This document shows, piece after piece, positions 1-64,000 of a stretch of 64,000 nucleotides of DNA. This stretch comes from Nitzschia sp. DOCU1. Its lineage: Eukaryota; Bacillariophyta; Bacillariophyceae; Bacillariales; Bacillariaceae. A program made the translations under genes and the position numbers. Numbering within the stretch: the first letter of the stretch is position 1; each line of letters opens with the position of its first letter. Below the pieces are notes generated by a model. The model saw only the letters and a program-made list of their open reading frames with translations. It was not told where the DNA came from and did not search any database. The stretch covers positions 930,001 through 994,000 of the forward strand of contig OX595987.1 in NCBI GenBank assembly GCA_951394045.1, in the 5' to 3' direction.

Positions 1-588
1 TGCATCGACCCATTTCAACACGTCTCGCACCCAAGGAATCATTTGTGTCGCTGACGCGACAACTGCACGAAACCTGCCAAAGGCTTTCGAAGAAGCATCA
101 CTCAAGGCCGCAAAGGCGAGCCCAAAAGGAAAGAGCCCATGAGGACTCACAGCGACAATAGCTGGGTTGTCAATTAGTTTCTTCACAGAGTCAAATCCTT
201 GGTCGGCGACAATTTCGAATGCAAAGAACCGCAGCCAGGATTTCCACAAGCGCCAATGGTGCACATGGATCCACTCGCCGACCCGTGGACTGCGATGAGG
301 ACCAACAGCAAAAAAGGTGGATGCGGCAACGATAAACCCAATATAAACCGCCCTTCTCTTTCGCTCCGACTTGGGTATGGATTGAAACTTCTTCCAGGCC
401 CAGGCATAGAGTGCTGGCACCCAAAAGACGCCCCCCACAAAGAATAGGGAACTGAGGTACACAACAGCGCGATCATAGTTCGTCAGGTCGTTCTCATTGA
501 ATTTCACGATGATTTCACTCCCTGGGGGGCGAAGGGGATAAACGGAAGTCGACAACGGTCTGCTCCTTTTGTTGCTATTCATTGCCAT
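1..588 (-). CDS. DGAT2: DGAT2-type diacylglycerol/monoacylglycerol acyltransferase, N-terminal part (runs off left edge)
   Basis: Reading the minus strand from an ATG at 588 gives 196 uninterrupted residues to base 1. A stop codon lies in frame upstream, with no other ATG between. After a polar N-terminus there are two hydrophobic segments (about residues 42-62 and 80-95), then family signatures: VAVSPHGLFPFG (about 143-154), matching the active-site block usually written HPHG, and an ATQMIPWVRD stretch like the segment that follows it in DGAT2. The family transfers acyl-CoA to diacylglycerol at the ER to make triacylglycerol. Oddity: the first His of HPHG is Ser here. The C-terminal half, with the remaining conserved blocks, is outside the window. 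A monoacylglycerol or wax-ester acyltransferase of the same family is possible. Confidence 0.82.
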   Translation of the reverse strand, partial: MAMNSNKRSRPLSTSVYPLRPPGSEIIVKFNENDLTNYDRAVVYLSSLFFVGGVFWVPALYAWAWKKFQSIPKSERKRRAVYIGFIVAASTFFAVGPHRSPRVGEWIHVHHWRLWKSWLRFFAFEIVADQGFDSVKKLIDNPAIVAVSPHGLFPFGLAFAALSDASSKAFGRFRAVVASATQMIPWVRDVLKWVDA

Positions 589-1224
589 CTGGGTAGCGTT
601 GGACACAGGTGGGCGCGGCGGCACAGAACGGGGAAGAAATGAAACTTCTTGAAATTCAGGAGGATGACTCAATCTAGGAACAAGTAGACGCTTCCCTTAT
701 GATCTTTCAGGGGCACTTTCCTGGTACCCTGGACATTCCATTGACACGAAAATTGACAATCCGTTGTTGTTGTACAGGAACTTATTCTGGTTGGTATGGT
801 AGCAAGAGGACGAGGAGACCAAATTGGAGAGTCTTCAGCGTACAAACGAGCGAGATTAAGTCGCTTAAGTCGGAAAACAATATCTGATCACATCGACTAA
901 CATCGATGGCACGTTTGGCTTGGCTTCCCAGCCGAGACGTGCTTTACATCCTGGTTCCTTGAAGACCATCTTGTTTTTGATTTTCGTGCTCCCCCCGTGG
1001 ACAGCGAATTCTCAGGTGCTCTCTTGAACCTTGCTACTTGTGATAAGGTCGACGCCAGGTGGCGACGAGGACCCTGTTTGCCCGTTGGAGTTAGATTGCA
1101 TCGTTGCGGTGAAAGGCAATCTGAGTGGAGGGCAGGACCTTGGTGCTGGCTTGGTTCGGTTAGTCTTGGAAGCCAGAGATTCTCGGTACGAATCTGAAAT
1201 CTGAGTGCAGATTTCGGCCACGCG
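589..1224. other. Intergenic, shared promoter of DGAT2-like and OB-fold genes
   Basis: About 640 bp between two divergent start codons. Short ORFs occur on both strands, but none has a recognisable domain. I see no RNA gene or repeat. Confidence 0.5.
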
Positions 1225-3057
1225 ATGGAACCCATGGTTGTTGACAACGCCATGAGCAATCTGCAAACAACATCTCAGCAAGAGGCTAGGCCGGTTTTGC
1301 GCAGAGCAACCTACGTCCATGTATCGGACTTGACAAACGTGTACAACATTGACCATGCGATGCTGGAACAAGAACTCAAACGAGTCAATGCTGAACGAGA
1401 GCTTGGGACTGAGACCGAGAAACCCAAGACGCCCGATTTGGAAGATGCAGATGATGATCCTACAGGAGCTTCGCTAGATCCAACGCTGTCCAGCCCACAG
1501 AAGCGGCTCCAGCCTCCAAGGGGCGGATACAATCTCTGCGTGTAAGTAGTTTTCGAGAAAGATGCATGCGTGATCAACTCGTGACTAACGTGCTTGGCCT
1601 ATTTTACTATGCCTCAGACTTGTTGGAAAGGTCACCGTGGTAGTCGACAAAAAGAGAGTAGATCAGTCTAGGGTGCGGCTCGCTGAGGTAGAAATTGGTG
1701 ATGAGACTGGAATCGTTTCGCTTCGGGCGAGAGATGAACAAATAGATTTGCTGGAAGAGGTTTCCCGGCGTTCGGGGGCCGTGGTGCTGAGAAACTGCAC
1801 GCTTGAGTTGTACCAAGGGAAGCACATTCGCTTGGCGGTCACAAAGTGGGGTAAATTGAGTGTTTATCCAGACAATGTAGCCAGCACGCCCCCGTCTCCA
1901 TCGAAAATGAACTTTGATCGGAACTTCTCTGCAATTGACTTGAGCGTGGTAGCAAGTGAGATGGTGGATACGCAGTCGGAGTCCACCTACAGTGGACGGG
2001 CAGCAAAACAGTCTGAAGCTCTGGAATCGGGCTCGCGAGTGTCCATTCCGAAGGGAGGCGGTCATAATATGCAAAAGCAGCAGCAGCAACAGCACTCTTC
2101 AGCTCGAAGAGGCGGTCGCGATAAGAAGCAGCCGAAGAACAAGGGCGGCATGGCAAGCACTAACCAGCCACCGTATGGATCGCCGTCTGGCTCGACAGTG
2201 CCATCACAGCCCACCCCGATGAGGTACACCACAATGCATCCTTACCCGATGTACGATCAAGGTATGGACCTGAGGCAGTACCATTACCAGCGGCCGCAGG
2301 AAGCAGTAGTAGCCCCAGCGTCGGCGCAGCATATGATGATGCAACGACAATACGAACTACAGCAGCGTCAGATCCAGCAAATGTATCACAACCAACAAGA
2401 ACGCCATCGTGCCGGTGTTTCACCAAGTCACCAGCCGGCGGGAATGCAATATCATCAGGTCGTTCCGGCTGGAAGTTTCGATACGGGTGATTACCACACG
2501 TACGCTTCTACAGCCTCGAGCCCCATCTTGATTCCAATGGCGATGTCAGGTACTCATGGATCAAGCAATATCAACCCTCGGCTGCATACGTCTGACCCCC
2601 GCCAAGGCGATGTCCATGACAGTTCCATCGGGGCACACGATGCTCACGCGACGCAGTACATGAGTGTCTCACCAGACGACTCTTCCCAATTCTCTCAAAA
2701 GATGAACCCTGATGCAACTGCCTTTGCGCCCTCCTACATGGGTGCTGCGCCAGGTGAGTGCGACGAAGCATTATTACATCGATCTTCCTGGACATTTCCA
2801 CTCACCTTGTGTTGCTTTCTTCAGCTAATCCAACTGCCGCCCACCAATTATATTTCCCTTATGATCCCTCCCACTCCTCAGCAGTCAGTAGTTCATATCC
2901 TCACCAGCATGTATACGCTGGTGGGATGGTGTATACGCAAGCTTCTGGAAGGCCTGATTCTCGTTCTCCGTCGGGCCAAGCTGGCCCGCGCCATTCGGCA
3001 CCATCGAGCCGTTCGGAAGACAAGGGTGGCGAGTCAGCAGGAAAGGAGAACGCATAA
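1225..3057 (+). CDS. OB-fold nucleic-acid-binding protein with Gln/His/Tyr-rich tail
   Basis: Three exons, join(1225..1541,1618..2753,2825..3057), 561 aa. Both introns are GT-AG (76 and 71 nt), and the joins keep one frame. Residues about 106-185 form an OB fold: VGKVTVVVDKK, then RLAEVEIGDETG, then LRNCTLELYQGKHIRLAV and a WGKL ending. This pattern matches the small plant nucleic-acid-binding OB-fold family (At4g28440 type), which is related to SOSS-B/hSSB. The N-terminal 100 residues are acidic. The tail beyond about residue 190 is disordered and rich in Gln, His, Tyr, Ser and Met, as in RNP-granule proteins. Single-stranded DNA or RNA binding is inferred from the fold; the exact role is unknown. 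Without the last splice the frame would run to about 3382 into unrelated sequence. Confidence 0.78.
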
Positions 3058-3422
3058 AGTCTGGTCGTGGGAAACTCGATCAACCAAATACCCTTTGTCT
3101 GGGTCACGAAATAGGGGAAGCACAATCCTGAATCCAATGCCGCACAGACAACATCGTCTCCGGTACAATACACTTGCAATAGAGATAGAAACCGACTGCC
3201 GCAGAAGTGGCGATACAGTAACGAAAAATCACACGCGCTGCCAGGACACGGTGTTCTTTTTCACTTCGGTTCCCGCCCCGAGAAGTTCACACATGAGCAT
3301 GCCAAACTGCAGAACAACGGGTCTTGCTTCTCCTCGACATCAACTACTAGCCACTACGGAAATTGGCTCATGTAACAGCTAGGCTCAACTTTTCTAGATT
3401 GTTTAAGTGATTCAGAGGGTCG

Positions 3423-4622
3423 TCATTGTGGTTTACAGCAAATCCTGAATGGTAGCATAAAACAGGACTGTGACTTTGGTCCAGCATAGCGACGATGAAG
3501 GTCCAACTCCTCATTACTCCGCAGCGCCGCGAGAGCAGTGGTTTCATGGTTCATGGGCGCACTTTCGGGGATTGTACTTGGGGTCGTTGTTTTGGCGGCT
3601 TCTAACGACATATCGATTACCTCGTTGATCAATTCGTCAACTCCTGTTCCATCCAGCGCCGAAACCTCCATGTGCTTCAATCCATTGCGCATACACCATA
3701 GTAACACCATGTCCCGATCTGGGTGTGATCCATCCTCTGTGGAAAGTAGAGATTCCAAATATGATCCAATTTGAACATCATTGCTCAATACCGCTTGGAG
3801 GTAATCCGTCTGGTCACCAGTTCCCATGTAGGTGCTCAACTCATGCCTAGACCGGTCCACCTTCTTCACCTTTCTGCCAGACGAAGTTAGAGACGTCGAC
3901 GATGTCGAAGATTCTTTGCCAGCAGGAGCACAGGCTGTATATTCATAGTGTGAATCCTTTCCTCGAAAGCTTTTGCTCATCATGCCCATAACGTCGCGTT
4001 GGGGGACGACAGCCTGCTGCCTCGATGGATGCGTATCTCGTTCTCTCAAGATATCAATCTTATTCCCGACGATCAATACAGGAAAGGGTCGCGTCCGCCC
4101 TCCACTAGCTTCTAGACGGCGTATCCGTGCCATTAAATCTTCGTACCACCTTAGTACATGCGTGAATGAAGTTGACGACGTAATGTCGTAGACCAGCACG
4201 GCCGCATCGGCATTTTTGAAAAAGTTGTCCGAGAAAGCCGCAGTATACATCGGCTTTGTTTGATTTGCCGCAAACCGCTCTCTACCTGGGGTGTCCCAAA
4301 CTTGCATGGAAAGCATTGCTTTCGGGTGTTGATGTGTAACGGTAAACGGGCTACTGTCCTTTTTTTCTTCGCCTTGCGTCGACGTGGAATCTGCATCTTC
4401 TTCTTTGGAGGGAAGCGGCATTTTCCTTGTGTAAAAATCACTTCCTACAGTTGGGCGTCGGGCTGGGTCAAAGTTCCCATGGAAATACTTGCGAAGAATA
4501 GAGGTCTTTCCTGCATTCGCACCGCCCAGAACAATGAACTTGAGCTTTTTGACAGGCGAAGTCGAGGTCGGCTGCCAAGGAGCCGATGATGTGCTCGGTG
4601 GAGGGAAGTTTGACGTGTACAT
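3423..4622 (-). CDS. Divergent Rab/Ras-like small GTPase with large inserts
   Basis: 399 aa from the ATG at 4622; the frame stays open to 4706, so a start at an upstream codon is possible. G motifs (numbered from 4622): P-loop GGANAGKTS at 33-41, WDTPGRERF at 109-117, NKID at 187-190 and EVSALDGTG at 319-327. Rab proteins have WDTAGQERF, so the catalytic switch II Gln is Arg here and the preceding Ala is Pro. A Ser/Glu/Lys-rich insert of about 30 residues lies between switch I and switch II, and one of about 100 residues lies between NKID and the SA motif. The protein ends CCKPQ, so the last four residues have CaaX geometry but unusual content. A membrane-trafficking role is inferred from the family only. 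Confidence 0.8.
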   Translation of the reverse strand: MYTSNFPPPSTSSAPWQPTSTSPVKKLKFIVLGGANAGKTSILRKYFHGNFDPARRPTVGSDFYTRKMPLPSKEEDADSTSTQGEEKKDSSPFTVTHQHPKAMLSMQVWDTPGRERFAANQTKPMYTAAFSDNFFKNADAAVLVYDITSSTSFTHVLRWYEDLMARIRRLEASGGRTRPFPVLIVGNKIDILRERDTHPSRQQAVVPQRDVMGMMSKSFRGKDSHYEYTACAPAGKESSTSSTSLTSSGRKVKKVDRSRHELSTYMGTGDQTDYLQAVLSNDVQIGSYLESLLSTEDGSHPDRDMVLLWCMRNGLKHMEVSALDGTGVDELINEVIDMSLEAAKTTTPSTIPESAPMNHETTALAALRSNEELDLHRRYAGPKSQSCFMLPFRICCKPQ

Positions 4623-5327
4623 TATTGCGTTCCATCCAGAGTAGACCTGCGAGTGGCTCTTGACACTGTCATTTGCACAATGTAGCTCCTTGGGTTGTTC
4701 CGGCACAGTTTGCTGGCCAAATCTCAGAGATGAGTGTCAGAATCTCGTCATGGTTGCAAACAAGAGTTCACCGCGCTTTTCGGGTCTCTGCTATTCCTCG
4801 CCTTTCTGCGCCTCAAAAAGCTGGCCCATCTCACATTGCCAGCCGTCGCGCGCCGGCATCGGGTGACTTTTTGAGAACCCTCTGTTCTCCTTCTCAGCAA
4901 TCCTAAAAGTATCCTAGCGAGAACTACCGGTATACACTTTAAGCTAAGCAGGGTAGAGTGTACAGTAGTTCCAGAGTTTATGCCAGGGATGTGATCTTTT
5001 GAGAGTCGAATGGTTTGTATTGAGAGTAAAAACAAGCGGCCGTCCTGTTTACTGCCCCTGAAGCAAAAGCCAGCTATTAGTGAAGAATCCGCGAACACTA
5101 TGAGCTAGCTAGTTTGAGTCCCCACCATTCTGGATGACTCTGGTCACAAGACCAATATAGAAAATTAAGCGAAACTATCTATTAGAGTAGAGATCTATTT
5201 CACGCCTCTTATGAGAAGAAGCTGGCTAAACTTCTGTAGAGTGTGCGATTGTTGAAATTGAATTGTGTGTCAGCCGACGACGTTGCTTAATAATAAATGT
5301 ATAACTTGTCCTTTCTGTCGAAAAGTT
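4623..5327. other. Intergenic between the small GTPase start and the diatom-family gene end
   Basis: Promoter side of the GTPase gene and 3' side of the next minus-strand gene. It contains AT-rich stretches near 5150-5300. I see no convincing ORF, RNA or repeat. Confidence 0.45.
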
Positions 5328-6095
5328 TTAGCAAGACAGGCGGCGACACATTTTTCTTGTCACTTGGAGGTATTTCTCCACTTCCTTGGCATCTCTGTCT
5401 GCCCGCTCTGTTGCCATTACCTTGGATTCAACAGTGTGGAACTGATAAATTGAGCGGATATATTCGTCGTCGTACTGGCCCTTGGCCTTCTGCATTTTCG
5501 TCTCCTCTAGCACATTCTCATATGCTTCCTTCCTCTCATAGTAATTTGATCCGCCCATCAAAGGCTCAAGTCCCCGGGTGCACAGCAAAGCTTTACTTTC
5601 ATTGTCGCCCTTTTTGGTGCCGTCGATAATAGCGTAGATTTTCTGCTGAATATGGGAATATTCTTCCTTCTGGAACCACAGACGATTGGGGTCGTCCACC
5701 ATGTCTGCGACAGGTACGATCTCTTGAACCTGGGATTGATCGTTGAAGGTAATAGAACTTCTCTTCTTGGCGGATTTACCGCTGGGGAGGTTCAGTGTCA
5801 TTTCCCCACTGTACGAAATAGAAGCGCGACGAGGTCCGGCGCCAGACATTTTTAATGACGACCGCCGAGGTGCTCTCTGCGTCACCGCTGCATCTCTGGA
5901 AGTTGGGGCTCCGTCACCGTAACCATAGAGATCTTCTTCTCGTTCGTGAGCCTTGCTGGTCGAGGAGGCCTCCGGCCAGGCAGCCGAATCAGGGACAGCT
6001 TCCTCATACCCATAATGTGCTGCGCCGGTTGTCCTGGGTTCTCTCAGCAACGTGTCAATGGCCTTGCCCTTAAAAGCTCCTTCAACAGCAGCCAT
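5328..6095 (-). CDS. Diatom-family protein with LWF...CTRGLE motif, unknown function
   Basis: 255 aa, single exon, ATG at 6095. The N-terminal half is disordered, with basic/Ser patches (RRSSLK, KKRSS) that could be phosphorylated. The C-terminal half has the order ITFNDQSQVQEIVPV, then NRLWFQKEEY, then CTRGLEPL, then a helical QYDDEYIRSIY...ATERADRDAKEVEKY ending. From memory, this combination (a strand ending in V, an LW..EEY helix, C.RGLE, a helical tail) defines a large family in diatoms with no assigned role. The gene at 24669-25262 has the same architecture, so the window holds two members. Charged helices suggest a protein-protein interaction module; that is inference. Confidence 0.72.
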   Translation of the reverse strand: MAAVEGAFKGKAIDTLLREPRTTGAAHYGYEEAVPDSAAWPEASSTSKAHEREEDLYGYGDGAPTSRDAAVTQRAPRRSSLKMSGAGPRRASISYSGEMTLNLPSGKSAKKRSSITFNDQSQVQEIVPVADMVDDPNRLWFQKEEYSHIQQKIYAIIDGTKKGDNESKALLCTRGLEPLMGGSNYYERKEAYENVLEETKMQKAKGQYDDEYIRSIYQFHTVESKVMATERADRDAKEVEKYLQVTRKMCRRLSC

Positions 6096-7074
6096 GGTAA
6101 CGAATGTTTTTTAAAGTTAAACGGTCGGTGGAGATATTAATATGGATCAAAGACCTACCGTTTCGTTTAGCATCGGGGGTCGGTTTGTGATCGGGGTTTG
6201 GAGTGAAGGATAAAAGAAAAGAAAGAATACGATGAGATCAAGATTTGGTTTCACGACGACGCTGATTCCTTCGCTTTGACCGTCTCCTGTTAGAAATGTA
6301 CTAGGGAACGCCGTAGGACATATTGGTCACTGGACAAATGCGAATAGCGTAAGAGGGGACTAATAATACCCCGAGCAATCGGTCGGAAGGCCCAACCGTA
6401 TGTTTCTTTGTTAAAAGAAGGCCGTAGGAATGCGTTCGTCGTGCCGCCTTCGCTCTTTGGACGGCAAGAGGCAATTGAACACCACACATAATGAATCAGT
6501 CCCGGTAGTTAACGACCTGGTAGTTAACGAGTTCCGGTTTGGAGAAGTTCCAAAGTAAAACAAAATCAAGCGCCCTTTCATTTTTACAGAATCTCACGCC
6601 ATTATTACGACGGAGCCTACACAGAGCATTGTCTCATACTTACCTTTCAAAAGCACGCAGACGATCAAGAAGGTCTGTGGCTAAGTGGAGGAGCTGGCCC
6701 ATGCACGGATGAAATATTCCAGGCTGTACGTGATCCCACTTCTCTGAGTACTTAGTGCTTAGACTTTGAATAATTTTTGACTAGGTGTGATGGCGCTTGC
6801 GCCTCATGCCCCCCCCCCCCCTCCCTACCACCCCTTCGTCTCTCATCTATTCCGAAAGAAGTTACGGGAGATGCTCTTAATCTAGAGAGCTTCTACCTGT
6901 AGAATTAGAGATAGGCCGGGACGAAGGGTTTAGCCAACTTGCAATGCTGGACTCTGTCTAAATCTACTTGCAGACTCTAGATGACAACGTACTCTTAGTA
7001 TGTACTTTGTAAACCAGAAGCCGCAAAATCGTCATCATCTATTTGACTTTATTATTTGCCTTCATGCCGGTATC
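6096..7074. other. Intergenic, about 980 bp
   Basis: Contains the promoter of the 5328-6095 gene. It holds a 12-bp direct repeat with gttaac cores at 6504-6515 and 6519-6530, and a run of 13 C at 6809-6821. Minus-strand ORFs of 62-65 codons at 6290-6489 overlap each other in different frames and are not supported. No RNA gene recognised. Confidence 0.45.
6809..6821 (+). repeat. Poly-C tract (13 C)
   Basis: Uninterrupted run of 13 C followed by a further C-rich stretch to about 6835. Length-variable in replication and sequencing. Confidence 0.9.
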
Positions 7075-8127
7075 TCAAGTCTTCTCCCGGATCTCCACTG
7101 CGCCTCGCCTCACCGCGTCCTTCCACGTTTCTTCGGGTTCCCAATCCAGTAGCTTGCGAGCCAGATCATTGTCGAATGTAAACAGTTTCTTGCCTGCTTC
7201 GAGCTGAAGATGGAACGGGAAAGCAGCTGTATTCTCTGGCCTGGGCTTGACTAACGTCGTTTTCACAGCGTTCCAAGCAGTGGCACCATGTCGAACCCCG
7301 TTGATGAGCCAATCCGGTGCCATGATCAGCCTCCAGTCCAGCTCTTGCGCATAGAGCTCTGCTATTTCAGTGACACTGGTAGGCTTATTTGTCTTGCACC
7401 TTGTCGTGAATAGCGGTTTGCCAGCAATAGCGTTTCCGGACGCATCGAGTTTGTCGTTGGCCCGAAGCATGGCGCGACAGATGTCCACTGATGAGATGAA
7501 GTCGAGAGGCTCTCCTCGTGTTGAAATGATGGTACCAGGGCGCTCAAGAAGCGATCGAGACACATAATCTGACGAACCTGCCAAAATAGTACCGAGCCTC
7601 AAGATGCCAGTTTGGAAATTTGGAGTTGTCGCTTTAACGACAAGTTCTTCGCCCTGCCGCTTGGAAATATCATAGGCGATACGGTATGTATCCCAAGGAG
7701 GAAGTGGTGTGCTTTCATCTTCGTTGTCATGCTCCAAAAGTTGATTAGTTGCACCCATGCTACTAGCATGAATCATCTTGGGTACACCAACTTCCTGGCA
7801 GGCTTTCAGGACGAGCTCGACGCCCTTCACGTTCACGTTGTCCATGTCGGCAGCTGTACCCGTTAAAACATCGCCAGTAGCAACGTGATACACAGTTTCG
7901 GCGTCTTTTAATGCTGTGCGCAGGATCGAAAGGTCACTATCGCTGGGTTTAGCGCCAATCTTGGCGTATTCCACCGATGGGTGGACGAGCCGGTTTGACG
8001 CATTCGATGGCGGAAGGATATCGAGAACGCGAATCTTTTTGCCATTCTCGAGAAGAGTCTTTTGGAGGGGACGACCCAATGCTCCAAGGCCACCCACTAT
8101 CACATGGTAACCAGTTGAGGTCGCCAT
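7075..8127 (-). CDS. NAD(P)-dependent epimerase/dehydratase, 3beta-hydroxysteroid dehydrogenase-like (extended SDR)
   Basis: 350 aa, single exon. The Rossmann start is VIVGGLGALGRPL (residues about 9-21, GxxGxxG). A DxLPP turn follows the second strand, then a YHVATGD segment, a SSMGATNQ stretch holding the Ser and a YDISKRQGEE block giving the YxxxK catalytic pair. The downstream GTILAGSSDYVSR and RGEPLDFISSVDICRAML blocks fit the 3beta-HSD/sterol-4-carboxylate dehydrogenase branch of extended SDRs. No transit peptide is evident and the C-terminus (EIREKT) shows no ER retrieval signal, so it is probably cytosolic. The substrate cannot be read from sequence; sterol, flavonoid-type or sugar-nucleotide substrates are all used in this superfamily. 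Confidence 0.85.
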   Translation of the reverse strand: MATSTGYHVIVGGLGALGRPLQKTLLENGKKIRVLDILPPSNASNRLVHPSVEYAKIGAKPSDSDLSILRTALKDAETVYHVATGDVLTGTAADMDNVNVKGVELVLKACQEVGVPKMIHASSMGATNQLLEHDNEDESTPLPPWDTYRIAYDISKRQGEELVVKATTPNFQTGILRLGTILAGSSDYVSRSLLERPGTIISTRGEPLDFISSVDICRAMLRANDKLDASGNAIAGKPLFTTRCKTNKPTSVTEIAELYAQELDWRLIMAPDWLINGVRHGATAWNAVKTTLVKPRPENTAAFPFHLQLEAGKKLFTFDNDLARKLLDWEPEETWKDAVRRGAVEIREKT

Positions 8128-8664
8128 CGTACAGAATGATCACAATGATACAGAGTTGCTAAGAAAAGGTGGTTCGTTGCATGGTGTGATGTGGTGGGGG
8201 CGACGGTCATTTTTTTGTGTTGGCCGCATTTTCTGATCTGCTGGCGGGTTTCATCCTAAAAGTGCTCGAATTGATCGACGAAACGCGGCCGGCGGCCGGG
8301 CGAGTCGCTTTCAACGAATAGTGTCGTCAACTATGCTACTTGATATTAGTTTGATATTGTCGCGATGGTGTCGAGAGCAATGGGAAAGGAGGCAATAGCC
8401 AGTTGAGTTAGCATACTGCTAGAATGGACAAGTAAGCCTAATAGATATATGCTGATATGTATGTCAATTCTTCGACTTTCCAAAATTCTTCATCATGCAT
8501 AACAATATGATCGATAATGATGATCCATAGATCATCGTGTTCGGATCGTAGAATTTGCATGGTTATCCATCAGCTGTAGCTTAGCATGACACTTGGTTGA
8601 AAAACATTGTTGACGAATGAATGAAACCCGACCCTCTTTCCCGACGTTGCTCACACTAGAGTAC
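8128..8664. other. Intergenic, about 540 bp
   Basis: Promoter side of the SDR gene and 3' side of the secreted Cys-rich gene, AT-rich near 8400-8560. No gene or RNA seen. Confidence 0.45.
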
Positions 8665-9530
8665 CTAGTCAGCACCAGCACCACGAATCGATCCGGCTGG
8701 CAATCGTCGCCCACCTTCTTTAGTGGCACCACCAGCGCCTCCACGTCCGTCGGCAAGCTTGATCTTGGTATCAGGAATCCTCTTTTGGCACTGCCTTGTG
8801 ACGCAGCGATCCGAGCAACAGTCTGAACCTAGTACACAGGTTTCCAAATATTCCGCACATACACCAGCAGCAGGCTCTGGCGGCGTCGGTACGGGGGCAA
8901 CAACGGGGGATGGTATAGAACTGGGAGGACTAGTCACGGGAGCCAAAGCCGGCGTTGGCGCGTCCCCGGGCCAGATACAGCCTTCGTTTTTGTCAATGTT
9001 GGTAGAAATGGGGAAGAGATCGTCCTGAGTACAAACATCTCCCGCGCAGGAGGAAACGCAAAAGGCACTAGTTGGGCCCAATCGAAAGGAGGACTCAGGA
9101 GAGCACGAAATCACATTGAACACATCTGCAGTGCCGTTGGGACAGACTCGTCCCAAAGCGTAGGCTTGGCTTACCGGTAGCCCACCGGTGCAACCAAAGG
9201 ATGATATTGTTGGAGGGTTCATGACCATTTTGAGCGGTACTGGACCAATGACAGGAACTGCTGAGTTACATCAAATTGAAAGGATCCGTCACCGATGCAA
9301 GTGAGATTTCCACCAGCAACCGTACACGTTGTGTTGAGTGTTTTAAAAAAACTGATTGCTGCTGTTTGCGCCGTGGTGTCAATGGTAATTGCGGGAATCG
9401 GAGGAGGGCAAATCATTGGATCCCCCGAGGAACCTTGGATCGCGACCATGTACCTCCAAAAAAAAGCGTCGACAGCTCCGTTGGCAAACATTGCGGTGAC
9501 TAAAAGGCGCAAGATATTGGCAGTCCTCAT
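8665..9530 (-). CDS. Secreted Cys-rich protein with knottin-like C-terminal motif
   Basis: Two overlapping minus-strand frames are best joined as complement(join(8665..9239,9293..9530)), 270 aa. The 53-nt GT-AG intron is shorter than the others in the window. If it is not real, the gene is frameshifted. The N-terminus (MRTANILRLLVTAMFANGAVDA) is a signal peptide followed directly by Phe. Next comes a region with Cys spaced 10-20 residues apart, a Pro/Thr/Ser linker (TPALAPVTSPPSS and similar), then six cysteines in the order C-x6-C-x5-CC-x3-C-x4-C, the spacing of an inhibitor-cystine-knot fold. The tail is Gly/Arg-rich. The knot motif in a diatom is more likely structural or cell-wall/extracellular than anything else; function unknown. 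Confidence 0.6.
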
Positions 9531-10171
9531 CGTTCTTTCGTGTCGATTTTGGAGCTATATTGTTTCTTCCTTTTTCGTCGAGACCAATATTGGTGGTGCT
9601 CGTCCAGGCTTTGTGTTTGTGCGGATGATCATGGAAATCGCAACTGTTGCACACCACCAAGATTTGCTAAAGGGATGTGCTCGTGCCTCTTCTGCTCTGG
9701 ACAATGTAGCTACGCAATCTTTCTTTTTTCGGGACATGCGTATCTTTTGTTTGGTACGCCCTTCTCGCTCCCGACCCTATCATATGGCCGACCGGCGTGA
9801 AGTTTTGGCGGGAGATCATTCTGCAGCCCGGCACGATCTTTTGCGAGCCGCATTCGCGGACGACATCGGACGAAGCCAGCCAGTCGTGATGGCGGACAGG
9901 CGATGGCGATCGGTGGAGGCGAACAAAAGAACAAGAATTCCGGGAGCAGATGTTGGCTCAATTTCATTGGCAGGGAGGGAAGAAGAGGAGGCATCGAGAC
10001 ACGAAATCGATCACTATTCGAAAGAAGGAAAGTCACCGATTGTGTGATGGGCAATGGACAATTAGGTTGAAAGAGCATTTTTTGCTTTCCTCTCCATCAG
10101 CTGTTGAAAAACACGAGTCATCGACCCTGATCTCGTGGCGTGCTTTTGCGTTACAAAAGCTTTCGAGACAG
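9531..10171. other. Intergenic, divergent promoter region
   Basis: 640 bp between the secreted Cys-rich gene and the DUF1415 gene. A long plus-strand frame at 9295-10047 crosses it but is antisense to the signal-peptide exon and has no family signature, so it is not called. Confidence 0.45.
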
Positions 10172-11634
10172 ATGAAACGAACAATGACGGCTTCCATTCG
10201 GCTGTTCGTTCTCACGGCTCTGATGCCTCTGGCATTGGCTCTATTGCCGCACAGTGTAAGTGAAAGTAAATGTCTAGAAGTATTCTCGTCGTTGACCCCG
10301 TGTTGTGGAATGTTGCATGCACTAATTTGTTATTATTGTTGTCATGGTCATCATAGTTTTGGAGTGGCCGATCAGCTTTAAGAAACCATCGAGAATGTCG
10401 GAACAAACGGACGACAACGAGCCAAAGAAGCATTACCAAGGCACAAATCAAAATGTATTTTGATGACTGTGAGCGACATCCATTTGTCGAAGAATGGGAG
10501 CCCTGGTTGCCTGATTTAAGTGATAAGAGGGCTTGGATAGCTTCCAGGGCTGCGGAAAAGAAAGGAGCCATGGAACAATTGCTGGGTTACACTTACGCAT
10601 CGGCATCTGCCATGTCGGTGGATCAAATTGAAGAAGAAACGCTGCGATGGGCAGTGGATTGTAATGTGATCTGGGTAGACGAGGAGGAACCAGAAGAAGT
10701 CTCAAACACGAAAAAGTCAGCTCCTAAAACGACAATCACAAGCAGGTATTCGGCAATTTCAGACCTACTTGTAGCGTCCGATTGTCGAACCACGGTCGAT
10801 AGTCTGGCATTCCTGTGGAATCTCATGGCGAAACTTTTTGATCACCAGGAGCTCAACTCTGTCTATATGGTGGTGTTTCCGAACGTGTCTGCCATGTGGG
10901 AGTATGATGATATGGTTACCGTATTACAGGCGTTGGCGATTTCGAAACCACTTCTCCCGGTACATATGCAGCACATTCAGCTTGACTTGTTTCATCCCGA
11001 TTACAAGCACTCCCCGCGCATGTGGAGTCCGGAAATGCATTCGCCCTTTCCGACTCTTGGACTCTCTATTCAAAGTAAACCGGCTACTGTGGAGACACAC
11101 GCCGCTAGCGAAAAGTCTGCAGACGACAAAGTCAGTCATGAATTGACCTTGGATGAAGAGCTTGAAGCAACTCGAGCCCGGCTAGAAGCCCTTTTCGATC
11201 GAATCGATGCTGGTGACCGCGTCAACGCAAGACCACAAGAAAGTAACATGGAATCCAAACAAATCCTGGACGAATGTCAGAAGTGGGCTACCAGTAGTGG
11301 GGTGTTGAAGGATACTTTGAACATGAAATGGATTGTTGATTCGCATACTGAACCCTTCCAACTTTACAATCGATTGTGGTCTTCTATCCGCGATTTGCAG
11401 GTGGTATCGCAAGACGGTGCTGCCTCCACCACAATGTTGGTAGCCCCCAACCTGGACGCCCATACAACCATGCGACTGGCGATCACTGTTAACGCCGCCC
11501 TTCAACGATTAGGGTCGCCCATTCGCGTCGTGGACGTTTTTCATCCCAACTCTCCAAAATCTACTGCACGAAACGCCCCCCATGCAATGATACAGTTAAT
11601 GTACGAGACGACCGCCAACACTGCATCGACTTAA
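10172..11634 (+). CDS. DUF1415-domain protein with N-terminal signal peptide
   Basis: join(10172..10255,10357..11634), 453 aa; intron of 101 nt with gtaagt and catag ends, phase 0. The first exon is almost entirely a signal peptide (RLFVLTALMPLALALLPHS) and is followed by a Ser/Arg/Thr-rich stretch like a transit peptide, but Leu stands where diatom plastid signals usually have Phe. The middle matches DUF1415: an N-terminal helix with FVEEWEPWLP, a VYMVVFPNVS strand and the family block QLDLFHPDYKHSP followed by HSPFPTLGLS. A second half (about residues 245-450) repeats the idea weakly (NAALQRLGSP...VVDVFHPNSPKS), suggesting an internal duplication. DUF1415 is found in bacteria and algae and has no known reaction. 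Confidence 0.8.
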
Positions 11635-11784
11635 ACGTTGCATTGGCCGACAATTTTTCATTCCACTTACAACATAAATTCCATAAAGCACAATAGACAT
11701 AAATATCTGTGAACATGCCTGCTATCGATTTTAGTCAGACGGTCCTCTAGTTTTTACAATTCAATTCAAGATTCGGAGCAAAGT

Positions 11785-13982
11785 TTAGCGGCAGTAGTGT
11801 GTTCCATTTCGCTTCTTTCCAGTGTTCATCCACTTCACCAAGTGCACGGCCTTGCGATTATCACCTTCTCCGGCACCACCTTCCCAACCCCTACGGGCTT
11901 CTCGCTCCTTTTTCATCGCCTCCTTGACGGCGGCTTCCGTGTGAAGACCTACTTGCGAGGGATCACGAGGACGCGAGTGGCCACGAGTGACGCTGGCTTC
12001 ACGCTTTGCGAGTTCACTCTTTTCGCGTTTCTGCTTCTTGGCTTGCGTCTTGCTCAAACCAACATCTTCCATGTCGTCATCCGGCAACGATTCCGCAGGC
12101 TCACTGCGGGCTCGCGAACGTTCCCGCTTGCGACCCCGTTCACGTGACAGAGCGCGACCACGTTTGATCATCTCAGTTGGGTCCAGACCAATCTTAGCCA
12201 TGGTCTCCTTGATAACTTCTTCGTTGCGGTCACCTGGACGACGCATGTCGGCAGCACGGCCACGAATGGCACGCGGGACAACTGGCTTGTTTTCCGATTT
12301 GTTGTCTTGAGATTTCTGTCGGATAATCTTCTTGCGGTCACGGATGGCTTCAACGGCCGCTTCTTCCTCGCTATCAAGATCCGATTCTGGCTCCTGACCC
12401 ATACGCTCGGCTTCCAATTCCTTCAAGAGCTGATCTTCTTCAGCTTCAAGCTCCGCCAAGCGCTTATCAATTTCAGGGTCGATATAATCCGCAATGTTCC
12501 TTCCGTCGATGATTTCAGGAATAGCATCGAAGCGCCATTCGTCATCCCCCAGATCGTACTGCTCACGGTAATCGGGCGCCCAGACTCCTGGTCCACCATT
12601 TTCCCACATGAGGTCGCGAGCAGTCTTGCGGTATTCCGCATCGCGCATTTCTTCGTTACTCTCGTCCTCGACAGTGGGAGCGTAGCCCGTACGGGACCGC
12701 TTAGGTTTGTGATCCACGCTTCCAATCTTGCCTTCGGCAATAGCCTCTTTGACAGTTTCTGGAATATGCGCTTCCCGTTCCACATTGTCACGAGGGGTCG
12801 GGTGGAAGACTTGCAATCGGTTCATGACACCCTCGACCTTCTTTCCGGCAACACGAGCGTCCACTCGCGACGCCAACAACTTTTCGCAAGCAGCATTCTT
12901 CACTTCCGAGACTCCTTCCTCCGAGATGTTCGACATGGTCATCAACGAGCAGTTTGCGTCCTTCGCCAATGACTCGATCATTTCCTTCTTTTCTGGCTCA
13001 AGAGTCTCCCAGGGCTGCTGGTCGACCTTATTGACGACAATAATAAGCTGCTTGTTGGCAAACAGCGGTTTGATGCTACGGAAAAGCGAGCACTGTTGCT
13101 CAACAGTATAACCGCACTGCTCAGAAGGATCGCAAAAATACAAGACGCTGCAGGTCAAGTGCGCCAAAGCAATAATGGCCTGCATTTCAATGGTGTTACG
13201 TTCCTCCAACGAGTGATCCAAAATACCGGGGGTATCAATGACCTGCCAGCGCAAGTACTTGTAGTCGCAATGTCCCACAAAGAGCGACTTGGTGGTAAAG
13301 GCGTAGGGTTGGACGTCCACATTGCCACGAGTAATCTTGTTCATAAAACTCGATTTTCCGACGTTTGGCAGTCCACACATCAACAGGGTACGAGTGTTGG
13401 GATCCAAAGCAGGAAGACGAGAGAGATGTTTTCGCACCTCTTCCAAATATGCTAGTGACGCCTTCTGGCGCTTCAACACAGTGCACATACGACCGAGTGC
13501 CGCCCGCTTCAAACACTTGCATCGGTACGCAGAATCGGCATACTTGATCATTCGAACCATATCTCTGGCAATCTGATCCACCAAGGAACGAGCGGTATTC
13601 AACTGACCCAAAGCTAGCTTGTAGTGATCGCGATCGTACAACGTGTTACACAGGTCCGAATAAAACGGGTGAACGTCATTCAAGCGGGGGAAATCTGTCA
13701 AAATCGTACTGAGACGCTCAGAAATCGTTTGCTGGGTGAATTTGACCTTTCTCATGCTGATAGAAACGCAGGATAACAGGAACTTGTTAGACCCAGTGTA
13801 TACCTTGATATGCACATTAGGGAAAATTGCGAGCATACTCACTAGAAATTCCGGATTCTGGTGATCTTGTAACCAGGGTGGATGACGGTGGGAGTACGAC
13901 GCTGAGTCCTCATCAGGACAATGTCAATCATGTCCGGGGCCGTCGGGACGGGGCTCATCTTCTTGAAGTTGTAAACAGGCAT
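11785..13982 (-). CDS. NOG1: Nucleolar GTP-binding protein 1, 60S ribosome assembly GTPase
   Basis: complement(join(11785..13756,13843..13982)), 703 aa; 86-nt intron. Exon 1 encodes the standard NOG1 start (YNFKK...[21 protein letters not shown]), and the splice restores [11 protein letters not shown], one of the most conserved NOG1 blocks. GTPase motifs: GLPNVGKSS (P-loop), [11 protein letters not shown] (switch I), DTPGILDH and NKVD. The NOG-C domain follows, then a long basic/acidic helical tail with [13 protein letters not shown] and [12 protein letters not shown] endings, typical of the family. NOG1 acts in the nucleolus and nucleus on pre-60S particles. Length is normal for the family. 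Without the splice the second exon frame would give a false N-terminus. Confidence 0.96.
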
Positions 13983-14553
13983 GGTTGTATTGTCCTTTTC
14001 ACGGCAGATAGCTCCAACGATGTCAACCAGGGATATGAGATTCCAAAGAAAAAATGGAGTCCACGGAAAAAATAGAGGTAGTGTTTGCCGAGACCACAAG
14101 CCAACATGCCAAGTGTGGTGCCGAGAGGGGGCAAAGCTTCCCGCCGAGGATTGGTGGTTGTTGAGCGAGGGCAGTCTGTCAGTCGTCAGTGGGGCAAGCA
14201 CGGGCGAAGCACGAACTTATTTTCAGACTTGAAATTTGATTACATCAATTAAGTCGATCGAATCGTCAATTCGGCAATGACACCACTCTATGTATGGCAC
14301 CAAAAGTTAACAGTTCTGCTCATCATCTGTGTAGCATACAATAGTTTCGCTTTGTCTTTTCACTGCGACGCACGTATCAATTTGTCATTTTTTACAACTC
14401 AACCCAAACGATGTGCGAAATAGATACGGAACGGTGCTAAAAGCTCATAGAGTCTAGAGGTCGTCGACAAGGCCGCTAGGATAGCTAGTACCGTAAAACG
14501 AGACTCCCCGGATCCTCTAGCTAGCCAGCAATCTTTCGAAATCACGCTATCTT
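13983..14553. other. Intergenic upstream of NOG1
   Basis: 570 bp covering the NOG1 promoter and the 3' flank of the PAC4 gene. AT-rich near 14240-14400, and a ctagctagc motif at the PAC4 end. No gene seen. Confidence 0.45.
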
Positions 14554-15241
14554 CTAACTTTCAGCTTTCTTTTCAAGTTCTTGCAGAATTCTCCAAACTT
14601 CCTTTTCCGCAAGCGCGGCCGCCCTGTGAGATATCATTTCAGAATCCATCCCCGCAGTCCACCCCCCGCCGTCTGCTTCCCCATTGCCAGAAAGTTGGCA
14701 CGATACAAATACAGCCTTTCCAGATCTCATCGTCAATCGAGAAGCCATCTGAGATGCTAACATTTGATCGTCGCTGCTGGCGCTTCCTATTATGTGGGAA
14801 CACGAAGGTTCGTTCGACCCCGTTCCAAATGCGCCCTTATAATTCGTTCTTGGCATGGACACGACTACCTGACCCATGAACGGAGCACCTAGAGACATTG
14901 AAATTGAGAAATCGGCATCTAGCTGTACACAATATTTCCCGAATATTTTTACCTTTCCCAAAGCTCGATGGAGCTTGACCGTCCAAAGTCTTGGAAGACC
15001 CGTACAGATCGATATTACCCCATCCGACCCACACCATGACGGAGTTATTCAACACAACAATAGAACCCACAATAGCATTGTCTCCAACAATGGAGATTGT
15101 GCTAGTTTTCGGAACCGGATCATCGAAATCTTGGAGCGTCGAGGAGGGCAAGGACACCGCGAATGGGATCACAGGAATATTTGGGGTCTCGAGCACTTCT
15201 ATGCCGGTCGATTGCGTTTCTAGCTGCAAGGGAGATGCCAT
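14554..15241 (-). CDS. PSMG4: Proteasome assembly chaperone 4 homologue
   Basis: complement(join(14554..14888,14953..15241)), 207 aa, 64-nt intron. Exon 1 ends in FGKG and exon 2 continues APFMGQVVVSMPRTNYKG in the same frame after the join. PSMG4/PAC4 features: the central VMVWVGWG strand (family: FFLWVG), a middle segment around the SHIIG strand, and the ASQMASRLTMRSGKAVFVSCQL block, matching the LAxRLAxKTGKQVFVSYNL block of known members. PAC3-PAC4 pairs guide alpha-ring formation of the 20S proteasome. The N-terminal 60 residues are extra compared with human PAC4 (about 123 aa). No targeting signal is visible. Confidence 0.82.
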
Positions 15242-15900
15242 TGTTGTATAAACTGACACTAACGAGGATCGATAACAGCGATTGGGGACTCTTCCTTTCC
15301 TTGTTGAGGTTTACCATCGTTTAAAGCTCTCTAGACAACATAACCCTGCCCGCCACCGACGGTGGTTTCGGACGATTTTTGGTCTTTCCTTGGATCGGTG
15401 GCATTTTTGCCAGTCCAGGTAGTCAGTTTGACCCACTGGAGTAAACTACGCTGGTGTCTGCATCGCACGGGAAAATCGGGTCTCTACCGGTAGTAGCTAG
15501 AGTAGAGTAGTAGTGCGTTTTGATGTCGACGTTCCGGCAGCTCGGGCGGTCAAGGAAGATACTTTAACTTAGACATCAGTCAATCTTCCCTATTCTTTAG
15601 CTAAAGTAACGGTAGTAGTGCTAGCTGAAGCAGGCGGGGGATCGCGGCAAATAAGTTCATCGCAGCGTCCAACGAAGTTACTACTCTAGCTAGAGTAGTA
15701 GCCTCAGATACCTACCTACTAGAGTGGCACTAGTTGGTTCAAAACCCAAGCCGACGCAACCTGATCCTATAACTCTCTAATGTACTACCAATGGCCACTT
15801 AGCTAGTTCTTACGTTAGTAGTTTACAGTGTTAGGCCCGTACAGGTAGCTGTTTCGATTTTGTGAAATATATGTATGACAAAAGCCAACAACTGAACCAA
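15242..15900. other. Intergenic rich in TAGTA/CTAGAGTAG motifs
   Basis: Head of PAC4 and tail of the repeat-protein gene. Many short tagtag, ctagag and ggtagtag words occur between 15480 and 15850, including a 22-bp perfect palindrome. No ORF supported. Confidence 0.5.
15679..15700. repeat. 22-bp perfect palindrome centred on ctag|ctag
   Basis: Two 11-base arms (tactactctag and its reverse complement) meet without a spacer. It lies among other ctagag/tagtag words downstream of the repeat-protein gene and could form a small cruciform or mark a binding site. Confidence 0.85.
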
Positions 15901-15950
15901 GTTGCTGCAGCTTTCTCGACTAGTTCAACGTGCGCCAACCCAACGACGAA
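15901..15950 (-). pseudogene. Remnant of a further repeat unit beyond the stop of the repeat protein
   Basis: Read on the minus strand past the TAG at 15951-15953, the frame continues FVVGLARVELVEKAAAT. This parallels the FKVGLKHVEPVEKPAAN found after each EPS in the intact units. The DNA aligns base for base with 17936-18005 apart from scattered changes. The stop replaces a TCG Ser codon of the repeat (tcg to tag). So the reading frame once continued, and the end of this gene has decayed. Confidence 0.8.
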
Positions 15951-18539
15951 CTATGGTTCCTCTGAAGTAGTTAGACGTGGCCTGGTCGCTGCGGCTTCCG
16001 CCTTCGCCAGATCAAACTCCTTCTTGTATACCGGCTGCTCCACTTGAGCCGTGATACTGGGTCTCTCAGTAGATGATGGCTTCTTCAACTCGACCTTGAA
16101 CAAAGGCTCCTCGTTGTGGGCAGAAGCACTGAGTCGTGCCTTGGCTGCTGCGGCTTCCGCCTTCGCCAGATCAAACTCTTTCTTGTATACCGGCTGCTCC
16201 ACCTGAGCCGTGATACTGGGTCTCTCAGTAGATGATGGCTTCTTCAAGTCCACCTTGAATAAAGGCTCCTCATTGTGGGCAGACTCTTCGGTGACGGACT
16301 TCTCTGCATGTTCCACCTTCTTCAGAGATACCTTATAAAGTCCAGTCTCTGCCGCTTTATCTGACGTGTCGGCCATGGGAGGAGCGATTGTTTCGGCCTT
16401 CTTCAATGTCAAATTGAAGGCGGGCTCCTTATTTTCGGTGACCTCAATCGCTGCAGGTTTCTCGGCTGGTTCAACATGCTTCAATCCAACTTTGAACGAT
16501 GGTTCCTGCGAAGCAGTGAGATTTGGCCTGGCTGCTCTAGCTTCCGCCTTCGCCAGATCAAACTCTTTCTTGTATACCGGCTGCTCCACCTGAGCCGTGA
16601 TACTTGGTCTCTCAGTAGATGATGGCTTCTTCAAGTCCACCTTGAATAAAGGCTCCTCGTTGTGGGCGGAGTCTTCGGTCTCAGGCTTCTCTGCATGTTC
16701 CACCTTCTTCAGAGGTACCTTATAAAGTCCCGCCTCTGCCGGCTTCTCCGATGTGTTGGCCACGGGAGGAGCAGGATCTTCAATCTTCTTCAATGTCGAG
16801 TTCAAGGCTGGCTCATTCATCTCACTGACCTCGTTCACTGCAGGTTTCTCGGCTGGTTCAACGTGCTTCAACCCAACCTTGAATGATGGCTCCTGTGACG
16901 TAGTGAGATTTGGCCTTGCTGCTCTAGCTTCCGCCTTGGCCAGATCAAACTCCTTTTTGTATACCGGCTGCTCCACTTGAGCCGTAATGCTGGGCCTAAC
17001 AGTAGATGATGGCTTCTTCAACTCCACCTTGAACAAAGGCTCCTCGTTGTGGGCAGAGGTAGTGGGCCCTCGTGCTTTGGCTGCTGCGGCTTCTGCCTTC
17101 GCCAGATCAAACTCCTTTTTATATACCGGCTGCTCCACTTGTGCTGTGATACTGGGTCTAACAATAGACGATGACTTCTTCAGATCGACCTTGAACAAAG
17201 GCTCCTCGTTGTGGGCAGACTCTTCGGTGACGGATTTCTCTGCATGCTCCACCTTCTTCAGAGGTACCTTATAAAGTCCAGTCTCTGCCGGCTTCTCCGA
17301 TGTGTGGGCCGCGGGAGGAGCAGGATCATCAATCTTCTTCAATGTCGAGTTCAAGGCTGGCTCATTCCTCTCACTGACTTCGTTCACTGCAGGTTTCTCG
17401 GCTGCTTCAACGTGCTTCAACCCAACCTTGAACGATGGCTCCTGTGACGTAGTGAGATTTGGCCTGGCTGCTCTAGCTTCCGCCTTGGCCAGATCAAACT
17501 CCTTTTTGTATACCGGCTGCTCCACTTGAGCCGTAATGCTGGGCCTAACAGTAGATGATGGCTTCTTCAACTCCACCTTGAACAAAGGCTCCTCGTTGTG
17601 GGCAGAGGTCGTGGGTCCTCGTGCTTTGCCTGCTGCGGCTTCTGCCTTCGCCAGATCAAACTCCTTTTTATATACCGGCTGCTCCACTTGTGCTGTGATA
17701 CTGGGTCTAACAATAGACGATGACTTCTTCAGATCGACCTTGAATAGAGGCTCCTCGTTGTGGGCAGACTCTTCGGTGACGGATTTCTCTGCATGTTCCA
17801 CCTTCTTCAGAGGTACCTTATAAAGTCCAGTCTCTGCTGGCTTCCCAGACATGTCGCCCGCGGGAGGAGCAGGATCTTCAACCTTCTTCAATGTCGAGTT
17901 CAAGGCTGGCTCACTCCTCTCACTGACCTCGTTCGCTGCAGGTTTCTCGACTGGTTCAACATGCTTCAATCCAACTTTGAACGATGGTTCCTGCGAAGTA
18001 GTGAGATTTGGCCTGGTCGCTGCGGCTTCCGCCTTCGCCAGATCAAACTCCTTCTTGTATACCGGCTGCTCCACCTGAGCCGTGATACTGGGTCTCTCAG
18101 TAGATGATGGCTTCTTCAACTCGACCTTGAATAGAGGCTCCTCGTTATGGGCAGAATTACTGAGTCGTGCCTTGGCTGCTGTGGCTTCCGCCTTAGCCAG
18201 ATCAAACTCCTTCTTGTATACCGGCTGCTCCACTTGCGCCGTAATACTGGGCCTAACAATAGACGATGTCTTCTTCAACTCGACCTTCAATTCTGGTGCA
18301 GGTGTTCCGATTTTATTTTCACTTGACGCTTCGCTAGGCGGCGCCGATTTTTTGAGGTCGACCTTGAAAGGGTTGCTCGGCTCAGGGTTCGAGGAGCTTG
18401 TCATTGGTTCCATTGCCACCTGAGCATCAACTTTTGGGTCTAAGCTCACGTGCTTCAAAGGTACCTTGAACGCCGGCACTTCCTTGTTCGTCGAGAAGTC
18501 CTTCTTTGAATCTGGGGCGGCAGCGACGGAGACTACCAT
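15951..18539 (-). CDS. Tandem-repeat charged protein with FKVxLKK motifs
   Basis: 862 aa from the ATG at 18539; the frame is open to 18794 but the upstream part reads like 5' UTR. It is built of about 183-residue super-repeats (549-bp period): three full, one shortened to 129 residues and a last partial one. Each contains the core PSITAQVEQPVYKKEFDLAKAE (nine copies in all) and the linked motifs EEPLFKVELKK, EPSFKVGLKHVE and GLYKVPLKKVE. Almost all residues are charged, Pro, Ala or Ser, so it should be extended or helical and soluble. The repeated FxxxLK[KH]xE core resembles the LKKTE core of beta-thymosin/WH2 actin-binding repeats; that is a hypothesis. Near-identical copies imply recent duplication. 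The end is truncated by a nonsense change (see 15901-15950). Confidence 0.75.
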   Translation of the reverse strand: MVVSVAAAPDSKKDFSTNKEVPAFKVPLKHVSLDPKVDAQVAMEPMTSSSNPEPSNPFKVDLKKSAPPSEASSENKIGTPAPELKVELKKTSSIVRPSITAQVEQPVYKKEFDLAKAEATAAKARLSNSAHNEEPLFKVELKKPSSTERPSITAQVEQPVYKKEFDLAKAEAAATRPNLTTSQEPSFKVGLKHVEPVEKPAANEVSERSEPALNSTLKKVEDPAPPAGDMSGKPAETGLYKVPLKKVEHAEKSVTEESAHNEEPLFKVDLKKSSSIVRPSITAQVEQPVYKKEFDLAKAEAAAGKARGPTTSAHNEEPLFKVELKKPSSTVRPSITAQVEQPVYKKEFDLAKAEARAARPNLTTSQEPSFKVGLKHVEAAEKPAVNEVSERNEPALNSTLKKIDDPAPPAAHTSEKPAETGLYKVPLKKVEHAEKSVTEESAHNEEPLFKVDLKKSSSIVRPSITAQVEQPVYKKEFDLAKAEAAAAKARGPTTSAHNEEPLFKVELKKPSSTVRPSITAQVEQPVYKKEFDLAKAEARAARPNLTTSQEPSFKVGLKHVEPAEKPAVNEVSEMNEPALNSTLKKIEDPAPPVANTSEKPAEAGLYKVPLKKVEHAEKPETEDSAHNEEPLFKVDLKKPSSTERPSITAQVEQPVYKKEFDLAKAEARAARPNLTASQEPSFKVGLKHVEPAEKPAAIEVTENKEPAFNLTLKKAETIAPPMADTSDKAAETGLYKVSLKKVEHAEKSVTEESAHNEEPLFKVDLKKPSSTERPSITAQVEQPVYKKEFDLAKAEAAAAKARLSASAHNEEPLFKVELKKPSSTERPSITAQVEQPVYKKEFDLAKAEAAATRPRLTTSEEP
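16234..18268 (-). repeat. 549-bp coding tandem repeat array (3 full + 1 shortened unit)
   Basis: The same sentences of sequence recur with a period of 549 bp (for example near 17155 and 17704, 16753 and 17302, 17302 and 17851). The unit next to the 3' end has lost about 162 bp (one 54-residue sub-unit), giving a 387-bp step. Confidence 0.85.
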
Positions 18540-19121
18540 TTTCAACAACTCCGAATAATAATGAGACGCGGAAAGATTACAAACAGTCTCTTGGCCTTTT
18601 CCTCGGCAGCAGATCAATTTTTTTGCAGGCGATGCTGTCAATTTGTCTTTGGGGTCTTCGGTTTTCCAATTTTGTGAAAGAATGAGGATGGACGTCTCGT
18701 CCTCGCTTCTCTTCAACGACGACGGGGAGAGTCGCCGATGGGCCAAAAGCAAGTCAGTTCGGGCTTCGCAAAGAATGGGGTCATCAATCAGCAAGGAACA
18801 TCACTCCAAATCTTCCATTCCCGCTATCAGTATTTTAGTCACGCTTTTCCAATTATGTATGTGCCGCCCCAGCTCGCCAAAGTTGTCACGTTCTGCCGGC
18901 CCGGCCGGCTAGATCGTTTTAGTCAAATTCGACCAATTGGAATAAAGGGCAGCGATAGCGACAACGGGCACACACGACGATGGTGGACATCGAGATCGAG
19001 AGAGTGGCGTCGCATTTGCTTGAGGGGTGCACTAATTTCCTCGTCAAGCACCTAGCATTGCTCCTGCTAGAAGTGACCCTTATTTGGAACCAGAAACAGA
19101 CTCTACAGAGGATAGGCTACC
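18540..19121. other. Divergent promoter of repeat protein and MIC19
   Basis: 580 bp between two divergent starts. Open frames exist on both strands but lack domains. No RNA gene seen. Confidence 0.45.
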
Positions 19122-19690
19122 ATGGGAAACTCAGCCAGTCAAGCAGCCACATCGGAGGCCACCGTATTTTCATTGTCCCAAGAACTGCAAGGTGAGCACA
19201 TGCGGCGGCTTTATTGGCAGCCTTTTCAAGTCGTCGATACAACCTCACTTTCAAACTGATTCCTTTAGAGAAAATGGCGCAGGAGTACAACAATGAACAA
19301 ATTGTAAAGTTGTTCGGCAAGCAGATGGAAAAGCTGGGAGAGCGCAAGGCGGAATTGCTCAAGGAAAAGGTCGAGCAAAGGACGCAAATCGAGTTGCGCA
19401 TGAATTCATTCCGGGAGCAGAATAAGAAGTTACAAGAGCAGCTTGACCAGGCAATCGAATCCTATGAGGACAAATTCACGGATACGGTAAACGTTCTGGA
19501 GTACGACGCCAGCAGGCTTGAAAAGAAATATCTCCATGGGAAATTCATGCATGCTTCTGAGATTCCCTGCCTTGCTGAACGCTCCGATATTGCAACGTGC
19601 TATAAAACCAACAAATCCAACCCTGGATCGTGCGATGCTTTTATAGAAGCTCTGACGGAGTGTGCGAGCAAAACCATTACCGCAAAATGA
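19122..19690 (+). CDS. MIC19: MICOS subunit MIC19/CHCHD3-like, N-myristoylated CHCH protein
   Basis: join(19122..19191,19269..19690), 163 aa, 77-nt intron with gtgagc and tttag ends. Exon 1 begins MGNSASQAA, a textbook N-myristoylation signal (Gly2, Ser6 region). The middle is a long coiled coil (EKLGERKAELLKEKVEQR and onward), and the C-terminus has twin CX9C motifs, C-LAERSDIAT-C and C-DAFIEALTE-C, the CHCH fold. Myristoylated start, coiled coil and CHCH in this order are the features of MIC19/MIC25, which hold cristae junctions and are imported by the Mia40 route. The separate first exon is easy to miss because the downstream frame has its own ATG at 19214. Confidence 0.88.
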
Positions 19691-19788
19691 ATAGGAAGAT
19701 AGATAGTCGAAAGAGACCAAAGTTAAAACCATTTAGCACTTGGAATCATGCACACCCTAATTCTTAAATGAAGAGTTCGCACATCTAC

Positions 19789-22381
19789 CTAGCGTCTTTG
19801 GTCCCTGTCCCGACGCGGACTCCTGCCTTTGTCACGTCGCCTCATGTCATCGTAGTAACCTGGAGGGGGCGGTCCACGAGGCCCAGGGGGCCCACGATAT
19901 TCGGCGCTAGCGGGGCCATAGGCACCCATTTCGTCGCGTCGATTATGAACGGGCGGTGGCCCACCCCGAAATTCAGGACCCGGCTCGCCCCTCGAGGAAG
20001 CTCCAAAGGGACCACGGCCGTAATAGTCATCGCGGAGGTCAGGGTCTCGAGGAGGACGATCTCGTCCTCCACGATCACGGCGCCCCCTTTCGTAATCTCT
20101 TTCTCTGGCAAGGCCAGGATCTCTGCCCCAGTCATCCACATCGCGATCGCTACGTCCATGAGGACGTTCCCTATCACGCTCATGACCCTCGCCACGTCGC
20201 CGCCTGTCGCGACTGCGATCCCTGTCCCGATCACGTTCACGATCTCTGTCGCCGTCGCGAGACCGGTGGCGCACGTCGCGGGACGACCGTTTCCGTTCTG
20301 TCTCACGGGGAGATCGAGAACTTCGATGTCTTGAAGAGCCATCCCTGTCCACTGCTCCGTCTTCGTGTAAACCTGGTTCGCCTTGTGGGGGCGAGAAACC
20401 ATTTCTTTCTTTTGCCAGCGCGGGTTTCTCGTCGAGAATTCGTTGGGTGGATTCTGCTGGCGGTTCGACTATTTCTCCTTCAACAACAGGGGTGGGACCG
20501 TCGGCCTTTGGCGGCTGCTCTGTTTCGGGCTCCCGTGCCTTCTTCTCGGGGTCACGGCGACTTTCACGCTCTTCCCGCTTTCGCTTCCGGCGTTTCTCGT
20601 CGGCTTCGGAGTCAGAGCGCTTGCGATGGGGTCTGTCTTTCTCACGGTCCCGTTCCTTGCTGTCCTTTTTCCGATCCTCTCGACTCTTCTTTTCACGACG
20701 GGAATCTTTGTCTTTCTCCTTGTCCCGGCGTTTTCGATCAGACTTGTCCCTTCCTGGCTTGTCGTCGTCGTGCAGAGAATCGTCCTGGTCCTTGGCGACA
20801 GCTTCCGGTGCGTCCAACTTGGTACCTGCATCGAGTCCTTCCCTGGCAACCTTTTCCATTATGCCTCGGTACATGGCATCGAACTCCTCTTGCGCTTCCT
20901 TCTCGGATCGTCCCATTTCGAGGGCATTCTGTTTGGCACTTTCTGCAATTACCTTTGCTTCCTTTCGCTTCTTCTTGGTTTGAAATTCGTGAAAGTGACC
21001 ACCTTTGACTTGAATCATTCCAAGCTCCTCTGGTCGATCAGGAGCTCTGGGTTCCGACATGAAGTATCGACTGTTCAGCGCTCGATCAGCCGTCAAACGT
21101 TTGTTGGGATCAAGTTCCAACAACTTTTCCACCAGGTTTAACGCAGGAGGAGACATTTTCGCTTGATACTTGTCTCGAAGCTTGGCCTTTCGTTTCTTTC
21201 CAAGAGTCACATCCCCGGTACGAAGCAATTTGAGGTCTTGAAATCCTTCCCAAGTTTCGGGTGTTGGGGTCCCAAGCATTTCAAAGATTAACTGCAGCTG
21301 CTCCATTTCAGCTTTCCCCGTAAAAAGAGGCTTGCCCAAAATCAACTCAGCGAGGATGCAACCAGCACTCCAAATATCCACCGCAGTCCCGTACTTGGTG
21401 GCCCCAAGCAGCAGCTCTGGTGGTCGATACCAGAGCGTGATCACCTTGTTGGTGAACTCCTGAGAATTACCCCGACTGATAATCGAGGTGAGAAAAGCAG
21501 GAAACGAAAAAAGGGTTAGACGAGGGGCACGAAATGACAAAGCAAGCAACACACATCCTCCCTGGCTAGAAGGATTTGCAATGTTTAGTAACGTACTCGT
21601 GAATCCTATCTAGAATAGGTGGTTCGATACATCTTGCCAAGCCAAAATCGGCCAGCTTTAATCTGAAGTGGTGGTCAATAAGTATATTCGAACTTTTAAT
21701 ATCTCGATGAACGTACTTATTATCATGCATGTACTGAAGAGCTTCAAGAAGTTGTCGGAATATGCATTTGATTTGCACCTCCGTGAATCGGTAGGCCACG
21801 TCCATCAGGCCCGTCAAATCATGTGACACATATTCCAGAACCAGAAAGAGGTTTCCCTTATAGCCTTCTCGGGCATCCCCGACTTTGTCATTTTTGCTGA
21901 CTCTATGCTTCTCCTCCACCTGGTCGTCCTCATCGAGGTGTTCGACTCCTTTGGAACTTACCACTTCCACCATCTGCACCAAATTGGGATGGCGGAGGCG
22001 TTTGAGGATTTTGATCTCACGCAAAATCGTCGGAGGCAACCCCCAGTAATCGCCGTGATGCACTCTTATTTTCTTGAGTGCAACAATTTGATTGGTGTCT
22101 TTACATCTCGCACGGTAGACCTGCCCGTAAGTGCCTTCCCCGATCTGCTCAATACGCTCGTAATGAGCAATCGTCCGCGTCATATTGCGCCAATCCCTCT
22201 GCGGCGCAGGAAGCACGGATTCGGGAGGCAGACTTTCGCAATTCTCGTGCAATGGATTATTCATGGTGGGGGTCACTGTCGGAACGAGTGTATTATCGAG
22301 AGTTGTGTGCAGAGGCATCACATCTACTACTGGAGACGACAAACCTCTCTCGTTTTCAAGCCGACCATTGAGATGCCTCAC
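19789..22381 (-). CDS. CDK12/CRK-type cyclin-dependent kinase with RS-rich tail
   Basis: complement(join(19789..21475,21598..22381)) or one base different at the donor: minus-strand gtacgtt starts at 21596, so exon 1 is 21597..22381. 823 aa, 121-nt intron inside the activation segment. Motifs: GEGTYGQVY (Gly loop), ALKKIR, PPTILREIKIL (PSTAIRE position), YVHRDIKSSNIL, ADFGLARC, then after the splice NKVITLWYRPPELLLG and DIWSAGCILAE. The hinge LVLEYVSHDLTGLMD and the C-terminal kinase extension followed by about 350 residues of Arg/Asp/Ser/Lys-rich sequence match the CDK12/13 and CDK9/Ctk1 group that phosphorylates the RNA polymerase II tail. The exact orthology (CDK9 or CDK12) is not decided. 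The ATG at 22381 is the first; MTRTIAHYERIEQ about 70 codons in could be an alternative. Confidence 0.93.
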
Positions 22382-22748
22382 AAGAGGTGCTACCGCCAGG
22401 ATTTTTCAATGGCTGGCTGGTAGTTGTGCGGCGGCGTCGCGGTGCGGGGATGGGGTCGCAGTTGAATTTGTACTGACTCCTACATACCCGCGACCATGAA
22501 ACCAAGGTTTGGTCGAAGGGATCAACAATTGACAATGACGACGACAGTGACGTAAGCACAAAAGCATCGACGGAGGGCGTACCGACAATTCGCCCACCAA
22601 CGATGCGATGACACCGCGTCTTCCCTCTTTTTTGTGTGACTCTGTGATTCCGGCACATCGACGCTTTCTGTTTTCTCGATAAGTCTTCCTCTCTATGCTT
22701 TTCTCGCCCTCATTTCTGTTGTCTTTTGTAAAGGGATGCAATAGCAGC
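22382..22748. other. Divergent promoter of CDK and CinA-NMNAT genes
   Basis: 367 bp between starts; pyrimidine-rich toward 22640-22740. Nothing else seen. Confidence 0.5.
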
Positions 22749-24374
22749 ATGCCTTCACTTCGACAATCGCGTCTTTCTCGACTATCTCTGTTCACGGTGT
22801 TATTTGGAGAACCAGTGACTTGCTGGGTCGGAAGTTCTAGACGCAGAGCTTTGCCATCAACGACTGCAGGAAGAAGTTTATTTTCCCTCCATCAGGGGCA
22901 ACAAAGCTTTTTCACTACCAACATGTCATTTTCGGAATCTGACGAAGATTACTCTATGAAGGGGCTGGAAGAATATGCAAAGTCTCTGATTGACTCCAAT
23001 GTGGCGTTGGAGCCTGAAAATCGAGCCAGTGTTTGTGTGTGCGTGGCTGGAGGCGGAGGGCATGCGATTTCGACTCTGGCAGCAACTTCGGGAGCGTCGT
23101 CAATGTTGTTGGAGGGGACTGTGGCATATGACCGTCGGGCCTTTCGTTCCTATGTCGGGTTGACAGCGAATAGCACTCGAGTTCGTTACAATTCTCTTGA
23201 AGCTGCAAAGCTAGCATCAGAGACAGCGCTGAAACGAGCCATGAATTTCAAGACGCATAATTTGAGGCAAATGAACGGGTGTGTGGGGGTCGGATGTGCG
23301 TCGGCGTTAGTCTCGTCGTCGTCCCCAGACAGTGTCAAAGGAAGTGGTTACATAGTGGCTACTAGAGCGGATGGGTCACAACTGTCGATTAATGTTACTC
23401 TGGCTGCTCAAGCCGATGTCAATCAACGGACGAGAGTAGAAGAAGACGTTTTCATCAGTCATCTCATTCTTCGGAGTATTGAACTGATCCGTCAGTCTAC
23501 AAAGGGTCTCGAGAAGAGGGACGAGACGCAAACAAATGCAGGTGATATCATTACGGAATTCTGGGGAACGTCTCTGGCGCACGATGGGCCAGAGGAAGAT
23601 ACGGCGTTTTGTGCCGCTCAGCGGCTCCTCGACGGGGATGAGCAGGCATTGGTTTTGCTCCCAGTTTACGAAGATGGCCGTCCAGTAAGATTCCGAGCCC
23701 TCAGATATCCTGTTATTCCCGACGGAAGTTTGGTCATGCCAGGAAGTTTCAATCCACCGCACAAAGGTCACATTTCGTTGGGACAAGCGGCAGTTCGTGC
23801 AGCTGAGCGAATGGGGTACTCAAGGCGCCACGAGGAGTTACCAATCTTTATGGAGTTGTCATTGACTAACGCTGACAAGCCCCCGATTGACCCGCAGATT
23901 GCTTCGGAAAGAATACAAAAGTTCTTACAACTTGAGGACCTACCGAACCAATGGGGACTTGTCTTGACGAGAGCACCTTTGTTCTCGCAAAAGGTTGCGT
24001 GCCTGCGGGACTGTATCATGGAAAGCTCGGATGGAAAGGATGGAAAGATATCGTTTGTTATTGGTGCGGATACTCTAGCACGTATCCTCAACCCCAAATA
24101 CTACAATGATGATAAGGATCAGATGATAGATGCATTGCTTTCGATGAGAGGAGCACATTTTTTTGCCGGCGGCCGAGTCGAGCAAAAGAAGGAGACGCCT
24201 GGTCCAGCACAGTTCATTACCGGCAAAGACGAGCTAAGTGGCCTTCCTCAGGAGGTCAAGGACAAGTTCACTATTATCGAGGAGCAAGAGTTCCGTGTTG
24301 ACATTAGCAGCACGGAGATTCGTCAACAGGAAGAATCCGAACGCCTGGCGGCAGCTCCAAAAGATCGCGCGTAA
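22749..24374 (+). CDS. Fusion of CinA-C (NMN deamidase-like) and NMN adenylyltransferase-like domains
   Basis: 541 aa from the ATG at 22749 (an earlier in-frame ATG at 22695 is possible). The first 60 residues (SLRQSRLSRLSLF...SSRRRALPSTTAGR) are Arg/Ser/Leu-rich, like a mitochondrial presequence. Residues about 70-230 match the CinA C-terminal domain: a GLEEYAKSL helix, VCVAGGGGHAIS, LLEGTVAYDRRAF and the GVGCASALV strand. Residues about 325-530 form a nucleotidyltransferase: MPGSFNPPHKGHISLG (HxGH), FVIGADTLARILNP and VDISSTEIRQQ (the ISSTxxR signature). CinA-C domains include NMN amidohydrolases and the second domain resembles NMN adenylyltransferases, so the two could act in sequence in NAD recycling. 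That link is inference. Similar fused proteins exist in plants as far as I recall. Confidence 0.82.
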   Translation: MPSLRQSRLSRLSLFTVLFGEPVTCWVGSSRRRALPSTTAGRSLFSLHQGQQSFFTTNMSFSESDEDYSMKGLEEYAKSLIDSNVALEPENRASVCVCVAGGGGHAISTLAATSGASSMLLEGTVAYDRRAFRSYVGLTANSTRVRYNSLEAAKLASETALKRAMNFKTHNLRQMNGCVGVGCASALVSSSSPDSVKGSGYIVATRADGSQLSINVTLAAQADVNQRTRVEEDVFISHLILRSIELIRQSTKGLEKRDETQTNAGDIITEFWGTSLAHDGPEEDTAFCAAQRLLDGDEQALVLLPVYEDGRPVRFRALRYPVIPDGSLVMPGSFNPPHKGHISLGQAAVRAAERMGYSRRHEELPIFMELSLTNADKPPIDPQIASERIQKFLQLEDLPNQWGLVLTRAPLFSQKVACLRDCIMESSDGKDGKISFVIGADTLARILNPKYYNDDKDQMIDALLSMRGAHFFAGGRVEQKKETPGPAQFITGKDELSGLPQEVKDKFTIIEEQEFRVDISSTEIRQQEESERLAAAPKDRA

Positions 24375-24668
24375 AGCGTAATCGTAATGTAAAACTCTAC
24401 GACTAAGAATCGAAAAGAGAGGAGGACGACTGCTAGTCTAGCGAGTAACGAATGAATCTTTTCGAATAACATCTCTGTTTAGGAAGGGTGTGTTGAACGG
24501 TAGCAGCGACACTGCAAAAGGAGGAAGATCAAGTTGATAGGCCCTTTGAAGTCAGTCGGGGAGAGAGCTACAGTAGATGAGAAAGGAAGTTTATTTGATA
24601 ACTATAGTCTATACGAATATTCAGAACGAGCATCTAAACTCGGGGTCGGGATAAGCAAAGGCTAGATT

Positions 24669-25262
24669 TTATGCCGCAGCGTTGGATAATGCATGCCGCC
24701 TGGATTCGGGACAGCCTTTGAAGATTCTTGGGGAGACCGACCGGCATGGGACTTTTGGGCTCATCATAATTGATGCGCCAAAGTTGCACAGGAGCACCTC
24801 TTGCATATCTCTTTGCGCTCTCATCCTCGCTTCAGTGACACATTGCGCACTGGCGTTGCGATAGGCAACGGCAAGAGCTTCATCATCAAACAAACCGCTC
24901 TCCCATTGAGCCTCCTGCTCTCGCATGACAGCGGCCCTTGCAACCTTCTTATTTCGCTGCCTCTTCATGTGGCCTTCTCGCGTTCGATGCTCGGTGCCTC
25001 GTAGACAATACTCCTCGTTGTCCTTACAATCTTGAGCGTCAGAGGAAACAAGTTCCACTGTCCGAAGGACGTCGTCCTTGCATTGCTCGAGCTCCGCGTC
25101 AGAGAACCAGCAAATTCGGAGCTCCTCAGCGGTATAATCATTCAAGTGAAGAGCACGACGAGCCGTCACACTCCTTTTAAAGGATACACGGGATCCTTTT
25201 CGTTGGAGTTCTTGGCATGAGGAAGACATGGTTGCAGAATTTGTGTCGGTGGATTGCAACAT
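24669..25262 (-). CDS. Second diatom-family protein (CLRGTE type), unknown function
   Basis: 197 aa from the ATG at 25262 (MLQSTDTN...); MSSSCQEL a few codons later is an alternative. Order of blocks: VSFKRSVTARRALHLNDYTAEELRICWFS, then EEYCLRGTEHRTREGHMKR, then a helical QWESGLFDDEALAVAYRNASAQCVTEARMRAQRD. This is the same layout as the 5328-6095 protein (strand, DYT/EE-W helix, C.RG.E, D.E.A..Y...EA...A..D), here with the DYT..E...W variant common in the family. The C-terminus is Cys/Arg/Ser-rich and less conserved. Role unknown; the family is abundant in diatoms. The frame is open to 25283, but only a non-ATG codon begins it there. Confidence 0.72.
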   Translation of the reverse strand: MLQSTDTNSATMSSSCQELQRKGSRVSFKRSVTARRALHLNDYTAEELRICWFSDAELEQCKDDVLRTVELVSSDAQDCKDNEEYCLRGTEHRTREGHMKRQRNKKVARAAVMREQEAQWESGLFDDEALAVAYRNASAQCVTEARMRAQRDMQEVLLCNFGASIMMSPKVPCRSVSPRIFKGCPESRRHALSNAAA

Positions 25263-26616
25263 GGTTTTTGTTGACACTTCCAATCGTAAAATTCAATTCG
25301 AAGACTATGAGCGTGTATTGCTTCTCATATCACCCTCAAATACGAGTAAGGGGCTTTTCCATGCTAGTACTAATAATAATTCATGGAGACGCCAATTTGA
25401 TGGACGGAAGGAAACGGAGAAACATATCGGCCAAGATGAAGGAATGTAGTCGGGATCCGGCAGCAAAATGTCAAAGTTTGCATAAAGTTGATCAAAGCTC
25501 CTCCAAAACGACCTTACAAGCACCAACGGTTTTGTCAAATATGCCTCTGACACAATGACGGGGTAAAACGGCCGAATTTGGATGAGGTCCGAGCATGTTC
25601 ACTTATGTAAACATTGTCCCAATAATAATTCTAGCATAGGGCCTTTCAAACAACCATAAATCTTAACTGACAGCCCATTAATGATGGTCTCGTGGGGTTC
25701 TTATTTGTCGGCTGAACTCCACCGAACGCCGCAGGCACGATTATGCCGGATCCGCCGCAAACGTGCGCGCGCTATTTTCGTACCTCGCGAGCGCTTTCTC
25801 GGAGTTGCGTCGCTCCGTTTCTTTTGAACGGGACACAGGATGATACCTTGTATCGTATGTACTATGTATACATGTCAATCCGACGTTCACCGTTTCACAG
25901 ACAACAACCAGCCGCCGATCCCGGGCACATTTTTTGCTCATCGGGACAAAACTTTTGATTCCGCGCGCGAGCGCGGAAAAAATTGTCGAACGAGCGAAAG
26001 TGCAACGACGACGACAACAACAAGACAACGACAACAACAACTCAAATCACAACAACGACTAACTCACAACCACGGGCACCAACCCTGCACCGTCCGGCAT
26101 GAAGCAACCAGTTGCTGATCCTGTCTTAACGGGATCGCCTGGTTGTGCCGGATGGTTATTTGGGTTGGTGTTGGCGGCTAGCGGAGGGATTGGTCAGCGT
26201 GCACTTCGGGTCCAAGACCCGCTGCAGACCATTCTCATGGCAACACCGCCCCCGGACGAGCGAAAGTGCAACGACGACAACAACAACAAGGCAACGACAA
26301 CAACAACTCAAATCACAACAACGACTAACTCACAACCACGGGCACCAACCCTGCACCGTCCGGCATGAAGCAACCAGTTGCTGATCCTGTCTTAACGGGA
26401 TCGCCTGGTTGTGCCGGATGGTTATTTGGGTTGGTGTTGGCGGCTAGCGGAGGGATTGGTCAGCGTGCACTTCGGGTCCAAGACCCGCTGCAGACCATTC
26501 TCATGGCAACACCGCCCCCGGCGGCACCGTAACAAAAACAACAAATGTCACCAGCTAGTCATGTTTCCAAGGTAAGCAACAGGTTTTGGAATAATATATC
26601 TCTATTATTATTCTTG
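25263..26616. other. Gene-poor island flank with tandem duplication
   Basis: 1.35 kb between the diatom-family gene and the transposase-like gene. It holds the 266-bp tandem repeat and AT-rich or CAA-rich stretches. Frames inside the repeat recur because the DNA is duplicated, and they show no domain. I could not identify terminal inverted repeats or target-site duplications. Confidence 0.55.
25991..26522 (+). repeat. 266-bp tandem duplication (two near-identical copies)
   Basis: Copy 1 is 25991-26256 and copy 2 is 26257-26522; both begin cgagcgaaagtgcaacgacg and end accgcccccgg(a/c). They differ mainly in the CAA/GAC-rich opening (for example an extra or missing triplet-like change near 26005 and 26280). 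The copies abut directly, as in unequal crossing-over or replication slippage. The unit includes a CAA/ACA-rich purine-pyrimidine stretch and a gcctggttgtgccggatgg segment. It lies beside the transposase-like gene. Confidence 0.92.
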
Positions 26617-29600
26617 CTAACATAAAGTGTCAGCATCAAGTCGAGCCAATTTTGCTGCCTTTTTCTTGGCTCGCAGCTCTGCCATCTTCTCGACTTTCCT
26701 TTTCTTTTCTACCGAGTCCTTCCACCTTTCTAATTCCTCTCCACAACAAGGGATCTGGAAGGCCACTCCTGCTCGATTACAATTTTTCCGATGGAATCCT
26801 CCACAGTCTGTAGTGAGACGATCACACAGTGGATACCAAGCACACCTGGCGCCTTGTTGGTCACTGGGGACCTTGCTGGTTTTCCTTGCTGTGCCTGGTG
26901 TGTGTAGAGGGGAACATCTGCGCTGCTTGCCTTCGATCTTGTGAGCTCATTGCGAAGCTCATTGTATTCTTTCCTTGTCTCTCTCATGAACACTTTCACC
27001 TCATGTGTTTGTTTCCATCGTCGGAACGATGCTTGGATTTGCGTTGGTAACTTAGGAAAAATCTTGATCCCATCATAACTTGCTTTGAAAGACTTGGCAA
27101 GTTCCTTGAAGTTTTTCATTGTGGCTTTCGGATGCCGAAGGAAGAACTCATTTTCCATGCGGAACTCTTCTGCTGTTTGCGATTGAAGAGGCGCACACTT
27201 TACCCCCATTTGACGAGCTAGCTCCCGCATGTCACCAGTCAGGTGATCCATTGGCTCCCCATGCTCCACGTAGTCATCAGAGTGTGTCAAAGGACCAACA
27301 CCGACCGAAACAAGGGGTGTAGCTTCAAAACTGGAAACATTGATGTGACTAGGGTATACCATCACGTTGTAGATTGATTGGATCAACATCTGGATCTCAT
27401 CGATCACATAGAGATGTGAGTGTCCGAAATCTATGTCACCTGCTCTTCGTATCCCTGTGCTAACATTGTACTTATAACCGAGCAGAAGCAAAAGGTAGTG
27501 GCCAATCAATACTCCAACAGCCCACGGGCCCATAGAGTTGCGCATTTTCTGATGAATATTTTCTGCACGAACCGAACCACGCAGCCGAAACCACAAGTCA
27601 AGGCCGTTGGCATCAACACCAGCATGTTTGTAGAGAGAGACATCTTTCAGTTCGGCAAAAGTACCTTCCAGAATCTTCTTGATTATGTTTTCAAACCACT
27701 TCTCAAGTTCTTCAGTGTACCACTTTGCACCCTTTGTCTTGCAGTAGTGCTGAATCTTCTTGAAGTTGCTCGCATGCTCTTCTTCCTGAAACACAGGCAT
27801 GCGAACATGCTCCCGCCAGTATTCCTTGTTATTGGCATAATGATCCAGGATATCCTCTTCGGCTACACCAGTTTTTTTCATCACGACAGCTTTGAAGGGC
27901 TCATAGTCTTCCTCGACAAATTGATGCGTCCCAATAATACAGAGGCGTAATAAGACTGGCCGAAGGGGGCATTTTCGCTCCAAAGGAACAGTGTCCCAGT
28001 GATGCCACAGGTCTTCCTTCAAGCGAGATCCAATGATGAAATCATCCTCATCATGATCGCTTTCCCCTGTGTCGTTGTCCTCATCATCATCCTCCAATCC
28101 TGCAGCCACATCAGTACCAGCAAAGAAGCTATTGTCGGAAGTGTCACTCTCGTCATGGTGGGGACCTTCTGCTTCCTGTGGGGGCGATGGTGGTAGCACA
28201 TCCACCCACAGGCTGGATGTGTTAACCATGGTGACAGGGTTACCACCACATTCCAGCAGTGTTCCAAGATTCATCCCAGAGGGCCAGGATTTCTCGTTGC
28301 TCTTGAAGATATACGGGAGCTTCGCATTTGGAACCGTGACTGTTTTTACTTCCACGAGGGCCTTGCCTTTGCCGCAGAGTAGGTTCCCCCACCTTCTACT
28401 CTCTCCACCAGTCTGAGCCCCAACAAACGTTACAATAACGTTTGCAACTTTCCGGCCACCAATCATCAAATCTGCACGGGATCCCACTTGTAGATTTTGG
28501 GGAGGCTCGACCATCGTTTTGCCATCATAGCGCTTATGCACGAGAGGTAGAATGGTGTCGACAAGCCGTAATGATAGGCGAGCATCAAGAGCCGCATACT
28601 TTGCAAGATGGCGGGGCAATGGCAAACTTGAATAGTCGTTCAAGTGACTTTGGCCAGATTTGTCGACATTTACACCCAAGTATCGCCGGCAAAGTGCTGC
28701 TAGACTTCGACCTTCGGGTTGATTGGCATCATGCCGCATGGCAAGGTATTGCAAATCAATAGAGCGTGTAATATTAACGCCCAACTTCCGTAGTCTAGCT
28801 AGATCACCACCAATCTGCACCCCACATGCAACCATCTCCCCATGTTCAAGAACATCTTTTAGGGCCCGTGGGAATGTTGCAGCACAGTCAACTCCCATTG
28901 CTGTAAGGTGAAATACAGCCACGGGTTTGCCTGGCAAGCAGATCTGTAGGACATGGGTAACTGATGAGTCGACACTGCCATCAAAGCTGTAGTTATTTTC
29001 TGTGTCTAAGCCAACATGGATAGGTTTGTCCTTGTTTCCAGCATTCATGACTCGGCAGGCAGCTGTTGCCCAGATTTTAGCCTGCGATGTGTTTGTAATG
29101 ATAACGTAATCATTGTCATCAATACTTGCCACAGGCAAGGTGGCATCCATGATGGTGACTACCGGAGGGGTCACGCCATCATTCAAGTCGTTCCCAAAAT
29201 GCTTTAGCCATAAGCTGCCATCTCCATTCAGATTGTCACTCTCGAATCGCCGAAGAGGTGGTGCCCTCGCATTTGCACGTGCTCCCTTGTATCCAGACAA
29301 AACATTATCAAGCTCCACTAGTGTCTTCGTGAATACAAAGACAGCAAGACTGATGAACCCTAGAAGAGTAGTGACAGTGTAACTTGCGCCAAAGATGCGA
29401 CCTTTGCGCCCAGTTGCTTTGATCACTTTTGAGAACTTGTGGGTATGGTCGGCAGTGGCACCATGATCATAACGTGTCTGGAAGGATGCTTGATAGAATG
29501 ACTCACGAGTAGTCATAAATTGCAGAAACAGGCGTCTCACTAGATTCTTTGATAGAATCATTCCATTGTAGTAACCCGTTTCTGCAAACTTGCCGAAGGG

Positions 29601-30731
29601 AATGGGAACTGGCGGCTCCAGATTGTAGGCTTCTTTGGCCAGCTTGCGACCAAGGGCACATCGGTAATATGATCGACGTGCAAAGTCATATTTGAGCTTG
29701 TATATGCTATTAAAGCAATTGGCAAACGTGCCAAATTGAATTCGATTTGGGACAAGCTCAATGAACGAGTAGAGCATCATCTCGTGCATGCCGGGTCCAT
29801 GCTCTGATGCAATGAATGGAAAGGTCTCGGCTATTTCAGTTGGAATATTGGCAGACATGAATGTTGGGTCAAACGATGCCCAGCTCTTGCCGCAGGTTGC
29901 ACATCGCAATCTTCTATGAATAACCCACACTATTTTGTCAAAGTAGAAAAATGGACGCCAATCATACTCGTGGGACTGCAAACTTTTTGCCTTGCATGAT
30001 TCATGCTTGCAGCAGCACTTTGTCATGTCTAGCTTGTTTTGAAGAAAGGGGTCCCAGAAAAAGCACCAGGTATCACCAAGATACCAAGGCTCAGGGTTGG
30101 CAGGATCTGCCGAGGCCACGGGGTCCACTGGAGGAGGAATGAAGTGTAGACCGTTTGTTTCCACTTGCTGCTTCATCATTCTATCATTCAGGTAGGAGTC
30201 TTTGACACTACGGATGTAGACATCAAGTGGTGAATGAACAGGAGGCTTGTATGCAGTGGATACACAATTCTTGTTATTGTTACGTGGTGCCACTTCGTCG
30301 TCATCATCATCGTCACAAGGCAGTTCATCCAGGACCTTGATTAATGAGCCCTCATCCATAACTTTCTTTAAAATCTCGATGGCACGTTGCCATTTTCCTT
30401 CATTGCGCTGATTAACTTGAGTGACATTTTGGTTCGTTGGGGTAGTAGTAGTGGTAGTCGTAGTCTTAGGAGGCAGTGGCCCATCTGGTGGCTGGTTGGA
30501 TTTTGTATTTCCCGCTACTGCGACGGGTGCATCAGGGGTAAAAAAGGTAGCAATGCTTGGCTGAGAGCGAGCAGCCTTCTTAAGTTTTGAGAGGCTGCCT
30601 GCTCCTTTTCGAGCACCGCCACTTCCTTTACCACCCATGTTACGGCCTTTGGTGCTTGTACAGTTGTCGAAGCAATTCCTTTTTGAATTGTTGTTGACCA
30701 AAAGAATGACACAGTTTTTGCGTTTTGGCAT
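26617..30731 (-). CDS. Transposase-like protein with DEDD 3'-5' exonuclease domain, C-terminal frame break
   Basis: One frame runs from the ATG at 30731 to a stop at 26730 (1333 aa). Order: basic Gly-rich start with QPSIATFF (about 56-63, a PCNA-box pattern); Cys cluster KCCCKHESCKAK (about 237) and RCATCGKSW (about 278); helical region; ADHTHKFSKVIK (about 427), like the first strand of a DDE/RNase H-type transposase core; RNase D/WRN-like exonuclease about 570-715 with GLDTENN, CGVQIGGDLARL and YAALDARLSLRL (DEDDy residues); an acidic linker; and a C-terminal helical part with RGSVRAENIHQKMRNSMG and GHSHLYVIDEIQ, as in large eukaryotic transposases. A conserved-looking Cys-rich tail (CAWYPLCDRLTTDCGG...KKAAKLARLD) lies in another minus frame down to the stop at 26617-26619. 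So a -1 frameshift or a poor intron occurs within about 26830-26990. Confidence 0.72.
26617..30731 (-). mobile_element. Probable DNA-transposon-derived locus (ends not found)
   Basis: Called from the coding content only: a transposase-like protein of more than 1300 aa, an adjacent 266-bp tandem duplication, and a gene-poor flank between ordinary conserved genes. I searched both flanks by eye for terminal inverted repeats and target duplications and found none convincing, so the limits given are those of the gene. It could be an active element, a decaying copy or a domesticated gene. Confidence 0.5.
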
Positions 30732-30740
30732 TGGCGGCAA

Positions 30741-31146
30741 GAGTCGTCACAAAAATGGCGCGATGCTTTGAATGACGTTGTAATCGTGCAAAGACCGCAC
30801 AAAAAGACTCACTAAATCCCCAGCGTTAGCCTTTTGAATGTCTCACATCCGATGTCAAGACATCCATGAGATGTCGTCTTTCCTATGTGACGTATCTGAT
30901 CAGATACGTCACATAGGAGACTGTCATATAAGGGCAGGCTATAATAATTACCATCAATGTCTCTAAGTGACGTATTCCCGGTGGGGAAAGCAGCTGCCCG
31001 ATCCCGAACGATCTCGACGATCCCTGGTATGATACGAGAAACAATGGCCACGGACGATCATGATACCCGGAGGCTAGAACGAAGGGGAACTAACCGGGGT
31101 TCAACGTTGTTCTTGTATTAAGGTATACCCCAGTTAGGTTAACGCC
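30741..31146. promoter_or_regulatory. Divergent promoter region with TGACGT cluster and large palindrome
   Basis: 405 bp between the transposase-like gene and THO2. TGACGT occurs at 30773, 30888 and 30968, with its reverse complement ACGTCA at 30906. The gatgtc/gacatc hexamers alternate at 30851, 30859 and 30870, forming small inverted repeats. TGACGT is the core of CRE/bZIP sites; in Phaeodactylum, CO2/cAMP-responsive elements use this core. Which of the two genes is regulated is unknown. Confidence 0.55.
30881..30918. repeat. 38-bp perfect palindrome containing TGACGT and ACGTCA
   Basis: All 19 base pairs match with no spacer, centred between 30899 and 30900 (core ctgatcag). Each arm carries the sequence gtgacgta. 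Such a perfect dyad could extrude as a cruciform or bind a dimeric bZIP on each arm. It could also be a relic of a foldback element. Confidence 0.95.
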
Positions 31147-34100
31147 ATGGCACCGCTGCCGAGTTCCAAGGAGGTACAAGATGCAGTGGCCTCGGGTGAC
31201 GCCGAAGCTGCCCAGAAATTGCTTGAAATCTTGGCTTTCGGGACCGAAATTGATGCAGCTGGCGATTTGAATGAGCGTACTAAAGATGCATGTAATGTTT
31301 TGGTTACCGTTTGGAAGGATCGTCCGGAGCTGGAGGACCTTCTGGTGGACGCTTTGTGGTTACGTGGCTGTGTGTTAACTTCGTCACCATCGAAGGCTGC
31401 CAGCGAAGATGCCCCACCGGCAGACACGCTGACGCCGTCGGTGGATGCACTAATCGCAATCATCAAGGCTATTATCGAAGTTCCCGGCAGAAACTCTTTC
31501 TATGTGAAGCTACAGAATAATTTGCTACCTTCCTTGCTAGCCGCGACAGGCCTGGCATCGGAAGAGGACCTTTTGAAGCGACTCAGGATCCACAACACTC
31601 AAGTCAACTACAAGCAACAAAAATACAATCTATTACAAGAAGAATCGGAAGGTTATGCAAAGGTACTGCAGTTTTTGCAATCTGGTAGTCTTGGTGAGGA
31701 AAATGAGCAAATATGTCGATTTCGTCAGTTGTTGGGGGCATTTGAGCTAGATCCGAATCGGGTCATGGATTTGATGATTGACACCCTTGAATCAAAATTG
31801 TATCCCCACGGAGTGGAGCATAACGAGGGGGGTACTCAAAAGCCCGAGAAAAATGAAGTTGTTGTGCGCTTGCTGGGGATGTTGCGGCTCTTACCCATAG
31901 GGAAGCTGCCTTCTCTGCTGAACTTCAAACTTTCATCGCATAGTGCAATATCGCAGGGACTGCTTCGGACAACAGCGTTCCTAGCTACCGAGGGCCTACT
32001 AGATCTATCGGTTATGATTGAGCAATATTGTTCAACGATTGAAAACGATATTGAAGAAGCCCATAAGGTTTTGTGGATGAAGGAGAAGAAGCGGATTCAA
32101 GCACTCACACGGATTAACCTTTCAGGCGCCACCAAGGAGGATCCTAAGCTGGTCGAACTCAAGGAGCGCCTACTAAAAGCGGTAATTCCGCTGTCATCAA
32201 ATCCTGTGATAAGTATTTTGTTGATTCTTTTACATTGGGGTGAATGGCACTATATCGAGTCACTACTTTCTCCGGTTTCTTGGGAATATCTGTGCAATTT
32301 GCTTCCAGAACGATTTGGATTTGCCTTTTGTGACATGGCTCAACGTCGACTGCAGCCATTTTTTCGAGCTAAAGTGGGTACTCCAGGTTTGTCAAAGCCC
32401 TGGCAGACAAACGAGGAAGCACCAGCGTCCGTCGATCCTGGGCTCGACGACGTTGTTGAGTCGGTTTCCGCGCCCTTGCGGCTTGTTGTTGATGCTGGCT
32501 GTATGGGGGTTCGCCCTGTCCTCTATTGTCAACTCTGTCGCGTTCTTCGTTCGATCCTGGAGGAGGAAGGACCAGAACATACTTTGAGCGATCAAACCTA
32601 CGATTTTTTCAAGCGGTTCCTTGTACCTACTCTTTCACTGTTTCCTTCTAACCCTGCTATTTCCACGGAACTTTGGTCTGTGTTGAAATGTTTACCTTAC
32701 GCTACACGATATCGATTATACGAAGATTGGAAAGGTATTGGACTGGAAAGGGAGGGTCTCGGAGCCTCTTATTCGTCTGGAAAGTCCTTACCAGTTGTTG
32801 AAAGTGAAATCAATGCTGGCAAAGCGGCACGATATGCATTGAAACGTCTATCAAAAGACAACATTCGGGATATGAGCAGACAGCTTGCTAAGGTGACACA
32901 TGCGTGTCCACTGGTGGTCTACGGGACTATTTTGAATCAGATTGAAAGCTATGACAATATGGTCGAAGTAATGGTTGAAGCTCAACGATTCAGCAATCCC
33001 CTTGGACTCGATGTTCTGGGCTTTTGCATCTTGAGCCGACTGAGTGGGACGAGCGGTGGGGTAAACCGAAATCGCTTGAAAGGTATGAATAATATTAAAC
33101 TTTGCAGTGGAATACAAGTCCCATCCTGTTGAGGATCAATTTTCGAATACGACCTGTGGTGTGCTTACAAGTACTTGTGTCCTTTCCGTTGGAATTCATT
33201 GGAATTGCCCTCTCATAGAGGATGGGGTCAACGTTTCTCAATGGTTGCAGTCTTTGGAAGCATTTTCTGGGGAATTCTTCAAGCGATATCCTTTTGTTGA
33301 ATTTAGAGGAATCCTTGCGTATCTCATGCGCAGATTACGCGAGGGTCATGTAATGGAACTTGGTATCCTTGGAACACTTATCAAAGTCGCCGGTGGGTAC
33401 AGCTTCGCAGATTATTCGCCAGCCGCATCGCTGTCGGCGACCCAATTGGAGGGTAGAGCGGGATCGTTCACGTTGAAGAGAGAAACTATGTCGTTTGGCA
33501 TTGTAGAGGAAATGAACCTCCGAGCGACGGATATCATCAAGGAAGTCCTACAAAGGGATGGGTTTGGGGTGTCGATGTTAATTTTGATTGCACAGGCACG
33601 GGCACGCATCGTGTTCGAGTCATCAAAAGGAGCACCCAAGCCCGTCAAGTTGGTTGGCAACCTATATGATTCTTGCCAGGTTGTGATTTCCATCCTACTT
33701 GAATTTTTGACGACTGACGAGCCTAAGGAAGGTGATGAAAAGACGGGGCAGGCTATTGAGGAGTACGCGAAGCAACTTCCGACTCTCGATGATCTTCATT
33801 TCAAGTATGGCCTTGACGTCGAGTGTGCGTGGATGTTGAATAGGCCGCTTGCCCGCAATGCCGTCACGAGCAAGGAGAGGGAAGTAGCCGAGACCATTTC
33901 CCCTCGCGAGAAGTATGAGAACATGCTTCCTGAAGATGCGTGGTCTCACTTATCACCAGCGCTTTTCGAGTTCTTCTACACGAGTTCGGTATATGATATA
34001 TTTTTCCCTGAGGAAGTCTATGCAGCGGAGTCCGGTAGAATAAGCAAGGAAATCGAAAGGAACGAACGTAACAAGGCAAGCGGAGCGCCCGCTGCTGTTC

Positions 34101-35629
34101 CAGTCGGCCCTAACCCACCAAAGAATGAAGCGGCAGAACTGGCCCGTTTGAACCGGGTTTCGAAACTCTTGATGGCTGAGAAGGACAAGCAGAAAGATCA
34201 CGTGGACGCTATCAGAGCGACCTTAGAGACGAAGATTGGTGATCTCATGAACTCAGATGTCGTGTCGCAGCAAGCTGCCAAGGCTCTTTTTTTGTATTGT
34301 GTGTATCCACGAAGCTTGCTAAGCCCAGACGATGCCATGTACTGTGCCCACTTTGCGTTGCAGCTTCACAAAATCGAGACGCCGGGTTTCAGTACTCTCC
34401 ACTACATGGATGAGTTAATTTCGGTAGTTTCGGGGTCGCTTTTTGGCCTGACTGAAGCTGAAGCTGCCAACTTGGCGATTTTGCTGTGGCAGACGTGGAC
34501 AGTGGTTAATAAATGGAGGTACGAAGAAGGCCTCTACGATTCTGAGGTTTTGGGGAAGCCCGGGTCTTACATGGAAGTCTCCAATATTCTGGAGGGGGAC
34601 GTCGCCGAGCAGGCGAGTCCTCAGGAAGTCCGTCACAAGGATTTCATTGCGTTATACAATACCTGGCATGCTACTCTTGGTACTGCGTTGATCGGTTGCC
34701 TAAAGTCCGTGGAGTACATGCATATGAGGACGGGCCTGGTTATTTTGACGCGAATCGTGGAGGTTTTCCCCACCCGTCCGAGGTTGGGAAATAAACTGAT
34801 AACTGCCCTTGAACCATTGCAAGACGAGAACAGCGCTCGCCCTGATATCCGCACATCTGCCAACGCCTACTGTACCATGCTTCTAAGAGCCCGCGATGAT
34901 GGAAAATGGATCGAAGAGGATGCAGCTGTTGCAAAAGCACGCGCCGACAAAGACAGGGCGGCTGCTGAAGAAAGGAAGAAGAAATTGGAGGAACAATTTG
35001 AAGAACTCCAAAGGGATAGCGAGAAGATCACGGAGGAGATAGGACCCCGCGATGGCTTTGATCGTCGAAGGGATGCTCGTCCTTTTGGAGGTCCCAACAG
35101 AGGAGCAGGCCCTCCGCCACCCGATCGAGGACGGGGAGGTCACCCCCCACCACCGAGTAGGGAAAATGGAGAAATGGTAGGTCGAGATTCGCGGGATCAC
35201 CCAGACCGACGTTCCCCTGCGAGAGAAACCGAACGCAGGAGAGAGTGGGAAGGCGGCCGTTCCGGCGATCGTGGACACGGCAGGGGTGATTCTCTGCCGA
35301 ATTCTGCTGTTAGGAGTGGAGAGAGGCACCCGTCCGAACGGGGGCGACGAGATGGCGGCGGTCGCGCTGACGACAGAGACGGGGGGAGATGGGTTCGAGG
35401 CGAGACAGCACCTCCAGCTGTTAGCGCGACTAGAGGAAACGGTGGCAGAGGCTCGAAGAGAGGCCGATCTCGTTCCCCTGAGCCGGGCAGCGATGATCGC
35501 GGCAATCCAAAGCGCGCTCGGGTCGAGCCAGAGGCGGGATTTGATTCCAGAAGAGAAAGCTCGCCACCGAGAAGGGGTAGAAGTGGTCCAGACACGTCAA
35601 AATCAAGAGCCCGTCGCAGCAGGAGATAG
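31147..35629 (+). CDS. THOC2: THO complex subunit 2 (mRNA export), Arg/Gly/Asp-rich tail
   Basis: join(31147..33082,33219..35629), 1448 aa. Taking the acceptor at 33218 (ctctcatag) rather than a much nearer AG gives a 136-nt intron and the continuous LSRLSGT...NRLKEDGVNVSQWLQSLEAF, matching the SSWLQSLASF block of animal THOC2. Family landmarks: VNYKQQKYNLLQEESEGYAKV and AFELDPNRVMDL (N-terminal third), PLVVYGTILNQIESYDNM, RYPFVEFRGILAYLMRRLREGH, LEGRAGS and KLVGNLYDSCQV, then the Tho2 C-terminal region with VFPTRPRLGNKL. The last 170 residues are RG/RD/SR-rich, usual for RNA-binding tails. THO couples transcription to export in the nucleus. No targeting signal. Confidence 0.9.
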
Positions 35630-35831
35630 ACAATGCTGCTTCAATAATTTCAAAGCGTCGGTTCAAATGTCATTGCCTTCGTATGAGCACAACTCGCATT
35701 TTTGATATTTTACCTGAAGCAGTCCTTCGTCAGCAGATAGAGGATTTTACACTAACCGTTGAGTCGATATGGTAGAAATAACGGAATGCTGCTACTGGAG
35801 CCAGGATGTGTTTAATCTAAAGTACGGTTTG

Positions 35832-37088
35832 TTATGATTTCTCACCCCATGGAAGACGGCTTTTCGGAAAGAGGTCTGGTCCGCAATACTGAAGAAGCTC
35901 TTTCATTTCAGGGCAAGAGAGCGGGTAAGGCGCCGTGCGTGAAAACGGATTCCGATCTTCACGCTTCTGTTGCAATATCTCTGAGTGACAGCCGTACGGA
36001 TCGTTTTCAAAAGGAGCGGCCGCGTTCTTCCATTCGCCCTCTTGTGAACGTTGCAAGTTGAAGCCGGTCGATGCTGGTGGGTCCACGCCGATGTACACAA
36101 GATTCTCCTTCGGCCAACCCAGCGCCGCAGCATGAAGATTTTCAAAACGCCGTTGCTTAAATGTGAAAGAAACAATCGATATTTTTGTCGGATAATGACC
36201 AGTCACTTCCTTGAATCGACATATTGAAAACATACTGAGAAAGCAAGCAAGCAAGCAAGATGAGCTGAATCCGATTCCGGTGATCTCACGGCGCTATTAT
36301 CGCCAATGCCACTTACAAATTCTCAAAGCTGTCCGTCGCGAACTCTTCCGTCACAGTTCTAGCTCGTACGGTGCTACCAGGAGGCCACATATTCATAGCA
36401 TCGGCAACATGAAAGTAGCTTGATCCTTCCGTGAGTGGTCCGGTAACAGCCCTCGTTTCGCCACCGCTAAAGATCAAAAGGGAATCTGGATCCTTGTTGG
36501 CCTCGTCGATCCCTGCTTTGATGTGAGCCTTGATAGCCTCTGGCAGTCCTTGGCCCTTTTGATAGTCCAGAAGAAACCTTGAAGGTGGAGTACTTCGATG
36601 AGAAACCATCGTGACAAAAATAAAACCGTAGAATCAAAGTACGTACCAGTCGCTTTCATCGACTCCAGCGTCCTCCAGGTGACCTGAAACAGTGACACTG
36701 TGTCCAGCTACCATGATCAGATGATGACTCTCGGAAGCGGCTTTTCGTTCGTTCTAAAGTTGATGGGACAGTGTGAGTCTTTGTGCTGAACGCGACGGCC
36801 CATGACACGGCCAACGGCACTTACAAAGGGCTGAGAATCTTGAGAAACCCATGCTCTGCCCCGCAAGGCGCCTTGCTTCCGGGAGGCTTTAGGTAAATCT
36901 TCCCCGTTCGTCTTTCCTGAAGCCCTGACATATCGGATGTACCAGATATTGTAGGAGACGAAAGAAAATACCATAGCGCACAGCACCAGGGAAATCAGCC
37001 TGTTTTGATTTATAGTATGGATTCGGCGTTGCTCTCGAGCCTGCAACTTCTTGCGAGCAACAGGAGGCACAAAACCAATCTCAGTCAT
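35832..37088 (-). CDS. DUF218 (YdcF-like) domain membrane-anchored protein
   Basis: Four exons, complement(join(35832..36234,36317..36577,36647..36753,36825..37088)), 344 aa; introns 82, 69 and 71 nt, each with GT-AG ends and each restoring frame. A hydrophobic segment near residues 31-52 (LISLVLCAMVFSFVSYNIWYI) makes it a likely type II membrane protein. The DUF218 domain follows: HLIMVAGHSVTVSG, then WFLLDYQKGQGLPEAIKAHI, then LLIFSGGETR, then TEEFATDSFENFMFSICRFKEVTGHYP, ISIVSFTFKQRRFENLHAAALG. This is the eukaryotic (fungal/plant/algal) branch, whose biochemical role is unknown; bacterial relatives act on cell-envelope substrates. Unspliced frames cover only pieces of it. Confidence 0.85.
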
Positions 37089-37630
37089 GATGGAACCCTT
37101 TCTAATATTGTCGTTGATCGATCATTGGCTACAAGTTTGTCGATCAATAGTACAAACGTAAAGCGATGACCTTTGGCGGGTTCAAATGCCATGGTCATTG
37201 CAACCAAAAAATAAAAAATGAGGGGATGAGAAACGAAAACACTCGGTTTTGGGGGGGTATCAGGTTTTCAGGTAGAGAAAGCTCGCGCGCAGACAGACGG
37301 ATGACAGCATGATGACGTAATCGCGGGAAGGCTCATCTTTTTTGACAACACAACGCCACAACGATGGGCCAACGAAATCACGAGAAAAGCAGAGAGTTTC
37401 TGATCCACAAAGGGTTCGCCGAAACAATTATTGCAAGAGAAAGATCGTCCACGCGCATCTGTTTGCGTTGCAGATTTCATCATCGTGATGTCAAAGTGCC
37501 GGAGGAGCTCCTTCGTGCCCACTAACTTGGTTCTGGCCTATCTTGCGAGAAGTTTGTCGTTGCCACCTTTATTTCTCAATTACTAGTTTCCGAAGGATTG
37601 AAGACTTTGAGTTCAAGTGCATTGTAGATC
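37089..37630. other. Divergent promoter of DUF218 and NDUFAF8-like genes
   Basis: 540 bp. A minus-strand frame of 84 codons (37268-37522) has no family features and is not called. A G-run (7 G) occurs near 37251. Confidence 0.45.
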
Positions 37631-37849
37631 ATGACTGGCAGGGGAGGTGTTGTCGCTACACGCTGTCAGCAGCCCAACAAGTTCACCCAAGCGTTTAAAA
37701 AAATGAAGGAGGTCTGCCCAATGCAAATCAAGGGATATGCCACTTGCATCATGGAGACGGAAGCCGCTGATTCCGTCTCCAAGGGATCCTGTGCGAAAGA
37801 GTTCGCCCTTGTAAAGGAATGTTTCCGCCAGGTCCGAGGATACCGCTAA
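37631..37849 (+). CDS. NDUFAF8: Twin CX9C protein, complex I assembly factor NDUFAF8-like
   Basis: 72 aa, single exon. Two CX9C pairs, C29/C39 (PMQIKGYAT between) and C54/C64 (AKEFALVKE between), sit in a small helical hairpin, the CHCH fold imported to the mitochondrial intermembrane space. Size, spacing between the pairs and the CAKEFALVKECF ending match the NDUFAF8 (C17orf89) pattern CAREF..LRSCF. NDUFAF8 works with NDUFAF5 in complex I assembly. Other small CX9C proteins (COX assembly factors) share the fold, so the exact orthologue is likely but not certain. Confidence 0.75.
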   Translation: MTGRGGVVATRCQQPNKFTQAFKKMKEVCPMQIKGYATCIMETEAADSVSKGSCAKEFALVKECFRQVRGYR

Positions 37850-38109
37850 CGGTATGCGCCGGCTCGTCATTGATCTTTGGCAAAAAGATGAGTTATGCCT
37901 TGCATTGTTTGGTCTATCCCATTTCTCCCTCCCGTCAATCTGGCTGTTGGACGGCCATGACTGTCGATGGAAGAGCGAGCGGGTTCTTCGCTTGCCGCCG
38001 TCTTCACACTTGTTCTGCACAGTATTTCTATATCATTTATATTATGGTGTGATAGGCAAAGTTACATTTCAAACACTGTACCTGCGTTAAGCGATCGTCC
38101 TTTTGCATT

Positions 38110-39596
38110 CTAGTCCAAAAATGCAAGTCCTTTCTTGGCGAGCTCCATACCCAGGAAGCACGCTGCGTTGGCGGGGAAAGCTCGAATCATCGCTGGTCGG
38201 AAACCAGTCAAAAGGGCACCAGCACCCTCCTCTCTCATGAGAGTTCTATAAACATCCATTAGGCCCTTGTAGGTACCCTCGGGGGCTGTCTGATAGCGTG
38301 ATTTGAGCACGTCTGGCGGGATGGCTACCCCCTGTTCCAAGAATGAATTAGACACTATTTTCAGCCAAACAAAAATCATACCGAGGCCTCCACATATGAC
38401 ACTTACCCAGCATGCCATTCCCGCAAATCCACCGGCGACTACAACGGCCAATGGAGAAAGCTGCGACGAATCTTCAATGCCTTGTATTGTCATCATTTCT
38501 CTCTTGACCAACTCGTAGACGGAAAACCTGCAGAAGTCCAGAGGGTTAGAAACGCTGTAAAAGTATTTGTGGCGAGACTAGCACGAACGGAAAATCTCAC
38601 CAAGCGACACTTCCAGGACCATCACGCATCAACGTCAGGGCGGTTCCTTTATACAGACTCCTGATTCCACCCGATCGATAAACTTGAAGGGCGCAATCCA
38701 TCATCCCTGAATATTGTGGCTTTCCGCCCACATGACTTTGAACTTGCAAAAGGCACTTGATCCGTTCCGTCGGAGCCATCACCACAGTAGCAGGAAAGGC
38801 CGAAAGTCCTCCAGCGATCGCAATGTCCATCAGGTTAAGAGGTGCTTGTTGATCCTTCTTAAAACTTTTCACGACAAGCTGGCCGACATCGTAGCCCCAA
38901 AAGGAAAGCGCATATACTGGCGATACTGCCACAATCGGAGCGGAAACACCGCGATAAATGCCTCGGATACCTTCATTGGCGAGCGAATTTCTCAAGATTC
39001 CCAACACCGACTGACTCGCACCACCACCTACAGTGCCAGTCTGCATGCGGACTTTATGCGACGCCAACAATATCACAACGTTAGCGCTAGTCTTTTTCAT
39101 TCCACACGCCGATCATGTCATACCCCATTAAAAAATCAATGCAATCAAAATTACTGTTCTGCAAATATGTGGCTTACCTTTGACCAAATCAAATGGGTGG
39201 CCCACCAAAACTGCCATGGTGCCTGTCGATCCAACGAAACAGAAAATAATGATATTATGAGCCGCTCCAAGTTGAAAATCGATATCCGTCGTTACTCGGT
39301 CTTTTGAATTCTTTTTCTTTGCCTACCTCCAACGCCTCCAGCCAACAAACTCTTGAGAAGAGAGCCACCTCCAGCTGCGAAAAGGAGAAGAAGAAACCGA
39401 CGGTCAGAATGGATCCAAACAAATAAATACATTCGACGCCGACCCATTCGCACTTCTTACCAGAAGTTGCCGCCGCGACATCCTGGGCCGTCTCGACAAT
39501 GGCGACGGGATCGGTGGTGGTAACAGTGCTTGCCATGATGCTGCTACTAGTTGGGGTTTGTGACTCGGAACGTCTTGTCGAAGATCCAGAGGACAT
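38110..39596 (-). CDS. Mitochondrial carnitine/acylcarnitine-type carrier (SLC25A20 family)
   Basis: Six exons, complement(join(38110..38331,38407..38527,38601..39051,39178..39222,39327..39374,39461..39596)), 340 aa; introns 73-126 nt, all GT-AG, all frame-preserving. Two exons are only 48 and 45 nt. The three carrier signatures appear: GHPFDLVKVRMQT (repeat 1), APTERIKCLLQVQ (repeat 2) and IPPDVLKSRYQTAPEGTY (repeat 3). The repeat 3 block and the ending RPAMIRAFPANAACFLGMELAKK closely match SLC25A20 (CACT), which exchanges carnitine and acylcarnitines across the inner membrane. An N-terminal 45-residue Ser/Thr-rich extension precedes the first helix; MASTVTTT at 39536 could be the real start. 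Confidence 0.93.
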
Positions 39597-40068
39597 AATT
39601 TATGATTAATTTTGGTCGTCGAAGGTTGTGAAGCAGTCGGAAGGTTGTGCCGTCCAGTCGTTGACAGTGGCATTGCGTTCTGGTGACGCGTTCGGCTTTG
39701 TTGTCACCGGGTGCCATGATGCGATCTTTTTTTCGTTTTCGGCCATCATGATGTGAGTGTGTGTGGCGTTGGATGCGAAGCGAAGGGATGCCGGTGTTTT
39801 GGTCGGAAAAGTCGAATTATGGCGTGAACGTCTGTCCATCACCGTCCCGGCCGCTCGCGAGCGACGGACAGAAAGATCCTCCTGCCACCGACCATGACGG
39901 GTGCGGCCGGTGCTGGCTGCGGCGAAGACGGCGGCGGCGGGGCAGCAACCGTACATCTAATGCATGTGTTGATGTCGCTAGCATTTCCACTCTTTCTCTT
40001 CTCGATATCTAGCCATACCCTAGCTAGCAATCAAACCCAAAGCAAAAAATCCAGAAAAGGAAACACTT
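39597..40068. other. Divergent promoter of carrier and tail-anchored unknown
   Basis: 470 bp. A minus-strand frame at 39606-39956 (116 codons) runs through it without a family signature; GC-rich around 39900-39950. Not called. Confidence 0.45.
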
Positions 40069-41092
40069 ATGATGTCGGGCGATCCAAGCAGAGAGCAGGC
40101 CGCCGCTCGGGAGGAAGTGATGAACTGCGAAAAGGAAATCCAGTCGATAAAGGCGGCGCTCCGCCGCCTTGGAGGAGCTGGAAATGCTGACGAACCAAAT
40201 TCGTTCGAAATTTCCATCTTGAAGGTAAGATTGAGAATCTGGGTGAAAACTTTCCTAGTCTCCATTCTTATCATTTTCCCTTTTATTGCGTCTCATTTGT
40301 TTTCAGATCGAAGGATTGCCGGAGGCCGCCCAGCCAGTGCTACAGTTGCAACTTTCCAGTCCCATCGAAGAAGGAACACTCAGCCAAATTTATGATCCAG
40401 CGAATACTGATCCTGTCCCGGAGGGAGCGGTGGTTACCTTTAAGGGGGTCGAAACATCCAACGCTACTTTGACAGTATCTGCAAAAGATGCCGATATCCC
40501 GCTGGGGTCGTCGACACCCTACGACCTCGCCCCAATTTGCTCAATCGACCCAATGGAGGCGAAAGACGAGTATGTGGTGGAGCTTCCTGTTGCAATTTTG
40601 GCCGAATCAATGGCAGCTTCTGAGGCCTCCGCTGAAGCAACCGAGGAATCATCAAAGGGAGATTCTGCTGAGGCTACCGCGACCGCAGAGCCAATCCTGC
40701 CGGTTTGCACTGCAACGCTTAAAATTACGTACAAACCTTCACCGAAAGACCAGCGCGAAGGATTATATGAAATCTTGAATAAGACGAGTCAGCGCAAGGC
40801 AATGGCGCTAGAGAATCTTCGAAATATTTCAATGGCTGTGGCCAGATCCGGTGGGGATTCGTCTCCCTCCAGGAGCATAACAAAACCTGCGGTCAAACCC
40901 GGATTTTTGAATAAAAAACAGAAGGAACCTACGAGATTGGAGAAGCTTTATGAGGGAACTTTGGGGCCCAACTCTCTGCTTCGTAAGGGGGTTGGCATTG
41001 CCATTGCTGCACGAAATTACATCATCTTCTTCGGTGCAATCACTGTCTTCCACTTTAAGGGGCAGCTGGTGGCCCTCCCTCCACCCGTGTAA
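40069..41092 (+). CDS. Unknown protein with C-terminal membrane anchor
   Basis: join(40069..40224,40307..41092), 313 aa, 82-nt intron ending tttcag, phase 0. The first exon is a coiled coil (AAAREEVMNCEKEIQSIKAALRRL). The second begins IEGLPEAAQPVLQLQLSSP, a beta-strand-like series (VVTFKGVE, NATLTVSAKD) reminiscent of a C2/Ig-like sandwich, then an Ala/Glu/Ser-rich loop, a CTATLKITYKPS strand, a basic region, and a hydrophobic segment near residues 278-308 (GVGIAIAARNYIIFFGAITVF). Soluble domain outside, tail-anchored; organelle unknown. I do not recognise a named family. Confidence 0.65.
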
Positions 41093-42846
41093 TTTATTTC
41101 TGGAGTAATTTCTTTACTTGCACGTCATCTCCATTCAGTTGAAATAGATTCAATAGCACCATGAGTTGATCGGCGGGCACAAAACCGGGCGTACCCGTGA
41201 AGGTGGCGGACGTCCCACAATACCAGACTCCAAACAACGAGCGCACGCATTTTCTACGGCCCGGTCCTCCTGGTGGATCTGAACCTCGGAGCTATTGCTA
41301 TATCGTATCGTACGGGTAGTATTATCATTATACTGTACTCATGTAGTGTTTACCGCACTATCTTCGTGTTGTAGTAGGTCCAAGAAGTTGCGAAGATCGG
41401 CGGCGGGATTCAGTCGACGAGCTTCTATTAGTAGCGAGTCCAGTATTAGCTACATCTACAAGGGAAGCTCCGTACTAGCATTTGCTGATCCTAGTAGCTC
41501 AAAAGCAGGTGCAGCAGCTAGATCTAGTAGGGAGAAGTTGTTGCTGCTGGTGCGAGCTCCATCCTGCTGCTGATCATGCTGCGCTGGTGGTGGTGGTGCT
41601 GCTGCTGGTTACTTCTGTGCCCCTCGGTGCTGCTGTCGGCGCCCTTCTTCTTCTCTTCTTCTTATATTGAAAGAGTAGATATTGTTAACTTCCTAGAATA
41701 TAGTAATCATCATTCATAACCAGCAAAGCGCATCGGCTCCCTACTAGAGTGCCGATGTTACAATGATACGCTCTAGTTGCTTTCGGGGGGCATCACCATC
41801 GCAAAAAGTCCCTCAATTTCTCCCCAGTTCTAAGTATACCAGATACCATACTGTATCATTTGTCACGACAGAAATTGACCAGGAGAGAGAACGATTTTCG
41901 TCATGTTCTCGGACGCCACGTCGGCATTCTAGTTGATCTCTACTTATAAGTCGTTCATGACACCACTATGCCTGTGGAATTGCATCGAAGCCTTCCTTGC
42001 GTACGAAAGAAGAGTTCTTTTCCTCACTTATAGTCCTTGTGAAGTGGAATGGTGTTTAAGGCTGCGCTTCTTGAACATTCCTTGTCAATACCGTGCGTCA
42101 GTCACCAGAAGGGTTATCTGAAGGATGATTTCTTGCGGCCGTTCTAACTTTTAGTGTACAGAAACGAAGAGACAAACATCACCCGTAGTTAAGATATGTT
42201 GTGTGCGTCCGAACTTTTCCTAGATGGGGTACTGGAAGTGCCTGTATAATGAGAACCATCCCCTTGACCATCTAAATACTAGAACCACAGAACCCGTTCG
42301 ATGTTATCGGTTGTCAGTCTGAGATCACTGACGTGGTATATCTAATTATAGAGCAAATGAAAAAGCACCTCTGAACGTAGAAACTCTTGCACGATTATGT
42401 CTTCGGGGTCGCCTTCTTTGCGTTCGGCAGTTGGTTGACGAGGTTCTGACTGATTATTGGTTGATGGCCAAATGTATTCGTTTTTCAAGGCTTATGCGAA
42501 AAAAATCGCGGCGGTACGTGGCGATTTTGCGCGAGAGGAGGGAAGCAAGTGAGGCGTCGCGCCAGACGTAGGAACTGGTAATGGACAACGGTAGAACTTT
42601 GCTGCCGCCTGCAAACGCAAAAGACACTGCACCAAGCATGCGGGAGCCTCCAGCCTCCGATGAGAAAGATAGGCAATTCGTGAAAGTCTCAGAGTCTTGA
42701 TGAAAGCTAAAGTGAAAAGCAAGACAAGCAAAGCTGCGTTGGAAAGGTAGTATTGAAGGGACACCAAGTATTATACGTCCTGCTTCCTCTCCATTGTTGC
42801 TGCTACTGTTGCTAGGAAACTTGCTTCAATCGCTGAACTTCTCTCT
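41093..42846. other. Gene-poor stretch, 1.75 kb
   Basis: Contains GCTGCTG-rich DNA near 41490-41660 (Cys/Ala/Leu-rich translations in every frame) and AT-rich DNA near 42150-42480. Frames of 60-92 codons overlap in competing frames (41295-41670, 42454-42767). No conserved block seen, so none is called. Confidence 0.45.
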
Positions 42847-43719
42847 ATGCCTTATATCTCCGAATCTCGAACCATGACCCAAGATACCCAAGATCGCCAA
42901 TCCATTGAAATCCCTGTCAACCCAGAGGGATCTTCTTCTGGGGCTCGCTTCACCCTCAAGAAGCGACCCATTCGAAACTCAGACAACGTGGTGAACATTT
43001 CATCATACAATTCTGATTTCCTCACAGGGTTATTTGCCGACGTTGCTAAAGTCAGCGTCGAGCCCGATACCCCGCGTACCAAGCGCTCTTCAGATGTAAT
43101 CTCTACAGATGAATCGCTAGCTTCAGATGGAATTTTCTCCAGCGCACCAACGAAAAAGAACCGCACTGCGTTTCGAAAGTGTCTGAGCAGGGTACGAACC
43201 TCTGCCGTGAATCTTTCTTCCTTGGGCGGATTAGACTCCCCCAAGGGTATCAACGAGCTTTTCCGCGTCGGGGTTGAGCCCCGTAACAACGATTTCAAGA
43301 GACCTACTCTGAATCACCAAGACTCGCTACAGTTCCAGCTGAACTGCGTTTCGGAGCAATCCGAAAGCTGCGAAGATTGCCCCAAGCGCACTTTGGAGGC
43401 TGAGAACGCCGCTATTATTGCGTTCCCAAACCTGCCAGCCACCGTTAGTGATTCTTCCTGCCATGCAGGGTTAACTCGAGTGAAACTGGTCCGACAAACG
43501 TCCAATCCCGAGAAATCGAACAAAGAATCATTCGGCTGGTTCGTCGATCTAGATGATAATCAGACCGTCGAAGCTAGACCAAGTCTCCCTTACGCCGTAT
43601 CTTCCGACAGCCTTGCCTTCCAGGCCCCTACAGCTCCTAAGCGTGCACAAGACGACGCTGAATTGGAGTGGGCTCAGGCGGCTGATACTATTGACGACGT
43701 TCTGGGTGACTTCTTCTAA
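42847..43719 (+). CDS. Diatom-specific protein with FGWFVDLD motif, unknown function
   Basis: 290 aa, single exon. Mostly polar and disordered: Lys/Arg patches (RFTLKKRPIRN, PTKKNRTAFRK), acidic runs and many Ser/Thr. Three hydrophobic motifs stand out: DNVVNISSYNSDFLTGLFADVAKV (about 46-69), LTRVKLVRQTSN (about 209-220) and SFGWFVDLDDN (about 229-239). From memory, ESFGWFVDLD-like motifs recur in several diatom hypothetical proteins. The second ATG (MTQDTQ, residue 10) could also be the start. Function unknown; it may be regulatory, judging by charge and phosphorylatable residues. Confidence 0.62.
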   Translation: MPYISESRTMTQDTQDRQSIEIPVNPEGSSSGARFTLKKRPIRNSDNVVNISSYNSDFLTGLFADVAKVSVEPDTPRTKRSSDVISTDESLASDGIFSSAPTKKNRTAFRKCLSRVRTSAVNLSSLGGLDSPKGINELFRVGVEPRNNDFKRPTLNHQDSLQFQLNCVSEQSESCEDCPKRTLEAENAAIIAFPNLPATVSDSSCHAGLTRVKLVRQTSNPEKSNKESFGWFVDLDDNQTVEARPSLPYAVSSDSLAFQAPTAPKRAQDDAELEWAQAADTIDDVLGDFF

Positions 43720-46700
43720 AGGGAAGTCTTGTCAGCTTCATTACTTTCCTACTCTCCATCTTTCCATATTCCGCTACAACCTTCATGAGGGCTGCTCTTG
43801 CCCTCGCACTTGCATACAAGGCACAAACCAACACCTTCGGCGTAAGTTGCGCTTCTTTCACCCCAATTGCCCACTGAGGGCTCTAAGACGAATCAAAAGT
43901 CACCGAAAAGAAGTTCTCTTGCCCCCGGGATGTTTATTGCTTGTCACCGCTATTGTACTATAATCTTCGTAAAGAAGTAGACTTCCGTTACTCGAAGCAA
44001 ATACTGGCTTCATCAAAATGTGTAGCTTGCCTCACAAGTCGCGGCCGAAAGACAAAAGTAGACGGTTTCCATTCACTATTTAGGTTGAAACCCTTTGCAG
44101 AGATCAACAAGGTTGATTCGTCCGTGGTATGCCCTGACGTTACTGCAGTCAAATACTATACCGGTATGGGCTTCAAGGTCCCAGTATCGTAGTAACCAAA
44201 TGGCGGCGCTGATCGCTGTCCCCCAGCAGCGAGCGAAACGGCGGGGTGTGTCGATGCTGCGCTGCTATGATTCATTTCAAGTGAATGCAAAAGGCTTCCT
44301 CGGCGTCTCGGCAAATCGGTGCCAATCTAGAGTCTTCTCAATGCAGATAGATTCAATACTTTGTATTCCAGCCACCTCATGCTCACGTGATTCCAACGGT
44401 GCCAGCTTAAGTGCTCCCTCAGCGCCGTCATGATCCACTACACTCCATGGTCGTCACACCAAAAACCACACGAAGGCGGATGCCGCTGTCAGTTCACTGG
44501 ACAGAGGATTCAGGCGCATTTATATCTACTGTGCAATAAATAGCAAACATGTGACTTGAATTTCTCTTTGTTGCTTCTGTCGCAAATGCAACGTCGCTTT
44601 CATGCTACCAAGAGGTTGTCGTGTAGGACGAGGACCAGTGTGGAATCACCAGCGTTTAACCTGCTAAACAACAGTTAGGGTTACGACACTTTACTTAGAA
44701 CGAATAAGAGCCCCAGGTCGATTGGCACTCGATACAGCCATGCCACTTGACACCATGGCGGCCTGATGCCCCGTGGATGATGACGACGACGACCGTGGAT
44801 AACAAGAGCCAAACAAAGCAGCAAGTAACGAGATGGACGAGGTGTGGATTGCCCAGCTGTTCAGTTGCTGGTACCACATACTTTTAATACTTTAAGGAAG
44901 CAAAAGGAGCATTGAAATAGGCGCTCTGGTCCTTGTCGAGACGCAAAATGAGAAGTTTGGGATAGCACATCACTTCCATCCAAAGAGCCGATATTCGGAT
45001 TTGTTGGCTCGAAATTTGAAATTGTGGATGGAAATATCTCAGCTCCTCAAGTTGCGATCATCTTCGACTTCGACGACTCCCTGGAATCTCGCACAGTCAA
45101 TTAGATCGGTCACCCCACACCAAAAGCTTTGGCCACACCGGTATCTTTTACAAACACTGACGTACGCGTTTGACGGCCAAGGAGTTCCCATCTGCATTTT
45201 GCGGTCATGGATCGAAGTTTGGGCCAAAGGCAGATGCCGTGGGGTTGCGTTGGTTGACAGATACGTCGCAGTCTCATCTCATTGGTGCAAACCCTCGGCA
45301 AAGAAGGTGCGTCATAGCCACCAACTTCGATGACGTACGAAATTTAGAATCCTTTTTGGGCCTAAAAGATCCAAAAGATATCGGTGCCACAGCTTGCATC
45401 TCGACTTCAATTCAATTCTCCACTGGAATGCTTCAACAATGAATCCCCCGCGGGGAAGCTGCCAGCTGACAAACAAAAGCAAAGTCCCAATTCAAGAAAC
45501 AGAAGCGGCCGTGCATGTCATTGGGAATAGCAAGATGCTCTGAATTCGTACCTCTTTCCTCGAGAGAGGAGACCCTGCTCTACTACTGTGCTGCTCCGCC
45601 TACCAGAGAGAGAGAGAGAGAATTAGTATGCATGACCAGAAAGCCGCTGGTAGTATTTGCTATGGTAGTAACTCAACAATCGGTATAGCGGGCAAGGACA
45701 GCAACCCCACGGCTGCAGTACTACTGGTAGAAGTACTGCTACTATACGACTCCGGGAGTACTACTTCATGCACTTCTATTGCATTTGGAGCATCGCTTTC
45801 GTAAATGGCTGTCAATGAAGCAAAATTTGACCGCTACTCCTAGTGGTCCAGTGCTGGGAATAAGGCCACCTGCTATGGTAGTCACAGGATCAATGCGCAG
45901 GCAGCGATGGATAAAGCACCGTAGACAACACGCGCACAGGTATTATCCAGTTGTTGGCAACACCAAGAATGCCGACCTTCTTCTTGACGACAGACTAGGA
46001 TTATCTATCGTTCTCTTCGCTCGCCGGAGCGAGACTTGCAACCTGCGAAGGACAGTCTCGCAAGGCATTAAACTTGTATGAGTCTTTCACCCACCTAGGG
46101 ATCATCAGCGATAGCCTGCTGGACCAGTATCGTAGTTATGTAGTCGAGAGGTTTGCAACAAAGTTGAGCATACCGCAGCAAAAGCGGATAGTAGGGGAAT
46201 CCTTTTTTTCAGGGTCGGGGGAAACTCCATCAGCTCCCCATTTTTGACTGGGATTGCCGACGACGCACGCACGCGTGACCTGCAGAACAAAGGAAGAAGG
46301 TCAACGAATATTCGGTGGAAGTCAGACATGGTTACAAGCTTGCATTCCGGCACTTTGATTGGCTACCAAATAGTTCGCGAACAGCAGAAGAATAGGAGCG
46401 AAGCGAAGACGACATGGACGTGGAAGTAGTGGCAGGCAGCAATCACGGACCTCTCGTGTCGGCAGTCCCTTTCGTCACTGAAAAGCAACGCATCACACGA
46501 ACGCCGACACCACTTCCAGACCCAATCATCGAATTTGTTCCCATCTTTTTCGAACTCACGCGTCACCGAATCGAATTACATCAGCTCTACCCTGTTGCTG
46601 GCATTATTACTGACGACTCTGTTCTAATTGAAGAGGTCAAAGTGTTGATCCATTAGCTCATTGTTTGTCATCGTCTTGTGGCATATTGCTTCCTTCCATC

Positions 46701-46796
46701 GCTCGGTTTTAGAGGTGGGAGGTTGCATTCTGTAGTGTACATTTTCCTTCTTTCATACTGGAATCTCGTTCGAGGTCGCACTTGACTTTCCAATCC
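43720..46796. other. Gene-poor stretch, about 3.1 kb
   Basis: No ORF above 140 codons carries a recognisable domain. Weak candidates: a 62-codon minus ORF with a hydrophobic start at 44691-44879, an 80-codon plus ORF at 46414-46656, and a 49-codon fragment ending near 45103 with a VAIIFDFDDSL string resembling HAD motif I. An AG microsatellite (8 units) lies at 45605-45620, and tagtact/ctactact words at 45650-45780. Could hold decayed genes or unrecognised non-coding RNA. Confidence 0.45.
45605..45620 (+). repeat. (AG)8 microsatellite
   Basis: Eight AG dinucleotides in the gene-poor stretch. Confidence 0.85.
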
Positions 46797-47546
46797 ATGT
46801 TTTCATTATTACCCATTTCTAAGAAGGTGTTTCTGGTAGGGAGCCTGGTGCTGGTATGCAGCTCGGCCTTCCTGCCCACTTCGGTCCCTCGTACTAATCG
46901 GGCGTTTGATGTTCAAACTGCTACGATCCCCTCCTTGGTGCCTGCGCAACAGCGCTTCCCAAGTACTGCGATTCGGGTTGTTGCGGATCATCCCATGAAA
47001 GAAGATGAGAAGAGGAAGGAAGAAAGTAACGACAACAGAGACGATGCTTGGATTCCTTCTGAAGGGGGAGGCTTCATTCCCAACATCAGAGCTCGCCTGG
47101 GCTTTCGATCGGCAAAGAAGCCCGCACCGCAGGTGGCTGCGACCAGTACACCAAAGGGACCCGTAAAGGTCCGGGAAGTGCTGGACATTTATCAATACAA
47201 AGCAGAAGTGGCGGATGTTCGGGACCAGATGGTTTGCGTGCGCTTCTATGCACCTTGGTGCAAATCCTGCAAGGCGATTGAAGCTAGTTTCAGGCGGTTA
47301 CCAAAGGATTTTCCGGGGGTCAAATTTGTCGAAGTGCCTGTCAACAAGGACAATGCCTACCTGCACAAGGGACTTGGAGTTCCGTCTTTGCCCTTCGGTC
47401 ATATCTACCATCCAAGTGCTGGTTTGGTGGAGGAACGAAAGATCAATAAGCACGAGTTTGCGGAGTTCAAGCAGAGTCTTCGGACATATGTTCATGGTGA
47501 ATGTCCGGTGCAATACGATGCTGACGGGAACTGCGTACCCATGTAG
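46797..47546 (+). CDS. Plastid-targeted thioredoxin-like protein (WCKSC)
   Basis: 249 aa from the ATG at 46797. Residues 11-24 are a signal peptide core, and the cleavage region reads VCSSAFLP, the diatom ASAF-type motif with Phe25, so import into the complex plastid is expected. A disordered spacer follows, then the thioredoxin fold: MVCVRFYAPWCKSCKAIEASF with redox Cys155 and Cys158, FVEVPVNKDNAYL and GVPSLPFGHIYHP, where the Pro before the cis-Pro region is visible. This resembles the thioredoxin-like CDSP32/TRX-like plastid proteins, which pass reducing equivalents to plastid enzymes; the partner is unknown. Gene-specific neighbours give no clue. Confidence 0.85.
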   Translation: MFSLLPISKKVFLVGSLVLVCSSAFLPTSVPRTNRAFDVQTATIPSLVPAQQRFPSTAIRVVADHPMKEDEKRKEESNDNRDDAWIPSEGGGFIPNIRARLGFRSAKKPAPQVAATSTPKGPVKVREVLDIYQYKAEVADVRDQMVCVRFYAPWCKSCKAIEASFRRLPKDFPGVKFVEVPVNKDNAYLHKGLGVPSLPFGHIYHPSAGLVEERKINKHEFAEFKQSLRTYVHGECPVQYDADGNCVPM

Positions 47547-47758
47547 ACCGATAAAGTCTCATAGAAACTCAATTTTGCCAATCAAACAGTACAGATATGG
47601 GGTGTTGTTGCACCCAGGATTTCCTTTTGATTGTAGCTGATTAAGTTTGCAATGGGCTTAACAAGATACACGAAGCCATGTAGTAGCAAAGCAAAAGAGG
47701 TCCCAAATACCTCGTCACCGTCTACTCTAGTAGTAGCGCAGTTTTACAATCTCTGCTG

Positions 47759-49255
47759 CTAGCTTAGCTTTACCTTTTTAGATTCGGGTTCTTCGCTCAT
47801 GGCAGTGTCATCAGTTTCGACGCGCGGCAGGGACCGGACGCTAACTGGAAGTTTGAAGCTCAGGCAGTACATGTTCTTGTTGGGGGCCACATTTCGTACT
47901 AGGTGAACCACTAAGTTGCACGCTTGGACATCGATGGGCACACCCAGCGCAACGGAGCATCGGGCAATGAGTTCCTGTTCCGCTTCTTCAGATGACTTTT
48001 TGCTAAAGCAATGTACATGAATGCGGGGCAATATCTTTCCGTTAAAGCCACGAAAGGCATCCAAGAATTCGGGTGCAGTTGCCGGGAGATTCATAAGAAC
48101 GTGATGAAAGTCGATGCCATTGTCTTGTAGCTTGTGACAAAAGGCACGGCCGTCCATGTTGTAGCAGTGTAAATTCTTGCATTTGTTCTTTTGTGAGTTG
48201 ATGACCAGATATTTGTACGAGGAAGGATTCAAGTCATTCGCGTGGACATGAATATTGCCCGATTGCTTGCTAGTCAGAGGGACCGCAAACGGTCCAATGC
48301 CCGCCATCAGATCCGCCACCACGATTGGGGTCGAAGAAGAGACAGCGTCTTTCCGGATTATATCAACGAGTCGCCGATGCTCCCCGCCGAGCCGAGAATT
48401 CCAGTAGACTTGCGTGAAATCCAATTGATACTGGCACCCCTCTTCCTTGACAGTGACTTCGCTCCACCCTTCTTCGTTTCCGGCTATTACTTCCATGCCA
48501 AAAGTGCGATACTTCGTTTCGATAGTCCCCACTTTGTTGACCACAGTCTTGATCCTTTGTATATTCTTGTCCAACAGCGCCTTGCCGACAATGTATTTGA
48601 AAGGCAGAACCTCGTCCCGAAGATTGACATGGGCCAGATGACCAACTAATTCAAACGCTGACGGAACTTCTTTGACGGGAAGGATTCGTCGTAACACTTG
48701 ATCCACCGTCCAATCTTCATATGTTGCTGTTACTAGGTGCGTCGCTCGACAAAACTCATCCGGCTTGTCTTGAAGTAGCTTTTGAAGTTGCGAATCCTGA
48801 AAAACATCGGGGCGATCAACAAGAACCATTTTTCGAAATCGATCGCGGGTTTGGCCTGGAGGAACCGAATCTTGGTCGTCGAGAGGATACACTGCTTTGA
48901 TTTTTGCACGCTGGAGAAGTATGTGCTTCAGCGACTTCCTCAAATCGGGGATTTGTCGAGCAGGAATGACCAGCGCTGGGTAATTGACGGAAATTTCAAA
49001 GAATGAAAGTGGCGGGAAGGCAGAGATCGGGTAAACATATTTGGGATCCTGAGGTGCAGCCAGAAGTGGTTTACTCTCAGACTTTTGAATTGCCTCGTCG
49101 ACAAGCGATAGCGATGTCGAAGTAGTGTCGCTGGCCTTAGACTCTTTCATGGTTGGGAAAGCGTCCCAACCATAGAAGGTTGCTTGTCGAACAGCTACCG
49201 GTAGTGTCGGCGGGAAGAAAATGGAACATCGGAAATGAAACGAACGGATGGTCAT
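47759..49255 (-). CDS. TRM5: tRNA (guanine-37-N1)-methyltransferase Trm5
   Basis: 498 aa, single exon. Order: N-terminal half with PALVIPARQIPDLRKSLKHILLQRAKIKAVYPLDD, the D2-like domain (VGHLAHVNLRDEVLPFKYIVGKALLD), then the Rossmann methyltransferase with VYWNSRLGGEHRRLVDII, VVADLMAGIGPFAVPL (AdoMet motif I), HANDLNPSSYKYL and VLMNLPATAPEF (catalytic NLP region). These are Trm5 landmarks. It makes m1G37, which prevents +1 frameshifting. The first 30 residues (SFHFRCSIFFPPTLPVAVRQ) are basic/hydrophobic, so a mitochondrial form from the ATG at 49255 and a cytosolic form from MKESKASD are possible, as in yeast. Only 242 bp separate it from the divergent CRTISO gene. Confidence 0.94.
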   Translation of the reverse strand: MTIRSFHFRCSIFFPPTLPVAVRQATFYGWDAFPTMKESKASDTTSTSLSLVDEAIQKSESKPLLAAPQDPKYVYPISAFPPLSFFEISVNYPALVIPARQIPDLRKSLKHILLQRAKIKAVYPLDDQDSVPPGQTRDRFRKMVLVDRPDVFQDSQLQKLLQDKPDEFCRATHLVTATYEDWTVDQVLRRILPVKEVPSAFELVGHLAHVNLRDEVLPFKYIVGKALLDKNIQRIKTVVNKVGTIETKYRTFGMEVIAGNEEGWSEVTVKEEGCQYQLDFTQVYWNSRLGGEHRRLVDIIRKDAVSSSTPIVVADLMAGIGPFAVPLTSKQSGNIHVHANDLNPSSYKYLVINSQKNKCKNLHCYNMDGRAFCHKLQDNGIDFHHVLMNLPATAPEFLDAFRGFNGKILPRIHVHCFSKKSSEEAEQELIARCSVALGVPIDVQACNLVVHLVRNVAPNKNMYCLSFKLPVSVRSLPRVETDDTAMSEEPESKKVKLS

Positions 49256-49497
49256 GGTCAGATCGCAAAAGTCAATATTTGATCACTTCGACCGAATATT
49301 GGTTGCCAGTCGTGCACACTTTTGGACCTCCCCACCACTCGTGTGCGCGTCCCACGTCACACAAACATCCGTGCGAACCCCATTTTCCTTCCTTGTTTTG
49401 ACCACATCATCCTTTCGTCGACAGCAGAGTGCAAGTGGATATTGCTTTGATTTCTAACCACGACGACAACAACATAATCACCGATGCATCGTTCACC

Positions 49498-51341
49498 ATG
49501 CTAATCCTTTCTCGATCATTAGTTCTTTTCACATGCATAACCGTTTCGTGGGCCTTCATCCCGACGGTGCAGCTGGCATCGAAGACAAACACGAGGTTGT
49601 GTTCAAGCGCTGTCGAGAAAGATACCGATTCGCTGTCGACGACATCAGCTTCCTCGAATTATCCTTCGGATTCGTATGATGTCGTGGTAGTAGGAAGTGG
49701 CATCGGGGGCCTCTCGTGTGCTGCCATGTTGGCAAAGTACGGTTACTCTGTAGCTGTGATGGAAGCGCACTATGCGCCGGGTGGAGCCGCCCATGGATAC
49801 AAAATGCGTCACAAAACCTTGGGGGATTTCCATTTTGATACTGGCCCCAGCTTCTTTTCGGGCCTCAACCCCGACAAGCCTGCCAAAGCCAGCAATCCGC
49901 TACGTACGATTCTGGACGCCATTGACGAACCTGTTGAATGCATTCCCTACACGACATTTGGACTAAAGTTCCCAGAGGGTGATTTTCTCCATACACCACG
50001 CTTTGGCAAAAAGGGAGGTGTAATTGAAGCCATGGAGGGTACCAAGGGATTGAATTCTTGGTCCAAACTCATGGAGAATATGGAGCCTCTCGCCAAGGCT
50101 GTTGACGCGCTCCCGACGGCGGCATTGCGAGGTGACATTGGTACTGCTTTGACGGCGGCACCGTATCTTCCCAAGTTTGCTACTCTCAATCCTCTTGAAA
50201 ACTTAAAGTTGACAAAGCCGTTTCAAAAGATTGTGGAGAACTCTGGGATTGGCAGTGCGAGTTTTTCGCAACGTTGGCTTGATCTTTTGTGCTTTTGCTT
50301 GTCGGGGCTCAAAGCTGACGGCACCATCACAGCTGAGATGGCCATGATGATGGGAGAATTCTACGACGATACTGCTACTATGGATTGCCCCAAAGGCGGA
50401 GCCAAGTCCATTGTTGCTGCGTTGGTGAGAGGTCTCGAAAAACATGGCGGGAGCATCTTCTTGAATTCTCCTGTGGGCGAGATTGTGTTGGAGAATGGTC
50501 AAGCTACTGGTGTTCGTCTTCGCAAAGATGGTCGGATAGTCAAGGCGAAGAAGGCTGTCGTTAGCAACCTCTCCGTTTGGGATTTGTTCAGTAGCGGGAT
50601 CGTCGACAAGACAGCGTTTCCAGAAACTTTTGTCAAAGAGCGAATGGAAACACCTGTGGGCAAGTCGTTTATGCATTTGCATGTGGGTTTCCGAGCAAGC
50701 CGTGAAGAACTCGAGTCCTTGCAAGCCCATTATATGTATATTGATGACTGGTCCAAAGGAATTGAGGGTGAAGACAACGCTGTCCTGCTCTCAATTCCGT
50801 CGGTCCATGACCCGACTCTAGCTCCTGATGGGTATGGTGTGCTTCACATATACACACCTGCGACGGAAGATTTCTCCCGATGGGAAGGGCTTGATCGAAA
50901 ATCAGAGAAATACAACATTCTTAAAGAGGAGAGAAGTCGGTATCTATGTGAGGTTTTGGAAAAAGTCATCCCCGATATCCGAGACAGAACGGTGATTTCG
51001 CAAGTTGGGTGCGTCAATTGAAATCTAGTTCTCTATGTCACCGCAAAACAACGCTCTCACGCCATTTCTCGTGTTCTGATACTTTGTCCAGCACTCCTTT
51101 GACACACCAGCGCTTCCTCAACAGGTATCAAGGTTCCTATGGTCCTGCGATTCGAGCCGGTGAGGGCTCCTTTCCGTTTCCGGGCACGCCGGTCAAGGGT
51201 TTGTTACTATGTGGCGATAGCTGCTTTCCAGGTATCGGCGTTCCAGCAGTGGCCGGCTCCGGTTTTCTTGCTGCCAATTCAGTAAGCTTCGATAGCATTC
51301 GGCCACAACTGCAGTTGCTGGAAGCAATGCGGGCGCGGTGA
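49498..51341 (+). CDS. Plastid carotenoid isomerase/phytoene-desaturase-family oxidoreductase
   Basis: join(49498..51008,51092..51341), 586 aa, 83-nt intron; the join gives VISQVGTPLTHQRFLNRYQGSYGPA, the usual CRTISO C-terminal block. N-terminus: signal peptide then VSWAFIP, a diatom plastid targeting motif with Phe20. The FAD-binding start is DVVVVGSGIGGLSCAAMLAKYGYSVAVMEA, with HYAPGGAAHGY next, then DFHFDTGPSFFSGL. The end, GLLLCGDSCFPGIGVPAVAGSG, is the second FAD contact. CRTISO enzymes isomerise poly-cis carotenes; diatoms have several paralogues, one implicated in fucoxanthin synthesis. Which paralogue this is cannot be told here, so no symbol is given. Confidence 0.9.
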
Positions 51342-51593
51342 CAGTCTCACGGGACCAACGTAACTGGTAGCTATCTGTGAGCAAGATTCTCACAACGAGC
51401 AAAAGTAATATTGGGAGTCTACTCTAGGTTCCTACTAGTAACTAGGTCATACTAAGTATTCGGGGTATTTTCCGGTATTTTCTCTCTATTATGCGTTTAT
51501 GGTAGTCTATTCGAGCCGCTGATGTATCCGCAAAAAGCAAAGTGCATCGATAGTAGTACATACACTGACTTCTCTTCTGGACATAGAAGAATG

Positions 51594-52131
51594 CTACGCC
51601 ATGCGAGCTTGGACCGAGTTCGGTCCAGGTTGCTTTCCATTTCCAACAACAATCTTTCGCAATGTTTTCCCTGCAGAATCCATGGCGAAGAGAAGCTTTT
51701 CGCGGCCGTTCATTTTCAAGTTTTCTGCACGACTCTTTTTGACCTCCTCTATTTCCATCACTACCCCGACTATTTCGTCAAGAGAGTAACCTTTGGAAAG
51801 AAGCCTGCCGCAATGAAAGAACATGGCTGTCAGACAGATGTTCCGGTAAACAGTCAGTGGCTTGCGTGAAATTCACCTGGACTTACATTGCAGCTCGTTC
51901 CGAAACGTCAATATATAATTGCTTCCCACTATGTCTAGCCCCCCGTTCTTCCTCGTAGGAGTTCACGTCTACCTTGGACTTCCATATCAGTTTATCCCCC
52001 AGACGAATCGGGCATCCTTCCCGACAGGCTGGATTGTCGCCTATTTCCATTGGAAATTCATAAATTGTGATGTCTTTAAAGGCGACTTTGGAGGTCGAAT
52101 TCTTGTCTACTTTGAGATTGCCTTTCACCAT
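51594..52131 (-). CDS. Diatom-family protein with IGDNPACREG motif, unknown function
   Basis: complement(join(51594..51804,51887..52131)), 151 aa from the ATG at 52131; 82-nt intron. The join reads DVSERAAMLLSKGYSLDEIVGVV. The core, VAFKDITIYEFPMEIGDNPACREGCPIRL, is a strand pair followed by a GDNP...G.P turn, which I know from a large diatom/stramenopile family of unknown function (usual form: V.F..V.VREY...LGDNP....G.P). A tyrosine/charged segment (VDVNSYEEERGARHS) and a helical C-terminus follow. The frame is open upstream to 52239 without an ATG, so an earlier exon may exist. Role unknown. Confidence 0.72.
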
Positions 52132-52728
52132 CTTGCTCTGATTTTGTTTTCTTGTTACGTTTGATGCTGTGATGTAGTTGCCAGCACTGTGTCCTCGTTT
52201 AGGACCGGGCTTCCGTTTACTCGTGATAAAATGCTGCAACGAGAGAGAGATGAAGTGGTGCGCCGCAACACGACATCTTTGTTCTTGGCGGTTGGTCGGC
52301 GTTCGGGTTTGTTCTTCAAAATATGAGTGTTAACCTGGTAGCACCGTCGTCGGGTACTTTTGCTGAACGACAACTTTAAATTCTTCGTTAAACTTTGAGC
52401 TTGCAGTCGTTGAAAATGACGTCTGTCTGCCTCTCACCCAATAAGTTATGATGTCTTGGAATAAACCCCCAACTTGCTAAACATAATTGATAATGGTAAA
52501 AATGATGGAGCGGAGAAATACAGACAGTGTGTGGCAATTACATAATAGCGCACGAATGATGACGTATCGACGACGGCGCACCAGGAAAAAGTGGTGTTGG
52601 CACGCAAAATGGCCTCAACGAAATGAAGAGGAGGCGGGAAGATACCAATAGGATCGCAAGTTGATGATAGCGGCTCTTCACTCTTTTTTTGACTTCGGAC
52701 GAAGGGCATCTGTACTCGTACTGTAACC
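52132..52728. other. Intergenic, about 600 bp
   Basis: May contain an unplaced 5' exon of the preceding minus-strand gene; a ttgcag acceptor-like site lies near 52240 in minus orientation. A GA-rich run is at 52221-52231. No other gene seen. Confidence 0.4.
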
Positions 52729-53244
52729 ATGAACTGGCTTCGTTACATCTTGGCGTTTGGGGGTTTCTTCCTCCCAATGGGGTTTTCGTTTTTGGCTGGA
52801 TCTTCGATAGCCTCCAATGCTCCTTGTAATCGATGCAGGACGGTTGGCCGTCAGGCTACTTCGTCAACGCCCCAGCTACGAATGGCACAAGTGAGCGAAC
52901 AGGAAGCCAAGAAGGGAATTGAAAAGGTGGTCAATGCTCTCAAACGAGATTCCGAGGCAAATAAGGAACTCGGAAAGTTGGACAAAGTAACGACGATCCT
53001 GGGTTTTGGGAGTCCGACGCCTGGATCCCTGGCCGTCAGGTTCAACGCGTCCTTCAAGAAAAGTGGTTTTGGGAGATCGGCAGTTCCACTTCCATTTGGA
53101 CTTGGGCAGTCTGAGAAGACCGAGGGCCGTGGGCAAATGGTCGGGCAAGTCAAGGCGTCGATAGACATGAAGACTGGCAAAGTTACAAGTTGCTCCGTCT
53201 TTCGAGATCTTGGCTATGGAAGAGCATTCAACCTCAAGGTCTAA
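52729..53244 (+). CDS. Small protein with plastid-type signal, unknown function
   Basis: 171 aa, single exon. Residues 6-26 are hydrophobic (YILAFGGFFLPMGFSFLAGSS); GFSFLAG could act as an ASAF-like cleavage motif with Phe, so plastid targeting is plausible but weaker than in the thioredoxin-like and CRTISO proteins. A short basic spacer with Cys pairs (CNRC) follows, then a helix (VSEQEAKKGIEKVVNALKRDSEANKEL) and a beta-rich Gly/Phe/Ser domain (SLAVRFNASFKKSGFG, MVGQVKASIDMKTGKV, CSVFRDLGYGRAFNL). No family recognised. Confidence 0.66.
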   Translation: MNWLRYILAFGGFFLPMGFSFLAGSSIASNAPCNRCRTVGRQATSSTPQLRMAQVSEQEAKKGIEKVVNALKRDSEANKELGKLDKVTTILGFGSPTPGSLAVRFNASFKKSGFGRSAVPLPFGLGQSEKTEGRGQMVGQVKASIDMKTGKVTSCSVFRDLGYGRAFNLKV

Positions 53245-53389
53245 AGATCAAGTCTAAGAAAATCTGCGCTACAGGTATGGACAGAGGTGTGTGCTAGAAT
53301 GAATTACGACACACCATCATACTAGGCGTTCGATATTCCCTTCTCGTTAGCCAGCAATACGCAGCTTCGTTGCACCACTTGATGCCCGA

Positions 53390-54694
53390 TCATTTCTTTT
53401 GAACTTCAATGACAATTTTCTTCTTATACATCCCAGTTTTTTGACAGACTCCCCATACTACCTTCTTGACATGAACTGCCTCCTTTCTCTCTGCCCAGAG
53501 CTTTTCAAGTTCTTCCTTGCGTCGCTCGACGATGGTCTTCTTTGGGCCTCCAAACTTATCAATGCCGTTAGAAACGCTTGATGGGCGGTCGGACATGTCA
53601 TGATTGGCTGAGCGTGGCTTGTTCCCGTTAAGAAACGCCAAGTCCTTGGGGTCAATCTTTTTACAGCGAGGGATACTTCGAGGGGCACGTCCATATCCGG
53701 CTTGGAGACGAATTCCCTCATTCAACGGGTGCGGATCGAGCAAGAGTTGGGCCATCTTGGAGTCAAGAGCGCCGGGTGCAATCGACGGCTTGGTACTGCT
53801 GTCGTTGCTCAAAGAAGACGAACTATCATCATTGAAGCAGTCCCGTACATCGTCGGGGAGGGAGTAGCTTCTCTTGATCTTACCCCCGTTGCAGATCAAG
53901 TCGAGAGTGCCTGCGGTGAGGGTCTTGTTTCCAAAAATATTGGCACTATGCATGTTTCGTTCCGCTTGGGACAGATCTTCCTCGCCTGTACCTTGTTTCT
54001 GTTCTTCGTCGCGATCAACCTGATTGCCATTGCGTAGAATTGGCGACTGTTTCTGGAGAAGGTCTAGGTGGACTTGTCCCATATCGCCCAAAACACCGAT
54101 TCCGCTGTTGGTATCTTGCGGAGTATAGTATTCGTCGGGACGGAGACTTGCGTGTTGAACGCTTTCGTCGATGCTGTCCTCAAACGAAGACGATGGGCTA
54201 TACTCAAAGGTGGGGTCTGGATCCGGAAAGTCGACATTGTCCCAGGACCCCCCGCTGACTATCGTGGCATCCCAAGACGCCGCTGGTTGAGGTATGTCGC
54301 CAGTAGTTGTCGTTCGATCATCTTGAGTGGCTACTGTCGGGTCGGTGCTTGGATTCGCTTTCAGCGCGAGGGAATCTTCATCAAGGAAAGGATCAGATGG
54401 CATTGGTTTCTTCTTGGTGGGCGATACATGACTGTGCGCTGGCTCGGTGCTGCCAACCGAAGTGGGCGAGAATCCTCCTGGAAGATCTTTCAATCGACTT
54501 GTTGGTGATGTGTCATTACGGGAGGAAGTAGGGCTCGTTGCTTTGCTTGATCCCTCGCGCTCAATCTTCTTGTTCAATGATTTCTGCAACTTGTCCTTAC
54601 TGGCAAGGCTCGGACGTCCTTGGCTCTGGCCGCGATGGAGCTTTTGCTTCTCTCCAAAGTCTGATAGCAAAACGCGAAGCTCCTTAACTTTCAT
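53390..54694 (-). CDS. Large disordered Ser/Thr/Asp-rich protein, unknown function
   Basis: 434 aa, single exon. Low-complexity through most of its length (SPTSSRNDTSPTSR, DSSSSLSNDSSTK, many Pro, Asp and Gln). Short ordered motifs: MKVKELRVLLSDFG at the N-terminus, GTLDLICNGGKIKRSYSLPDDV near the middle, and a C-terminal basic coiled helix (KTIVERRKEELEKLWAERKEAVHVKKVVWGV). SYSLPDDV resembles a kinase/14-3-3 type site. The C-terminal KKVVWGVCQKTGMYKKKI strand pair may be a small domain. No named family recognised. It lies head to head with eIF4E. Confidence 0.62.
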   Translation of the reverse strand: MKVKELRVLLSDFGEKQKLHRGQSQGRPSLASKDKLQKSLNKKIEREGSSKATSPTSSRNDTSPTSRLKDLPGGFSPTSVGSTEPAHSHVSPTKKKPMPSDPFLDEDSLALKANPSTDPTVATQDDRTTTTGDIPQPAASWDATIVSGGSWDNVDFPDPDPTFEYSPSSSFEDSIDESVQHASLRPDEYYTPQDTNSGIGVLGDMGQVHLDLLQKQSPILRNGNQVDRDEEQKQGTGEEDLSQAERNMHSANIFGNKTLTAGTLDLICNGGKIKRSYSLPDDVRDCFNDDSSSSLSNDSSTKPSIAPGALDSKMAQLLLDPHPLNEGIRLQAGYGRAPRSIPRCKKIDPKDLAFLNGNKPRSANHDMSDRPSSVSNGIDKFGGPKKTIVERRKEELEKLWAERKEAVHVKKVVWGVCQKTGMYKKKIVIEVQKK

Positions 54695-55204
54695 TGTTAA
54701 TAAAGAACTTGATCAATGTTAGGATCCCGATTGATTGTGTATAAAAACTGTGATATCGAATTTGTGACGAAGAGACTCAATGTTTGTGTTGCGACGTTCC
54801 AACCAACAAAACTATCTGATTGAAACCGCAAAATCCGTTCACGGTCACGAAAACCAACGACAATATTGGAATGGTTCACGTATAGTTGCATAGTTTGTGT
54901 TTTGTGATCGCTCGGACGATGTTGGTTGTGATGGTTTCGTCAAGACTGTTTAGCAAAACGTTTCCTTTGTTGGTTGCCTTGCAAAGACACATGGTTCGGC
55001 GTGCTCGACGTGGCGACGTTTTTAGCCTCTTCAATCGTTCACGGCGGGAGCTCTCAAATTGCGAGCTCCAATATTTCGTCTGCTCGTCGATGCGTGTTCA
55101 GCATTCTTGGCCGCAGATGCGATTTTCGGCTCTCCCTCCTCTCTTGGCCTCTCGTCGTCTCAGTCGTTCCTCCTTGTAGAACAAAGGAGACCGACCCACC
55201 GAAC
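54695..55204. other. Divergent promoter of the disordered protein and eIF4E
   Basis: 510 bp. Frames at 54886-55179 overlap the region without domains. A CCR-like or RNA feature was not seen. Confidence 0.4.
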
Positions 55205-56033
55205 ATGGCGGAAGAGACGCACCCGCTCCAACATGGTATGTAACTCCAAAGACTTTGAAGTGATTGTTGGAGAAGTTTTGTTGAAAATTGTGTTGAAATC
55301 GACCTTGAACCGACCAAGTTGCATGTCCAAAGTTTTTGTGGTTGCTTCCGACTCGATGGACTCAGTACTGGCCCTACGTGTTTGCTACTTCGAAATCTAA
55401 CAATTTTGTTGTCCTAACTTTGGTGTTGCCCTTGTCCCGCTTGTCAACGCAGAATGGGTTCTTTGGGAGCATAAATCGGCAGAAAAGAAGGATCCATCAA
55501 AATGGAAGGAGAACATGAAGCAGCTTTGCGAATTTAAGACCGTGGAGGACTTTTGGAGTTATTTCAATCACCTTCCGCGCCCATCGGAGGTCTTCTTCGA
55601 CGGGGAATGCCGGAAAAAACTCGTAGTCGGTCCCGAGGAGAAGACAGTAGAAGAATATTCTCTGTTCAAGAAAGGAATTGAACCAGAATGGGGAGATCCG
55701 GAAAATGTAATTGGAGGAGAATGGTTTTGCCGGCAATATTTTGAATTGGATGTCCTGGATCTTTACTGGCAAAATCTCGTGCTTGGCATTCTAGGCGAGA
55801 CGATCGAGGAAGGCGTTGACGAAGAAAAGACCTACGAAGACCACATAAACGGAGCGCGGGTGGTAGACAAGTCCAGAAATTTTCCAATGTACAAGCTAGA
55901 GGTATGGATCAATACTCGAGATCCAGTTGTAAAAGATCGGCTTCGAGACCGATTGGTGGAAGTTCTTACAGACGGTCAACCGCCGTCAAGGAAGATGCAA
56001 CCCAAGTTTGAATGGAAAGATCACAGTGCTTGA
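55205..56033 (+). CDS. EIF4E: Translation initiation factor 4E (cap-binding), divergent
   Basis: join(55205..55235,55453..56033), 203 aa; exon 1 is only 31 nt (MAEETHPLQH) and the intron is 217 nt, the longest found here. The join gives HEWVLWEHKS, the eIF4E start. Cap-binding Trp correspond to W28 (SKWKENM) and W90 (EPEWGDPENV); CEFKTVEDFWSYFNHL is the conserved central block, and a third Trp lies in KLEVWINTRD. Oddities: the residue after W90 is Gly91 where most eIF4E have the cap-contacting Glu; and an insert of about 16 residues separates W28 from W90 compared with human. So it is likely a divergent class rather than a standard eIF4E-1. Confidence 0.9.
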
Positions 56034-56147
56034 CCGACATCATCTGCCCCCATGCTTGACGAATGCCCGCATACATCGGTTTCAGCAAACCATAATATGT
56101 GTAGACGAACACGCACAGCCATATCGCTTTGCCTTTATCATATTGTA

Positions 56148-59100
56148 CTATTTAGCAGTGAGTATCAGCTGATCTAGGGAAGTCGGGCTCCAAGCATCAC
56201 CCTGAGAGGCATAGACGACGTCGCCTTCAATGTAGATGGGAACTTCGCCAAACAAGAATACTTGCTTGCCGTCTTTAAGGGCCTTTGCCCCCATCCGGGG
56301 TTGAAAGAGAATGCCCCGTTCATTGGCAAACTCCTCCACGACATCGCGAAACGATGGAGTGTCAACCTGTCGCCGTCGAAGGCGGAGTCGGGCTTCGATT
56401 TCTGATGTTGATCGATATTCCATTCGCACGAACTCGTCCTCGACCCGGCTCTGCCTCTCTTTGCTGCGCCTTGCGGAGACGACGTGGTAGTTCGTTTTAG
56501 CTGGATATAGATCCTCTAGGTCACCTGACGATCCGGCCTGCTTAGCCAACTCAATCATTCGAAGGACAGTATAAAATACACCACAGATGCGAGTATCCTC
56601 TCGCAACATGTTCCTCGAGCGGCGCACAGGAGTGGATGAAGTGTCTACAAGCAATTCACTTTTCCAGTGGCAGTAGAGGGTCGCAGCATCTTCGACACCG
56701 AGGCCTTCGTCAAGAAGCATGCTATTCATCTTGGCAGCCCAACGAGGCAACAACTCTGCTTCCATAACGCTCAAAAAGTCAATGTCAGACAAGAGGCCGA
56801 GACCGTGCAACTCAAAGGCCAGATGAACGCTCGTCCAGCTTTGCTCGGAGGCTTGTCGATGCACCTTGACTTTGCCCAGTGCCCGGGCTAGGTAGGGTGT
56901 CATGTATTCCGAAACGAGACGTTGGAGTGTCTTGATATCATAGGCTCGCACCCATGGCTTGAGAGTGTCTGTGGCAGCTCTCAAAAAGTCAAGATCATCA
57001 TCCTTGCCCACTTTCCGCTGTAGATACGACAAGGCGCTCTTGAGCTTGCGCTTGCAATCCGATAGCAAGTTCGATAAAACAGCAGGATGATCCAGATGAG
57101 GCATCCACAGTAGAATCCACGAGTCCAAGCGGTTTTCAAGACGAGCCCGTCTTCCACTTCCAAGCGAGGGTTTCCAGTGACTCAACGTGGTTTGAAGTTT
57201 GGGGTAGATAGTATCCAAGACCAACACTTTGCGGAATTCTTCGGCCAGATCGTACCCACTCTTTTCATTTGCATGGTCCTCGTCCGGAAGCCCTCCTGCT
57301 AAAACCTGATCCTCGGGATACTCTTCATTTTCATTGCGAGGTTTGCTAGATTTGACAGCCAGGGAATGCAGGTATTCATACATGTCAACTACAATCTCTG
57401 CTTGCGTGCTCGGGTCCCATCGGCTCGATTCCAGCACGTGCTGGATACGTGGAAGCAATTGACTGTGAAGGATGGAGTACCGCAACTCCTGCAGTGCATC
57501 CCTATCTTCCTCACTCGATCCTTTTGTCTGGATGTGAAAGAGAGAATCCAACAAATCCTTGGTCTGTTCCATAGATCCAAGAGGATCCCAACCTTCAAGT
57601 TTTGCTTGGAGGATCGGACTTAACAAGGCTGGTGCTAGTGCCTGCCAGAATTTCAACGCCGCTCGATCCTCGACGGAAAAGGAGTCCCCAAGTTCCTCAA
57701 TCCACTGAATAACTTGTTCGAGTTGCTGATTTCCACCATTCGAATCATCACGTGTCAATAATAGTAAATCTTCTACTTTTTGCACAACATCCAGTGCACG
57801 CCCCAGCTTTTCCCGTCGATCTCGCGCGTCTTGTTGTTGCTGTTTCAAATCGCGAATTTCCGATTGCAAACTTGCCTCCTTGCGCTCTGTCGACTTGACC
57901 AGTTGCGAATACGAATACAATTGATTTTCATGCGTATTCAACATAAAGGTAACATTGTGCAAGAGTTCCTCTCCAAGAGGAACCTTGCCCGACGAGCTGT
58001 CAACAGTTGCCCCCGTCCCAGCCGCCGCCGTGGATGGTCCCCGCATATCAATAATGACTGGTTGGCCGGCACTATTCGTCTGCTCTTGTCTCGCCAACAA
58101 TTCTTGATAAGGAATGATTTTAGGAGCGGCTCGTTTTGTTTTGCGGCGTTTCCATGCCTTTTGTGTCATTAAATCTTGCGTGTTGGGAATGGCAGAACTT
58201 GCCGTTGACTTGGCAGCGGCAATCATATCGTCGTCGTCATCGTCGTCACTTTGATCTTCCCGATCTTCTAATATATCTAGTACACCCCTTTTCTTTTTCT
58301 TCTTGGGTAGTTCAATGCCTCGAACGGTTGCTTCAATTTCCAAGTTTGATTTGAGCTTTGACATTTCCTTGAAATTTCCAAATCCAAGCCCCATGTTGGC
58401 GGGTCGCACTACGACTTCGACGGGTCGCGAGATTCCTTTTTTGGCCGTTGGCTCTGCTGTTGGCACAAGATTGATATTGACAGTGGTGGCAGGGACTGCA
58501 GTATCAGAAGCAGCTTTGGAAGCATCATCGGCAATCGGAGCTGTAGCAGGACTAGAGTCCTGAAATTTGCGCCGATTCGAGCCCAATCCTCCACTACCTT
58601 TCCATCCCATTTTAAACAAAAGTTTGGATCCAATTCCCTTTTCGTGTTTTTCCCACTTGGCAATGCCTGGATCCTTTTTTGGTGCGGCGGCAAAGGATGA
58701 TGAGAAATCATCTCCTCGACTACCGCTATTGCCTGCCCTTCCAAAGGCGCTGGGCACCATACCCGGCATTGTGGTGGTGGGAGGTGGAAGAGGTTCCGGG
58801 GAACGAGCTCGTTTGCTCCTCTTTTTCTTGCCTTGCGCTTGTTGTAACAAGGATTGAAAATAATCATCCGCCGCCTTTTGTTTGGCTTTGATTTCCAGTT
58901 CTTCTGGCGTTTCCTCTTCTTCTTGATTGCTTTCTGAAATGTTGGTTTCCGCCTTGGCTGTCTCTGGAACAGTTTCCGACTTTACAAACATGGGAGCATT
59001 GTTATTAGTGCTCGTTGTTTCTTCTTCCGAAGGTTTCGTCGCTGGCACAAAAAGAGGAGCTCTTCCGGGTCCATCCTTTTGCCGGCCCCTGCTCTTGGTA

Positions 59101-59339
59101 AAATCCTCCGCTTCCGCAAAGACTCCGTAGAGTGCATAGTCTTTGGCTGCTTGACGAGATTTACGTGGTCGTTTTCCGCCGTTATCAAACGTCTCGTATT
59201 GATGCCGCCGAAATCCAATGTCGACATCGTCGTCATGAATGGGATCCTCGTCATCACTGTCTTGATGAATGACACTACTAGAGCTGCTATCATCATTATC
59301 ATTATCGTTCGCAGAAGCTCCGAGTCCCAAAAAGGACAT
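56148..59339 (-). CDS. TFIP11: Tuftelin-interacting protein 11/Ntr1 homologue, spliceosome disassembly
   Basis: 1063 aa, single exon. N-terminus: acidic, ending in the conserved YGVFAEAEDF. A G-patch at about residues 230-270 (GIGSKLLFKMGWKGSGGLGSNRRKF) is followed by the KGISRPVEVVVRPANMGLGFGNF block, both standard for TFIP11/STIP/Ntr1. The GCFC domain spans the C-terminal half, with WILLWMPHLDHPAVLSNLL and KFWQALAPALLSPIL. Ntr1 activates the DEAH helicase Prp43 through its G-patch to release introns and recycle snRNPs in the nucleus. Length and order fit the family; the C-terminal VPIYIEGDVVYAS ending resembles the usual last block. Confidence 0.93.
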   Translation of the reverse strand: MSFLGLGASANDNDNDDSSSSSVIHQDSDDEDPIHDDDVDIGFRRHQYETFDNGGKRPRKSRQAAKDYALYGVFAEAEDFTKSRGRQKDGPGRAPLFVPATKPSEEETTSTNNNAPMFVKSETVPETAKAETNISESNQEEEETPEELEIKAKQKAADDYFQSLLQQAQGKKKRSKRARSPEPLPPPTTTMPGMVPSAFGRAGNSGSRGDDFSSSFAAAPKKDPGIAKWEKHEKGIGSKLLFKMGWKGSGGLGSNRRKFQDSSPATAPIADDASKAASDTAVPATTVNINLVPTAEPTAKKGISRPVEVVVRPANMGLGFGNFKEMSKLKSNLEIEATVRGIELPKKKKKRGVLDILEDREDQSDDDDDDDMIAAAKSTASSAIPNTQDLMTQKAWKRRKTKRAAPKIIPYQELLARQEQTNSAGQPVIIDMRGPSTAAAGTGATVDSSSGKVPLGEELLHNVTFMLNTHENQLYSYSQLVKSTERKEASLQSEIRDLKQQQQDARDRREKLGRALDVVQKVEDLLLLTRDDSNGGNQQLEQVIQWIEELGDSFSVEDRAALKFWQALAPALLSPILQAKLEGWDPLGSMEQTKDLLDSLFHIQTKGSSEEDRDALQELRYSILHSQLLPRIQHVLESSRWDPSTQAEIVVDMYEYLHSLAVKSSKPRNENEEYPEDQVLAGGLPDEDHANEKSGYDLAEEFRKVLVLDTIYPKLQTTLSHWKPSLGSGRRARLENRLDSWILLWMPHLDHPAVLSNLLSDCKRKLKSALSYLQRKVGKDDDLDFLRAATDTLKPWVRAYDIKTLQRLVSEYMTPYLARALGKVKVHRQASEQSWTSVHLAFELHGLGLLSDIDFLSVMEAELLPRWAAKMNSMLLDEGLGVEDAATLYCHWKSELLVDTSSTPVRRSRNMLREDTRICGVFYTVLRMIELAKQAGSSGDLEDLYPAKTNYHVVSARRSKERQSRVEDEFVRMEYRSTSEIEARLRLRRRQVDTPSFRDVVEEFANERGILFQPRMGAKALKDGKQVFLFGEVPIYIEGDVVYASQGDAWSPTSLDQLILTAK

Positions 59340-59931
59340 GATTGATTATAGTAGAGCGCTAGGCAACTAAATGCAACGAATACAATTGGATCGATGCATA
59401 CCGTATTATTGCCAGTGAGAGGCTATCGTACCGACTTGACGACTGTCAAAAACCCGGCGTCTCGCCGTCATCGTCGCATCGCATCGTCGTGAGAAAATGT
59501 CTTGGATGGAACGCCAATTCATCGTCATGTCATTTGAGTCGATTTTTCAATCCACTCACTGTTGGGTCGACGGCAAGGCGTTAAGGTCGTATTATTCGTT
59601 TTTGGTCTTGGTCGACTGACTCAATGGAACAAAGAACAACAGCGTTTTTGTGGGGAGAGCGTTTCGATGCGTTGCTGGCTGATGTCGTTGATGATGGAAG
59701 ACAGCAGATGGCTCTTTTTTTCTGGAGTTATTTTAGCACTTGCGGCAGCTATCGACAAGAGCACAAGAGTCTTTCGATTTCAACGTCACACACACACACA
59801 CAAGATCTTTTGCCTTTTAAATACTCTGGTAGAAGTCCTTGCTTTCTCTTTTGCAGTGTTTGTGTAATGTCAAGGCAGCAGCAACGACAACAAGGGCATT
59901 AAAAGCAACGCACAATAAACAACAAATTATC
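59340..59931. other. Divergent promoter of TFIP11 and golgin-84
   Basis: 590 bp with a (CA)8 run at 59787-59802 upstream of the golgin start. Frames at 59562-59902 lack domains. Confidence 0.45.
59787..59802 (+). repeat. (CA)8 microsatellite
   Basis: Eight CA dinucleotides about 130 bp before the golgin start codon. Confidence 0.85.
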
Positions 59932-62667
59932 ATGTCTCGTTGGCTCCAATCCGTCAATCATTTGCTGGAAAAGTTGGATGGACAAGCTGAAGAAGTGGCA
60001 GCCTCATCGGATGGACAAGCCGCTGCTATTGGACACTTGGCAGCTTCCGCAGCAGCTGGCTTGGTTCCACGACGTCATTTAAGTAGTAGCAGTTTGGATG
60101 CGAGCAGTAATAGCGACGATGGGGACGGCTATGACGACGACGATGAAGACGACGACTATGAAGATGAGCTTGCCGATGATGATGATGATGATGGTGAATT
60201 AGCAGACGCACCGCGACGACGGGCGGAACATGATGACAACAACACGGTCAGTGAAATTAGCTTTTCGGGACATACCGAAGAAGGAGAAGGCGAGGAGGAT
60301 GAAGCAGCAGCTGCTGCAGTTTCACCCCCGTCGCCCAATGGATCAGCTGATGCACCGCCAAATCAACCTAATCGCTATGCATCACGTCCACAACAACTTC
60401 AAGATATGGCCAAGGCGTCGCTGGTGCAAAAGCAAGCAGCAGCAGCGCCACCAGTGGATCCGTCGTCGAACCACACTCAGCAAAGTAGTAGCCGAGGTAA
60501 AGCCAAAAAGCCACAACCGATTCCATCTGCACCGTCTTCGACCAATGAGAATATCGTCGTCGTCAATAATAATAACGGTCAGAGTCCCAAATTTGATCAG
60601 TCCCCACGACCGCCGCGACGATCGTTGGAAGGAAGACCTGTGCTTCCTACGGCGGGTGCAACCTTGTTGGATGATGGCGAATCATCCGTCACGAAGGGAA
60701 CTAATAACACCAACAGCGACGAGGCAGAAACGACTGGAGAGGCCAACAACAACGCTCCTCCGAGACTTCCCTTTCGACATCCCAGCTTTCCAAATGCAAA
60801 TAATAACAGCAAGGACGGAACTAGTGTTCCTTCTCTTCCACCAAGTGCCAACGTTAATGTATTGCCGACTATTCCAGGGAGTCCGCCTCTTGCGTTCAAA
60901 AAAGGAGCGGCACCAGCCACGGCACCCAATCCCAAACCGCCTCCTCCACCACTTGCTCCAGCTGCTGCTCCTACGAGCAACAACAACAATGCCAAATTCT
61001 CCAAAGAATTACAAAAACTCAAAGACAAATTACAAGCCGCCCAAGCACAACTTTCCAAAACATCGGCAGAACTCAAAACCAGCCAAACACAAGTTCAGTC
61101 TCTCAAGACGCAGAATCAAACACTCGAGTCGAAATTGGAAGCTGCCAATTCGGAAATTCTGGCCCAAAGTGAGGAACTGCGGCGGGCGGGAGAACGCATG
61201 GAAAAAGATCGCCTACGAGCTCAAGAAGAACGAGAAGATTTGTTGGACGAACAAGATGAAGAAATGGATCAACTCAAACAGACGCATCAAAAAGAATTGG
61301 ATGGATTGAGAAGTCAATATGAAGCGCAAATTGCGGATTTGACGCAGCAATTGCTAACAGAAGAATCGAGACGGCGGCAAGAAGGGGGAGATTATACGCA
61401 AGAATTACAAGATGCGATTGAACGAGAACGGGCGGCCTTGAAGCAATTGCAAGTGGTAACGACAGAACGAACGCAGTTTCAAACGACCATTTCCAAGCTA
61501 GAATTGCAACAGACAGCATTACAAAGCAAATTGGATTCGGCGCTACAGTCGGTCAAGACCGCGGCGGAACGAGAACGAGAAGCCGAAGATAAGTTGGATG
61601 CTGCCATGTCTTTACATTCAAGACAAATAAGCCAACGACAGGCGCGTGAAGTGGAGTTGGAAAAGACCATTTTTGAACTCGGGACGGCTCTGACAGTGGC
61701 GCGACAGAAACAACAAACTTCAAAATTGCCTCCGGCCAAAGAGACAACTTCTGGTCAAGACGGGGAATCCTTCAGAGACAAGTATATTGCCGCCGCCGAG
61801 GAAGTAGAGACGCTCAAGGTTCAGTTAAATATGGAAACGCAACGAAGAGAATTTCTTCAGCAGGAACTCAATGATATATCCCGAGAACGAGCGGAAGAAG
61901 CTACGAGTGCTCAGGCGCGGCAACGGTTGCACGATCGTAAAGTGTCCGATTTGGAATCGGCTATTGCGCGATTGCAAGCTACTGTGCGTGATCAAAAGAA
62001 TGCTTTGGGCAACAAATCCAATAATGGAGAATCCTCCTCAGAAGAAGTAAACCCTGTGGTGCTGGCTCGAGAGTTGCAAACCGCCAAGAGCGAGATCGAA
62101 AATTTGACAACGCAGCTAATACGGCATCAGAATATGGCGGAAACGTCGAAATCAGAGATTTTGGCACTCAAAGGACGACTACAAGCTGCTACGTCCAGGG
62201 CCGAGCAAGCCGAACAGTCGCTACAAGTGGCACAGGCGACCAGATCAAGTGATGCCATGTCGAACAATCGGCTCTACGAAATGGAGAGTGGCGGTATCGT
62301 AGGTGGAGTTCGACGTCGGGTCAAGGGCGGAATGGTGGGCTCTCGAAACCGTACTCGGACCATCCGTGCGGCGCTGCAAATGAGCCCTGGCCGGACAAAT
62401 CATCCCTTTATGGAGCAACTGGCCATGACGCTTGACTCTCTCGATAATTGGATGGTGGAAACGGGTGCCTTTCTACGGCACGAACCCTTGGCAAGATTAG
62501 CGTTTATGCTCTACTTGGTTACGCTCCATGTGTGGTCTTTTGCCTTGGTGGTCTTTCATACGACCGAACAGCCGCACGCCGATTTTGGATCCATGGACAA
62601 CAACCCGCGGCATTGGAGAGCAGCCGTTGCGGCTGTCCAGCAGCAACAACAGCAATCTTCGCCCTAG
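59932..62667 (+). CDS. Golgin-84-like Golgi tether (coiled coil, C-terminal membrane anchor)
   Basis: 911 aa from the ATG at 59932; upstream frame lacks a better start. It begins MSRWLQSVNHLLEKLDGQAEEV, like the golgin-84 start (a short amphipathic helix). Residues 50-340 are low-complexity: Asp/Glu repeats, poly-Ala, Asn runs, Pro clusters. Residues about 350-790 are a long coiled coil rich in Gln/Glu/Lys/Leu. Near the C-terminus is a TM segment ARLAFMLYLVTLHVWSFALVVF followed by a short lumenal tail, the same layout as golgin-84 (IARLxVxxYIxxLHLWV). Golgin-84 tethers intra-Golgi vesicles. The ending carries a poly-Gln run. A different tail-anchored golgin (for example CASP) is an alternative. 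Confidence 0.85.
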   Translation: MSRWLQSVNHLLEKLDGQAEEVAASSDGQAAAIGHLAASAAAGLVPRRHLSSSSLDASSNSDDGDGYDDDDEDDDYEDELADDDDDDGELADAPRRRAEHDDNNTVSEISFSGHTEEGEGEEDEAAAAAVSPPSPNGSADAPPNQPNRYASRPQQLQDMAKASLVQKQAAAAPPVDPSSNHTQQSSSRGKAKKPQPIPSAPSSTNENIVVVNNNNGQSPKFDQSPRPPRRSLEGRPVLPTAGATLLDDGESSVTKGTNNTNSDEAETTGEANNNAPPRLPFRHPSFPNANNNSKDGTSVPSLPPSANVNVLPTIPGSPPLAFKKGAAPATAPNPKPPPPPLAPAAAPTSNNNNAKFSKELQKLKDKLQAAQAQLSKTSAELKTSQTQVQSLKTQNQTLESKLEAANSEILAQSEELRRAGERMEKDRLRAQEEREDLLDEQDEEMDQLKQTHQKELDGLRSQYEAQIADLTQQLLTEESRRRQEGGDYTQELQDAIERERAALKQLQVVTTERTQFQTTISKLELQQTALQSKLDSALQSVKTAAEREREAEDKLDAAMSLHSRQISQRQAREVELEKTIFELGTALTVARQKQQTSKLPPAKETTSGQDGESFRDKYIAAAEEVETLKVQLNMETQRREFLQQELNDISRERAEEATSAQARQRLHDRKVSDLESAIARLQATVRDQKNALGNKSNNGESSSEEVNPVVLARELQTAKSEIENLTTQLIRHQNMAETSKSEILALKGRLQAATSRAEQAEQSLQVAQATRSSDAMSNNRLYEMESGGIVGGVRRRVKGGMVGSRNRTRTIRAALQMSPGRTNHPFMEQLAMTLDSLDNWMVETGAFLRHEPLARLAFMLYLVTLHVWSFALVVFHTTEQPHADFGSMDNNPRHWRAAVAAVQQQQQQSSP

Positions 62668-62786
62668 TTGCTATTGGACTAAAATCCATGACCACGTAAG
62701 ACGTCTACATAGCTCCAAATCGACCTACTCCTCGTCAGCTGTGATACTTAACCACCACAATCGAATAGATACTACAGAAACATTCT

Positions 62787-64000
62787 CTAGCTTCCCTTAT
62801 CTTTCTGTTCGGTCGAAGGCAAGGCCAGTTTCACTCTACGGTGGTTCTGGCTATGCTGGACTCCACGCGGCTTGAAAGCCAGAATTCCGATCGCACTTTT
62901 CGATGGCTTGTGTACCTTGGCTTCTTGTCCTTCGCTGGACGTCGGTGGGGCCGGCACATCCTCTTTTTGCTCTTCGTGCTCGTGTGCCTTGGCTTCACGG
63001 TGTTTTTGATTCTTCTTGGAGCTTTTGCCTTCACCTTTGGGGTTGACGCGGTGCATTCCAGGCGGCACCAAGGTCACTGCTGGCATGTGAGAACGATCCA
63101 CCTTGACTAGTTTCTCACGGATTCCAAGCACTTCGGAAAGCTCCAAAGCCTTGTCGACGGATTCTTCCAGTTCGAATTGAATCAAACCCCAACCTTTCGA
63201 CTTGCCCTTTCCGTGGTGATGCTTTTCTCTGATGATCTTTGCGTGTACAATGGGACCGCACCTTGGCCGAAAGGTGTCCACAAGATCCATATCTTCTGTA
63301 TCCGAGGCTAAATTCAACACTCGTACTGTAAATGGATGCGCAGGATACTCCATGTCTCCAACCTTGACCTTATGTTCGACTTTGGGAACCTTGAGGTTCT
63401 TAGCCTTTGTTTCTTCTTCCTGTTGCGTCTTTGACTTTTTGCTGGGGGGTACGCACTCTAGATCTGGGTCTTCCAAGTCACGTTTACCCGTAGCTGGTGG
63501 GGGGACGTCGGTTGCAACTGCATCGTGCTCTTGGGGCTTGTCGTCAACATTCATGTGCGTGCTGTCCTCGGCTTGTGGGTTTGCCGGTACTGCAGCGTCT
63601 GGCAACTTGCTTGGCTGCGTAGCTTGGGGAGAGAATCTCGCTAGCTTCTTCTGAATGGCAGTAGTTGCGGCTGCAAGAGATTTCTCCGAACCAAAGTATC
63701 TCTCAAAAACCAAATACTCATGACATAGATTCCGTAGACCCGAATCAAAGTCTCGCTGTAAAAGCGGATCCAAAGATTCGGTCGGATTCTTTGGCCGCCC
63801 CAAAGACTTCAGAGCCTTTTGATAAAGAAAGCGCGTTTGTCGGATTTTGGCAATCAGACTGCTTGGCTTTGCGGTTGGAAAGCCACGCTGAAAAGTCTGT
63901 ATGAATTCCATGTAGGAATCTGGCGGTGTCGGCTGGTAGATCTTGATCAGCCTGTCGTAGGTTTTCAATACCTCGAGAAAATGGTTGGTAGAGGCGTCCG
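62787..64000 (-). CDS. SART3: SART3/Prp24-type U4/U6 snRNP recycling factor, C-terminal part (runs off right edge)
   Basis: Open from the right edge (codons DASTNHFLEVLKTYDR at about 63950-64000) to a stop at 62787; at least 404 aa are present, and the N-terminal HAT repeats lie mostly outside. The start of the stretch has HAT-like helices (NLCHEYLVFERYFGSEKSLAAATTAIQKKLARF). A charged linker with KKSK follows, then one RRM-like domain (HPFTVRVLNLASDTEDMDLVDTFRPRCGPIVHAKII, SKGWGLIQFELEESVDKAL), a Lys-rich GEGKSSKKNQKHREAK stretch and the ending SAIGILAFKPRGV. Prp24/SART3 bring U4 and U6 together in the nucleus. I recall similar algal proteins with a divergent single RRM; yeast and animal proteins have more RRMs. 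Confidence 0.8.
   Translation of the reverse strand, partial: DASTNHFLEVLKTYDRLIKIYQPTPPDSYMEFIQTFQRGFPTAKPSSLIAKIRQTRFLYQKALKSLGRPKNPTESLDPLLQRDFDSGLRNLCHEYLVFERYFGSEKSLAAATTAIQKKLARFSPQATQPSKLPDAAVPANPQAEDSTHMNVDDKPQEHDAVATDVPPPATGKRDLEDPDLECVPPSKKSKTQQEEETKAKNLKVPKVEHKVKVGDMEYPAHPFTVRVLNLASDTEDMDLVDTFRPRCGPIVHAKIIREKHHHGKGKSKGWGLIQFELEESVDKALELSEVLGIREKLVKVDRSHMPAVTLVPPGMHRVNPKGEGKSSKKNQKHREAKAHEHEEQKEDVPAPPTSSEGQEAKVHKPSKSAIGILAFKPRGVQHSQNHRRVKLALPSTEQKDKGS

What the first reader, a model, noticed from the sequence alone, without database searches (positions are those of the whole stretch)
26617..30731. Transposase-like protein carrying a DEDDy 3'-5' exonuclease domain
A WRN/RNase D-type exonuclease (with GLDTEN, a GGDLARL block and YAALD) sits inside a protein with a Cys cluster, a DDE-like core and a C-terminal helical part typical of large transposases. 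An exonuclease in a transposase is uncommon and could trim donor ends or process intermediates. I do not know a described family with exactly this order.
Basis: partly seen in the sequence, partly recalled or inferred. Interest (0 to 1): 0.75.

Follow-up and report, generated by a model that had tools for sequence, protein, structure and literature searches.

The report
Transposon whose transposase carries an exonuclease
This is a jumping gene (a cut-and-paste DNA transposon) whose transposase has a DNA-trimming exonuclease built into it; that combination was already described in 2013 as part of the Dada group, but the clear ends, insertion footprints and tandem arrays seen here add detail.

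Summary
ORF 26730-30740(-) carries a DEDDy exonuclease (PF01612, E=9e-12) inside a transposase, in the order D431, D502, exonuclease, D910xxH913, E1060. Kojima & Jurka (2013) describe this order in Dada transposons of Laccaria and Ectocarpus.

The ORF lies in a 5075-bp element (25924-30998) flanked by the 8-bp duplication CGATCCCG. Shortened copies and diverged relatives occur in the same 52-Mb eukaryotic genome. Of 23 insertion sites examined (a selection), 17 have an exact 8-bp duplication; no RNA gene was found at the sites tested. Published Dada makes 6-7 bp duplications, lacks terminal inverted repeats and targets small RNA genes, so this is a variant branch. Exonuclease residues are kept in every aligned row that covers them. 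In the one pair tested the exonuclease has the lowest dN/dS (0.04, against 0.13-0.14 around it).

Unexpected: in seven tandem arrays the copies are separated by 6 bp (six arrays) or 7 bp (one) of the duplication, not by 8.

No structure could be predicted, so the DDE core rests on alignment. The window copy is probably defective: its C-terminal Cys cluster lies in another frame.

The parts
25916..25923 (.). left 8-bp target site duplication CGATCCCG
   Evidence: identical to 30999-31006; the only exact 8-bp pair flanking GGCA...TGCC around the ORF, 0.006 expected by chance; ends agree with four shortened copies
25924..30998 (-). whole transposon, 5075 bp, GGCACATTTTTT ... AAAGCAGCTGCC as read on the + strand (coding strand is minus)
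25924..25978 (.). terminal stretch shared with non-autonomous copies on C11 (two), C7 and C14
   Evidence: 93-95% identical
25987..26518 (.). subterminal tandem repeat, two copies of 266 bp, 99% identical
26730..30740 (-). ORF of the transposase-exonuclease, 1336 aa (likely start Met35 at 30638)
29892..30011 (-). N-terminal CCCC zinc-finger-like cluster, C244/C249/C280/C283
   Evidence: residues; same C-x4-C and C-x2-C spacing as printed for Dada-U6_DR
29448..29450 (-). D431, predicted first catalytic Asp (ADHTHK)
   Evidence: 18 of 18 covered rows
29235..29237 (-). D502, predicted second catalytic Asp (SDN)
   Evidence: 17 of 17 covered rows
28545..29036 (-). DEDDy 3'-5' exonuclease domain, residues 569-732 (D579, E581, D646, Y715, D719)
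   Evidence: PF01612 E=9.4e-12; residues kept in 17 of 17 (D579, E581) or 19 of 19 (D646, Y715, D719) covered rows
28002..28013 (-). DxxH motif, D910-H913 (KEDLWH)
   Evidence: 18 of 18 covered rows
27561..27563 (-). E1060, predicted third catalytic residue (RGSVRAENIHQ)
   Evidence: 18 of 18 covered rows
26779..26844 (-). C-terminal Cys cluster, in a different frame from the ORF (that frame is open from 26946 to the stop at 26617)
   Evidence: an aligned cluster is present in P0001-P0006
30881..30918 (.). 38-bp perfect palindrome, subterminal, kept in the four shortened copies
30800..30998 (.). other terminal stretch shared with the non-autonomous copies
   Evidence: 88-92% identical at four places
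30999..31006 (.). right 8-bp target site duplication CGATCCCG

Best explanation
The finding is the transposase gene of a 5.1-kb cut-and-paste DNA transposon of the exonuclease-bearing Dada type. A zinc-finger-like N-terminal part presumably binds the ends (inferred). A DDE/RNase H-like core (D431, D502, E1060, with DxxH) would cut at the element ends and join them to target DNA with an 8-bp stagger; the 8-bp duplications are shown, the chemistry is inferred. A DEDDy 3'-5' exonuclease sits between the second Asp and DxxH and is conserved and constrained (shown). It most likely trims 3' ends exposed during excision or joining (inferred; also the published suggestion; I put about 0.55 on this step alone). 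In this genome the branch makes 8-bp duplications, has short GGC/GCC-type termini, was found outside detectable RNA genes, and forms tandem arrays with 6-bp spacers (shown for the loci examined). The window copy itself is probably no longer able to make a complete protein.
For: Domain order equals that printed for Dada-1_ES and the Laccaria elements. D1-D2 spacing is 71 residues against 68 in Dada-U6_DR. DDE, DxxH and DEDDy residues are kept in every row that covers them, 17-19 of the 22 rows (19 proteins) of alignment A3 according to site, and also in L055 and L057. Of the ten invariant Asp/Glu columns of the nine-sequence alignment A2, eight are predicted active-site or DxxH residues; D1043 and E1192 are not. 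Exact 8-bp duplications at 16 of 21 sites and at L055/L056; with L057/L058, a 7-of-8 match, 17 of 23. L032 and L034 are 99.96% identical full-length copies with different duplications, so transposition was recent. dN/dS between L032 and L033: exonuclease 0.040, before it 0.144, after it 0.127.
Against: Published Dada has 6-7 bp duplications, no terminal inverted repeats and small RNA genes as targets; none of these was met here. No Pfam transposase family matched the window protein or its relatives (E<=1; E<=0.1). In a profile search of solved structures all 40 matches lie in the exonuclease part (profile positions 517-746), none in the presumed DDE parts. No fold could be predicted. Repbase Dada sequences could not be compared. 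The dN/dS contrast is one pair with 3 non-synonymous changes in the exonuclease. P0012 has gaps at D502, D579 and E581. Four of 23 sites lack an intact duplication (L036, L051 none; L037, L040 with an indel).
Confidence: 0.85

Rival explanations
1. The exonuclease-bearing elements are a separate superfamily that only resembles Dada: 8-bp duplications, GGC/GCC-type termini, no RNA-gene targets.
For: Duplication length, termini and targets all differ from published Dada.
Against: The exonuclease-bearing Ectocarpus and Laccaria elements were placed in Dada by their finders, with the same order, N-terminal CCCC cluster and DxxH. Their termini are not given in the text I read.
Confidence: 0.2
2. 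The exonuclease is a passenger that does not act in transposition, for example an enzyme used against host or rival nucleic acids.
For: No activity has been shown; Kolobok lineages carry various other accessory nucleases.
Against: It is inside the catalytic core, not at an end; all five residues are kept in every covered row, and it is the most constrained part in the one pair tested.
Confidence: 0.15
3. A domesticated host gene derived from a transposon.
For: The only other long protein match in its genome is 34% identical; a closer one (88%) covers just 60 residues.
Against: It still has both ends, an exact target duplication, deletion derivatives elsewhere and a C-terminal cluster in another frame, as expected for a decaying transposon.
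Confidence: 0.03

Closest known systems
Dada-1_ES (Ectocarpus siliculosus) and the Laccaria bicolor Dada elements, Kojima & Jurka 2013, PMC3706591
   Same: DDE core with DxxH, N-terminal CCCC cluster, DEDDy exonuclease between second D and DxxH
   Different: Their ends and duplications are not stated in the text read; sequences not compared, because Repbase and Dataset S1 were out of reach
RNA-gene-targeted Dada (Dada-U6, -U1, -tL, -tA, Perkinsus), same paper
   Same: DDE and DxxH; tandem Dada-U1 copies separated by 6 bp while 8 bp appear to flank the insertions
   Different: 6-7 bp duplications, no terminal inverted repeats, insertion in snRNA/tRNA genes; in the text read the exonuclease is reported for Laccaria and Ectocarpus elements only
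KolobokD, PMC9587614 (passages seen)
   Same: DDE transposon that encodes a 3'-5' exonuclease
   Different: DEDDh (DnaQ) type, not DEDDy; Kolobok duplicates TTAA (recalled)
WRN exonuclease and EXD2 (solved structures)
   Same: closest solved relatives of the exonuclease domain: 2e6l E=7.8e-35, 6k17 E=2.3e-25 by profile
   Different: cellular proteins, not transposases

Membership tests
Dada superfamily | catalytic DDE triad | tested here: met
   D431 18/18, D502 17/17, E1060 18/18 covered rows; by alignment only, no structure
Dada superfamily | DxxH motif between second D and E | tested here: met
   D910, H913 in 18/18 covered rows
Dada superfamily | N-terminal CCCC zinc finger | tested here: met
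   C244/C249 and C280/C283 in the window protein, pair spacing as in Dada-U6_DR; not complete in distant relatives such as L032 and L026 by this alignment
Dada superfamily | C-terminal CCHC zinc finger | tested here: inconclusive
   Cys cluster at 26779-26844 with other spacing and in another frame; clusters in P0001-P0006
Dada superfamily | length 4666-10979 bp | tested here: met
   5075 bp
Dada superfamily | 6-7 bp target site duplication | tested here: not met
   8 bp exact at 17 of 23 sites examined
Dada superfamily | no terminal inverted repeats | tested here: not met
   short inverted termini, GGCA/TGCC in the window, GGCACCT/AGGTGCC in L029
Dada superfamily | insertion into small RNA genes | tested here: not met
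   no tRNA at 16 of 16 rejoined sites; no Rfam match in 18 occupied loci, a test that could miss a gene split by the insertion
Dada superfamily | introns in all members except those of Perkinsus | tested here: not met
   single open frames of 1596, 1506, 1524 and 1558 aa in L026, L032, L033 and L055; in the window the frame is single through E1060, an intron before the C-terminal cluster is not excluded; L022, L024 and L030 are split for reasons not tested
exonuclease-bearing Dada (Laccaria, Ectocarpus) | DEDDy exonuclease between second D and DxxH | tested here: met
Dada superfamily | groups with Repbase Dada sequences in a tree | not testable with these tools
   Repbase not held; no look-ups in supplementary files allowed
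Kolobok (KolobokD) | TTAA duplication (recalled) and DEDDh exonuclease | tested here: not met
   none of the 16 exact duplications listed contains TTAA; the exonuclease has the Tyr of DEDDy at 715
hAT, MULE, KDZ and other Pfam transposase families | match to a curated Pfam model | tested here: not met
   no transposase model at E<=1 for the window protein or P0001-P0007, none at E<=0.1 for P0008-P0012

The most novel reading that the evidence does not exclude
Exonuclease-bearing Dada is a distinct branch, perhaps its own superfamily, with an 8-bp stagger, and its tandem arrays record an end-processing step. Each 6-bp spacer is what one expects if a second copy inserts into an 8-bp target made of six bases of the old duplication plus the first copy's terminal GG or CC, while the incoming copy has lost its own two terminal nucleotides at that end, possibly to the exonuclease.
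Probability: 0.2. Interest if true: 0.65.

Novelty: new variant of a known kind. Interest (0 to 1): 0.42.

Why it matters
A transposase with its own 3'-5' exonuclease raises the question of what end-processing step other transposases leave to the host. The 2013 paper reported the fusion, but in the text I read it gives no ends or duplications for the exonuclease-bearing elements. This genome has several diverged families with defined ends, near-identical full-length copies and tandem arrays, so the role of the exonuclease could be tested. The 8-bp flank with a 6-bp tandem spacer also bears on the published choice of a 6-bp duplication for Dada-U1, which was made partly because tandem copies were 6 bp apart. 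The extra weight is modest, because the fusion itself has been in print since 2013.

Tried and rejected
Kolobok lineages with other nucleases were considered and rejected on exonuclease type and duplication. An automatic scan of 11 sequences for GGCA/TGCC ends with 8-bp repeats gave pairs for five: window, L022, L029, L032, L033. The L022 pair (2239/8484) is contradicted by copy comparison: its ends are 2483 and 8674 with a 7-of-8 duplication. L029 rests on the scan alone. The scan found nothing for L023, L024, L025, L028, L030 and L031. The fuzzy search misplaced element starts by a few bases, so its empty duplication lists are an artefact; the ends were redone. For tandem arrays, plain insertion of a second copy exactly into the 8-bp duplication predicts 8-bp spacers, and plain insertion overlapping the old terminus predicts two extra bases beside an outer duplication; neither is seen (my reading). 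The exonuclease as sole cause of the 6-bp spacers is weakened because zebrafish Dada-U1, for which the text read reports no exonuclease, shows the same spacer. One pattern scan of viral contigs matched 15 stretches, none a relative. A paper search for DUF6729 gave none.

Selection of sites. The 23 sites are not a random or complete sample. Searches listed 32, 22, 28 and 68 matches; I fetched the stretches (15, 1 and 20) and later two arrays. Matches to the 266-bp repeat and several weaker ones to the right end were not examined for ends. Fetched but left out of the 23: L041, L042, L043, L054 (no second end found), L044 (array whose other outer end was not reached), L045-L047 (flanks like those of L044, not independent), L050 (truncated end, though GATTCAAC occurs on both sides), and L023, L024, L025, L028, L030, L031.

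Full report
Observation. The window is G000:C3:930001-994000 of an unnamed 52-Mb, 63-contig genome. The neighbouring gene at 31147-35629, read as two overlapping frames, is THO complex subunit 2, so the genome is eukaryotic. ORF 26730-30740(-), 1336 aa, contains PF01612 at residues 569-732 (E=9.4e-12) and no other Pfam family at E<=1.

What it is. Seven relatives were found in the protein database and five more with a profile. Aligned with proteins of the same genome they share a fixed order: Cys cluster, D431, D502, exonuclease, DxxH (D910, H913), E1060. One search examined 22 rows from 19 proteins (L022, L030 and L024 are two rows each). Residues are kept in all rows that cover them: D431 18/18, D502 17/17, D579 and E581 17/17, D646, Y715 and D719 19/19, D910 and H913 18/18, E1060 18/18. 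The remaining rows are gapped there (one, L024, shows a non-aligned stretch at the E1060 column of its first piece); for P0012 the gaps include D502, D579 and E581. L055 and L057, fetched later, fit too. In the nine-sequence alignment A2 the invariant Asp/Glu columns are D431, D502, D579, E581, D646, D719, D910, D1043, E1060 and E1192: eight of ten are predicted active-site or DxxH residues.

Published precedent. Kojima & Jurka 2013 (PMC3706591; [quoted passage not shown] That is the architecture seen here. Three other papers were seen as passages only: PMC9587614 (KolobokD with a DEDDh exonuclease), PMC3985635 and PMC12477816 (one Dada family listed in Ectocarpus). Paper searches were made; one search found two papers that hold 'Dada transposon', exonuclease and transposase, PMC3706591 and one on casposons that I saw only in the listing.

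Mobility. A DNA search with 24380-31140 in the same genome gave paired terminal matches at four shortened copies of 0.9-1.0 kb: two in tandem on C11, one on C7, one on C14. They fix the ends of the window element at 25924 and 30998 with an 8-bp duplication CGATCCCG. More distant families in the genome have full-length or nearly full-length open copies: L032, L034 and L033 (5.1-5.2 kb), and the arrays L026/L027, L055/L056 and L057/L058. L032 and L034 are 99.96% identical but have different duplications.

Duplications. Of 23 insertion sites examined, 17 have an exact 8-bp duplication: 15 of the 20 in the table, the L026/L027 array printed in the same call, and L055/L056. Two match at 7 of 8 (L022; L057/L058, my reading). 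Two are near matches with an indel (L037, L040) and two have none (L036, L051). A control scan of 34 placements elsewhere in the window found 0 with 0.12 expected. As I read the ends, elements begin with GGC at all 23 sites and end in GCC at 22; L020 ends in GGC. Rejoined flanks of 16 sites gave no tRNA, and 18 loci gave no Rfam match. Rfam was run on occupied loci, so an RNA gene split by an insertion could be missed.

Tandem arrays. Seven arrays were read. Spacer against outer duplication: L019 GCCATT of GCCATTTG; L026 AAAACG of GAAAAACG; L035 CTCGGA twice, of CACTCGGA; L044 GTAACA of GTAACATC (left flank only); L038 ATCCCGT of AATCCCGT; L055 CCTTTG of CCTTTGTT (one of its two junctions read); L057 TAAAAG of TAAAAGAG/TAAAAGCG. 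Six arrays have 6-bp spacers and one has 7. Copies within arrays are 97-100% identical where compared. Kojima & Jurka saw 8 bp around Dada-U1 insertions but chose 6, partly because tandem copies were 6 bp apart, and did not rule out 8. Here the 8-bp flank is supported by many unrelated sites, so spacer and duplication differ in length in this branch.

Selection. Between L032 and L033 (1504 codons) dN/dS is 0.125 overall, 0.144 before the exonuclease, 0.040 in it (3.0 non-synonymous and 21.0 synonymous changes over 161 codons) and 0.127 after it. This is one pair with few changes, but it argues against a passive passenger.

The window copy. The ORF stops at 26730. The C-terminal Cys cluster that aligns in relatives is at 26779-26844 in a frame open from 26946 to 26617. 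A frameshift in this copy is the simplest account; an unrecognised intron is not excluded. The nearest internal relative is a 0.2-kb fragment on C1, 95% identical.

Limits. The DDE core was not confirmed by structure, and a profile search of solved structures matched only the exonuclease part. Genome match counts are lower bounds by the tool's own statement, and the 23 sites are a selection. PF01612 has 36 matches in the genome, a mixture of host genes and transposons that I did not sort; DUF6729 (PF20499) has 3, at copies of one family. The kind of host organism was not tested.

Verdict. A real, recently active set of DNA transposon families with an embedded exonuclease, of a kind already described, in a variant with 8-bp duplications and defined ends. 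The strongest unexplained regularity is the 6-bp tandem spacer.

Noticed in passing
L019, L026, L035, L038, L044, L055/L056, L057/L058: Tandem copies of these transposons are separated by 6 bp (one array 7 bp) of the 8-bp target duplication; no junction read has all 8.
   Followed up: partly
P0008 (protein database, 1737 aa): A relative with the same transposase-exonuclease order carries a C-terminal Ulp1-type protease domain, PF02902, E=1.3e-21.
   Followed up: no
window 22695-24374 (+): ORF of 559 aa with a cytidylyltransferase-like match; the part before it looks CinA-like to me from memory, which would make an NAD-salvage fusion. Not tested.
   Followed up: no
window 15988-17768: Long tandem repeats with units of about 160 and 387 bp, 87-95% matches.
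   Followed up: no
window 31007-31146: The transposon with its duplication ends 140 bp before the first ATG of the THO2 frame, so it may sit in that gene's promoter.
   Followed up: no
window 30881-30918: A 38-bp perfect palindrome near one end is kept in the four shortened copies; its role is unknown.
   Followed up: no
L024 6778-9900 (-): A reverse transcriptase-like ORF (PF07727, RVT_2) lies beside the split exonuclease-transposase copy on C10.
   Followed up: no
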